Shown here: in pieces, positions 1 to 64,000 of the stretch
Position numbering within the stretch: the stretch's first letter is position 1
Layout of the letters: the number at the start of each line of letters is the position of its first letter
NCBI GenBank assembly: GCA_947568835.1
Contig: OX387602.1
Coordinates: forward strand, 25,223,021-25,287,020
Origin: Protonemura montana
Lineage: Eukaryota > Arthropoda > Insecta > Plecoptera > Nemouridae
Direction: 5' to 3'
DNA: 64,000 nucleotides
The notes under the pieces: generated by a model
What the model was told of the DNA's origin: nothing
The model's input: only the letters and a program-made list of their open reading frames with translations
Databases searched by the model: none
Position numbers and translations under genes: made by a program

Positions 1-878
1 TCCTCTAAACGTTGTACCAAACCTTCTGGGCTTGCCCCAAGAGCAGACTGGCGCAAGTCTTTCAGCTGATTTTTTAAACGTAGTATCCGTTGGTCAGAGT
101 GACTCAATGCTTCATTTAACTCTTGGTCTTGGTTAGTTAACTCCTTTTCGCGTTCATGCTGAACACGGAGAGCATGGGCAGCGTCAACCATAGTTGTTCT
201 GTTCCCAACATTTTCTATCTTCCGTTCCATTCGTTCAATTCTTTTCTGTACTATGTCTTTTTCTTTTTCCATGATTTCAATATCAGCTCGTAGTTCAGCC
301 GTAGACAGACCGTTACTTTTCAATGCTTCACTTTCTTTGTGAACAATTTTAAACTCTTCTATCAACTGCTCGTACTGCTCGTATGTGACTGCCATGTCAG
401 AGTCAGCTAGAAACTCATAGGGAACGACAAGCTTGACGAGATACTGAGCCAGATACGCTCTTTTCTGAAGGTCCGTAATATTTTTAAGCAGCCACTCGAG
501 TATTGGATGCACAATAGAAGTGTCACCTTGCACAATCCCTTGACGAAATTCACTGGCAGAGACTGCCGGACCAGGCTTATATTTCAATATTCGAAGCAGG
601 TCCAAAACTCTAACAGTTGTTTGTTCCGGTTCTTCGGTCCGGACATCTACCTTGCTGCTGGGATCTACCTCAGAAAATACGTCCGACAGTACCTAGAAAT
701 AAAGTTGGTTGTCATAGTAAAAAAAAACATGTTAAAAAACCTCAAAAGAAACCGTGAGTAGAAGACTTACCTGCAACAACTGGTCAGAATCCAGAGAATC
801 AAAAGATATAAGATTATAAACTTTACCGGGATAAAGTTTGTTCAATTCGGTTACAATAAATTTGAGTTGATCACTCAT
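1..878 (-). CDS. IFT81: IFT81, intraflagellar transport protein 81, N-terminal part (two exons, cut by window edge)
   Basis: This is the 5' end of a gene for IFT81, a core IFT-B subunit that works with IFT74 to carry tubulin into growing cilia. Exon 1 runs 878-771 (36 codons, starting MSDQLKFIV) and ends at a CAG|GTAAGT donor. Exon 2 starts at 692 after a TTTCTAG acceptor and stays open to position 1. Both junctions are phase 0. The translation matches the family in order: YNLISFDSLDSDQLLQ, then VLSDVFSEVDP, then RILKYKPGPA and EFRQGIV, then HPILEWLL and KRAYLAQYL. These make up the N-terminal calponin-homology-like tubulin-binding domain (about residues 1-125). A charged, heptad-like coiled coil follows (about residues 140-265), ending near QSALGASPEGLVQRLE. 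The start is fixed by the family N-terminus and an in-frame ATG in good context. The rest of the gene lies left of the window. The identification comes from recalled family sequence. Confidence 0.93.
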
Positions 879-3800
879 CGTGAAAGGTTTGAGAGTAATT
901 CAACTCTTTGAATTTCAACTCTTTGAACTCTTTCTACTCTTTCTAGATGGACTAGAAATATCCAAAGTGGATATTTAATTCTTTGATCGATTATTTTCTA
1001 TGGCACCAAAATAACCAAGGAAAAACGATCAATAACCTAGAAAATGCCACATTGGGATGTAAACAAAACTTCGGCGATCCTCGGATATCCTCGGATTCCT
1101 CCGGACACCCCGCCAACATTATGAAATGATAGATTATGGAAACTAGCTATCCAAATGACATACCCATCCCATAGGACGAGATGATGAAATGGGAAGATGT
1201 TTTCATAATCCTAAATCACCTATCTACAAAGTTGCCGTGGATGAATTAGGAAACTTAAAATAATTAGAAAATCAGATTATTTCGGAGAAAGAGTTTAGAG
1301 ATTTGGTTCCCAACTTCTTCATGTACATGTGAGGCAAAGATTTTTTTTATTCACACGTACTACCGTGGTGCCATTAATTCTGTCGAGTCTTGCGACGTGC
1401 CTACGCTTCTCGTGCAGACTGGTTCCCTTTGAACCAAGACTCGTTGAAACAACATAAAAACCGTCGACATTTTCTGGTCAAATCTCGTCGTTCTTGCCCA
1501 CCCTTTTTTCAGGCTCAATTTTAAGAGATTTAATTTGCAATGCTTTTTCCCCCACACAATACCATTGTTTGTTTTTGAAAGAGCACTACACAGAAGACAA
1601 CAACGTCTTGATAGACTCGTCATTGTCCTCGCCTTCATCACGCATTCGTGGAAATCGGAGTAAAAAATGCCGCAACCGATTGTAATTAAATGTGGCTGGC
1701 CATGCCCCGTCATTCGAGCAACGTGTTTCCAAAAAGTCTGTCTCGACTATGCATGCCACCACTTCATGACTTCGGCGCTCGCTGAGGGCTTGTGGACCGC
1801 AAAGAAGGTGCGCGCTCCTCTTAATGCTCTCAAACCTATGTTTGCAATTCTATTTGGACTTACTGGCTTCTTCGATAACTCGAAAATGATTTCGAAAATC
1901 GAGTTAAAGTGTGCGGGTTAGTATAGCAAGCTGGCAGGCGTGGAGCCAAATTGTTAAAGCTAACCTCTCTTTACGACTCGTGTAGTTCTGAAGAGTATGT
2001 TTTATGTGAGTTGCTGACCCTCGGTGGCCTGCGTTATCAGAGCACCTCCAAGATTAACGAAAAACGTGAATTTTAGTAAGTTTTGTGATTAGAACAAGAA
2101 GTTATGTGACAATTTCCGAAGCCTGTACCTATTATAGTTACTAATTCAATGTGTACTTATGGAATTGAACAAATAAACAAATAAAATAAATATATTTGTA
2201 AGTGTGTAACAAGTAAAATGAAACTACAGCAAACAAAAAGTCATGAAAGAAAACATAAATGAAAAATGATCGAACGCTGAAACGAAATATCTGTAGCGCT
2301 ATAAAATGTGTTGTGGCTAGAAATAGATTTACTGTAATTGATAATTATCTATTGTCACCAGATGTAATTGATGTCAAATGCATGCACAATAAGTACACTG
2401 CATGCGATCGAGTACCCATACCTACCAGTACGAATAAAAGAGGTTGATACTCAAGTCTTGGTAACGTTGATTGATTTGCCATAAAAGTGATTGAATGAAG
2501 ATCAATTATCTCTGCTCACGAACACAATAAAACGCTTTAGACTTGTTTCTCAGAATTTGGGAACCGTCAACTCCGGAATCTGGTAGCACAATGAAGGCGC
2601 GGAAAATCTCGTTCATGGCTGGTTGTTTCCCAAAACGACACTCCACCGTGCTACAACCTGGCGACGTCGAATCTCTTGTGGAACCAAGCGATGCAATCCT
2701 TGTAAGACTTGTCGCTCCAAAAGTAGATTCTTTCTGTAAGTGCAAGTTGCACAGCTGACGCCTTCTGATTCTCTAATAGAGTGGCATAATGTAGCGTTCG
2801 TGTATTATTCCGAAAAAATTACAGACACACATGGACCTGCATTATGCACCTCTTATATAAGACTGCTCAAGCATTTTGATGTACCTACAGGTTTAAAAAA
2901 AAAAGTGTTTTTTTTTTCAGATAATGTTGGAAAATACTAAGCGTATGCCAGTGTGACCAAGTCTTCATCATGAAAGAAATCCAACGATTCTATCTTGGTA
3001 AAAAGTGCAATACTTGGCAACTATTGAAGCAAATGAGAATCAAACCAAAAACCTAATTCAGAAGCCCATTTTTCGCCCAGCGACTTCTTTCCACCGTACT
3101 GGCAATGTAAGCGAGATGATAAATGCGATCTGTAAGCGTGATGATGCGATGATTGCGATACAATCAACCATGAAAGCGTTGAAAGCCGGATCATCAGGAA
3201 CCTGGAGGCTGAATAAGAGATCACATAGAGTCAGTTGTCACCGGTGCTTTGTTGCGTGGTCGGCACGTTGGAGGCGTCACACCACCTTATCGCCTGGCCC
3301 GGCACATTGTTGAACCGTTTCACACGTCCAGACGCGAAGAGGCTTCATTGATTTTAACAAAAGACTGACATAGTGTGACAATGAAAATTGTCTAATTCGT
3401 AAAATGAAATTTCGTAGAATAGCAGTGATTGAGCTTATTCCCTTACCATAATCGCTCGCTATCGAAACATATCACATGAGAGTGTTATAGTATCTGTAAT
3501 GCTGCCAATGGCTTATGGTAAACCATGACAGTTGACTTCTAAAAGCATTTTCTTTGGTCATGCACATTTTCTTTTGGATAAGAGAGGGGATCCAATTGAC
3601 GACCATAAACGCCATTGTAAGTTTATTTACAATATATTTACTCGAGAGGTAATATATTTTTTTCATGTTACCCACTATGAACGGTCAGAAATTGTAAGCC
3701 CACCGTTCTGAAATGTCTTTCAGGTAAGACGCCGCATGCATTGAGATGGTGTGCGATGCATTTAAAATTCATCCCACGCCGAAAGCCCGCGTTGACGAGT

Positions 3801-5017
3801 GGAAGTGTATAAGAATACACATAGTAAGTCAGCGACAGAAATGACGGCGTACAATTCTCATTACCGCACTAATGACACGATGGTTAATTGACTTTGTGAA
3901 CCATGCGGCCTAGGGGCCCGAGGTGAGCCGCGGCGGGCTGGCGAGGTTCGGGCCCCAGATCCGCCCCCAGCCATACCATCACGCCCAAATTATTAACCCA
4001 AGCTATCGTTATTAATGACCTGTTACTGCGAGACCAATTTCATAAATGATCGTGATTTGTTTTACAATTAACTTATTTAGTGCTGGCGCAAGGAAGAAAA
4101 AACTTCTACATAATAATATTTAAGTTTTTGATTAAAGTCAGCAGTCAATCAGTTTTAATAGTGAGTTAAATTTTTCTTGTTTTATGATCTGGAATATTAA
4201 AATATCCAAAACGACCATGAATTTAAAAGTGTAATTATTAAATGCTCTGATTTTAATTTCATAAAACAAATTAATTAGATCTCGTAGCCTTAAACATCAC
4301 ATATTTTCGATCACGGAATGTAGAAGTGACCGTTCGTTGATTACGTTAGAAAATGTATCATAATTTCCTCTATTCGTTTCTCTTCTCTTAGTTTAACTCA
4401 TTTTGAAGGGGCAAACGAATAAGAACTTTTCGGCAGAGAGCAGGCCAGATGGTTCCACCAAGAATAATAAATGCTACAATTCTTCTTTAAGCTACAATTC
4501 TTAAGACTGAAAACCAATCTTTAAATTATGGATCAACACGGGTCATAAGTAATACCATTTCGGAAGTAGCATTGTAGTTTTTTTTATCATTTTCTAATTT
4601 ATTGACTTTTAAAACAACTGGGATAAAAACCCTGTTGAAAAACAATTCCTTAATTTAATGATCGCGAGAATCACCTCCCTCAGGAGCTCATATAAATGTT
4701 ACATCACAAGCATCAAGTTCTGATAGATAATCATTACAGCTTGCGGTGCCCCGCTAAAGGACCCAACGCAAGCTACTTGATAGGTTTGAGTTCTTAATTC
4801 CGGAGCGATCATTTGCCACAGCCGGGGGTTGATTGGTGTCCAATGACCAGCAGAAATCGCACAATATCGTGTGGCGGCGCTGAACGGCGGGGCCGACGAC
4901 GCCGCGCCGACGGCAAAAGAACCGCGCTGGGCCGCGCCGTAAATTGCGTGGAACGAATGACGCTGGCGACAGGCGCACGCGGCATCGAGCACTTGTCAAA
5001 CGACGCTACATGGTGAC

Positions 5018-5068
5018 AATAATCGCGGCAATAATCGGCAATAATCAGAAATAATCTGCAATAATCGG
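5018..5068. repeat. Degenerate 10-bp tandem repeat
   Basis: Five consecutive copies of a unit close to AATAATCGGC (with CAGA and CTGC variants) lie end to end, just right of a GC-rich patch. They are short, and I know of no function. Confidence 0.7.
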
Positions 5069-8000
5069 GTGCCTTTGAAAGGTGAATCCGAGGGCGGGTC
5101 GCCATCTCGAATGCGAAGCGAATGATGCACGTTTGGTCTTAACTGCGCTTTGACATTACCATTATTTCGATTCGAATGCACGTACATTTTTATTTATACT
5201 CTAGCGAATTTTATATAAAGTTCTCTGAGTTCTTTTCACCTGATAAAAACTATAAATATTTTTTTAATCGCACGTGCACCTAACCACAATAATTAAAACC
5301 GGATTATGATATGGATTTAATTGTACTGCTAGAACAGAGACATATGTGTCTGCTTATCAGCTTCAAACGTGATAAAAGTTATGCTTATACACTGTTTTGT
5401 ATAAAACTAGATGTTCATTATGGAAATAAATTACTCTGTTTTCATTAAAACCTTGAAAACCTTGAGCTGCGTAATGCGGTGTACGGGTAACTGACACCAC
5501 AAACCGTCGCCCTTGCATATCTGCTTCACTGCAATTCACAGATGCACATTTACATAACGTAATAATCTGTAATTTGCCCCAAATGTCATAGGCAGTAATG
5601 AATTATTATTCTAAACTTGCCATCATCTTGTCAAGCCATTGAGCTACTATGCTACGGATGACCACTTACGATATTATATCTGGTCTCGGCTCGGGGCGCT
5701 TTATCAAAGACTCGTATCAAACACTCGATAGCTAACGCGATATTCCGAAAGTTAATTAATCTCGAGTTATAGAAGCTCATTATTGAGAGTGATGGTAATT
5801 ATTTTCACGATGTATAAAACGCTATCGAAGCTTGGAATCTTAACTTGCTTTTTCGTTTTGTTTTCTACGAGATGCTGCTGGTATCTCAAAACATTTGCTC
5901 TTCAACGGACAGCGGGGAAGATATAGGTCGTACTTAGGCGCATGTCTACATTCCTGCGCCTAATGTAAAGAAGCTTGCAAATTTATGGGTGCATTCAGCA
6001 AATAAAATGAGGCGCGTGAGTACCTACCTTGAACATGGCTATGCCGCTGATTTGCAACAACAGTAACAGGGAACAATCATGCACTCAAAGTATATGCACC
6101 TTTGCAATCGTATGAGATTTATATTTGTGATACAGGAAAGTTAAAAAAACCCTCATAATTATCATTCCAAAATGAGTCATTTTAGCATACGGCCTTGTTA
6201 TGAATTCATCGGCGTGACGTAAGGCTCGCATTTTTTTTTTAATTTTTCAGTTCCTAGAAACATTTTCCACTTTTTTTAATTTTGGTTCATGCACTCTTAG
6301 TGCAAATACCTTCATGAAACACCATGGCCCATATGAACACATCGACCGAACTAATTATTCTTACAAAATTTTGTTAGAACAATTTTTGTATGAATATGGT
6401 TTATATTGCAGGTGACATGGAAGTCTGTTTTTACTTAAATGAAACGATGAAAACTCCTTGTCGTTGTATAAGACGTTTGTCCACAGATGTCTCTGCTAGA
6501 CACTTTCCTGAGCAGCGCGCGAGGAGATTTAAACGCGCTGGTCACATGTCCGCACCTCCCCATTTGTGAGGAGCTGTACCGTAATAGCAAAGATTGGTAA
6601 ACCACTTCGAACGATCCTATATAATTTCCACAAAACACGAGCATAGAGCGCAAAACAACGAAAGTGAGCTCATTTAGAAGCAACCATTATACTAAATTGA
6701 CTGAATTTTAATGCTTTTCAGAAGTGTTCGATCATGGAATTTCCGTGAAGTTACCGAAATTAACTTTACAGAACCTAGATTGTCTAATGCCGAGCAATCT
6801 GTATTATCCATAGACTTCACGCTGAACCGTGGATTAACCATCGAGTCCCCGCTGGAGATGTTTTGTGCATCACGCCCAAGCGTCCAATTAGCAGGCCATC
6901 AGGTTATGAGCCTAGAGCCTCGGCATTAATATCTGCATTGATTTATGGTCCGACGTTAACGAAGCTAATGTCTGCAAGCCAAGAAACAGCCGAGCAACCT
7001 CTTTGATGGACCATAAGAACATCTTTGTCTGTAGGTACAACGCGACCATAACTTATCCATCCACATGAGTTATTTGCTGGCTTATTTACTTTTCAAACAA
7101 GTAACTATTTAGTCAGTTAATTACCGAAGCGTAAATATAATTACCTAATAAGAATTTCCTCTTTTAAATGCCGATTTTTCATAGGACATAAAACGTTAGC
7201 AAGATGTTTTGTAGATAAACGAACGGCTTTGATAAAGCCGCTTTTATTTCATTTCTTCAATCTGACTCGGCTTATTCCAGTGAAGATCGTTAGGGGCGCG
7301 CAGGACTGCACACGAAAGCAAAAAAAAAACCTTATGTGCACGCTGTTCTCCATTTTGTTTACTATGAAAGTGATGAAGCATCGAATTATTATTAATGCGT
7401 TTCATGTCTGTTTAATTTGTAAATAATTAACTTGCTTCGAGTGAAACCTGTTGTTTCCAGACCTCACTACGGGGGCGAGGTTCGGTGTGCTCTTACATCC
7501 CATTAGCCCCCCATGGGCCCCATAAAGGACGTGCTCCGACCAGCCAACAATAATTGCCGCCAAAATATCCTTCCTTGGCCGGCGCGGCGCTTACTCGCCT
7601 TCCCCCTGAATCACGTTCCTCAACGAGGATCACTCGTAAACATAACTCTCCTCGCGGCGAACAAGATTAACTGTTTGTGTTTTAAGTTAAAAGCTAAATA
7701 TGTATGGACATCAATTATATCAAAGACATATTTTGATATACACTACACATTTTCACGTGAATAAATGGTCATCACATAAAAAAATAATGAAATTTTGCAA
7801 GATCTTTATGACCAATAAAAGAATTAAACTTTTTTTTACTAAAGTAAAGTCAATGTTAATCATAAAATGTTAATATCGAATTGGAATGGCATGAAAATGC
7901 TGGAGGTTGTTCTTACTTTGATGTCAGTGAAATAATTTGATGTGTGGCATGGACAGTCATTCGGCCAAGCGAGCATAAAATGAAACATGTCAGTTTTTTC

Positions 8001-11000
8001 GTTAAGGCAAATACATAAAAAGATGGATTTATGATAAATGTAAGAATTATCTGAGCAACGCGCTGTATTTTCTAGGCTGATTAAGGAACCATCAGGTAAT
8101 AATATTGTTGACTTAACGATCGACCCTTTCTGTTTTTTAACAACGATAAATTCATTTAGTTCGTTAAGAGAAGATAGGTTTACGTTTCAAACTGAGCCAG
8201 GCTGGCACATTGGCGCGTCCAGTTCGATATGCCTAATATTATAATATACGACGGAAAAAGGTTTCGGCATAAATTATTGAGAAAATGAAATATTTCAAAA
8301 GACACTTCAGTTATATGCATTCCCAAGGTGAGCTCTACCAAGCTGATATTTGAGCAGATTTATATTTTGCACGCTTTGCTGATTGTGCTACATAGGCGTT
8401 TGCTAGGCTATCGATTGGAAAATTTAATTGGAAACGTATATATATAAGGATGTATATTTTATTTTGAATGCCACACTGCAGGGCACCAATGTAATTGAAT
8501 ATGATGTACTGATTCTGGATTCCGCAGATGTGCAGGAGATGCAATTATATTTGAAACTCTAGCTCACTCATTGGTTTTGGTTTAACTTCGTCTCGTTAAG
8601 CAAACATATCTTGCAAAGTCATATTGAACGAAATTTACAAGAACACTCAACAGATGCACGTTTGGTTTAGCTATAATTTGGATATTTAAATCCCAATTTT
8701 TTAAGCGATCTGAAAATAAAATTAAAAAATCTGATAATTGAAGTTTTCCCCAAAATCTACAGTAAAAACCACAAATAGAAAAAAAATCGAGAGAAGCCAA
8801 CGCAGAGATGACGAATTCTGTAGAACCGGATCTATATCCAATCAATTCTCATTCGGTTTTTATTCATCAGATACCTCGGAGGGTGTATGATCAAGACACT
8901 TTCAAGCATTACATTATTATTTTCTCTCCTCACCTACAGTAATTAATAACTGTGTTTAAATGCGATTCTTTTATTCAACATTATTAACTCTAAGATTCTG
9001 TAGTCTTGTCAAACATATATCACAAGCAAGTTTTTCCCGTCGCTAAGCCTGAGTTTTCATTAAGACGCATTATAGTCATCCAGCGTCCGGTTCTGAAACA
9101 AGGAACGACGTTCTGCAGTTTCCCGGCATTTCTTTACTAGCAGAAAAACCAGATCCCCAAGAAAGTCATTGCAAACGTGAGAAATACAAAATGTGTGCTA
9201 CACCCGTGCAGTGTTAATGTGCATTGTTAACCCAGGTAAGTGCATTTGTGTAAATCCACCGCAAAAGAGCCGGTCTGATGTCTCCGTCGCTGGTATGAAT
9301 ATTCATCGACTACCGACTGGTTTTGGGAGACGGAGCTGAATTCTAATTTCAGATAACTGCTCCGTTTTAATAGACTTTCATCATCGGCATAATATAGACC
9401 CACACTGAAAAAAATGACAAACAAGTTACGGCTAACGATATTTAATAATAATCCAATAAGCGTTAGTTGTTTTAGTGCCTGGGAGTAGAATAAATTTACC
9501 TGAGATTTATAATTTACAATGCGGTAACTTATCTTTGCGTGGCGACTGGATGGTCCGGCCAAACAGATATGTTCCTAGGTACAATCCTAGCTGTACGCAT
9601 TTTGTAGTAAATTACTTTGATATACATTTTCATAGCTGTCGGCATAGTAAACGCAAGATCATGGCGTGTGTAAGTTACGGTCTGCAGCATGATAGGCTAC
9701 AAGCATAATGAAATAAAGTATTGTCTGTGTGTATATATGCTTAGCATAATATGATCTTTCTATATTTTATTTTATGGTTTTATTTATGCATCTTTTTTAA
9801 GAAGCATGTCGTGGCTATGAGTAGCACAGGGAATTGAAATAAGCTATCCCAATAAGGTGCCAGAGCAACCGAAATAATAATATGCATAACACAAGGCAAA
9901 AAATCTCCAACCCCTAACAAGCACAGTGCAAGATCGCCCTCATATAACAAGTTGTTGTTAGTAATATGCATTCCTGTTAATTATCGTGAAGACGCCCACG
10001 CCATGGTAATGAAGCAGAGAGGCGGTATCATGCACTAGGCTTGACCGCCTGTCAAGGTAGTTAGAAGTCTCTTGCTTGAGCAAAGCGTACACCGGTAGAT
10101 AAATGAGTTTCACCAGATAATAATATCTACAATTGATTCTGATTAGTGTTGGATGAAAAGTGATGGGATACCCTCCTGACAGGCTCGGGCGCTCTCTCAC
10201 AATCTCATGCATAAGGATACGAGGACCCAGAAGGCCCATAGAACGAGCCTATCTTTCATTTCATTAACGTGATTGGCAGATTCAATTAACGCTTATATGA
10301 GGTCAGACCTCCTCGCCCGGAGAGCTAATCGAGGGAGGTTTTACTAACAGCTCTTCGTGCTCGTCTATCGCGGGTTACAATTCAGACAAAAAGTTAGGTT
10401 AATTTGGTGCTTCAAGAGTAACATTAATCTCCCGAGATGCATGATGTAAGATGACAAGCCATCAGCTTTATACGAGGGCCGCAAGATGCTGCTGAAGACT
10501 GCAGAGCTGATCTATTTTCTCGTATTGCTAGGTATCGTTTTAAATGTGTACCTCTATACCTACGTATACATCACTCGTAGATACGGATGCCTAGATATTG
10601 CACGTTTAGCTTTTAGAACACAGGCAATATATACCTGAAATGAAGACTCACATTTTAGTGCTCTGCACCTTTTAAATCGAAATAAGCAGCGCGCAAGAAA
10701 TTTAAATAATTTCAGCGTTCTAGAAATACGCCATGCGATAGCTACATTAAAACTGCCAACTTGAGTGGCACCAGCAATTAGGCAACTGTATAAATTACCT
10801 TGTAACGTCGAGAGCTCTGCATTAAAAAGTTTTATGTCACATTGCTTGGCAATAAACAGACATATCACATCAATTAGGCCGCAGCCGCAGCGCGGACTTT
10901 ACTACGCACAGTAAAGTCCACCATAAAATTTTGTACCCTATATGCAATTTTGTTGTACTCTTACTTGCTGCAAGATTGTATGCTAGAATGGCGTAGAGTG

Positions 11001-13159
11001 GAATAGTTTTTTCCAGATTTAATTACCCGTCAACTTATTTGCTGTGAAGTATTGTGATACCGCGGAGTATCATAAGTCGTAAAATCTTAACCTGCATTAG
11101 ATTTTATTTATCACGTTTATAAAACTTTATACACATCAAACTCTTTTTCTGCCATATTATAGGTGCACCGAGTATATATCATTTAATTGCCATGTGACCG
11201 GCATTGCATTACAGTCCACACCATATCCTTCTAATTATTTCATGCTGAGGTTAGTTATAGGTATATACCTACTTACTTACAGAGTACACTTACTGCAATG
11301 TTGCGCTCCTCAAAGACGATCTCGAAAACTTCTATCAACGCGAGACGTAATTATTTTAATGAGCCTATTAACTTGTTTTGTTTTCATCTAGCAATTTGAT
11401 TGCCGCCATACAAATTTGTTGGCAGTAGTTACAAATTTTCATCGGCTGCCGATCGAAAAACTGAAAGGCAATCTTTATAATTCTACTTCATAAAAGAAGC
11501 AGGCGATATAATTGTTCCGATCGTGATTGTGTAGCTATTACCGACCGGTGCGTGCTCGGCGGCTGCAGCGGCAGCAGCGGCTGGACCCAGGCAAGAGGAT
11601 GACGGGCGGAGGCCAGCCATCGGCCCTGCCTGGTCCGGTCCGGCACAAGGCACGATCCACAGGGGTCTAAACACCGATGTAGCTTATTATCGTCCGAGCA
11701 GCGTACGGACAAGATACACTGTCAAGCCCACGGGGAGAAATAATAGAAAGTAAACTCCATTAGCCCCCGCGACTTTAAGTTCTGAATTATTGCCACCAGT
11801 TAGTGTCTTGTTCTGGCGTTGAAATCTCCGACTGTGATTTGAACACGAGTCGTGTTTACGCTGTCGACAACACCTTATACTCTGCAAACCGCGAGGCTAG
11901 TGGGCACGGAAAGCTTTCAATCGATTTTCATGCATAGAAAAGCAACGGACATCACAGTGGAAAACCGTGGCATGATTTCACTGAAAGAAAATTCGAAGAC
12001 TTCATAATCAGAAAGTTTAAAATATGTAATCAAGACTGATTTCGAAAAGACTGCACACTAATTGAATCCATATAGCTCACAAAATTCCTTGCCACACCCC
12101 GCAAGGGAAACGTCATTGAGTTATTTTACTGAAATTATTTACAGACGCGACTCTCAGAACACATCTGAGTTGGCAGACTCCAAACGAGTGGAACCCCTGC
12201 AATTATTAGATTATTTCTGGGTGAATTATCTGCTCGCCGCTCGCGTTTTATTACACTGGTCTTCGAACAATGACGCCATATTGTTGCACTGACTCTAGTT
12301 CGAGAAGGACAAAATGTGCAAGGGCTCCTAGTTTAACTGCATTCGTGCCTCGGTGCCCCCGCTGGTAGCCATACCAGAATCGTACGGATCTAACGCCTAT
12401 AATAATATTACGATACATGTATTTATATAATATGGAAACATTTTACGACCTACAAGTCTTAAGAACATAAAAAAAATTGAAATGTGTTTTAAAAATTTAT
12501 TTCCAGGCCTATAACACATTTTCATTATAATGATAACACGAAAAAATAACATCAACTTTAAATTGCTATAATGGACCATTATTTAAAATATTACATCAAT
12601 AATTTAAATGGACACTGAGTTTTTAAACTTTGAATGAACGATTATCTGAAACATATCCAAAGGTGTGCCGGCAGCTCCCGCTATATAATAAGGACGAAAG
12701 TGTTAATTACGTTTATATGTCTAAATTACATCAATTTAGGTCCTTATTTAGGTTAAGTTCAACTATTAATTGCGCTGGTCGGATGGTGAGAATGATTTTT
12801 TTATTTTTATAATAACGTCCTATTACTGTTCCAATAGCAATTACTTAATAGTCGATGGCATATAGGCGTACAGCAATTTTACAGCGAAGGTGCAATTTAC
12901 CGATTTTATAATTAACTTCGGCCCCGCACATCAAATCTTGGTTAAACAGTTTGCCAATAGCACCGTGCATTTCGTTAATCATACATTATAAACGTGATAA
13001 TATTGTTCCTCCTCTAAAATCGACCAGACCAAATCGATTACAAAAAGAAGCGAAACTAGATCCAGAGGCATGCAACACAAGACTATATAGATGCATTGTC
13101 AGGAAATGGATCGGTTTTTCATAAGGTGTCAATTTCGTTCGATCCTGTAACTCACACGC

Positions 13160-13330
13160 CTAGACCACATTGCAGGGTTTGCGGGTAGAAGTGTCCCGTC
13201 GGGTGGTGGCACATCGTTCGTCAACGCTGCATCGCGGCCGTATCATGGGTATCTACGCTTTGCAGCGCGCCAACAGGTTCGAACAGACCAGCGCCCTGTC
13301 GCTGGCCAGCGTGTAGCAGATGTTCGCTCC
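13160..13330. other. CpG-rich island with exon-like signals on both strands
   Basis: A sharply GC-rich block in AT-rich surroundings. On the plus strand, an acceptor-like CATTGCAG at 13,171 is followed by about 46 open codons. On the minus strand, a stronger pyrimidine-rich acceptor ending TTTTGCATAG near 13,346 is followed by about 29 open codons ending in TAG. The minus frame contains ICYTLASDRALVCSNL. I recognise neither peptide. It may be a terminal coding exon or a conserved regulatory element. The strand is undecided. Confidence 0.25.
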
Positions 13331-16213
13331 AGCCCACGCTATGCAAAAGGCGACAGAAAACATATTAATATCTATGTTGTCTCATTGATACCCATGTGTC
13401 AAATAATCACCGGGCATCCTTCACTGGTTCTAAATCACAATTTAGTATAGAACTGGTATGCCAACTATGTATTGCCATGGCTTTCCCCAAAGGCACAGGT
13501 TTATATCGAATAAGGAACCTATCTTTGGAGTTCTAAAGCTGCCCAGTTTTCTATACCGTCTCACCCTCGCTGATCACTCACCGCTAACGCCAAGAAAATC
13601 ATGATTCGTAATAATGTATGGGGTCAAATTCAATAAAGGTCAACAGTAAATAACTTACCGCAGTTTGTATATTGAAAGGTCAAGGCTTACTGCACGTATT
13701 TCTTTAAACTGTCGGTCAGAATTTTTTCTTACCGTTAACAATACAAGTACTAATTATCGGAGCTAATTAAACGATGGTAGATATTTCGTGGCTCGCTTTC
13801 ATGAGGCTTGTCTGGGCGGGCTGCGAGCTCCTGAATCTTATAAGGAATATGATTAAAGAATAGTCCGCTTAATTTCCTTGTTAAAGGGGACGTGTCTATG
13901 TTGTAAGCAGGTTTTCTTGATTAGTTTAAAGGGACTATCTAAAAGTCATCTCCCATCATTAATCTGCTTTGACTACATTACAATGCATGTATCTATAAAA
14001 TATAATAGATAAGATCATCGCAGAAGCGAGTGTACGCAGGTATTTATAGGCTTCCGAAATACAAATCGACGAGTTTATAGTTATATTTTCTGAGCATAGC
14101 ATTTTAAACGTACAAACTCTCAGAAATCAAAACTCCTTTCAATAGCTAGGACTGAGTATAGTCGATCTCTACAGTGCATCCATTACGCGTGCAGATCTCA
14201 GACAAAAGCAGGATGAAAATTCTGCCCATGACTTATGAGTTCAATGTAATTTGATATCGATACATAACCACTCATGAAGTTCATATAAAAAAGCGTTTCC
14301 CATTGGGTTTCTTGCTGATTTCTTTTTCTCCAAAGCATAAAACAGCTTCGTATATTCGCTTCGCTTCTATTAGTAGCGCGCAAAATATTTTCCTCACACC
14401 CGCGTAATCTTACACTCATAATATTATATGAATTACATGTGCAGCCTCCCAAACCTCCACCTTTCACGCTCTTCCATTCGCGCTGCGCAGCCGTCTTGAG
14501 TGATGGGGTGCCTCCTTCGCCAAGCCTCCTTACTGCTTCAGCCTCACCTGTGTTAATTACTTGTTAAACAACTCGCCGCCGAGTTGGCTTCCAGCGAAAA
14601 ACAACATCTAATAATAATTATGCAACTAATGGCCACCTTCTAGTAAACGAGATCACAAACTTATTGGACGGCTCTTTTAAAAATGCGATGGAAATTAATT
14701 CCTGTGTCGTTAAAAAAGTTTTATGCAGTGTTGATGGATTTGAAATTTAGTTAGATTCAAGTAACCCATAGTACCTGCACCAGGCAAAGCCTATCGTTGG
14801 AGAAACGAGTGTGTAATTAAAGCAAACAAACCACATGACTTGTAATTGCGATCGTTCGTATAGAGAGCATCAATAGCAGTGCCCCTGAGGTCACTTTACA
14901 CTGCTATTCTTCAACGCAACCCCATTCTTCTCATTTCAGCAACGTCACACCAATCATCTAGCTCGAAACGTTTAAATTCAACACAATACTTAATAGCCCA
15001 CTAAATGAATGACTCTTAAAAGGGTGTCATTTAAAATTGTGTGCCCTTTTTTTCAATCTACGCAACTATATTTTGTAAGCTAATGACACGCTTAAAAGTC
15101 ACATCTCCGAACCGACACGTTGCCAGCGCTTTGTGGATCTCGGTGTGACAATTATTAGTCCACTTTCTTGTGAATACCTGCACGTCTGCATTGTTTGATG
15201 GCGACAATGGCTACGGCCAAGCGAGTACGCCATTAGATATGCCACATCTTAGAAATACTTGTGAAACAATTTACACACCTTCGGCCAAACGTCGCCGACA
15301 CTTGGGTGACACCCTTCGATGCTGGAGTGACACCCTAAGACGTAATCATGGCTTTACTTTCTAGATAGAACGAGTCTTTTTCAATTGAAACAATAACATT
15401 TTTCAATAGCCGTCTATGGTATTAACTATTGAATTGTTTAGGGAAGGCATTTTGATTATGCCAGTTGATTGCAACTTTAGAGTTGATAATTACATCGAGT
15501 TTGACAAAGACATCGTTGAATAGAATATACTTTTCCTTTTCGCAACATCTCAATTTGAACCCTCTACTTGCTCCCCTTTCGCCATGAAGACTAACATACT
15601 TGCGATATGCAGGTACACCGACATCGTAGAGGTGATTCTGTGTAGGGCTCTGGATGCTGAACTTACTTGCAAGACCGCTGGGCGCGCAATGGTCGTTACC
15701 CTTCCAGTGGTGGTTCGCCTACTGGAGCAAGGGTCGCTCATATCCCCTACATCAACATTTCAGCGGCGGCTGATCAGAATTTTCGACTCGGGGGTAATAT
15801 TTTTGGCACATGCTACCACAAAACTTATTAAGCGCGGGAAACCCAAAGGTACGCGAAAATTCCATTCCTATTTGCATGAAATTTTTACTATAACTTAATT
15901 ACATCGCGCAAATTATTAATGCTCATTCCATAAATTGGTTAAGAGATTAAAAATACCAGATTAATTGAGCTGATTTTGCATTAATTAAACTATAATAAAC
16001 GAGTCTTTGAAACGCGGGAGCATTCGATTAAAAACCGGATATCTTGTCTTATAAAAGGTGTGGTAAGAACTAATCATTTATAATTGGATTTTTATTCCCT
16101 TCATTTGACTAGTGTAAAAATGAGAAAATATCCATCAGGAGGGCAGAGCAAGCTGTCGAATAATGATGTCGCTTAAAACAAAAACTTGAACGTGATTACA
16201 GCGTGAAATTATC

Positions 16214-16219
16214 TTTATT
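16214..16219 (-). terminator. al: Candidate polyadenylation signal of aristaless
   Basis: AATAAA on the minus strand, about 505 bases downstream of the aristaless stop codon. It is the nearest clear canonical hexamer and would give a 3' UTR of about 0.5 kb. Only the hexamer supports it. Confidence 0.4.
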
Positions 16220-16724
16220 ATTTCATTATTATTTTAATCATTTTACACACAACATAACAAAACATTCATCTTGATGAAATGAAAAAAAAATATTTGACAT
16301 TCCTTCGAAATGTTTGACCAAAATAATAAAACATAATTATTCTTGTGAAATGATGCAGCACTTGTGATTGGACGGTTTCGTTCGCCTCAGTTCAAAAGGA
16401 CCTGAAAGAAAAAATGCCAATTGCGTTCTGCGCATTGTCGTCAAGGCACCATCATGTTTTACACAAAATTGCAGCACTGCACGACACTATTTGCTAAATA
16501 TCCGTAGTATAAATCAGTGTACATGTCTTGGTGTATAAATAATATTGCATCAGCATCGAGCACGTGTGTGCCATTTTCATGCCGTGTCGTGCCATTTTCT
16601 CCAAGTATTCACTGTGAGGTAGATCGCCGAAAGCTGATCACAAAATCAATACCACGTCTTCGCATGATGGCGTCTAGCCGTCTGCCGTAGCATCTATTTG
16701 CTTCCTAACCGTACAATAATTGTT

Positions 16725-17384
16725 TCAGCTGATGAGATCGCCATTCTTGCGCAGCATTTCCAGTCTTAGCTCGTGCTCCCGCGCCTTGAGCCTCAACGCC
16801 GCGATGCTGGAGCTACGTCGGTCCAGCTCCGGCGGTCCGCTTCCTGGCGACGTCGACGCCCCGGAGTCCGAAGGCGGCGCCATCGCCGACGCCGTCGCCG
16901 CCGCCAACAGCGCCGCAGCGTGGTGATATTCGTCGCTCATCGACCGACCACCAGACATATGCTTTGGCTGCTGCGCTGCAGATATGTTTGCCAAGAGGCT
17001 CTGAAACGAGCTGGCCGCCGCAGAGTTGTAGCTTAGGTGACTCATGCTCGGCGGCAACAGAGGCTGAGGGACGCCCCGGTGTTGAAAATGATGTGGTGGT
17101 GGATGATGACTGAGATAGCTTCCCGAAAGGACGGGACCAGGAGGCAGATGATGGTAGCCACCCCCGACCCGGAACGCAGCCGCTAGGTTGACGGCGTTGG
17201 CGGTGGCGCTGTCGAACGGCTTGCGTAGGCTGAAGCCGAGATGCGAGAAGGGGTTGGGCATCGACTGAGAGACCGACGTCGGCGGCGGCGCCGCGGACGC
17301 GCTCAGGTACGGATTGTACGGATGAGCCTGCGGGCCGACCTTCTCCTGTTTCCGCCACTTGGCTCGCCGGTTCTGGAACCACAC
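16725..17384 (-). CDS. al: aristaless coding exon 3 (recognition helix, C-terminal region, OAR motif)
   Basis: The exon starts after a TTGTTGCAG acceptor with [13 protein letters not shown], so the open frame upstream of 17,384 is intron. It encodes 219 residues rich in Pro, His and Ala, and ends with the OAR motif and NGDLIS. The codons are very CpG-rich, unlike the surrounding intron. Confidence 0.95.
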   Translation of the reverse strand: MWFQNRRAKWRKQEKVGPQAHPYNPYLSASAAPPPTSVSQSMPNPFSHLGFSLRKPFDSATANAVNLAAAFRVGGGYHHLPPGPVLSGSYLSHHPPPHHFQHRGVPQPLLPPSMSHLSYNSAAASSFQSLLANISAAQQPKHMSGGRSMSDEYHHAAALLAAATASAMAPPSDSGASTSPGSGPPELDRRSSSIAALRLKAREHELRLEMLRKNGDLIS

Positions 17385-20300
17385 CTGCAACAAAACAACG
17401 GGACGTGTGAGTTGAGGCGTTTTGTCTTGAGGTGTCGTGCTCCCAGGAAGCTTGGAGATGCGGGCGTTTGGCATGAGAACAGAGCTCGCAGAAAGTTTAT
17501 CATAATACGTTATAACGTCGCGTCGAAGCAGACGGTTCAAAAGAACGGAATGGTCTTAAATATAAATTAGTTGCATGTCACGTTGTAATGTACTTGGACG
17601 CCGCGACGAGCAAGACAATTATTGCGAAGAGAAATACTAGCCGCCGACTCGAGGCGCTATATTATCATTGATAAAGTTGTGGGTATGATAATAATATAAT
17701 AAGTAATAACTGTTAATGGAGTCTGCGATATTCTTTGTTTTTCAAATCCAACTGCGATCGTGACTTTGTAAAGCAACGGAGACGCCCATCCCATCAATGG
17801 CCGCGATGCTTTGCTTTCAGACGCACACGAGAAACAATCGAGTCAAACGTCAATTATGCTTAATACATTTCATCTCTCAGAGCCTATTCCGTGCTAGAGA
17901 CCGCAGTGGCGTACGTGCTGCATCTTGTCAGGAAACTTGAAGTCTTGCAAGTCTGACCCGGCTCAGTCTCGGTACTGAGTTCTTGGCGCCAGTGGCCACT
18001 ATGTGGTCTCTTCAGATTTTTCGAAAAGCGAACATATAAAGTTGCCGACATCTGTGAGGCTACGACAATTAAATGGCTGCCAAAATAACCCATACATGCG
18101 TACCAATTAATTCAGTAAGTGCGTTGAAATCTCCACATTCTGAATGCCCGAGTTCCTTCCGAGCAACATGGGGCGCATTGAAATCTCTCGAAACATTTAG
18201 TATTTCTCCTCCGAAGGTGGACGACGCCACTGCAAAGTGAGACAGTCTACGCAAAGGCAGTACAACAACTTGGGAAAGACAAAGAAAGAGTTTGGCTGGC
18301 TCCGATTTGAGCTAGGTGGGTGTCACTGCACACTGAAATGTCATTTATGTGGATACATAATGATGATGACAGTATACAACGCAGACCTAACCTTCACTTG
18401 GTTAGAACGCTAACGTATTATCAACCTCCAGTCGCAGATATACCACAAGCAATCCGATAATACCTTAATTATAGCGTCTCAGACGTGTACGACCGTGCCG
18501 ACTGCGCAGGAACCATGTCATTTATTTAATTTAAGTAATTAACTTATGTTATGTTATTTGGCTTTATGATACAGCGGCGGCGGTTACTTCAATGAGACAT
18601 CGCGTCTATCTGCCCTTCGTATTATTTATTTTGTTAAAACGTGCGGTGCTAGATGAGAAAGATGCGAAAAGAATCGGCAATTTTCTTTTTAATGTTTTCT
18701 TGTAAACGAATCTTAGAGTCGGGAACACCGCTTTATTTCCACAAAGCAAACACAGCGCGCGCGGCTGCTCGTCGAGCTGAGAGTGCAGACATCAATTTCA
18801 CCCGGGGTGGGTGAAGAGGCACTAATTTTAAAACGCACGCAAGAGGAAATGAAGAAAAATTCCCGGGAAACGCGGTCGTGACTTGAGAGTGCTTTGCTCT
18901 CGTTTTCGAAATCAATTCGTTTAGATACTCTTTTCCCCACAGCAGGATCTTACGATGCCGCATATTGGATGTCATAATGTGGCGCACGCATGAAATGTCA
19001 GATTTCAAAATAAAATTACCCGAAAAATGAATGCGAAAACTGTAATATAATGATCTGCCAGAAAGCGTTACGGGATGGATGCAGTGCTCGGTTATTTAGA
19101 CTTGCATTTCAAATAAATTATGCCAAAAATAAACTCCATATCATTTTGACCGCATAAGACAAAGAGAATCCTAGAAACACAACGCAAAATATGCCAGCCA
19201 CGTAGAAAAAAGAAACAAATTAAAACAACATGATCGTCATTACACGATCCCTCAAATAATAATTACCAACGCAGAGATTGCATCTGCATGTACGTATATT
19301 ATATATTATAATAACAACAATGGCGGCCGCATCATGTCAGAGTTTCGTGGCTTTATCGTCGATCAAAAATGTAGTTGTTGTATTGAACAATGGGGCTGAT
19401 GATTTGGGGCGTGTGCTTTGATGACAATCAGCAGATACTCGACGCAGCTCCCGCGGTTTCCAGCTCGGGCCAGTAGCGGCAGCTAGTAGCTCATTGTTAC
19501 TTGCTACTGTCCATTATTAACCAATGGAATCAACCGATGCCCGATCGGTGATCAATTATAGGGAAAACTGTCTCAACTCCTTCAGGGTTTACAAGCATTA
19601 CACGTTTCTGGAACTAGAGGATTACCAGTAGAAAATGGAAATCGGCAAAGAAAGTAATTGCAATTTTGATGCGTACTTGAGCTCAGTTTCAGTATAAAGT
19701 TCACTACTTAGCATTAAATAGTTGTTTACCCGAAGAAAAAGTTCATTTGTAATTATTTAGTGTTATTGCTTGCGAGAAATTAAGACATACCGTCGTTGAG
19801 TCGGGTAATGATTGTTCGCATACCTACTCGGAATTAAAGCTAATTATCTACTCACTTAATATATCATGTCATTCATTCACGTACGAAACCATGTATGTAT
19901 AAGGTCGGATAAAATCGCTAATCATCGAAAGATAATTAACTAAAGATATAGAAAGGTAAAGATAGCCGCAGGAAAATTGTGCTTTGTTCACCTACATAGA
20001 GCGGCGCCCTAAAATGTAACACGAGAAATTAAAGACTGAGGCGATCTGAACATTGCCCAACAACGCAGATAGCCAACGATACAAAGAATCTTTCAATTAT
20101 GTCGCTCGTTGATGATTGATTGTTGCCTACGAATGAGAAAATTGAAGACGAAGATCCCATTAGACAGTGATTCCGGCACCGCTCGGTCACAGATGACCGC
20201 AAGGTATTTCCTGTCGATGATACATTATTGCTTTCCTTGGCGGGAATTCGCCGCAAAAAGGGAGGGGGAGTCGATTCGGAGATCGCTGAGGTGCGAGGCT

Positions 20301-23300
20301 AAATTGGGTCGACTGCAGGAATCAATCAATGATACGGTCATACCTGAGGTGATACAGATGAGGTGATACCAACGAAGAGGGTAGATCTTTGTCATTTCGG
20401 TTTGTCTTGAATCACCCATCTCTTTTGCAAGACTTTTTCATAATTGCGTCTTAAAACGAGGCATTTGTTTTAGTGATGTACTTTGTTGCCATTGCCTGAT
20501 TTTCCTTGTCTGCGGTGTGGTGGCAGTTTCTGGAGCCCTTGAGAGACCCGGTGGTAACGTGTTCGCTCCTACACATCGTTCAGAGCACGCTTCCAACGGC
20601 CATGCAAGCACATAGCGTGCCTTTGGCGTGCCCCTTTGGCGTGCCCCTTTGGCGTGCCCCTTTGGCGTGCCCCTTTGGCGTGCCCCTTTGGCGTGCCCCT
20701 TTGGCGTGCCCCTTTGGCGTGCCCCTTTGGCGTGCCCCTTTGGCGTGCCCCTTTGGCGTGCCCCTTTGGCGTGCCCCTTTGGCGTGCCCCTTTGGCGTGC
20801 CCCTTTGGCGTGCCCCTTTGGCGTGCCCCTTTGGCGTGCCCCTTTGGCGTGCCCCTTTGGCGTGCCCCTTTGGCGTGCCCCTTTGGCGTGCCCCTTTGGC
20901 GTGCCCCTTTGGCGTGCCCCTTTGGCGTGCCCCTTTGGCGTGCCCCTTTGGCGTGCTCAGCGAGCCCGGTTGTGTCTCCAAGTCGGCGATAAAAGTTGAA
21001 GCAAATTGCTTTTTCTGACGCTTTTCTTGCACGATCGCTGTCATCGACTTGTGATAGACTTTTCGAAGTGATGCTATCTTTACTTAATTAAGCTCGTACT
21101 AATTTGGGAGAACATGCTTGCAAAACACACACTTAAATATGCACCTCATCGAATCTAAAAAGTTTGGTGAAAACAATCATAAAAGCGCGGAAGAATGAAA
21201 TAAGATCCAAAAAAGTTAGAACGATGGAAAAAGTTTGATTAGTTGAAAGTCACGAAGCACAAAATAAAACTTCAGAGGAAGGAAAGGAAACTCGAGTTTT
21301 GAATTAATTTAATTGTATCAATTAGAGATGTTGAGACGTAATGCACAATGCTGAACACTATTGTGGGGGTAAAAAGTATGAACTTAATTACGCCTGCATA
21401 GGTGAGTAGCATTCACGATTTGCACTGCGTTTATGCTGTCCCCTGGCACAGCCTTGACTGGCGCAAATTGCAGTTGAAGCATAAGAGAGAAGTGACCGTA
21501 AACCGCAAATTATCTAAGCAATTTGTTCACTTCAGATTAATTAAATTAGTTGTCTCCAATAATGGTCAACAACAGATCAATAATGACAGATAGCTGCCGA
21601 TGATATTACTTTTCCTTGTGTATTTCGATATGCTAGGTATAAGCTGACTTGACTTTCATAAAGATGGATTGTCCCGCAGTGTTACACAGGTGTTTTTTGT
21701 ACCCCCATTGACCGCCAAATAACAGGTAAGGTAGGTATCCATAGAGAGGAGGCTGTATCCGCGGAAGTTTAAAATTGGTTTACTAACAACTATAAAAAAT
21801 CTAACCCTAAATTAATGAAACAATTGTGGACCAAGTGGTGGTGAAGACGACCTCGCCCGGAGGTACGGCGAGGTCTCAAAGATATGCCCCGCTGGCTTAC
21901 AGATTGACTGTGAATGAAACGTTGTGCTACAAATAGCTAATAAGTCGGCTATGCTAGTCGGGGGTGGTTGCCCACTGCAGGGCGCCGAGCTCGGACAAAA
22001 GATCTCGCAGTTGGAGTCTGACGATACAAGAGAAGAACGCCACGGAGGGCCGCACGCCGATGTCTTCAGGAGAGTGCCGAGAGAGGCTGCACGCTATGGG
22101 CAGGCGGCAGAGGGTGGCGTGAGGCGAACGACTTTACTCTTTAATTAGATTAAGAAGAACGCAAACAAATTGCCACGGTCAAAGCAGTCCAATTAACGTT
22201 TCAATTATTTGTGGATCAATTAAAGTTTCGGCAATTATTCATTTTTCAGTCATGAACTGGTATAAAGAAATGAGAAATTCTTTTGTCGCTGAGCGACACC
22301 GCTGGGAATGCCCTTCGTGTACCGACCAGATATTTCGATTCCTCGACTCTTTGAAACTCGAAACAAACGGATAAAAAATTACGAACAATTGTAATAATTA
22401 TTCACTGAGCGTGTCGCAATGCTGTGCTTCAGAAACTGGTCCTCGTCGAATAATTGAACATCAGATAAACTAAATTACTATTCGCTAAGGAACAGGCGTA
22501 AAAACTTATTGCATGTCTACATTTGTGTCTCGAGTAAAAAAACCGCACATGTATAAGTAATTGGGCCTTTCAATTTATTCTAATTACCGCCTCTCTGATG
22601 ACATTCGCTTCATGATGGCAATAGACCTTCGGAGTGAGAGGTATGACGATCATACGCATCGTTCACTGTGGATTCCTAACTGCATCAGGCGTTATTCGAC
22701 GTCGAGTTGATGGTGGATGTTTTGCGCCCATGAGATGAATTGCTGCAATATTGTACATCTTCCACGCTACGTGCGGGTTTGTTATAATGTAATAAGAAAT
22801 GAGAATGTAATTTACACGATGGGTAGAATTAAAATGGTCGGGGCAGGAGCAGGTCGTCTTTTACAATCAGCCTCACCTTGAGACCTGCCATTAAATGGCA
22901 TTGCAGTAGCCTAGGATATAATAGCGCAGAGGCTAATTATTGTAAACGTGTTTCAGGGTAGAGGCAGGTATATACCTACGTGTAGGTACATGTCTCAATC
23001 TTTAACAAGCAAAACAATTAAAGTGGATAATTTAATATTAACTATTTAATTAAATTGAAACGCATAGCAACATTTTCTGTATGAAATGTGGAACAAGTTT
23101 TGTACATCGCCGTTGTTCCTGAGGAACATTTTTACAGTGGTAAATTATTTCTCGGAAGCCGAGTTCGTTTCTTTAATGTGACGTTGGAGGCCGCCCTGAG
23201 GAACGTTCTAGAGGCAATGAGAAGTCGTCGAGATTATTATTTAAAAAAAAACCGTGGACCACAAATCGCTGACCAATGGAGCACGCGTAATATGTCGTCA

Positions 23301-26300
23301 TAAATTCCGAATCAAGCGAGATTCTCCTAGTGCGTTGGCAGGATAACAAAGTCTAATCGTAAGACATTTAGAAAAATCACAACTTCAAATAGTGGCGCGA
23401 TTTGGAGTCGAATCGAGCGGCAAACACGCGTCATACAGAAGAGGCTACACCACTGCGACTTCTCGTACCATAATTTCCTGGCGTGTACACACGCGGGCAA
23501 TCTCGCCGGCACGCAAGGCAGCGTCGGTTTCCTTGAAGCGGCGGTTGTAACTTGCCCAGAGGCTCACGAGGACGGGAAGGTGACACGATTACTCAAACGC
23601 TAATTAATACTTTTCCAAGTACTAATGCTAATCAACGGATACAACCATGTACAACCATCGTTGCTACTAATTCTAGGAGATCCATTGCAGTTATCAAAGA
23701 ATATTATTGCTCGCCATTCGCCAATTATCATAATTTAGATGATTGCAATTCGTGTGGCATCGAATCTACACTGTATATTTTACTGTTTAAATTTACAACA
23801 GAGGTGTAAAAATGTGTAAATTCATTTGAATACTTCTTGAATAATTACTATTTCATATAACTGAGAAAGACATCCAATGCCAATAAGTCGAGATCGAAAG
23901 GACAATGATCAGCAATGAGGTGTTATTTCTATACACGACTCATTACCGAGGTAGCAGGAATCGGCCTTCTCTCTGATAGAGCAGACATCGACATGCCGTC
24001 AGTGAGTTACACGCGTATAGCTAGCAAATATCTTCATCGAATCCGTGAGCCAATGTGTAACTCTTGATGCACTCACCTACCAAGACAGATCATCGCGCCT
24101 CGCGGATCACGCTAGCAGTTTCATTATCATCAATGTAATAGCTAATTACTAATAACTTAAATACATAATAATTATACGTTGGCATTTAATTACACTCAAA
24201 ACAAGTGTAATTCTTGGAAGCAGAACAGAACAGAAGCTGGCTGCGATTTTTCCACACGCGAATTTTGAATTATTGCGCGTCACGCCTTCGCGGTTATGCA
24301 TGTTTTAATAATTTTTAGTGTAAATTATTTGTAACCTAAGTATTGTCTACCTAGATGCAATTGAAAAGTAACCCGCCAGCTCATCCCGTCCCACGCGCAC
24401 TGCAAGTGAAATTTAAAATCGGCTTTGTTCGATGCGTCATTGTTGTAAAAGTTACACCACTGTGACTACGCTTCTTAAGACGGAACATAATTCAATTACG
24501 TCGATAACTCGTATTAACTTGATAACAAAAGGATTTCTTCTAGTCTAACGTCGTGGCGATTGAATTTGATTCAACCTTGAATGCAGCAAAGCTCTGGTAA
24601 ACCACCGGCCGACGTGTGTTGGTCTATCTATCTACCTGGCGGAAAACTGTAGTCTACCATCACCTGTCTTGTTAAAGGTGAACCGTCAAAATATTATATG
24701 TGGGTGTTAGTAGATGCTACGAAGCACGCGGCTAGCTAACTAATCTGTTCATTTTTTTTGTGTGAATATTGTTTTCAATGCCATCGGTGAACAGACAGGC
24801 AAGCGTACGCATGGCTTCACCTAAAGGGACATGCACATTTATATTTGGTGTCGTGATATGAATATTGTATCAAAACTATAATCGAGGAGGTAATAGATTG
24901 TTTTCCAAATCTGGATATATCATATAAAACAAACCGTTTTTTCAGATAAGAATAAAAATTGATATAAAATGTTTTTCAAAGAGTGTACATACCTGTATTC
25001 TCGCTTCTGTAAGTCCTATCTTCATGGCTAATTCCTCCCTGAAAATGAAAAAAATACAATTATTAGAATAGTAAATCATACAAAAAGCAAATGTCTTGAG
25101 ATCTATATGGGAGGCTGCAGTCTCTAAATAGCTAACGAAAGTCGAAGACTTGAGTCGAAGTCGTAGTCAGTTAAAAGATTCCCTAGGGATAGTACGACAA
25201 GGACACATGCGGCTTCTTCGGCGTCCTCAGACAAAATAGTATCGCGAGCATTTGAAAATCAACGAGTTAAATCAATAATATAGCTATTGTAACATTGTAT
25301 GTGTTCCATAGCAGGGCATATCATTCCATTTGTTGTACGTCTGTAAAACAAAGCACGCGTCTACAACAAGTTAACAAGTAAACGTTGGTTAACGTTACAT
25401 GTACGCCGACGCACTTTAATGAACTAATTAATTAATTACCGCTTGAAGGTGCGTAAAGACTAGACTTGATTCGTCTAATAAAACTCTTTGCCGAGTCGGA
25501 GAGTGTAAGAGTTTCGTTGACTGCCACTTGCCGCTGCAGTCAACAACAAAACAAGTTTTCATTCAGGTTAAAACGATTAAAAACGTTATCTTACAATGCA
25601 ATTATTGACGACGTACAGCGAACAAAGAATGAATTTTGTCTGCGCCGGAGTGCAACCAAGAATCTCTTGATGCATTAACTGATAAAATAACTGCATGAAA
25701 TCATGTCAAAAAAAAGAGTTCATTTTCACATAAACCTTTTTAATTACTTTTTGGTAGATTGGCATAAATATAGTGTACTAAATGTGATGGCGGCAAACAT
25801 GAAAAAAAAAGTACTACACATATGTTTTCCCATTATTCATTTATTCCGAATTGTGTATTCCGAGAGTGCGTCTGTGTCTGACAAGAGCGGTACATCGACG
25901 TCGTCGCCGCCGCCGCCAGCTTTTTCCACGGGATGGATTGAATCGCGATTATTCGAATCACGCGTTGACGGCAGCGAAATCAATCATGCCGTAACTCAGT
26001 GGCGACTATCAAGTTTGTCACGAAATCGCAGCAAACCAGTATCTCTCACAGCGACAACGACTATTCGCTTGTTTCACTATAATGAAAACTAATTAATAAT
26101 CTAGTTAATTAGAGCCGTTTCACTCGACAATTACCGGTAATATTTCATCTGTTGACAGCGTAATTCATCATTTCGATAATTAAACATCGGCCATAATCCA
26201 TACGTGTCATGCTTTGCTGTTGGAATTATTTCTTTCAAATTAGATTAGATTCTGAAATAATAACTTGAAAGTCAATATGGAGTATCATTGATCCGCGCGT

Positions 26301-28154
26301 TTAATTCACATTTGACTGCAATTAAAACGTGATTAATTTCATGTTACGTCATCTGATTTCAATTAACGCTGCGTGCCTACACTTATTTTGTCCCCGAAGG
26401 CTCCAAAACAAGAGACCGTCCGCTGTGTAAATGTTGTCCATGTATTTACCTGTCTCGGTAATTACATACCTTCTATGCGGATGTGACTGGTAATAATTAT
26501 AAACGTTATACTTGTTTCTAATTAACGTCCGACCGATTTTTAAAACTCTCTCAATAACGAGTAGATGTTAGTATTTCTTGAATATGAATGTTTAGAATAC
26601 ACGGTCATGTTGGGAACCGATTTAGCAACAGAATTCAATCGCCATGGTAGCCCAATAACATGAAAATGAACTGTGATTAGGATTACCAAACTTCTATTCT
26701 GTGTTGATGACCGAAAATATTGTTCTGTTAGCTTTGACCTACGATTAACATGTGAGTTGCTTAAGTCGACTAACTGTCCTACTGCCTAGGTGCCCTATGT
26801 TGCCCTATGATGCCCTATGCCGCATTGTAACTAATGTACGAGATGCCGAGTGCGCGACGCGTCGCCTGTGCATCCGGTCCTACAGCAGTAACGAACAGAA
26901 ACAACTAATTTCCTGTAATTATCATGCAGCAAATTTACTCAAATTAAGTAACCCCCTTTGCACATGTACGTACCTATGTCTATACGTGCCACCGTGGCTA
27001 AGCAGACCGGCGGCAAATCAAATTAATACGACGAGAAAGTATAGTCCCGTGTATTTTGAGCCCTTATCACCGCCGTATAGGACAACGCTTATTCCATTTT
27101 CGGTTAATCGTTAATTAGACTGTTTAAGTGCATTTGTAGTTACTGTAACAAACCACCTGATTTCAGTTGACGATAAAAAAACTATATCATCATTATTGAC
27201 TCGTACCACGCGATTTCGTGGAACAGAGAGATATATACGTTGTATTTGTTGCTGCATATATCACGCTATATGTTGCGATGGGCGTGTAACCCAACGAAAT
27301 AATCTTCGCCTAAGTACAGGTAACTGACCCCTCCCAGCCAGTGGTAATTGTTAATTACATAATTGCTTTGTCGGCCACTTTATTGGGGGTACCAAACCGA
27401 CGCGAGAAACAATTTTATCAGATTATAGATTTGAGAGCGAGGAAGTGTAAAACGTGCGTCAATCTTTGGTAACGCGCCTCAAAAATTCCATACACGCCTC
27501 GCGACATTGTCTTTCAGTGTTGATAGTGATTGTATTTAATATTAGGTCTGGTTGTAAAATGCCCAAAAGTACGTGTGGAGAGAAATGAGTACACTAAGTA
27601 GGTTATGCGCCAATCGTCGAGTTATCGGTATCTCCCGACACTTAATTACAGGTACCGCCGTTCGGAATGCCGCGCTATAATCGCTCCGTGGCCTAACGCG
27701 AGGCCTCGGCTTGTTTTTGGGCTGCGGATGGCAACAGAATATTAATTCCCGTGGCTTTCCTCGCATTATAATCGTCCATGGACAGATACCTAATTGCTTT
27801 AATTGTAGCCAATAAACTATAATGAAAATGTTAATATTTGGAGCCTTTAATATCTGAAATCATCGCTGCAGCAGCTTACCTCGTGAAAACATCCGGGTAG
27901 TGCGTCCTGGCGAAAGCTTTCTCCAGTTCCTCTAGCTGGAAGCTGGTGAACGTGGTTCGATATCTTCTCTGTTTTCTCTTCGGCTGAAACTCGTCGAGTT
28001 CTCCCTCGCTGTTGTTGTCGGACGCGTTGCTGCTTCCGGCGGGGTCAGCGTGCTCCATCATCTTGGACGACTTGTCGGCGTCGACGAGCAGGGTGGAGGG
28101 TGGTGGCGACTCCATCGCGTCGTCGTCGGGTTTGCTTTCTTCGGAAATCCCCAT
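16725..28154 (-). CDS. al: Aristaless-type paired-class (Q50) homeobox transcription factor, three coding exons, 326 aa
   Basis: Joined coding exons 28154-27880, 25038-24993 and 17384-16725 (981 nt with stop) encode a 326-residue nuclear transcription factor. In insects, aristaless patterns distal appendages (leg tip, antennal arista). The protein begins MGISEE, as I recall insect Al doing. A short acidic stretch precedes a paired-class homeodomain at about residues 62-121, with glutamine at homeodomain position 50 (Q111) and asparagine at 51 (N112). Then come QEKVGPQ and HPYNPYL, and [15 protein letters not shown] at about residue 140. The middle is His-, Pro- and Ala-rich with [11 protein letters not shown], and an OAR motif ([19 protein letters not shown], about 299-318) lies near the C-terminus. 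Introns fall inside the homeodomain at codon 31 (phase 2) and at 46/47 (phase 0). No octapeptide is apparent. ARX is the vertebrate relative, but QEKVGPQ and the HPYNPYL block favour arthropod aristaless. There is no frameshift. Confidence 0.95.
17385..24992 (-). other. al: aristaless intron 2 (7.6 kb)
   Basis: This intron interrupts the homeodomain between positions 46 and 47, a common intron site in homeobox genes. Apart from the 13-bp minisatellite at 20,621-20,956 it holds only short unconvincing frames and a GC-rich patch at about 21,850-22,130. Homeodomain-type TAATTA cores are frequent, but the AT-rich background makes that weak evidence of enhancers. Confidence 0.85.
20621..20956. repeat. 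Perfect 13-bp minisatellite, 26 copies
   Basis: The unit TTTGGCGTGCCCC repeats head to tail with no substitution or indel. The motif GGCGTGC occurs 26 times, from 20,625 to 20,950, at an exact 13-base spacing. Because 13 is not a multiple of 3 and the unit lacks stops, long open frames appear in several frames on both strands (repeat peptides such as [13 protein letters not shown]). They are artefacts of the repeat, which lies in an aristaless intron. Confidence 0.97.
24993..25038 (-). CDS. al: aristaless coding exon 2 (46-nt micro-exon, homeodomain helix 2 region)
   Basis: Only 46 nt, too short for an ORF scan. The acceptor TTTTCAG precedes it and CAG|GTATGT follows. One base completes Arg92 and the rest encodes [15 protein letters not shown], homeodomain positions 32-46. 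The frame joins exons 1 and 3 exactly. Confidence 0.95.
25039..27879 (-). other. al: aristaless intron 1 (2.8 kb)
   Basis: A phase-2 intron inside the homeodomain (codon 31) with canonical GT-AG ends. No RNA gene or mobile element was recognised. A minor 10-bp triplication (GCCCTATG-type) sits near 26,790-26,820. Confidence 0.85.
27880..28154 (-). CDS. al: aristaless coding exon 1 (N-terminus and first half of homeodomain)
   Basis: Encodes residues 1-91 plus two bases of codon 92. It has an acidic, Ser-rich N-terminus, a basic PKRKQRR stretch, then homeodomain helix 1 up to THYPDVFTR. The donor is ACGAG|GTAAG. The start is taken at 28,154 because MGISEE matches the insect protein. A codon in the same frame just upstream (28,157) is GTG, not ATG. 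Confidence 0.92.
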
Positions 28155-28258
28155 CACGCTTGCATCCAGGGTGCAGTGCTGATCCGTGGACTCGACACCG
28201 TTGACGCCGCCGTTGATGCCGTTGATGCCTTTGATGCCGTTGACGCCGTTAGGATAAT
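28155..28258 (-). other. al: In-frame segment upstream of the aristaless start, with Asn-Gly-Val/Ile repeats
   Basis: A good acceptor (pyrimidine-rich, ending CCCGTTCCAG) places an exon start at 28,258. From there to the ATG at 28,154 the frame is open and would encode nine-base-periodic Asn-Gly-Val/Ile repeats, then ESTDQHC. It has no ATG of its own, so it is either the end of the 5' UTR or part of a longer N-terminus begun in an upstream exon that I could not find. Confidence 0.5.
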
Positions 28259-28399
28259 CTGGAACGGGTGAAGGATAATTGTCACGCTTTGAACAGGATT
28301 GACTGCACTGCGGGTTACATATACGCAGGGAGTACGAGACAATAATATGTCTGAGAGCCAGATTTTGTTGACTGATACCTGACTGGATTCATCAACCGT

Positions 28400-31300
28400 G
28401 GCACACATACAAATTGGATTTCTGTGTCCGCCCTTATCAGACTATTTAACGCTAGCGCGCAAAAATCAACTTAAGTTTCTAGTATTTTTCTGATTAGACT
28501 TTCAGCTCCTCGCATTTTTTTAACAGGGCCAGTAACAAAAAAAAAAAAACACTTTAAATAAGTGCACCAGCTTTCATAAAAAAACAATGAAAGGCTTTTA
28601 GCCAACACGGAAAGATTTTGATATTGGTCGATGCCTCTATGCATGGCAATCATCTATATTCGTGTCAAAAGAAGAGACGGGAGTCACGACACCAGACAGG
28701 GTTAATGGAAGGAAGACTTATCGGACACGCGCTCGAAGCTCTCTGCCCAACAAATCAACACCAGCCCGCCGTAATTCAAATTTGCAAATTACCTTTTAAC
28801 ATCCATATGTAAATAAAGATTACAACTTCATTTTAAGCCCATTACGAAGACCACTAAAGCCTACACTCTATTCAATCAATTTGACCAATTTGGCTGATTT
28901 CTGCAGGCAAATTTTTAGCATACGCTCAAATCAGGAATTACCATTTGAAACGCTGCAGCCATCCTTGTTGCGCGAGGCTCGCATGCATTTTTAGCCATCG
29001 CATGCACGACTCTCCAATAGTTCATTAATTCGGAAAACGGTTTAAAATAATGCATCAATTGCCTGTGCAATGACTGTATTTTCTTTTTTTTTTTGGTTGG
29101 AAATAAACTGAGTTCTAGAGCGGAACAGGAAACACTAATTTCCTGTCCGTTGATTGGCGCCCGAAGAAAAACAGAACATTTTGATGTGCGGTGCACGGTG
29201 GGGCGGGGGTGCGGGGCAGCCTGATCGACCAGTTAATTGCGATGGTAGGGGTGGGGGTGAGTGGCAGGATCACGCCAGCCTGGCACCTACGCACTTACGC
29301 GTGTTGGGGCCAAGGATTAGTTGAGTCCACCCGGCTAGTCCATGCTTAACTCGACGACGACTTCAGTATATAGTTAAAATGCGGTTAAACATTGCCTAAC
29401 GTGATTATAGTTTCAATAAAACCGAGCCACTGACAAATTGGTGCTGGCAAACAACTCCGTTAATAACATGTCACATTTCAGAAACCAATCCCACCATCAC
29501 AGTCGTAAGTTGGTCTCCAAATAACCCGTAATAAAATCGGAACCAACCGTCAATGTGTGAAAATGTTGCCGAGAAGTTAATTAAAATAAGTTTCTATTAA
29601 AAAGTGAAAAAAAAGTTTTCAATTTTACAATTTCCTAACATTTCACCTACAGAAAAAAACGTGCAAATAAATCGTCTCTTTCACACTAACAAGCCGAATA
29701 AAAGTAATCATTACTTAGTTGATCTTGATGACTTTATAGCGATTATACGCCGGCTCATTTAAGCCGGAGCGCCGAACAAGAATAAATGTCGTCGTGTATG
29801 TAGCCGGCCGTAAATCTCTTTCTCTCTGGCTGGTCCCGAGACCGGCTGGAGCAGGCCGGCGACTCAGCGTCGCTGTCCGGTGACATATCAGAGGTAAACC
29901 ACTTAACAAGCAGGCTGGGCCGCGAGATAAGAGGCAGACACCGCGGAGTCGTCGGCTACTGAAGATGTCGTCGCCAGCGAAGAATTAGTGACAACAACGG
30001 GCTTTGACAATGACAACACTTCCGCTTACTTTTATGTCACCCAGTCCTGGCAATCGCACCCATTCCTGCAGTTTCCGATACATTTTGTGGCAAGGACAAG
30101 GTTAAAACACAGCTTAAGAGCATAGTTAACTCTTTATGATGTCCTGTCTTAAATTATGTTGGTTATAATGTCTTGAAATTTTAATTTTACGATGTCGTGA
30201 TTGATGATACGTTTTCTGACCCTTCATTTCAGTTTACTAATACGATTCGAATTAACGGCGAGAGCTTTTTAAGTATACATGATTTGGTCGCAGATTTTGG
30301 AATCATTCTGCACAGAATTGCAAAGAATCTGTTCGCCGGTCCACGTAATGAAGCCATGTTGTACTGCATTCTTTCGCAGAAATAATTATCTTGTAAAAAC
30401 GGTCTATAATTGATGAGAATGTCAAACATTTCTGCTGATGTTTTATATCAAGCAATATGACGACAAAGACGGTAGGTAGGTAGGTAGGTAGGTAGAGCAT
30501 TAAGCAAGCAGTTAATAGAGATGCATAGGAAGGTAGTTACTCAGTTAAGCAATGCGTCTAGTGAATATGCGTACAAAAACCATCCTTTGACGACGTTCAC
30601 AGGTAGTTGCACATTATTTCTAATTAATTAGATAAACAATTTAACTCTACAATTATAATCGTATTAAGATGATGTAAAAGAGATATAAGAAATTTAGTGA
30701 TAATTGCCGTGGAAGGTTGATTACTGAACTGAAGAGCGTCAGGTTTGTCGTCAGGGGTAAAATAACACGAAGGAAAGATTCGAAAAATTGTATATCTGCA
30801 ATGTTGAAACAATACGACCCTATTTGAAACTGTTTAAAAATGACAAATCTGGATTCCCAAACTAATTGTAGCAAAATCGCACGAGCAATTACTCTGGTTA
30901 TATGACGCAATCGTCTGCTGTTTCGAAGGCCCTTTAAGCAGTGACAGTTCACAAAGAGCAAGAAAACAAGTTTAGGAACAAAACCAACTTCTTTACGATC
31001 CTGAGAAGTGAGAAGGTAAGCAAGAGTATCGTCTGTGCACGTTCAAGAGAGAGAACGACTCATAATTAATATGAGTTGACTGGAAACATGGATTCTACAT
31101 TACTAACAAAAGCTCGAACTTGACTTTTAATACATTACTATCATCAAAGTGGTCCCGTGATAAGGGAATTAACCACTCGTGACACGGTACCCCCCTTAGC
31201 GGTCGATTAGTGCTAGATCGGAGGTGCGTCGCTAGCAGCATCGCAGCCACAGATTTAGCGGCTAGCGATGCCGAGGTCTTCGGGCCCCGCTCGCCCCAGG

Positions 31301-34300
31301 AGAGTTCGACGCACGGAGAATCGCCGTAATTCAACGAATAATACTTAGTAATCGCAAGCCAGCAAAGGTGAAAAGTGGTCGTGTTAAGAAATCAGCTGTC
31401 GGGAAGGGATATGACACATTTTTAGTGACTTATCATGAATTGGACCACACACCTTCATTGATTTTAGGCGCTGAAATGTTCTCTGAAATACCACTACATA
31501 ATTGGGCTTCTCTTGATCTTAGATCCTCGTAAGATCACTCTCGGCCCATGAAATTGTAAAGATGCACGCAATAAAATGTGTTAGCGCAGGCCGTCTTATT
31601 TTTTCTTTGTCGTCACATAATAAAACAGTAACATATAAACTTGACCTCTATATAGAAAATTCTCGAGGCGTTTATCACGCCATTTGCTATTACCTGTGTG
31701 TTGATGTATAATGCGTAGGATTTTCAAGCGGTTAATGAATTAGCTCCCGATAGAATGGTATAGTTGAACAAGTAAACACAAATTTACAATAGAGAACCAT
31801 AACTCATAAGTTGATTATGATTACATTTTGTGATGCGTCAAGTTGTTGTGATTATACTTTTACATAATAAAGGGACTTTCACCGCACAATCTTGATAATT
31901 AAACTCATTACAAGTAATTAACCGTGCACCTGACTGGAAATAATGAGTAAGCAAATTGTGAATGCATAATTATTTGATTAGATTTTTTTTCATAAAAGAT
32001 GTTAGTGTTTTTTTCGAAAAGGTATGTGTTCTGACAAAGGGGAAGAGTGATTCCAAATTACTACCAGAAGTGTTGAATGAAAATAAGAAGGAATAATTGT
32101 TAAAGAATTCAAGAGCAATCTCGAATATATCTTGGACAAAATCTTTGTTAGACATAATAAATAAATAAAGGCAAATTATAATTCACAAAGGTGTCCATAG
32201 CATAAATAATATGCACGGATTGTTTGTCTTAGGTTCTGTCTAGGAAAGCAGTTTTTATGTCAGAGAATCACCTCTGAAATGTTCTGCCAACCCATCAAGG
32301 AAATGTCCATTAAAAACACATTACAAGTCGACAGAAGTATTATTGTAGGTACCCAGTATAACCTATGCAATACACGGTGTGCCGCAGGTGATCCTTATCT
32401 GCTTAAATTAGGTCTGCCACCTTTGCTGGCCAGCCAACTGAACACAGCACTAAACTAAATTATAAACCCGTAAAAACTGAATAAAATGTATAATTTCAGA
32501 GATTAAATTTTAGGAAACACAATTATATGTGTTTTTTCTAATGTCTTTGGAAGATATCGCGAGATAAAAAGATGCGATTGCTGGTCGGCTAAACTTTCTA
32601 GCCATAAAACCGTAAGGTGGACGCATGGTAGCCGCAATATCGCCCATATGACTCCAACATAAAGTACAACAAATTGGCAGCTGTTAGCTTTACAAATGTT
32701 TGTTTCAGTCCATGTACGCTCCGGTACTTTTAGGTCGACTCATCGGAAGGGGAATGAAAAAAATTCACATTATTACCGTACAACTGACAAATTACTCCCT
32801 TAGGGGCAATGTTACTTCCATAGGTTTGAATTAAGTTAACTGATTTCCTTGTTATTATAATTTCTTCAAGATTTATTGAAAACGGAAAAACCTTTGTTCA
32901 AACATTGTATAGAAAGACGATGGCAATCAATGTGGAGACTCATAATTATATTCATAACATCGGTGTTAATTAATGAAAAGCTTACAGAAATTAATTGTGA
33001 AGCAAAATGTTTTCTCGAGAGGGCGTGTTAATTAATGATGAGGCCAAGCTTGACTAAATAGCGTTCCATCAAGCCTGGGCAGCAGACAAAGCAGTGAGCA
33101 CAATGACTAAACAGGCAGCGGGCAGGACAACATGGGCCGGGCAGCCCGATATCAGTCTATTGATATCGTGCTCTGAACGCACTCTGAGCTAATTAACGCG
33201 TGAACTGACAGCTAGTTTTTGTTTTTTAACAATCTGTTGATGGATTGGTAATATATGTGCGGATGGAGCAGTATCAACATCTGGGATCAACTGTAGTTAA
33301 GTTGGCTATCTGTCGTTCCCCATGCAAAGAATGATTGGCAAACGTGATGCAGTGAAAAGACTGGACGTAATTATTCTGGACTCTTGGCATCATAAGATAA
33401 AATCTTTATTAATGCCAAACACGTGGAAAAAATGTTTCCAGCAAAGGTGACACACAATATTGATAAATTTACCTGCGTGTAACTACACGGATGGCATCAC
33501 TTGCTGCAATTGTACTATGTTCGTAATAACGTGTTAGTTTTATGTGTGCCATAGTCCTTATATGGATATGGCTTAAAATTATTGGCGGGCGAAACTCAGT
33601 GCGTATGGTAACATTAATTCAAATAGAAACGTTATTGATTAATCTTTTTGTATATATTATTTTTAATATAACTTTGCAGCTGTGGCAATTAGACATTTCT
33701 TGACTATGCTTATATATAAGAAGTGGGTTAATTATAAAGCCCGGTCATGTTCCACAGATACACCACGGACTCAGCACATGTCTTTCGCGCACACATTTTG
33801 GGACAGCTCTTACAATTTGAGCCACAACGATTCCAGGTTTCACACATGACAACTTTGTCTCCTACATCCTCCAACGCGAAACCAAATCTTCGGAGAGGAC
33901 TTTTCAAAAACTGTTGTGCAGCAATTTGAGGGTATAAACGCATGCACAATTTCGTGCTACAGCGTCAAATTCCTGGCGTTAATTTTCTGTAAACGAATAC
34001 AGGATCTGTAATTGAAGTTGGAAGGTAAAATTACAGTAATTTGCTCAACGGCTGCCTTAGTAATCATTATTAATGGAAAATAATCGCAATTTTTATCAAA
34101 ACATTGTAAGATGAACGTGTTTGAGGAGTTGAGCGAGCTATCAAGCATCTTGATGGAAAATCGAGCCACATGTAGGTACCAAGTATATATTTTGTTTATA
34201 ATATTAAAAAATTACATCCTTACAACGCGCGATCTTACCGACAGCTTGCCACTAAAAACTAAATTCATCTCTCGAATTGATTTAGCTCGAAAACACTTAA

Positions 34301-37300
34301 AATAATAACATAGGTATTGCCGGACTGCCATGCAACGCAATACTATGTAATTATAAAGTGTGTTCAGGAGAGCTGATATATCGGACGAGACGGGCAAGAG
34401 GAAGATGCCCAACAGAGGTGGTTAGCCGCTATCAAGGTGTGAAGGTAACCAATGATTAGTTCACCGAATGCTGAGGAGCTAGATCATCGTTTAGATTTCC
34501 GATTTCAACACCATTTTTCTGGAGATAACAATCGATCGAATGTCGTGTCACGAGTGAAGATCAAAACAAACTGCGCCAACGTGGTCGTCGCTTAGAAATG
34601 CATCATGAAGCTCGCAAGCTGGGGCAAAGATTAACTTTAAGGTATAATAGGGAGTAATTATTTTAATTAGCTTCACACCATGGTATCCAAGGATGAAGTA
34701 TAATGAATTGTACTGATGAAGAGAATGCTGGTAACAGCGTGAAACGTGCATGGGCAGGATGGGTAGGTATAACTACACCATACCTTGATGACGGTAGACA
34801 TTTTAATTACATGTTACTTGTTTTTAACTGAAGTGAAATGCTAACCAGCAGTTGCAAAAAATTATAAATAGTCAAATTTGCAGTTTGACAATGATGTTGT
34901 CTTTATTCTTGTATGGAGAACAAACAAGCATGAGCCCCTATGAGGATTCTCGTAGTCTTGGCTATTTATTTTGCATCAGGAGAATGACACCACTATGTCT
35001 TCAATGCCCACCAGCACCTGCGTCTTACTCTTACATCAAGGCGGGAAACTAAATACCCTGTCTATTGTAGTGCATACACTTAAAACCATCGTTTTAATTC
35101 AATTAAAATTCTTCAGAATTTAATTTACTTTCAAGCAAAGTGGGTGTCCTGAACATTTCATATATATACAGACTTGCACTTGAAATTATCATATCCAAGG
35201 CCAGTCAAAATTGTCCAAGAATATTATTAAATCAACTACTCGCGAGATTAATGGTACTTTTACATAAAAGTAAAACGGGCTCCTTAATTGTTTATCAGAA
35301 TAAGATAAAACGTATTTGCATATTTTAATTATAACCATAATTAGATTATAAACGCAGTAGCTTGTACATGTTTCTTAATTTCCTTTGCCAGGTCAATTAT
35401 GGAGATCACGTGTATTGGTAGAATTAGGTGTATATTTAAGTGGTACTTTGATATACGCTAGATGAATTAATAACAGCCCAATTTATGATTTTCGATTAAC
35501 ATACGCGTTATTTCATGATACACAGCGTGGAAGCAGTGTTATTATCCTCTACCTGGACGGAATGGATTGGCTGTCTAGTTTCATCAGCCGAGATACCGTT
35601 GATAAAATCAAGGGTTCATAAAAATTAAATTAAAAACGAACCCCTTTATGACACACCGCGCTCTGTGCACTAGAAACACGTAACATCCTTCCAAAACATC
35701 GTTTGAACAAACATATGGGAAACACCGCCAGCACATGCCCGATTTAGAGCCTATGACATCGCCTCCATTCTCGCTGAAAGTCACGTCCAGCATAGCTAAT
35801 TCAGGATAATAGTCCTCACAATATTACAGTACCTATACGTATCGACCGATCAAGTAGGTAGCAAATAATTACAAATCTGTAATTAAGATCGCCATCAAGC
35901 GATTGAGTTGATTAGTCGATAGCTGAACGAAGATAATGATACTGGTTTCATGCATGCGAAACATTTCAGACTGAATTACAGACGTGATAGAAACAAAATA
36001 TTGATTGATCGTATGTATGGTTCGTGTATTGTTCAAGGTATAGCTGGTCATAAAATGCGTTTGCTTGCTGTTTAGGTAGCCGCGTTAAAGTGGCATATAG
36101 TGCGATTTAGATGTTATATTTTAGTTTTGTACAATCACTATAATACGGTATGTCTTAAAGACGTTAATTAAAAAAATGAGCAATGTGCTTGCAGAGATTA
36201 TATAGCCAAGGACCATGAAGACAATTTAATTTCGCTTCATATAAATCAGATGCTATGTGATATATAAGGTGTGTATCATAACGTAGTGCGCTAGATGTGT
36301 AATTTAATAATGTCTATTATAAGGTATAAGACAGGTGTTGATAACAAACAACTCGGTGAGATTATGTCTTTGAATGTTTTCAGCCAGTTGGCTTAGGGCT
36401 ACGCGAAGTAGGCATATAATTGACTTCTGGCCCCCCGTAGTAAGATGTTCTAGTGATGATATTCATAAATCAACTTGGAGCACATGTGGAAGATCCATGA
36501 AGAAATCAAGTCTACCCGAAGCGCGATCAGCGTAAAGTTTGGATAAAGCCGGACCGTTTGATCATGGTAACAGTTAATTTTTTATAAAGGTAGTACGATA
36601 ACAGGTACCTAGTCAACCTAACAAAACGTATCAACCATGATATCGATTGCTTGCTTGTGTACAGTAAATAATTACTTTTAATTATTAGGAGTTACATTTG
36701 AATGCAGGCTGTTTGATTCGCGATTATTATAATTCGCGGAGATAGCAAGTTATTATTGCACCTGCATGATCATTTTCATAGTCGTGGCACAATGCTTTTT
36801 TTTTTTGTTTAATGTCGTGTTGGAAAAGTGTTGTATATTATTTAATTAAGTCATAATAATACCTGCGGGTCTTGAGGACGGGGAACACAAAGAATTCAAC
36901 GGAAATTTAGCAACAAAGTAATAGCCTTCATGATTGTAATAAAATTACATAAACATGCACAAGATATTTAGCTTTAATAGTGAACCTTTATAGATCGGTA
37001 AACTCAAGGTTAAACTCAATGTACGATAATATTAACCCCTCTTCGGGTCACATATTGGCAAGCCAGGTTTGCCGTTTGGTAATAAAAAATATATAAAAAC
37101 CGATTGACCTTTTATATAGTATAGCTTTATTGAGGCTAATGTTTGGAGTTCGAGCACAAGCAATTGCTCTTGAGTAATGCCAGTTAGCCACCCTTAAGAC
37201 TATGAAAGTGTTGTATTACCTCCATTTGACCAATAATCACTTCCACAAGAAACTACTTGCTGTTATTTACCCCATCTTCAATGCCTTCAATTCCAAGCGT

Positions 37301-37688
37301 TTATGAGGTGCCATAAAATGTATATACGTTCTTGCGCTTTTTGAATAAAAACAACTTCATAAACCGCCATAGACCTGAGTTAAAAATGTTAGGTTTTTAT
37401 TCATGACTGAAGGTTAAAAAAAAAAAAAATCCTTGCATATTTCCCTAGCAAAAAGTTTGCCACGAAAGGCCCTTTTTAAAAAATGTGTAATAATCTACGT
37501 GCCCGTTTTATTAGGAGATATCCGTCGAGAAATCATTACCTAATTTACACAAGACAGCAACGTATTTAAAAAAAAACTCCCACCCCTAATTAATCTAAGA
37601 GAGCGATCACGACTGCTCAAGACGAATGGTCAGATCAAATCGAATGATAAATGCGTCTAATCAGCCAACGTCGGCGTGACTTCATAGG
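28400..37688. other. Gene-poor region upstream of aristaless
   Basis: No recognisable gene. It contains a G-rich block (29,197-29,260), a CpG-rich patch at 29,740-29,960, another at 31,180-31,330, a GGTA microsatellite and a cysteine-rich 73-codon frame at 33,728-33,949. Its position makes it the likely home of the aristaless promoter, upstream 5' exon and distal enhancers, but none can be pinned down from sequence alone. Confidence 0.5.
30471..30495. repeat. (GGTA)6 microsatellite
   Basis: Six uninterrupted GGTA units. Confidence 0.95.
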
Positions 37689-37696
37689 TATAAAAG
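37689..37696 (+). promoter_or_regulatory. TATA box of a candidate plus-strand promoter
   Basis: A consensus TATAAAAG is followed by about 280 bases of GC-rich, stop-containing sequence that looks like a 5' leader (about 37,720-37,979), and then by an ATG in good context at 37,980. I found no downstream exon that clearly belongs to it. The gene may have distant exons or may be a non-coding RNA. Confidence 0.4.
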
Positions 37697-37979
37697 CTTA
37701 CCGCCGAGATTTCCACGAGGTAAAGCAGCTGAGAGCGACGGCCAGCAAGGTTCAGCGTTCGTAGCCACAGACACCCGCCTGTCAGCGATCTAACTCACAC
37801 CACTAATCTAACACCACTGCCGTCCTTTACAGAGCTGCCTGTCGTCCCCCCCACCTAGCCGGCTGCTTCCCAACGCCATAGCCAACGGCGCGCCAATCCC
37901 GTAGCCGCATAGTCTTTTATCGAGCCACTGCTGACCAATCAAAGAACAGACGCCGCTTACATAGACCGCCTTTATCAAA

Positions 37980-38063
37980 ATGACGGATCCCGATCAGTGT
38001 GTTAATATTTTGTTAAGTTTATTAGTTTTTAATTTATATGTCTCGAGGCGTTTCAGGTGGTGA
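37980..38063 (+). CDS. Possible short first coding exon or micropeptide, 27 codons
   Basis: Starts in a favourable context (TCAAAATGA) after the TATA-linked leader. It encodes a hydrophobic stretch (VNILLSLLVFNLYV) that could be a signal anchor. It either stops at 38,061-38,063 or is spliced at the CAG|GTGG site at about 38,056. No homology is recognised, so this is speculative. Confidence 0.2.
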   Translation: MTDPDQCVNILLSLLVFNLYVSRRFRW

Positions 38064-41000
38064 GCCTGATTAGAGTGTATCATTGTAATGCAAACAAACC
38101 GCGATGACCACAATTTCGATCCACCCCCGAGGATCAGTGCGGCGGAATCGAATGTCTCAATCTAATTTATCGTGCTGCATTGGAATTGCTGGTAGGCAAT
38201 TATAATTGATAACGCATGCTAACGCTTGCATACAATTATTTAATGAAATAGCGACGAGTCGATAAGTCAATTGTTCGATGGTTGCAAAGATCGTACCAAT
38301 TAAAGGGATCGAGTGTTTTTGACAACTATCTCGAATTCGCTAATCGCGGCAATGAGACATTTGGGTAATTACCCTTTTCTCTAGGATATTTCATGAGTCA
38401 AAGGATGGGCATTTTTGAAATTTTGTAATTCTGAATGGAAACTTCTTGAATGGAAAGAAAGCAAAGTGCATAATTGATTACTTATTTCAATGCTTTCTGT
38501 ATGGATTCCAAAGGGGATATTTTTTCTAGTTCATAGAAGAAAAATGTAAGACAAGATTTTAGTTGTGGAGTCTTTACAGACAACTAATAACTTGGACCCA
38601 TAGATTTAAAAGCACGCAATTGTTTATTTGAGGTCCCGCATGTCTCACGCATTTTAATTAAATACCATTATGAAAATATTATATTTTTTTTAATCCGTGC
38701 TAAGAAAATTTTAAGAATTCTCTGGTAAAAAGCCAGAATGCAACGACTTCTCCCGCATTAACGACACTTTGCACACATCATTAAACCCACTACACAGAAA
38801 TTTTAGACCATCATCGTAATCTGATATAATCGTGCTAACCAAAGAAACATACCAACGTTATCAGATGAAGAGAAGACCAAGAAATCGCAGTAGCATCTTT
38901 GCAGGCATCGGGTACTCGAACTAATCTACCCCCCGTGTCCCACTCGACGGAGCACTCCTGCAGACGCGATATTCAAATCGCACCGGCAAAACGCCATCCT
39001 CACTGAATTGCATGACGTTTCAATATGAGACCAACAACCAAGACCATTGTTAAATGTTATATTAGAACTCATGGCGAGCGATCAGTATCAAAGGAAATAT
39101 TGATTAAGTTAGGAATTAATGATCTATAGTTTTAGGTGAGTCTGAAAAAGTTAATAGCTTTTTGAGCCACTGTATACAATACGTTGCAAAATGTATACCT
39201 ATGTTTTTTTTCTATTGTGTTTTAAATATCGACAAGCGTTTGATATGTGGGATTGACCTGAACAGGATTCATTTCTCAAATATCTATTGATGACGAATGG
39301 ACATTAGCCTTAATTGAAATTGCACTTAAAGAATTAGCGCTCACCACCGCATGATGTATATTGTGTGTATCAAACACATCTAGGCCTGCCACGTGCATAG
39401 ACTTGTACAAGGGGTAATCACCTTTTGAAATTTTATTTTTGTGTGAACTAGGATGTTCAAAGAACGTTTCAGTCCGCGTACGCGAAAGTGTGTCCAGCGG
39501 CCTATGGAATCAAAATGGAATCGATGGCTCAAAACCGAGGCCCTTAACCGTGGACACAAGACGTGTTTTTTGCTGGGGCTTTGAATTCTCAACGAATGCC
39601 ATTTCGAAAATGATTTTTTTTTAGCAGTCGAAAGCGGCGAGATGTTGGAAAATGTGTCATGTGGTATTTGTTTTAGCTGTGTGTGTTCAAATGCATACAA
39701 GCCAAAAAAGACGTTACGTTTGATCATCTTTGCTCAATGCCGCAGTGAAAAAGTTTTTATTTCTGGGGGATATTTCAATTTAAAACTTTACAAGACTGAA
39801 ATAGGAATACAATTGTTTTTTAGAGGTAAATTAATCCTATTAAGGGCGAATCTTATTATTTTGTTTCACATTTTGCTCATTGGTAATGCACACTGTCTGT
39901 TGATCAGGGCCGGGTAACATTTATTTTTTTAACAGGAGGTAAATCTCTGTTCAAAGTTCAACAAATCATTGGACTCGCGATATTTCATCCCTGAACCCTC
40001 TTCTCTCCACGGCACTACCGGTCTTTTTCCCTTACGCCTATACTATATTATTATATACGGTGATATTATTATTATAATACCTTAAGATTATTTAATACGA
40101 TGAAAGGTGCCAAATCATTCGGTAACAAAGCGCGCCTATATACAGACTAATCTACCGCGTGGCTGCAACTTTTGTCCACGCTAGCCACGAGAAGAACGAA
40201 ATTAACATTCTCCACGGCAAGATGTTATATTAAAGATAACAAAAGCGGGCAGATTGAACGCTAAAGTGACTTGAAATTGCTCGCTTTTCTTCGTTGGAAA
40301 GGAGAACCTCATTATAGGTAACGGATAGCGCCATGGCTTCGATCAGAAATGAGGAAGAAAGTCGATAAGATGCATAGCGTTGATCGTCACGAATCACCCA
40401 TCCAACCCCTGTAACCACAAATAGGTAATTAAATTATTAAATTATGTATATCCAAGGTATGTGAACAATATTTTAATTTCACTTTTCCCTTTTGATGATG
40501 CGCATCCATATTTTCTCAGTTTTCGAAGTTTAACTAAAAATAAAATCCGTAACTATCTTCATTTGTATGTAAACAACAGCATATTTTATTGCTTTAAAAT
40601 TTGTTAAAAAAAAATAATGAAACACTGGTTTTGTTTGATTTTTTGTATGGGTAGGTGACAGACTACATACAACATCGCTGTGTCTTCGACCTGAACATTT
40701 CACTCCTGTGTCACGCCATCACTCTAGAACGAGGTGCAAAATGTTGTGAACGTATCAAACAACAACAAATAACTTTACACCTCCAAGGGTGTAAACTCAG
40801 GCGGAACATCGGGGCATTAGCAAAAGAACGAAACCCCGCGCGTATCCCTTGTCAGCACCTTGACGCCCTTTGTTTCTTGTTTCTCTATTTACTTACAAAC
40901 ATACAATGAAAAGCATATGTCATGTTAATGTTATTAGAAATATGATTGAACGTTCTGCAGATTATTATACCTTTGATGCACCACAGAAAACTTGAAATTG

Positions 41001-44000
41001 GAGCTCAATTTCTGAAAACTAACAAGCTCTGTGCCTATAATTAGTATTCATACATAGGACATTTAAGGTGTATTAAAACTGAATGCCGAATAAATAAAGA
41101 CCTGAAATGTTTTCCTTCCCTGCCAGTGCCCCATGCCACCACATCCACGGGTTAATCAATGCGTTATAAAACTTGACGTGTACTAAATCACATCTATTTC
41201 GCCTAAACATCTATTTCATTTAGATCACATTTTATTTTATCAAAGGACAGAAATGATGTTTACCTTGCTTTACAAATGAGTCCTGGAGACTCCAATACCG
41301 GTACGCGTAATGATATGATAACATGATAACATGATAGCATTACATTTTCCCCATAACTCAACAATAGGCTGCCGATAGCACTCAATTCAATGCCACGAAC
41401 AATCAAATAAATTAGCACTTATCCAATCAGACATAGCTATGACAGATGGCGGCGATTACTGGTAATTTTTGACGACCAGAGGTAAAGCGGAAGCGAACTG
41501 TTAGGTAGATATATAACTGAACATTAAAAGTGATGAAACTTGTGACCCATCCCTAAGCCGCATCAATTTGTATGTTTTGGAGTGACATCATAGACATTGA
41601 AAGCACAATTTGTTAATAAGGAATCGTGGCCACCCAGAAGAACTGCGGTGTGTACGGCAATCAAAAAGTGAATGACAAATTAAAGAAACAGAGTTTGAGT
41701 CCCTTTCTTAATCGCACGGAAAGAATCCAATCATGTGATAATTCGTTACGTTGTACGTCTCCACTTTGAGGACACACCAGATGATACCTTTTTATACAAC
41801 AAAGCAGAGCGCGGTATTGACGTGGTGCCGTATATCACCGTGGAGATTGTCTGTCGTCGCGTGCGTTACCGTGTAGGTATATGGGGACAGAAGGTGCAAC
41901 ACCTTCTTGCTCTTCAACGACGCTTTGCAGCCGCGCCACGGGATGAAAACCAAACACAATGAGTTACCTTATTCACTGAACAAACAAGAAGTGCTTTTTA
42001 CCTTAATGTTTCATACGAAAGACTATTTCACGGTAAAGTGATTTTTGTTTTCCGAACGCAATTGGCTCTCTATAAATTATATATACTTCTTATATATTTG
42101 AGATACAATTTTACCGTAATTACTTTTTTTCGTCGTCGCTCCACAGCATTGCTTCGATGGACGTGTTGAGGCAATTGACTAAAGTTACAACAAAACCGTG
42201 CTAAGAAGAACGCAAGGCGACATCCGAGGTGATGAAAAACTCGGGCATTACACAAATTGGACTTCTTGTTTGGCTAGCCTGATGCCTGATCTCATTTAAA
42301 GTAGACAATCACTATCAATGGGTACGTGTCAATACTTTTCGTAAGTGGAGACATTAGAGTCCACGGTGTGGTGTACGGACGACGCTAAGCTACACACCTG
42401 AGCAGTGGTGTACCTACTTTGAGGTTAGCTGCACATGGTTTTGGTTGCGTCAGAAGCACGCATACGAGAAACTCGTGGTATTCCTGTAATGACTAAACAA
42501 TAACGTATTACGAAAAATAGTAATGTGTGCGGGGAAACCGCAAGGTAACCACGTAGTTGGTTGAAGAATGATTCGGATGTGTTTTCAGTCCCATTATCAA
42601 TAATATGCTAACCCAACAATCCAATTATCCCGCAACCCGAAACATACATTTCTTCATCGTCGAATTACGGGCTCTGGCTAGCCAGCGTTGGTAATTCGTA
42701 TATTGTACGATGATCTGCATGCATGATTGGTATTGAACATCCAAGCTATCAATGAGAACGTGCTCCGAGCTCTTATAACCACCGTCAATTTTCACTCTCG
42801 CAGGATGTTATTCTTTGGTACCACAATGATCGATCGTGCAGAGCATTTCTACGCTACGAATCATTTGAAAATCTCGAGAAGAACGACGGGGAAAAACGTT
42901 TGTCATTCACCTCGGCAAAGAATCTTTGCTCTTGACAAATAATTTCTGAATCTAATTATATCGACAAAAGTTATGTGCATTATACCGTGAAAGGTCTGTG
43001 CACTCGCTTCGCTAATGAGATGAAATCCCAAACTACCATGGCAATCGTTTTTTTTTTGTCACCGATTCGACCTGCTCTAGTCGATTTCATTGTTTTTAAA
43101 CTTCGTTTAATTTTTTCGAGCTTCTGTTCAATAAAATTGACAAAGATTTCAATCATAGCATGGCCTGCGATGATACTGGACACCGGTGCCATTCATTTGC
43201 CGAACACTGAGTCTTGAAACTAACAGTAAAACTGTGACGAAACAAACAGAAAGAAACTAATTGCAAGCGAATCTAGATTTTTCTTCGCGGTGTTTAATAG
43301 TTCTTGCCAATAAAACTCTAAAAGCATCGATAAATAACCAAAATCAATCTGGTCTTGGCAAGTCATGCCATATGGCATTAAAAATTAATCGGGAGACCTA
43401 CCGTTTTAATGCATTCGACTTAAAGAATCTACAAATTGTCGAAGGTAACGAGATTTTTATTACCTTCGCGAAGATGCCTATCATAGCGTCCAGACTCCAA
43501 CGTCCACACTCGCCTTAGTGCAAACTCCTTTTAAGGGAAACACGATGGACCAATTCTATCCGCCAGGGACGCAATTCCATCCATCGACGAACCAAGAGGC
43601 ATTCGAAAGACTGCATCCGGGAAACAGGTGGTATGGCATCTTCCAGTTCCAGTGCTGTCCTTACTAACAGCCATTTGGTCGAACTTCTCGACCGTTCACG
43701 CTTTTATATTTCACCGAAAGAATGGGCTATGGCGAGCGCTCTTTGTCTCCAAATTACACTTTTTATACCAATTTGCCTCTAGTGAGGCATGATGTACTTC
43801 AAATTGCTATGATTGTGATATAGGCACCGAATATATTTATCGTTAATACGAAGGAAATCTTTTTATAAAGGCTTACCCTTCTTAATAGCGTTAGGTTAAG
43901 ACCAATTTAGGACAGTCATTTTTATAACAAATACATACCTGGCCACATTTAGACATATTATTGATAGAATGATGCTTAAAGAACTGCAAGAGCGCATCCA

Positions 44001-44313
44001 CGAACTTCAAATTAAATTTTTTCTTAAATGACACGACAGGCGATGGAGAAATATAAGTATCTAATAACGGTTGACTCCGATAAAATAAATGTGCACGTCT
44101 GCTTTCTTTCAATGTCCCACGATTTTGAAATTCGAAATTCGAAAAGAAATTTGCAGCGAGATTAATTTACCTGCGAAACTAGTGTGATCTTCTTTGCTGG
44201 CTCTCTTATTGGAATTCATAACCAGGTAGGTTACTTTATTGAAATTAAATATAGAATCTTGTGAAATCTGATTTAAATTGCAAACGCTTGCAATGCGCGG
44301 GGTATTTTATTAT
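38064..44313. other. Gene-poor region
   Basis: About 6 kb of AT-rich sequence with scattered open frames of 60-115 codons (for example 39,380-39,727 and 40,655-40,909), none of which I recognise. A short imperfect repeat of ATGATAAC lies near 41,311-41,340. No RNA gene was seen. Confidence 0.5.
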
Positions 44314-44469
44314 TAGGAACACTACTACCATCTCAAAAATTGATGCCCAAACGGGGACATTATGCATCCAAGTAGCTCAATTGGCTAGAGCAACACCCGC
44401 AAAAGGTGGAGATCGGGGTTCGAGTCACTGTTTGGGCATCAATTTTTGAGAGGGATAGCAGTGTTCCTA
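44314..44469. mobile_element. MITE-like terminal-inverted-repeat element with a tRNA-like core
   Basis: Left arm 44,316-44,352 and right arm 44,430-44,467 are inverted copies that differ at three positions in 38. They are flanked by TA on both sides (44,314-44,315 and 44,468-44,469), as expected of Tc1/mariner-type insertion. The 77-bp core and part of the right arm form a tRNA-like sequence. There is no transposase frame, so the element would be non-autonomous. The TA flanks are short and could be chance in AT-rich DNA. Confidence 0.75.
44366..44438 (+). tRNA. tRNA-like sequence (probably a pseudogene or pol III promoter module)
   Basis: It has a perfect A box (TAGCTCAATTGG), a GGTTCGA B-box core, a 4-bp D stem (GCTC/GAGC), a four-pair anticodon stem with one end mismatch, and a 7-base acceptor that pairs imperfectly with TTTGGGC. 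The anticodon would be CAA, but the base before it is G rather than the invariant U33, there is no long variable arm as tRNA-Leu needs, and A1 faces C72. It is unlikely to work as a tRNA. The 3' acceptor strand lies inside the right inverted repeat. Confidence 0.6.
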
Positions 44470-47400
44470 TTAATACAATCTAGAGTCTGTTTTTTACACG
44501 CGCGGGATTTATTTCATCATTATAAGCGAGATGCTGAAAGATGATATTGAAAGATGCGCCTTGAGATAGGCAACACAAACACGGAACAAAACCCCTAACC
44601 GGTGTTAATCCAAACCCTTCGACAAGAGAGCGCGTGCGTCGCGTGATACTTGCTCCCTGCCAGCTCTAATTTATGAGCAATTCCCTCCGGCAGGCTCGCT
44701 CGTCACAATTGCATGCAATGCTGCACAATTATTTCGTTCGCGATCACCAAAACACAAGGTGCATTTAAATAATCATGGTTGTAAATGTATAATGAAAATC
44801 TAGCCACGGAAAGATTTTTGTTCAATTGTTCACGAACGGCATGCGACGCAATTGAGAGTTTTAGAGATAACCTCCTGATTGTGGGCAATCGCCTGCATAT
44901 TATATAGCCAATACCATACCTTCACTGTATGGTAAACCAAGCTATTAAATTTAGTTCAGTTACTGCTCTGTAAAAGCGTATAATTTTAAGCCAGTGGCAA
45001 GGTCCATGTAATTAGATCTTTGAGATGAAGTGTGTTTGTGTTTGAACGCCCAGTTTCGATAGTCATTTTAGTAAAAATACAATTATATTATTATCCATGG
45101 GTATTATGCGTAGTTCAACTTTAGTTGAACATTTTGTGTCCTATTATCCGTCACATTGTTATACGGCCGCGTTGAAGACATAAAATATACTCACATTATG
45201 AATTCTAATAATCAACCAAGAATTTATGGAATGTTTCGTGGAATTGCGTTTATTACTTAGTTGGTCAATTTAGTCAATTATCTGGCAACATACTTTTCAG
45301 CTGAAGTGATTAAACAAATCAGTGATAATAAGCAAGTTCACGGTATCATCAGGTAGAGTAGGTATTAGACACGTACTAAGGTACGGACAGAGTGCGTCTT
45401 GGCCAAAGAGTCTTCAAATTTATTTTACCAAAGATGCTTTAATGATAGAAAACAGGGGTGATCAGTTTGTCTCTAGTCTGGACATTTAAGACAGTTGCGA
45501 CAGGAAAGCGATAAACGCAAGGACTTATTTGAAACCCTTAGTTTTCCACAGTCCACTTTGACCACTTTGTGAGTCCACAATACACAATCCAAAATTAGAC
45601 TTTTCGAGAACTTTTTCATTTTGTGTTTTAATTTTCATCTGAACACGAAGCGAAAAAAACTGGAGCACATATCCGAACACCTTGAAATGGTAAGCTTACA
45701 AATCAAAAGAAAATATAACTCGAAGTGTAATTATATGTTTGATACCCCTGATCGGAACGGCGCACGATTGCGTTGTATTTTTTAAAAGCTTCCATTATTA
45801 CATTATCTACGTTGTAAGATGGTACATGGTCCACGCTGGTAAATGTCAACCTCGGTCTTGCTGGACCTAATGGGTTCTAGCGTCAGCGTCTGGCGCGGCA
45901 GACGACCGACCTCATCCACTCGTCACGCTGATAAAATTAATAGACTCACACAATATTATGATGATCAGGTAATTAACCGATAGCTCACGACATTGGAAAC
46001 GGCTTAAAATCAACTATTTTATGGGTGATGGCACACTTTTTCTTTCGTGATGTCTGGCTCTAGGAATCCGTATAAAGGTTCTGTGGATGGTATGTTTACA
46101 CCATTAGTATCACCCACTGGTTGGTATGATAATAATGAATCAAATTACTGCAGGAATGTCATATATGTTTTCAATAAAGCGTTAAAAGTATGCATGTTTG
46201 ATTCAGGTAGCATGTCAAAAAACAACTCTGGAAGTAAAACTATAACTACAATAATCTTATTAAAAATAATGTATCTAATCTAAAATGGGCGAGATTGATT
46301 CTACAGTGTGCACTGAAATTCCTTGTACTGTTCGGTGGTCTCAATTGAACAGTCTTCTTCTATGGTAGAGTTGGAGATTATAAAAAAAATCAATTTTCTG
46401 CATGCTGATGATGTTTCAAAATTACAACGAGAACAGCCAACGTAATAACAATGATTTCAATTTTCAGAGCCAGATACGTTCTTGTGACACGAGGCTCAGC
46501 CATAACGGTGTCCAAGAAATGATCTACAAGATGTTTAAATTGATATCATCAAAGAAATGTGTAGGTAAGTGGAGTGGAGGTGATACCAAACAGTACGATG
46601 TGATGCGGGAAGTATATGCGCACGGGGCAAACATCAAGAATGATTTATTTCCTGACTGTTCCAAATTGAAATCCGAACGCAATCGCATTCATGCTGACGA
46701 ATCAAGCAGCCTATAAAATAAACGAATTTTACAAAAAAAGTGGCAGCATCGGTCGCGCGACACGCTTCGCCGTACAATATTCCGTCGTGTATATAAACCA
46801 TGCATTACACCTGATTACACCATCTTATTAAATTCTCTCAACAAAGAGCAATCATGACTAAAAAAAAGCAGCTTTGGACACGGTTGCAAGTACCTGCGTA
46901 ACTCGTGGTAATAGATTTGATACCACGCAGCAACCACACCAGATACATGAGTCGACGATATTTCAGCATGCATTGTTGGTAGTTTTACCCATTAGTCTGT
47001 CTTTGACAACGATTCGGCTTGTTTGCCGTGAATAAGGATACAAGGTGCCCAAGACAATGACTATGTAAATTAGCTAAGAACCAAGACGAATGAAATTCGT
47101 GGCAAGACGAATCAGCCTTGTTTACATATTTCTAATTAAGATCAACACGTATTTAATAGGAGTAAGAGCACGCCACAAAAAGATAGTACATCGAACGGTG
47201 AGCCGGTCGCGGACGGAGATTTTCGTTACACTCAAATAGCGCGAACACTGTTTTTATAATTTGGCTCCAGGCATGGCTTGAGCACGGGAAATTAGGAGAC
47301 CTGGCGATGTATGCCTAATTGGAGAGCGATTTTCTATCAGATCATTTGTTGTATACAAAAGGTGCGAAGCATATTGCTACAGAATCTTCAAAATACACAC

Positions 47401-50400
47401 CAACGAGAGTCCAAAATCAAACACCTTCAAATATAGAAATACATTTCTCAGTAAGCAAAAGTAAACATTTTTTTCTGATTTTGAAAGAAAAAATGTCCCT
47501 GAAGCAAGCTAGTCTATTGGTTGAATTAATTTTCTTGTTGGAGCACACCGTGCGTCTGTTTTCTTATCGTCTGTTACCAGTTGAAGTGTAGACACTTCAG
47601 AGCGAGCGGTAATTGATAGGTAAGACGGAAGATGATGGCTCGACTGTGAACGGTGGCTCGAGAGACAAATTAAGGTGCACGAGGGCATAAACCCGTGGCC
47701 AAAGTTCCGCACCATTGGCGAACGCTAACACAAGTTTGCGGTCACAAGAAACAAAAGATTCACCACGAAAGCAACTATCATTGATGCACTGGTGAAGCAT
47801 TACAGACGAAATTGGATGATACTTCTATAACTTGACACAAGAAATCTAATTAGTCCAACCACTTCCTTTTCAAGTTCAAGAAACAAAGAGAGACGACGCG
47901 CACGTCATCGAATTATGTCTGGTTATCGAACGAGTGAATGAGCGGCAAAGAGTTTAACAGTTTTCATGATTGCCAGAGTCGCTACCGCATCTTTGCGACC
48001 GCAAGAGAGCGCAAAAAGACATCAACTTTGTTTACTCAGCCAAATAAACATAATTAAATGATACGAAAATGCACATTTAAATGTTTTCGAATTCTGTTTC
48101 ATATAATTGAGGTCCAGCGTTTCTAATTAAATTCAATTGTCGTAAATGTGTAAGTCTGAACGACATGCGCAACACAACCTAACGTAAATTGTTAGTAACA
48201 TGCGATGCTCGTTATTTTAATAAGTTATTATAAAATAATAAAATGACTAGCGTGTGTTTTTCTAATATAAGTATAAGGAACTCATTAGCTCCATTCTCGT
48301 TGCTCCTGGCGTTTGCTCGCAGGCGATTTGATTGCTTTACAATACTTTACCTAGAACGGAGCATCATAAAAGCACCTATATATTCCGTACTTTTTATGCC
48401 ATGGCTTGCATGCTTATACCAATCTTGTAATAAAGTATCCTTTACACAACGCAAATCTTTATGACCATTTATAGTTATTATTTAGAAAAGAAATAGAGCT
48501 TAATTGGAAGTCAATAGCCCAGAAGATTGCTTCAATGACTGCTTGTGCCGGATCTTGCACTGGTCAACAGGAATTCGGTTTGTTTCCCTAATTTTATGAT
48601 CAGAAAAAATATGTAAAAATTAGTTTACTAGAAATCGTTAGGCAATGGTAGCAAGCGAATCTGCGCATGAAATTACAAACGATGAAAGGGGAAAAATCGG
48701 ACGATATCTTAATTGGCGCTTAAGATATGCGTCAATGATCAGAAGCACATTGTATCTTCACAGACCATTCGTTATTGAAGAATAGTTTAAAGTCAGTAAA
48801 AAAATCCAGTGGTTATTTTGCTTATTGGGGCATGATTGAAAACGTATTTCTTTTACAAGTTTCCACAAATCAAGTTCACGAACTCTGTCTGATCGGTCTA
48901 AATGCTATTTATTATCCACATAAATATCCTTGTCTCTGAACAAGAAAGTTTGTTCCTAAAGATCTGAAGCAGTGGATTTGTTTGTTCTCTGCTTGAAGGC
49001 CTATCATGACCATGCGCTGCGCGCGGTAACCTTTGCGTGAAGTCGGGTGCCCTGGCCGATGTCCTATCCGAGCCTCCTGACCGGCACACCCGTGAGTTAT
49101 ACCCCCATGAGCATCACAAGAGCCGACCCAAGTTTATTGCCTGTTAATTAACTGGCATAACAAGACACAGATAATTAAAAACAAAAAAACTTCGAATCAT
49201 ATTTGATGTGCCCAGCGTTTTTAATGTTATAAGTAAAGAAAATCATCTATAGCTAGGCTTAGGGATACAAGTCTAATTAGAAAATTAGTTATTTATGACG
49301 TTGAGATTTAATGCGAAAAGTAAACCGTGTAAAATTGCACGAATAATATAGAAATACCACCATCGAAGCGCTCTAATGAATAATTATTTAAAAAAATGAA
49401 TGACCAACCTTAAGAACGTTTTTGCACTTAACTTGCTTGTCAAAGTTACAAAAAATTTCCTTTTTCAGCGATTCCTTCATTTAAAACAATTAACTGCTAT
49501 CATTTCATGCGAACATTAGGCATTTGTGTAAGCATATGTGGACTGTAAGGCTATCTTTTGTGCACCAAGGCATGGTATAACTTATCGGATAACTATAACG
49601 AGTTATATTCAATGTAAAAATGGATATAGTTAATGGCATTCACGAGCAGTATCACTTTTAGATAGGCAGAAACGAGCGTTGTACTAAGTTGAAACAATAT
49701 TTTATCAGCGGGCTGTCATTACCTTGTCTGAAACTACTAATTGGCCGTAGTATTTACCGCCACTATCGACCAATGTGCACCATGCAGGTACCCCATATTA
49801 CTCTAATTGATCGCGTAATTATAAATTTAATTAGCATACAACTAGAGTGTACTAACATGTAATGGAAATTAATTCTGTTCGTGGAAAAAAACTATTTACG
49901 AAAATTGAACAATTATCTTTTAGGAAATTGTCGTTATTTTTCTAATCATCCTCTGTCAAGTATTATATGGTCGTAAAAACATTATGCCTAATGTTCATGG
50001 TCTCGAACGAAACGTTCAAATGTAAACATGATTTTGTTTTAAATATTAACAGGTATACCTGTGTTTTAATGTAGGTACTTGGAAAGAGAATTCTCAAATT
50101 TAATAATGAAGCTCAATTCGTATACGCATTATATTTGCCAAAAAATTATTGTTTATTAAAATATTGATCGTTATCTTCACAGGTGCACCTACGGGATATA
50201 ATTCAAATAACAATTTCATTTTCCAGCTAGATTTTACCATTCCATGCTCAAGTTACTTACTAAACCAAGATATCCTTTATTTTTTTGTATTTTGACATAC
50301 AACAACGGTAAATTATCTTGATTGTATTGCATCTTTAGTTAGTTCTACTCACAAAACTTTGATTCATCTCAGACATGCCTCGGATCAAGTCAACAAATCC

Positions 50401-50632
50401 ATGAATTAGCAAAAGAATGCATCACATTCTATATTTTAAGCCATGACGAGTTCATGTCATGTACCTTCTATGATCAAACCGAACAATAAAACCAAATTAT
50501 TATTAAATTATTATTAAAGCACACTGTACACAACGAACATGTTTGTGCAGACTTTTTTCTTATTTCCCCTACCTATTTACCAATTTGAAATTGATTTAAT
50601 GTCCCGGTGGTTTACCTATGGATATTTGTTAC
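44470..50632. other. Gene-poor region
   Basis: AT-rich with no recognised gene. Open frames at 46,047-46,283, 46,402-46,716 and 47,319-47,591 have low-complexity, unfamiliar translations. A CpG-rich patch at about 48,985-49,110 has an acceptor-like site on the minus strand (see findings). Confidence 0.5.
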
Positions 50633-50672
50633 ATATTTATATATATTTATATATATATTATTTATATTTAAA
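50633..50672. repeat. AT-rich simple repeat (TATATTTA-type)
   Basis: Alternating TA and TTTA units over about 40 bases. Confidence 0.9.
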
Positions 50673-51604
50673 TTTACCTATGGGTAAAGTACCGACTCGA
50701 CTCCAACCCGGGATTGATCAACTGCCCGAAAAAAAATCCAAACACCCGCCAACAAAACCCATCCCACTGCAATGTATTTAATTCTGAAACGACTTACTGT
50801 CATCGCTGACCCTTGAGCAGATCTCGGCGACGGCAGCGTCCTCGGGAACGTCCACAAGACTCCTGATGGAAAACACCGACTTAGCAACACGTGCTTTCTG
50901 GCACCCGAGATGGGCGTCGGCGCACGCGGATCTGGAGCTTGTGGTTAGGTCCATGACCAGAGGGCGACTGCTCTGGTACAGGCCGTCGCACTCGTCCATT
51001 CAAAGACGTTGGAACTTCTGTTTTGTCGTGAGCTCCTCACAACCCCCAGCGAAGGGAACGAGAGATTATCAGAGCACTTCCGGCGCAAGTTTATCTTCTA
51101 AAACCATTAAATTCACGAAAACAAGGTGCAATTCAAACTGTAGCCACGTTTTTGGTTTTGTAAAACAATCACTGCCTCATGGTTTCACGTGTTTACGAGA
51201 AAGTCAATTTTTATTATTACACATAGAGATACACGAGTTAATTACACTTTAGATTTGCAATATTTAATTAAATCTAGTCTGACATTCGGGTGGCCACAGC
51301 AAACGGTGCACTTCGAATCGCTGCTCGCACGTGGACGGTATACGCGTACGATGCACTAAATAAAGACAGACAACGTTTAGGAACCAGGTCGATCCGTGCC
51401 CCTCCGTGGTCTTGGCACTACTAAATTCTTCAACAAAGGTAGATAAAATTCGAATCAAGTTCTAGTTAGCCAATGGCGAATGTGATACCGCCCATGCGCC
51501 GCCTCCTGTCACCTCCGAAGCCCGCCTGTCTGATGTATTATCTATCTCATCCAACGATTCATTTACACACAAACACGTTTATAATATTGAATTACATTAT
51601 GCTC

Positions 51605-51621
51605 GGTGTGTGTGTGTGTGT
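51605..51621. repeat. (GT)n microsatellite
   Basis: An uninterrupted GT run of about 17 bases. Confidence 0.9.
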
Positions 51622-51854
51622 ATGTTGCACAAAATGGCCATCGATAGAACTCCTCGTCGCACGGGTATTGAGCGTTGATAGGGTAACATTGATTTATTGG
51701 CTTTCGACTTGCATTTGCATCAGCTATAGAATCAGTGAGCTATTCTGACGACATGGCATAGCGGATTATTGCCATTATGGCGAGGAAAAAAGTGATAAAC
51801 ATCCAATCCAAAATTGGTTAAGCCATATGAGTTTAAAAAACTTATTTTCGCGTT

Positions 51855-51950
51855 GCTGACGTGAGTTGACGTTGACTTGACAATAAGTTGACAATTATTT
51901 GACAACGAGTTCACATGATGCGTTGACATAGAGTTGACAGTATAGTTGAC
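51855..51950 (+). repeat. Irregular array of TTGAC motifs
   Basis: About ten TGAC cores, mostly GTTGAC or TTTGAC with one TTCAC variant, lie in under 100 bases at spacings of about 5-14. It looks like either a decayed minisatellite or a homotypic cluster of a binding site. The sequence does not decide which. Confidence 0.7.
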
Positions 51951-53973
51951 ATGTTCGCAAAATAATCACGAATCTTTTCTCTAAATTGGCGAATTTTTTT
52001 AGGCTCGTTCCCCACCCCAGCCTATCGTCACTTTAAGAGCGTTTACCTTTAAAGAGGAAGTGTACCATTACAACCTCTTAGCTTTTACATTAAGAAGAAG
52101 CAGCGTGCATTGTCCCAAATCTAGAACTGTGAGACTGCTTAGAGGGAAGTGATCGCTTTTTAATTTGCAAGAGACATTAGCTGTTGGTTTCTACAATGTT
52201 ACGTAAAAGTAAGCACCCCTAATTACCAAATCGTCAAGTTAATTTTTCTTCTCAAGAGACCCTGTGAGGGTCCCGAACAGCACCGGCCACCTTATTCTTC
52301 ACTAATCTATTTGCCACCTGGACCTTTGTCTCGTTAACCCATTAAGTCAAGAAAACATCTTTTATTTAAGGGTGGGATCACGAATTCCAGAGTTTAATAT
52401 AAAGTCTTCCTAATTGTACCTTTATCGCGTTTAATTTACTGTTTGATGTCGTTCGAACGAAACTAATTGTTCTATTACAAGAAGCTAATGTTATTTCTGC
52501 ACCTTTAGTCAAGCGTTTAGGGGTAATAAAATACACCGACAATACTTGTGCATATATGCCAGCATATTTTAAATGATTGAGTAACTATTTTGTTAATGCT
52601 GGTTTACAAGTAGTTACACTGTTTAGAAAACGATTAAAAAATGTTTGAAAACAAGTTATAATGCTATCAAGATAAATATGTATGCAAAATAAATAAATTA
52701 ATGTCCTTTGACATTTTAGAGACTACTTATACCATTACTTACGACTTATCCAGCTTAACAAAAAAATGATGACCCCGCAGGTGTTGAGGATTTCAAACAA
52801 TTGTTCAATATTGCCAAGATCTTTTCTTGTCCCATGTGTCGCCATTCTTGCTACAGAGATTTGCAGATTGAGGATTTTTTTTATTTTTATTTTTGTTTTC
52901 GAGTTATGTTTTTGAAGGGTCAGTCTTTATTTCTGCGATTACTATTGAACGCTCAAAAACCTAGTTTTAAACATATAGATATATATATTTTTTTATTATT
53001 TCGAGCTATAAGGTTAGATCAAGTAAACATGAGTAAAAAAACCATAATAACGCTCAGGTCGTTTTCAATGCAACTGCAGCAATGAACATTTGTAATCTAA
53101 AAATAAGAAGGGATACTTTTAATATTTTAGAGTTTAAAATCAGCATGTAGCTCACATAAACTGCAAGACTTTGTTGCCCAGAGGATTGCGTATTTCTGTA
53201 ATGGTTCATTCAGCGTGGTCCAGGCAGCCGTCGCTCACTGGTCTTCAATTTTTTTCCCCCCGGGACATAAACCGTAGTGTGAAAATTGGTAAAATAGAAA
53301 ACTTACAAAAAACTTGAATTCAATAAAAAATTATCCCCTAGTAATGAAATCTGCCACAACAATTTCTAGCTTCAATTAGTAACGATACTAAAAGTGAATG
53401 TTTTTCGCTAAACACATGCGGGTTTTCCCATCTGCTTTGCATAAATATAAGAACAAGTTTCATCAGAACAAAATATAGTCTTCTGCACATTTTGCACGAA
53501 AACGTGCGGGTTGAAACCGTATTTGGGGTAAATATGTATTGGGGTAAATATCGTGGAATTTAAAAAAAAATTCAATTGTTTCCGCACGCCCTTCGTTCAA
53601 TACCGTTGAGACAGTCCCTAGAAATGTTGGGACAGTCCTTAAGATTAACCAGGGCTTTACCAGGGCTAGGTCCTATTCAACAACATTCCACGATCACTGC
53701 AAGACCTACGAAGATCTAATTAATTTGAAACTGCTCTAAACAAATTCCTGTGTGATCTATGTCCGTACACCCTCGATAACTACCATCAAACTTTTTAAAA
53801 CACTATTACATATCCGCAAGATTATCATATATTAAAAAGGTTTTATATAATTGGATTATAATCAGTCTTGTTTTATCTTCTAATACAATAGGTGTAAAAT
53901 AACGTATTCTCTAACGAACTCTGTGATATATTTAGTATACATTTGTTTGTTCCTAGAATAAAGAAATAAGAAT

Positions 53974-54240
53974 AATTATTATTATTGTTATTATTATTAT
54001 TATTATTATCATACACATGACCAGTTCTGTTCGGGAGAGAGGAAAGTTAGTACAGCAACTTCATTCGCCAATTGTTAATCAACCACTCGACAGCATGGAT
54101 TTGTGGAAAAATCCTGCTGTTCGAGTTGTACCGTCCTTCGGAAGGGACGTTAGGCCGGTGGTCCCCTTGGTGCTCTTCGACAAGAGTAGGCTATGTGCGG
54201 GCACCGGGTTTTCCCTCCTACCTTCTAGCCTAGGTTAGTC
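53974..54240 (-). mobile_element. 3' end of a non-LTR retrotransposon with tandem-repeat tail (probable)
   Basis: Read on the minus strand, a GC-rich segment with the hairpin GGGACCACCGGCCTAACGTC followed by CCTTCCGAAGGACGG (54,131-54,165) leads into a (TAA/ATA)n tail at 54,009-53,974. Compact hairpins and short tandem-repeat tails are typical 3' ends of several LINE clades, and I recall this kind of motif from animal LINE 3' UTRs. No reverse-transcriptase frame is present, so it would be a 5'-truncated copy. The clade is not assigned. Confidence 0.45.
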
Positions 54241-54923
54241 CAGTGTCCTGTGCCACAGGGCCAGTTGTCAAAACAGTGCGTTTTTTAACACAATAATCAT
54301 TATTGGGAAATGTTGCTAGAGGTAATTATTTTCTCTGGCCAAACAATGTCTATATCACGCGATCAAATTGGCTTTGAGTCTAGCATTTAGTACTCTCAGT
54401 AGCTTCCAGGTAGCAGTGCTGCACATGTTGGCACGAGGTCGTTAGCTGAGTTTGGCAGCCCGACTACCTTTTAAGCTCACAAACTACAATCCGACATTTG
54501 GGTCGTTATCGATCGTACAAATGTGTGTTTTCTGAAATATTTAAAGAATTATGCCCAATAATCTTCAAATGCCCCTCATAGCCTCCAATCTTACAAGAAG
54601 TTTATTATATTGGTCATGCATGATACGATTACATCTAATCGAATGTGGCATCAAGTTTTTCCTCATAAATCGTCCAAATAAATCATCCCTATTTTCACCT
54701 CAATCACGATTGTCACAGATAGTGATATATTTGCTATTGAGATCAATAGCAATATTATAATATTGTACAAAAATATTGCAACAAAATACAATATTTAAAA
54801 GTTTTTTAATTACAAACGTCTGTTTACAAAGAAACACGGACAAAATCGCGTAAAGGTCCTCAACGCAGTCGATCTCCAAGAATCGTCATAATTACACGCT
54901 CACCAAACAATTAACTCTAAATC

Positions 54924-55150
54924 TTTTTAGAAAAACTATTTGAACTGGGTTTTGAATGCTAAGTAAAGGGCTACTAAATTTCCCGACGTTTCGCAACATA
55001 TACTAGTTACTTCTTCAGAGGTTTGAGCAGTCCTCAAACCTGACTGCTCAAACCTCTGAAGAAGTAACTAGTATATGTTGCGAAACGTCGGGAAATTTAG
55101 TAGCCCTTTACTTAGCATTCAAAACCCAGTTCAAATAGTTTTTCTAAAAA
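54924..55150. repeat. Perfect 108-bp inverted repeat with 11-nt loop
   Basis: Arms 54,924-55,031 and 55,043-55,150 are exact reverse complements over all 108 bases, with CCTCAAACCTG between them. Each arm carries a CTGAAGA...GAAAC-GTC block like those in Penelope-type retroelements. The repeat begins 51 bases past the stop codon of the minus-strand Ig gene, so it would sit in that gene's 3' UTR if transcription continues to the next canonical AATAAA (about 54,606-54,601). Perfect arms suggest a recent origin or ongoing correction. Confidence 0.97.
55056..55089 (+). ncRNA. Hammerhead-ribozyme-like motif in the inverted repeat (mirror copy at 54,985-55,018 on minus)
   Basis: Core CTGAAGA (55,056-55,062) fits CUGANGA. 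GTAAC (55,064-55,068) can pair with GTTGC (55,077-55,081), followed by GAAAC and a GTC possible cleavage triplet (55,082-55,089). One unpaired A precedes the stem. Penelope-like elements are known to carry minimal type-I hammerheads. Activity is not shown. Confidence 0.35.
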
Positions 55151-55200
55151 CTTGTGCTAAGGATAAATAAGTAGACATGAGTCTAAAAACCATCATAACT

Positions 55201-55514
55201 CTAAATCTTCTGAGACACCTCCAACGATTGTTTCAGAGCAATGTGATCAACCCTACAAGTGATCATCTTGCCGACATGCGCAGGCTTGACAGTGATTGAC
55301 AGTTTCTGGATGATGGCCTGCCTGTCCCAGGGCCAGACCCAGTTCTCTGGTATGAGATCGTCATCGGCATCGGCTCGCACCACCTCCTTGCCCACCAGCC
55401 ATGTGATACTGGAGACGGGGCGACTGCCGCGAACTGTACATATGGCTGTCAGGGTTTTCCCGGCGCCGAGCGGTTTTCCTGGAGTCACGGACAGTTCCGG
55501 GGCTTCAGGCGGAG
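55201..55514 (-). CDS. Ig gene 1, domain C3 and stop
   Basis: Residues about 936-1039. C2-set-like: TAICTVRGSRP, ITWLVG, WVWPWD, MITCRVDHIAL. It ends LEVSQKI and TAG (55,203-55,201) with no following membrane segment. Confidence 0.87.
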
Positions 55515-58500
55515 CTGCAAGGAAAAGTTACTCAAATGATTTGATCTCAAACATTGTGCTTATCAAATAAATACTAATTAAGTGCATTACTAATTACGAT
55601 TTTATGGGAGACCCTGCGGCTAGATTGACAAACCGATGTTTCATGAGCGACACCATGTGACCACACTTCATTGTGAACCACACCAAGTATCTACGACTGT
55701 CACTTATCGGCTCTTGTTTAATGTGTTGTTTTTAAGAAAAACCATTCCATAGACCTCTAGAGCCATTTATTGCCAGAAGGGCTGCTAGCAAGCAAATGCG
55801 TACAGAGCTTTGTCATGGTGCTTCTAATAAAACATACTTTAGCTTTGGTTGCACCATGGAAATAGTTACCAAGCTTATTCCGAAGGTGTGGTTTGAATTC
55901 TTGTAAAACGCCAGTAGACTCGTCTAATTCTAAAGTGCATTTGCTATCCAGTCACACGTTTCTGAATACGACTGAGATCGCCCTATCAGTCTGTATGAGT
56001 TAATTTCTTAAATCTTTCTGATAAGCATATGTCATCAATCTACATACTGATGACGGTAATGATGGCCGCCCTGGCAGTGCCCCGGGCGCCTGGCTCCTCG
56101 CCCCAGCACCACACGGGTCCGTTGTCCTCCTCAGCGACATTGAGCAGCGTGACCCCGCACTGGCCGTTCTCTAACCCCGTGCCGTAATATCGATAGAAGG
56201 GGGTAGACGCGGACTGCGCGCCCTCGTGAAAGCGCACATAGTCGTCCTCTCTCTGGACCACCACCGAGCACTCCTTCAGAGGGCGGTCGGCGGCGCACAG
56301 GATGTCCACGTTGGAGCCAGGGGTCACGTCGGCCCGGGTTGGGGTCAGTGTCATGGGAAACTTGGCAGGATCTGAAATGATGCGATGTTTTAGGGAGGCG
56401 TCGCTGTCTTCATCGAAGTATTTCAGGTGTTATTTCGTTAAAATATCTTTTCATCTGAGAGCATCGAAAATTGAAATTGAATGCAATTGTGCGTCAAGCA
56501 ATCAGCGTGTGCCAGGACCTGACATGCATTGCTAATCTATTACATCATCATAACATTTTCCATCTTTATAGATTTGTGTTCCGCAAATTGAAAAATGGTA
56601 TCTCCTGCTCCTTATCATGCACACTTAGCTTATCATAACACCGAGATAAGCTATCATGCAATTTTTATCAAAAGTCACAACTCACTGCCAGATCTGAAGG
56701 TCATCAGTGCTTGCTTCCAGCCTCCCTTGGCCCCCTGGACGCGACAACCGACCACATAGCGACCCCAAAACACGTCGGACAGCACAACTCCGCACTGGCC
56801 GTTCTCCAGTCCCGTCCCAGTGTATTGGGCACTGTACCGAAGTTTTCCCTCCGTGTCGGTAGCATTGGTCGTTGCCGAACGCGCTCCCCGGTCGAAGTCG
56901 ATCGGGGGGAAGTTCACCTTCCAGTGGTTGATGCTGAACTGACAACGCTTCAACGGAGCCTTTGAGGTGCACATTACCGTCAGGTTTCCTCGGTAGGGGA
57001 AGTGTGCGTCTTCTGGTTCAATCACCAGGGTCGTCTCTGAAAGTTCTGTGATAGCCGCGGATACTGAAAAATACTTTTTTTTAAGAAAAACATGGTCGAA
57101 GAGGCGTTTTTAATAAAACGACGGTAACCTGGTTGACCAAGTGCCCACCTCTGTTTGAATCGCCGGGGAGAATCTTCTTTGCGCTTTTAATTGGCTCCAT
57201 GAGCATCTGGTGATCCACCTGGCACACCACATCTTTACCAATGTACTCTCTCTTCACCTTGAGTGTCAACTTCTGGGTAATGCTTTGCTCGTCCCACGGC
57301 CACTTCCACTCAGCGATCGGCGCGTCGTCGACGTCGTCCTTCCTTACGACTTCGCTGCCCACCAACCACGTGATGCCGGCCACGGGCCGACTTCCCCTGA
57401 CGGTGCACACGGCGTTCAACGTGGTCCCCTCGGCGTACGATGCACCGGAAGTAAAGGCAAGCTCCGGGTTGCTCGGAGCACCTGGAAGGAAACGTTTCAG
57501 TATTCGTAACAATTGCATACTCACTTTGAGCTTTGATAATTTTTTTTTTTTTTAGATTTTCCTAGCAAAAGATTGGTCTGTGATTCATCTCTGAACCAAG
57601 TTCTGCTTTGTTAGGTTTAAATAAGGAACAGGAAACACTTTTTTTAATCTATTGCACACGCTTAGAAATAACTAACTCACTAGCAACTGTAACGATTGAC
57701 GCCATCGCCGTCCCCCGCGTGCCGTTCTGCTCGCCCCAGCACCACACTGGTCCGTTGTCAACGGGGGACACCTTGAACAGCGTAACCCCGCAGTGACCTG
57801 CCTGCAACCCTTGTCCGTTGTACTGGTAGTGGACGGTGGCAGCTATCGATTGGGCGCCCTCACTGAAGTAAATCTCCTTCTCCTGGCTCTGAGTGTCGAT
57901 GTAGCACGACGACAACGGGCCATCGGCCCTGCATAGAACGTTCACGTCGCTTCCAGGAAGCACGACGGCCTGACCTGGGTCGACAGTGAAGCCGAACGGT
58001 TCTGCCTCTGCACAACAGATTGATCTGATTAGAGCAAATTATCTAATCATGAAAGTGAGAAATAGTGCGCAGTTCAAATCAACAATGCCACTTGCGTCCT
58101 GATGTGACGGTCATCACAGCCTGTCGCCATCCTCCTGTCTCGCCTCGAACACGACACCCAACGATGTAGCGCCCCCAGTAGACGTCGGATAACAGCAGTC
58201 CGCACTGACCGTTAGCAAGGCCTGTACCGTAATACGCCCCCTTGTATTTGAGGCGTCGGTCCGAACCCTTGGCCGTGTACAACTCAGATTGAGGCCCCTT
58301 GTTGAAGTTCATGATAGGGTAGTTGGTGCGCCAGTTGTTGACTCTGAACTCGCAGTTGGTTACAGGAATGTCCGACTGGCACATAACGGTCAGGTTGCCT
58401 CTGTATGGGAACTTGGCGACTTCAGGGGTGATTACTAATCCCGATTTAGTTGCTTTTAAAGCTGCGCTGGATTTACGTGATCCTTCGCCTGGAAAGAGAA

Positions 58501-60205
58501 ACCAGAATTTGGACTTTCGTTTGAACGACTCCAGTGCTGATTTATGATTTTTTTATTGGTGTGGGAAACAGGACATTGATAAGGGAGGCGTTGAAAAATT
58601 GTGCATAGCAAATTTAAGTTGACTTCTATTTTTATTTAAAATAATTAGGCCGTATGCTAGTAACAAACACATATTATATTGCAGAATATGCAATATCGCA
58701 TTTAACCGATATGTATATTAATGAATACTGAACTACGATCCTAGATAAGAGAGACAATCACCCATGACACCAACACACAAGTTATTTGCATTAAAAAAAA
58801 TCACATGCACTTAATTAAATGCAGGCATTAAAAATTGGGGACGGAAGTGGAAACATGAACAATATGGCCTGTTCTGTTGAGCTATACTTTCCTACCTATC
58901 ATCTTCGCGACTTGGTTAGCTTGTTTCAATGCGGGATGGTTCACCCTGCACACCAAATCCTTGCCCAGGTACTCCTTCTTGAGCGTCAAGACCAGCTTCT
59001 GCGTGATGATTTGCGAATCCCAGGGCCACGCCCACGTCTCTGATGGCACGTCGTCTTCGGCATCTTTTCTCACAATCTCATTGCCCACAAGCCAGGTGAT
59101 ACTCGCGACGGGTCGGCCAGCCTTTACCGAGCAGACGGCTGATATCTTGGCGCCCACGGCGTATTTATTATCCGAAGACAGAGTAAGCTCAGGCTGAGCA
59201 GGAGGGCCTGCAAAAAAGTTCTTCATCAAGCCAAGTCTAAAGAAACCCATTTGAATCAGCAATCTACAATCTACATACTGATGACGGTAATGATGGCCGC
59301 CCTGGCAGTGCCCCGGGCGCCGGCCTCCTCGCCCCAGCACCACACGGGTCCGTTGTCCTCCTCGGTGACCTTGAGGAGGGTGACCCCGCACTGGCCGTTC
59401 TCTAAACCTGTGCCGAAATACCGATAGAAGGGGGTAGACTCGGACTGTGCGCCCTCGTGGAAGCGCACGTAGTCGTTCTCTCTCTGGACCACCACCGAGC
59501 ACTCCTTTAGGGGGCGGTCGGCGGCGCACAGGACGTCTACGTTGGAACCGGGAGTCACGTAAGCTTTGCTTGGCGTCAGCGTCATGTTGAACTTGGCAGG
59601 GTCTACGAGGAAAACACAATATTAACTTTTATCTGATTTTGTATAAGATATATAAAGTTTCAAACATTGTTCAACTCACTGCCAGCGCGGAACGTCATAA
59701 GGGCTTGCTTCCATCCCCCCTTAGCAGTGCGGGTGCGGCAGCCCACGACGTATCGCCCCCAAAACATATCTGTCAGCAGTAGTCCACAATGACCGTTTTC
59801 CAGCGTCGTGCCGGCGTACTTGGCGGTGTATCTGAGTTTGCCCTCGTCATCAGATTGCGAGTACACTTCGGAGTTCACCCCCCGGTCCAAGTCAATCAAG
59901 GGGTAGCTGTTTTGCCAGTGGTTGATACGGAATTGGCATCTGGTGAGTGGCTCCTTAGAGCGACAAGTCACGGTCAAGTTCCCACGATATGGGAAGTGAG
60001 CATCCTCAGGCTCGATCACTATGTCGTCAGCGAGTATTCCTGAATGGGACAACTTTGTTATTGTTTTCGTTGTTATTTGTTAAAATATTGCAATATTTAA
60101 TTTTGGAGCTTCTTGTGGTTATTGTTTATCCATACAATGCGACAACTTACCGCTTAGGAGAGAGAGGCCCAGCGCTGTCCACAATGTTATTGTGGATGGA
60201 GCCAT
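55201..60205 (-). CDS. Secreted protein of nine Ig-like domains in three A-B-C triads (ten exons, 1,039 aa)
   Basis: Exons: 60205-60151, 60039-59680, 59602-59279, 59207-58896, 58488-58096, 58007-57681, 57481-57149, 57063-56686, 56371-56048 and 55514-55201. The join gives 3,120 nt, in frame throughout. A signal peptide (MAPSTITLWTALGLSLLSG) precedes nine Ig-like domains, one per exon, ordered A1 B1 C1 A2 B2 C2 A3 B3 C3. Every intron is phase 1 and most are under 0.6 kb. A and B domains carry four cysteines each; C domains have the usual two cysteines plus strand-C Trp. C3 runs straight into TAG with no membrane segment or GPI-type tail, so the product should be secreted. All donors are GT except the GC donor after A2. 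I recognise no named family. Roles in adhesion, signalling or humoral recognition are possible but unproven. The gene lies head to head with a related gene at 62,228. Confidence 0.85.
56048..56371 (-). CDS. Ig gene 1, domain B3
   Basis: Residues about 828-935. Same exon length (324 nt) and nearly the same sequence as B1. The similarity extends across the donor into the intron edge (TACATACTGATGACGG on plus), pointing to recent duplication or gene conversion. Confidence 0.88.
56686..57063 (-). CDS. Ig gene 1, domain A3
   Basis: Residues about 702-827. After the acceptor TTTTTCAG it begins VSAAITELSETTLVIEPED, followed by YRGNLTVMC, KRCQFSI, NGQCGVVL and WGRYVVGC. Closest to A1 among the A domains. 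Confidence 0.88.
57149..57481 (-). CDS. Ig gene 1, domain C2
   Basis: Residues about 591-701. C2-set-like: NAVCTVRGSRP, ITWLVG, WKWPWD, DVVCQVDHQML. A slightly longer tail (ILPGDSNR) runs to the donor AGAG|GTGGGC. Confidence 0.85.
57681..58007 (-). CDS. Ig gene 1, domain B2
   Basis: Residues about 482-590. B-type with LPGSDVNVLC, SSCYID, AGHCGVTL and PVWCWGE. It is clearly diverged from B1 and B3, but close in length and sequence to the first B domain of the divergent plus-strand gene. Confidence 0.87.
58096..58488 (-). CDS. Ig gene 1, domain A2 (longest A exon, non-canonical GC donor)
   Basis: Residues about 351-481. A basic Ser/Lys-rich linker of about 20 residues precedes the A fold (YRGNLTVMC, NCEFRV, NGQCGLLL, WGRYIVGC). 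The exon ends GGAC|GCAAGT. Only the GC donor keeps the phase-1 frame; the GT two bases downstream would shift it. Confidence 0.82.
58896..59207 (-). CDS. Ig gene 1, domain C1 (C2-set-like)
   Basis: Residues about 247-350. The Cys in SAVCSV, the Trp in ITWLVG, then WAWPWD and DLVCRVNHPAL give a classical two-Cys Ig fold of CD80/nectin-like C2 type. A conventional GT donor (GATAG|GTAGG) precedes the in-frame stop in the intron. Confidence 0.88.
59279..59602 (-). CDS. Ig gene 1, domain B1
   Basis: Residues about 139-246. Begins NPAKFNMTLTP. The four cysteines are in VDVLC, KECSV, NGQCGVTL and PVWCWGE. It is nearly identical to B3 (about 10 differences in 104 residues). Confidence 0.88.
59680..60039 (-). 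CDS. Ig gene 1, domain A1
   Basis: Residues about 19-138. Begins GILADDIVIEPEDAHF. It has the A-type hallmarks: YRGNLT before the first Cys (an N-glycosylation sequon), RCQF in place of a strand-C Trp, NGHCGLLL on strand E, and WGRYVVGC on strand F. The donor is GGCA|GTGAGT. Confidence 0.88.
60151..60205 (-). CDS. Ig gene 1, signal-peptide exon
   Basis: A 55-nt exon encoding a hydrophobic leader (TALGLSLL core) and one base of Gly19, with donor AGCG|GTAAGT. The signal-peptide exon of the divergent gene is also exactly 55 nt. Confidence 0.85.
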
Positions 60206-62227
60206 GATGAAGCGGTGTGCACGCGAGCGATATCGCACTTCGAATGGTCGTTGAACAGGCTTTCGGTCGCAGTGGAAGCCGGTGTGCAGGGGGATTCCAA
60301 TTTTCATGAGCGCGCCTGTGAGCGTCTGGACAAGCCTTGATTGCCGCCGCCGCTAATGGCTTGGATTCAGATTCACACTCTTCACGAGAACAAGTTCTAT
60401 TAGAAATGACGTCAGGCTTATTTTCAACCGTGTTTGCCTGACGTAAGTAAAAGAAGATGCCCTTCACAATGCCCGCTTCGGCTTACGAGGAAAATTAGTT
60501 TCAAAAAAATCCTTGACTAAAATTAATTTTTACATTAGCCACTGCGTAATTTTAATGACACGTAAACACCTATTATTTCTTGAACATTTTAAAAAGTGTT
60601 TGCACATTCATTTCTGTCATTTTACATTTGAAAGTTTCACAAGAGATTTCCATTTTCTTTGCGTGGCAATGCTAATCAATTTTCTTAAGTTTAACAATCC
60701 GTTAATTAAAGAAATTAGCAAGGATTTGGTTATACATTATAATTTGGTCACTCTCGGGACATCTATGCTAACCTTGAACTTGTTGCTTTGCATCTTTTGT
60801 GACCTTCCGAAGGTTATTGCCTGCCGGTCTTACAGCAAATTGCTTGTTCGACAAGGAAAAATATTTAATTGCTTGCAGGGAAGTACGCATTACTAGGAAT
60901 TACATCTCTTCGTGATTCATTTTTATCTAAAATAATTTAGAAATCACAACAAATACACTGTCAATGTTGAAAGAGAGACGACCATGGTATCCTATGATTA
61001 TGACAGTTTTATTTTCATATTAGTGGCAAAAAGACGGCACTTGTGATGCCAGTGTAAGATGATAATAATGTGTTTTTTTTTTACTGTCAATTAGGATGCA
61101 CAATGGCTTTTTTTACCAGTCAACGCGCAGCTTTTATTAAAACACAATTACACCATTTCGTGTAGTTCTATCATCTTCGCATTTAAAATTGTGTCTGTTC
61201 TTTCAAACTCAATGCTAGCGGACCAATTCTTAAATTGCAGCAGTTAAGCTATATTCTTAGCAAGTTTGGTGTTGGTCCCCTATTTCTTATCGTACGTTAT
61301 GCCTTACAGATTCTAATTGCTCCAGATTCTAAGAAGTTGATTTGATTGGTAGTATAGGATTATACGTAATCTTTTTAAAAACATGTTATTATACATTAAA
61401 AACCAGTAATTACATTTAAAACAAATTATCTGAAACGATCGATTTCCTTATTCAAATGCCCTTGATTTGCATTGTTAAATAGGGGAAATTGATCGTTTCA
61501 CGGTATGGAAATATATGCCAAGATAAAATCCACTAGATAGATATTGAGTTGTACGAGGTGCTTCGTAGCAATCAAGAAAAAAAAGGACACAAGGAAAGAT
61601 GAAGAAATAAACCACGACATAAAACAAGACAAGATTTGTCCGGTTTTTCTGAAATGAAATCAGAAACCTGTCTGCGTGCAGCCATGGCCCAGCAAGGTTT
61701 GCCCTGACCTTTCTGCTCCTCACGCTCAGTTTACAAAGTTTGTTTGACCACACTGTTTGCGTTGCCAACCAAATTGCTAATAAGTGCTCATTTCAAACGC
61801 CCAAAATAAAAAATAAACTATCTGTTCTTTTTTTTTCAAAGTTCTTCGCGTGATTTTTTATTTGGCGAGTCACTTATGAGCAAGTTCGAGAAGATCGTTG
61901 AATAAAATTTCATTTTCGTTCTGTTTATTACATCACCAAGAATTGTGAGAGGTCGTGTACAAATACATGGCAAGCAAACCGGCCGGGAAGTCGAGTCTAG
62001 TTCTTGGGCCTGCCGCACTTGTGCCTGCCTGACGGGCCGGTGTGGCTGTTGCCACCGTCGAGCACGCAGTCCACGGTGATCGAGGCAGTCGCTGGTGCCA
62101 CTGGAAACCAGCGATTGTGCTTCGCAGCTACATGGTTTGTCTCGAGATGCTCTGGAGTGCAGTGTGGCCCAAGTACACTTGAGGATACCGACCTCTCAAG
62201 ACGCAGCTGGGAGAAATCAACTAAAAA
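60206..62227. other. Divergent intergenic region between the two Ig genes
   Basis: About 2.0 kb separate the two start codons and should hold both promoters. I see no clear TATA box at the expected distance on either side. A 127-codon plus-strand frame (60,513-60,896) is AT-rich and unfamiliar, and I do not call it a gene. Confidence 0.6.
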
Positions 62228-64000
62228 ATGGAATACCTACTGGTATTGGTTTTGACTCTTTTTGTGAGTCTTAGATCAACAGGTGTGTACATGGTGATCT
62301 CACTGATTAAGGTCGTAGAAAAAAACGTGGGTGTTTCGAGATGGCATGGATTATGGGTATTGCTGTATCTTTGCTCGTCTGCTAAACAATAATTATATTG
62401 TCTATTTCCAGAAGCGCAGTCTCTTAGCGTGAAAATATCACCGGAAGACGCCCAATTTTCCTACCGGGGAAACTTGACGATCATGTGCCAAGCCAATTTG
62501 GCGATCACACACTGTCAATTCCGTTTGTACAACTACCGGAAAAGCTACCCCACCATCGATTTCAACAAAGGGGCCCAAAGTCCCGAGGCGATGGTCAAGG
62601 GCTCGGATAGAAAATTGAAGTACAAAGCCAAGTACTTCGGCAATGGTCTCAGTGACGGCCAGTGTGGCATGTCCTTGAACAGCGTCTATTGGGGGAGATA
62701 TCTTGTGGGGTGTCGTGTTCGTTCGGCCACGCAAGGGTGGAGAGAGGCGCAGATGACAGTGCGCTCTGGAAGTGAGTTCAAAAGGATGCAATTACAGTGA
62801 TATTTAAATAATTGAGAAAGTAATGAGACAAGTAACTGAAACAAACTTGTTTTTAAAAACATATTTCGTACCATTACAGTTACTAACACAATATATCGTA
62901 CTTCCTTATCACTTTAACAAGGTATGACAGTCCAAAGAGAACAATACAATTTGCATGGCAACGCATAACGAGTCAAGTAAAAGCATGACCAAATCCTTGG
63001 GCGTATACAGAGTCAATGGCATCTGACGAACTTGAATGTTATTTGTTTCTTCTATCACGTGCTACCCAAGTCGGCAACTGCGTGCTCTATTGATTCCTAA
63101 CCTTCTTGAGATTACACAGGTGCCGCACCAGGATTCGCGATCACCATCACACCCCGTCGGGTGGTCGCCCTCCCAGGGAGCGACGTGACCGTCCTGTGCG
63201 AGGCAAAGGTGCCCCTGTCCACGTGCTACATCGACATACACAGCGAAAAGACAGAGATCTTCTTCAACCACGGACCGGCGTCGGACTCCACTAGTCACTA
63301 CAAGTATTACGGGGCAGGACTTCCGACGGGGGAGTGCGGCATCTCTTTGATGAAGGTCACCGATGCCGACAACGGCCCCATTTGGTGCTGGGGGGAACGG
63401 ACGGGAACCACCGGGACCGCAAGAGCCTCCATTTTGACAGTCGCCAGTAAGTTCAATAAATGGAGCGTAGTTATTTTTATTTGTTTCGCTAGTTTCCATC
63501 TGACGTTTCCGGGATGAGACACAAATTATTTGCCTCCAAATCTATCAGAATAAAAACGTCAGTCGAGGAGAAAGATAAATCAACGATTGAGTATGTTTCA
63601 TTGGTTGATTTTGTTTTATTGAAAGTATTTCCAGAGTGAGAATCCCGATCTGAGTGTGGCGTTCTATGTAGGCTCACAGGTTCACGTACTCTCATGTAGC
63701 AAGTTTACTGTAAGTTTAATTATTATTATGAGTGGTTCCAATTTTTACTTCCTATTAAGACTTTATTATGAAATTTGTCCATTGCTTCGATACTAGGTCT
63801 CAACAAAATGTGTTTTGCACTTATTTTGAATCATTTAAGTCGTCTGCATCCTCCGAATATTAGTTAACGCTATAATGTCTCAATTTGTGAAAACACCAAC
63901 GTGTTTTCTTTCAGAGCCTCCGCTCGAGCCTGAGTTATCTCTCTTAACGGGGAGCTCATACTCAGTCGGAGACAGTCTTATTGCCGAGTGCGTGGTTCGT
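62228..64000 (+). CDS. Second secreted Ig-like gene, signal peptide plus A-B-C triad (continues beyond window)
   Basis: Exons: 62228-62282 (signal peptide MEYLLVLVLTLFVSLRSTG), 62412-62771 (A4), 63120-63446 (B4) and 63915 to beyond 64000 (start of C4). All junctions are phase 1 with GT-AG ends: ACAG|GTGTGT, GGAA|GTGAGT, GCCA|GTAAGT. The start context is AAAAATGG. A4 has YRGNLTIMC, THCQFRL, DGQCGMSL and WGRYLVGC. B4 has LPGSDVTVLC, STCYID, GECGISL and PIWCWGE. C4 begins KPPLEPELSLL and reaches its first Cys (AECVVR) at the window end. A4 and B4 are closest to A2 and B2 of the minus-strand gene. Total length, number of triads and any membrane anchor are unknown. Confidence 0.85.
62412..62771 (+). 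CDS. Ig gene 2, domain A4
   Basis: A 360-nt exon, the same length as A1. Begins EAQSLSVKISPEDAQF and keeps the A-type four-Cys pattern and NLT sequon. FNKGAQS and KGSDRKLKYK are shared with A2. Confidence 0.88.
63120..63446 (+). CDS. Ig gene 2, domain B4
   Basis: A 327-nt exon, the same length as B2. Begins SAAPGFAITITP. Four cysteines in the B pattern, ending TGTARASILTVAS. Confidence 0.88.
63915..64000 (+). CDS. Ig gene 2, start of domain C4 (partial)
   Basis: Follows a strong acceptor (TTTTCTTTCAG). It encodes about 28 residues up to the first Ig cysteine, in the frame expected for a C-type domain. Cut by the window end. Confidence 0.85.

Follow-up and report, generated by a model that had tools for sequence, protein, structure and literature searches.

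In Protonemura montana, three immunoglobulin (Ig)-like domains in the fixed order A-B-C are joined to a chymotrypsin-fold serine protease, and this architecture recurs across the genome. To judge from Pfam, the PDB, and the literature searched, A-B-C-protease seems to be a family of recognition-linked proteases that has not been described before. Our best explanation, to which we give slightly less than even weight, is that the members are secreted modular serine proteases that use the Ig triad as a sensor and start a haemolymph cascade. All gene models were obtained by splicing at consensus sites on genomic DNA alone.

The window (the whole 64,000-nucleotide stretch analyzed) carries two head-to-head genes, gene 1 on the minus strand (60205-55201) and gene 2 on the plus strand from 62228 (Table 1). 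Both follow the same rule: a signal peptide, then A, B, and C Ig-like domains, one domain per exon, with every intron that joins signal and domain exons in phase 1. The stretch holds 14 domain or leader pieces, counting the truncated C domain of gene 2. Gene 1 encodes a product of 1039 residues in which the signal-peptide exon is followed by nine Ig domains (A1 B1 C1 A2 B2 C2 A3 B3 C3) and a stop codon directly after C3; its 30 cysteines fall as 4, 4, and 2 in the A, B, and C domains of each triad. No transmembrane segment was found past the signal peptide of either gene 1 (best KD19 window 1.06) or gene 2 (best KD19 window 1.46, inside the protease). Splicing of the exons thus confirms what a first-pass annotation had described, namely A-B-C triads with one domain per exon and phase 1 introns, three full triads in gene 1, opposed transcription of the two genes, and secreted products. 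That annotation had also proposed extending along the contig to count the genes of the cluster, and the local cluster is gene 1 and gene 2 only, with no further A, B, or C exon at E<0.01 in L009-L013 (C1:25275001-25325000). An NF-kB-like site near the start of gene 1 (one GGGRNNYYCC at 60289) carries no evidential weight, the window containing 4 matches to the motif versus 4.3 expected. All domain exons are phase 1 at both sides, so skipping preserves the frame, as would be needed if the triads of gene 1 were alternative exons in the manner of Dscam and yielded many single-triad isoforms; we regard this arrangement as highly unlikely given the strict A-B-C order of gene 1, which has no arrays of one domain type.

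Table 1. Positions of the exons of gene 1 and gene 2 (window coordinates unless stated).
Feature	Position	Strand	Evidence or remark
Gene 1 signal-peptide exon (MAPSTITLWTALGLSLLS, then G)	60151..60205	-	donor GTAAGT, phase 1
Gene 1 A1, predicted V-set Ig, 4 Cys	59680..60039	-	profile, structure prediction, fold match
Gene 1 B1, 4 Cys, Fas3 Ig1-like	59279..59602	-	profile
Gene 1 C1, CD80-like C2-set Ig	58896..59207	-	profile, Pfam
Gene 1 A2, GC donor	58096..58488	-	profile
Gene 1 B2	57681..58007	-	profile
Gene 1 C2	57149..57481	-	profile
Gene 1 A3	56686..57063	-	profile
Gene 1 B3, 90% identity with B1 and no such close similarity outside the exon	56048..56371	-	profile
Gene 1 C3 and terminal stop codon	55201..55514	-	profile
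Gene 2 signal-peptide exon	62228..62282	+	sequence
Gene 2 A	62412..62771	+	profile
Gene 2 B	63120..63446	+	profile
Gene 2 C, first 86 bases before window end	63915..64000	+	runs on as L010 1935-2255
Gene 2 protease exons (three)	L010 2332-2517, 2612-2916, 3330-3698 (C1:25287332-25288698)	+	genome contig beyond window

Gene 2 had been annotated as the start of a fourth triad. Its A, B, and C domains are indeed present, but the gene runs past position 64000 into a serine protease that lay beyond the reach of the annotation. The product of 640 residues comprises the signal peptide, A-B-C, and an intact trypsin-fold protease encoded by three exons (Pfam Trypsin, 3.1e-39); the N-terminus consists of signal peptide and triad alone, with LDLa repeats and CCP absent. 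The intron between C and the first protease exon is phase-matched and, at only 76 bp, too short for the protease to have a promoter and signal peptide of its own. With position numbering and the Cys363/Cys499 pairing presumed from chymotrypsin, the catalytic residues His419, Asp479, and Ser583 are present, Ser577 occupies position 189 of the pocket (Ser189), the activation site is Leu374-Ile375, and Cys363 and Cys499 are positioned like the bond that holds the N-terminal chain on after cleavage. The S1 pocket looks chymoelastase-like, and the combination of Ser189 with a Leu-Ile activation site would allow self-cutting.

The insect modular proteases ModSP, HP14, and MSP also combine secreted N-terminal modules with a serine protease, and ModSP, an initiator, acts together with separate recognition proteins. 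Gene 2 shares the Ser189 pocket and Leu activation site of these chymoelastase-like enzymes (specificity being predicted from residues), traits that many of its paralogs lack, and differs in carrying an Ig triad where LDLa and CCP/Wonton domains would be. Its protease domain scores 83.7 bits against ModSP (a provisional reference sequence, as is that of Fasciclin III below) and 108.6 bits against thrombin (PDB), which lends no particular support to orthology with ModSP. Modules are likewise attached to a protease domain in Nudel, Tequila, Corin, Gd, CUB, TSP, and Masquerade. PMC10732536 describes ModSP as an autoactivating, chymoelastase-like enzyme that prefers Leu at P1 and is the only one of its kind in the cascade model given there. 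The Drosophila and Ostrinia multidomain proteases of Table 2 in PMC10036332 bear LDLa, CCP, CUB, and similar modules, with no Ig-containing type among them, and none of the titles and abstract openings listed from the largely open-access literature searched reports Ig domains combined with a serine protease.

Profiles for the three domains, built from the window exons themselves, give each of the 11 complete exons between 119.7 and 161.6 bits. The predicted structure of A1, the copy tested, points to a V-set Ig fold for A, and nearly all of the 50 fold matches listed are receptors of the immune system, T cell receptors among them. The first domain of Fasciclin III (Fas3) is similar to B, a candidate Ig domain of V-like type, Pfam's Ig_3 matching it weakly and below the cut-off (E 0.008-0.15); C is a C2-set Ig by Pfam (C2-set_2). 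The initial impression that no named arthropod family has the A-B-C repeat stands in part: at E<=0.001, Pfam assigns no family to A (0 of 11) or to B (0 of 19), but the B-C pair likely has a named relative in Ig1-Ig2 of Fas3. The B profile scores 58-60 bits on Ig1 of the provisional Fas3 sequence; the profile from the B alignment gives 58.3 bits on that sequence, compared with 5.4 for the best of 1000 shuffles and 27.8 for the best PDB chain, itself among the Ig chains, and the two domains have in common the four-cysteine pattern C..C..GLxxGxCG..C. The match of the provisional Fas3 sequence to the C profile (56-58 bits, best stretch Ig2) is non-specific, nematode SYG-2 reaching 63.3 bits in three stretches, and that of Fas3 Ig1 to the A profile is weak (20 bits). 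Hemolin, a secreted insect protein with four Ig domains and no known A-B-C rule, scores only 18.2 bits against the B profile.

Behind its three Ig domains, Fas3 has a transmembrane segment and a tail. The present proteins differ from it in the extra N-terminal A domain, the lack of a transmembrane segment, and either repeated triads or a protease in place of Ig3, transmembrane segment, and tail. Because B and C match Ig1 and Ig2 of a cell adhesion protein, the family could instead comprise developmental or matrix proteases, akin to Nudel or Gd, whose Fas3-like triads place the protease at cell contacts, with gene 1 as a secreted adhesion molecule. We consider this unlikely, since in our judgement many scattered copies, with changed catalytic exons in roughly half of those that are complete, fit an expanding immune-type family better than a developmental gene.

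An expandable family had been proposed from the window, and the profile search bears this out, with A, B, and C matches by the dozen elsewhere in the genome. They form, together with protease matches, 88 hit clusters, in which Ig matches occur with a protease match (33), Ig matches without one (33), or a protease match alone (22). The order in gene 1 agrees with the earlier view of the triad as the repeating unit; genome-wide, what recurs is A-B-C-protease, usually with a single triad, and the full order is found in 16 of the 88 clusters. If triads and protease were separate adjacent genes and their fusion a reading error, the protease-free end of gene 1 and the clusters having only one component would be expected, but the in-phase intron of gene 2 and the terminal position of the protease in all 33 mixed clusters leave that reading with hardly any credibility. 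Two of the 16 full clusters are probably alternate assembly copies, and the catalytic-exon tally covers 14, those on C8 and C10 being left out. Tyr replaces Asp at position 194 in six of these and a frameshift lies within the catalytic exon of one (C4:149 kb); only seven look catalytically intact. Of the 25 pieces of catalytic exon displaying the motif, 23 have Ser189. The 27 distinct readable activation sites have Leu (17) or Arg (6) at P1, Ser at position 16 in 14 cases, and the canonical Leu followed by Ile or Val in only 8, counts that are not independent as many copies are near-identical. High gene number and tandem arrays, such as those at C5:6.855-6.89 Mb, are common in digestive, salivary, and venom enzymes, and chymotrypsin-like enzymes of this kind might use Ig domains to bind food or prey surfaces. 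This seems improbable to us, as an activation site of non-tryptic type and a long modular N-terminus positioned to remain attached through the Cys1-Cys122 pair typify cascade zymogens rather than digestive enzymes.

Within gene 1, dS is 0.34 for B1/B3, 1.6 for C1/C3, and saturated for A1/A3. Close similarity is thus restricted to the B exon, ruling out a recent whole-triad duplication as the source of the B1/B3 likeness. Since the likeness between copies of the triad can be limited to the exons, the domain exons seem to be homogenized one at a time. Trees of A, B, and C are mostly unsupported (starred inner branches 2/9, 2/19, and 4/14, respectively).

For the sensor-protease reading that we prefer, we propose the following mechanism. 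The gene 2 product would be a zymogen whose triad, composed of two V-like domains (A and B) and one of C2 type (C), binds a target surface or other triads and so gathers zymogens. One zymogen may then cut the next, as suggested by the chymoelastase-like appearance of the S1 pocket and Leu at P1 in gene 2, and the active enzyme, still tethered, would trigger a haemolymph cascade of the melanization, clotting, or Toll type. Such self-activation cannot apply to all members, since their activation sites vary. Gene 1 may provide a multivalent soluble partner that serves as an adaptor or opsonin or competes for shared ligands, and members with altered catalytic exons may likewise act as binding-only proteins. 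A bolder version, possible but doubtful in our view, is invertebrate humoral recognition by a single polypeptide that couples V-type Ig domains directly to a self-activating protease, much as if an antibody-like sensor had been fused to a C1-like protease. It would comprise about 14 full loci, roughly half of them catalytic and the rest binding-only beside protease-free triad proteins like gene 1, with sensor exons exchanged or converted singly. If so, V-type Ig triads fused to a protease would represent a new way to couple recognition to a proteolytic cascade, a Fas3-like adhesion module would have gained a humoral role, and exon-wise homogenization would offer a concrete route to reshuffle the sensors or hold them uniform.

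The first-pass annotation read two genes built from A-B-C triads of Ig-like domains, and this anatomy was right; its interpretation was incomplete in that it missed both the protease of gene 2 and the family to which that gene belongs. The window occupies positions 25223021-25287020 of contig C1 (OX387602.1). The C exon of gene 2 ends at position 2255 of the fetched locus L010 on this contig and is followed, after an intron of 76 bp, by three exons of a complete serine protease (Pfam Trypsin, 3.1e-39; top PDB match thrombin, 108.6 bits). The 640-aa product has a signal peptide, a zymogen layout and the active-site residues His419, Asp479 and Ser583. Its protease part contains eight cysteines, consistent with the usual four bonds; one of these, Cys363–Cys499, assigned from position, would keep the active enzyme tethered to its Ig chain. 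No triad exons beyond those of genes 1 and 2 were found in C1:25275001-25325000. Further features of the region and the contig-end clusters discussed below are collected in the table; the foldback element is a high-copy repeat (at least 84 match rows when 40 of 1493 candidates were scored), and the homeobox gene looks, by eye, ARX/aristaless-like.

Coordinates of neighboring features and of full A-B-C-protease (A-B-C-S) clusters near contig ends
Feature	Position	Strand	Details
Perfect foldback element	window 54924-55150		109-nt arms, 9-nt loop; immediately 3' of gene 1
Homeobox gene, two parts	window 16728-17555 and 27879-28388	minus	Pfam; OAR motif in one part
tRNA-Leu(CAA)-like gene	window 44366-44438		73 nt only, short for tRNA-Leu
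Perfect 13-bp tandem repeat	window 20620-20956		25.9 copies, 100%
Amiloride-sensitive sodium channel exon	L010 5702-5956 (C1:25290702-25290956)		Pfam ASC; downstream of gene 2
Full A-B-C-S clusters	C3:27.03, C4:0.15, C5:20.85, C11:18.27, C13:0.45, C14:0.67, C15:12.6 Mb		

The architecture of gene 2 recurs across the 258-Mb genome. Single-exon searches with the first A, B and C exons of gene 1 and the last protease exon gave at least 49, 51, 68 and 69 matches, respectively (E ≤ 0.001), these counts being minimum values where a family is large. When listed matches on the same contig and strand are joined across gaps of ≤12 kb, they fall into 88 clusters: Ig and protease matches occur together in 33, Ig alone in 33 and protease alone in 22. 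A protease match comes last in all 33 mixed clusters, one tandem array also beginning with one, and the order A-B-C-S or A-B-C-S-S is found in 16 of the 88 once overlapping A/B calls are merged. The clusters on C8 and C10 are identical in spacing and scores to C5:20.83-20.85 Mb and may be alternate assembly copies of it, which would leave 14 full clusters. Seven of these are no more than 0.7 Mb away from the end of their contig, a cut-off picked post hoc; four of the seven carry Tyr194 and one a frameshift. At C11:6.75-6.78 Mb, a protease follows four consecutive triads, of which the third and fourth have split exons and score weakly. This locus is possibly two genes, because a signal-peptide-like exon separates the second triad from the third and none convincing was found upstream of the first. 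Four tandem C5 loci combine an A-like domain, B and protease, with C not detectable; one of them has Thr/Pro-rich open frames at the expected linker position. One triad per protease is therefore usual, and the protease-free, triple-triad gene 1 is the exception.

The Ig core was compared with Drosophila Fas3. Alignment profiles of B and C scored 58.3 and 55.5 bits, with best stretches in Ig1 and Ig2, respectively (similar in repeat runs), and A scored 20.1 bits; the maxima over 1000 Fas3 shuffles were 5.4 (B), 8.0 (C) and 5.2 (A) bits. When Fas3 was used to search the genome, 18 matches reached E ≤ 0.001, of which 17 are inside the 88 clusters; the other, at C16:26947672, contains three stops. 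The kinship is a lead, albeit a high-scoring one. Among all PDB chains, CD276 was the top match of the B alignment (27.8 bits; hemolin, 18.2 bits), and matches to C were unspecific (SYG-2, 63.3 bits over three stretches). B exons of one subclass (loci L025, L026 and L030) have lost both canonical Ig cysteines and kept a second, Fas3-like pair.

Likeness between triads can be confined to exons. In gene 1, the first and third B exons are 90% identical (dS 0.34), and their similar DNA (338 bp, 89.6%) ends 2 and 12 bp beyond the exon; the corresponding A pair is saturated and the C pair has a dS of 1.6. Four exon pairs of two triads at the C11 locus are 94.8–99.5% identical (pS 0.01–0.11 in the three read in the correct frame; the mis-framed A5 pair is left out), and three introns (0.43, 0.46, 0.49) are near shuffle level (0.43, 0.47, 0.43; one shuffle each). 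Exons of tandem C5 gene pairs share 72 to 98% identity, with only three matches, of 68–79 bp, beyond domain exons; the 97.8% match extends past its open frame as far as the fetched DNA reaches, which leaves an unclean exon bound in that case. In contrast, the unlinked copies L025 and L026 align at ∼95% across exons and introns. From the exon-confined cases, domain exons appear to have been converted or exchanged singly.

Not all members look catalytically competent. Residue 189 is Ser in 23 of 25 catalytic exon pieces with the active-site motif (Gly and Asn once each), a set outside which fall four pieces without the full motif (including L019, which reads Gly189) and the frameshifted exon at C4:149 kb (L049). 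Tyr replaces Asp at position 194 in seven of the 25; an activated protease requires this Asp, so members of the Tyr194 subclass probably lack activity or serve for binding only. The 14 full clusters comprise six with Tyr194, one with a frameshift and seven whose catalytic exon looks intact. After removal of a duplicate (L030_578, the same as L058) and of L057, which lies outside its exon, 29 activation-site rows left 27, two further pieces being too short to count. P1 is Leu in 17, Arg in six, Val in two and His in two; at position 16, Ile/Val occurs in 11 sites, Ser in 14 and Ala or Leu in two; and eight sites, including that of gene 2, have the canonical Leu then Ile/Val. Neither set of counts is independent, since many copies are near-identical.

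The Leu activation and Ser189 pocket of gene 2 resemble what has been reported of Drosophila ModSP, an autoactivating initiator of chymoelastase type with a preference for P1 Leu (PMC10732536); a published rule ties Ser189 to chymoelastase-like pockets, and a table of Drosophila and Ostrinia multidomain proteases has no Ig type (both PMC10036332). The family is one of Ig-triad serine proteases with a Fas3-like core; we place it within a known class, modular serine proteases, of which it would be a novel form. We propose that triads would bring zymogens together, either on a surface or through contacts between triads, that gene 2 zymogens would cleave one another between Leu374 and Ile375, and that the tethered active enzyme would feed a haemolymph cascade. 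Two observations weigh against this mechanism: half of the full loci are altered, and many activation sites carry Arg or Ser. Within the proposal, gene 1 would act as a binding partner or competitor, as would those members whose catalytic exons are altered.
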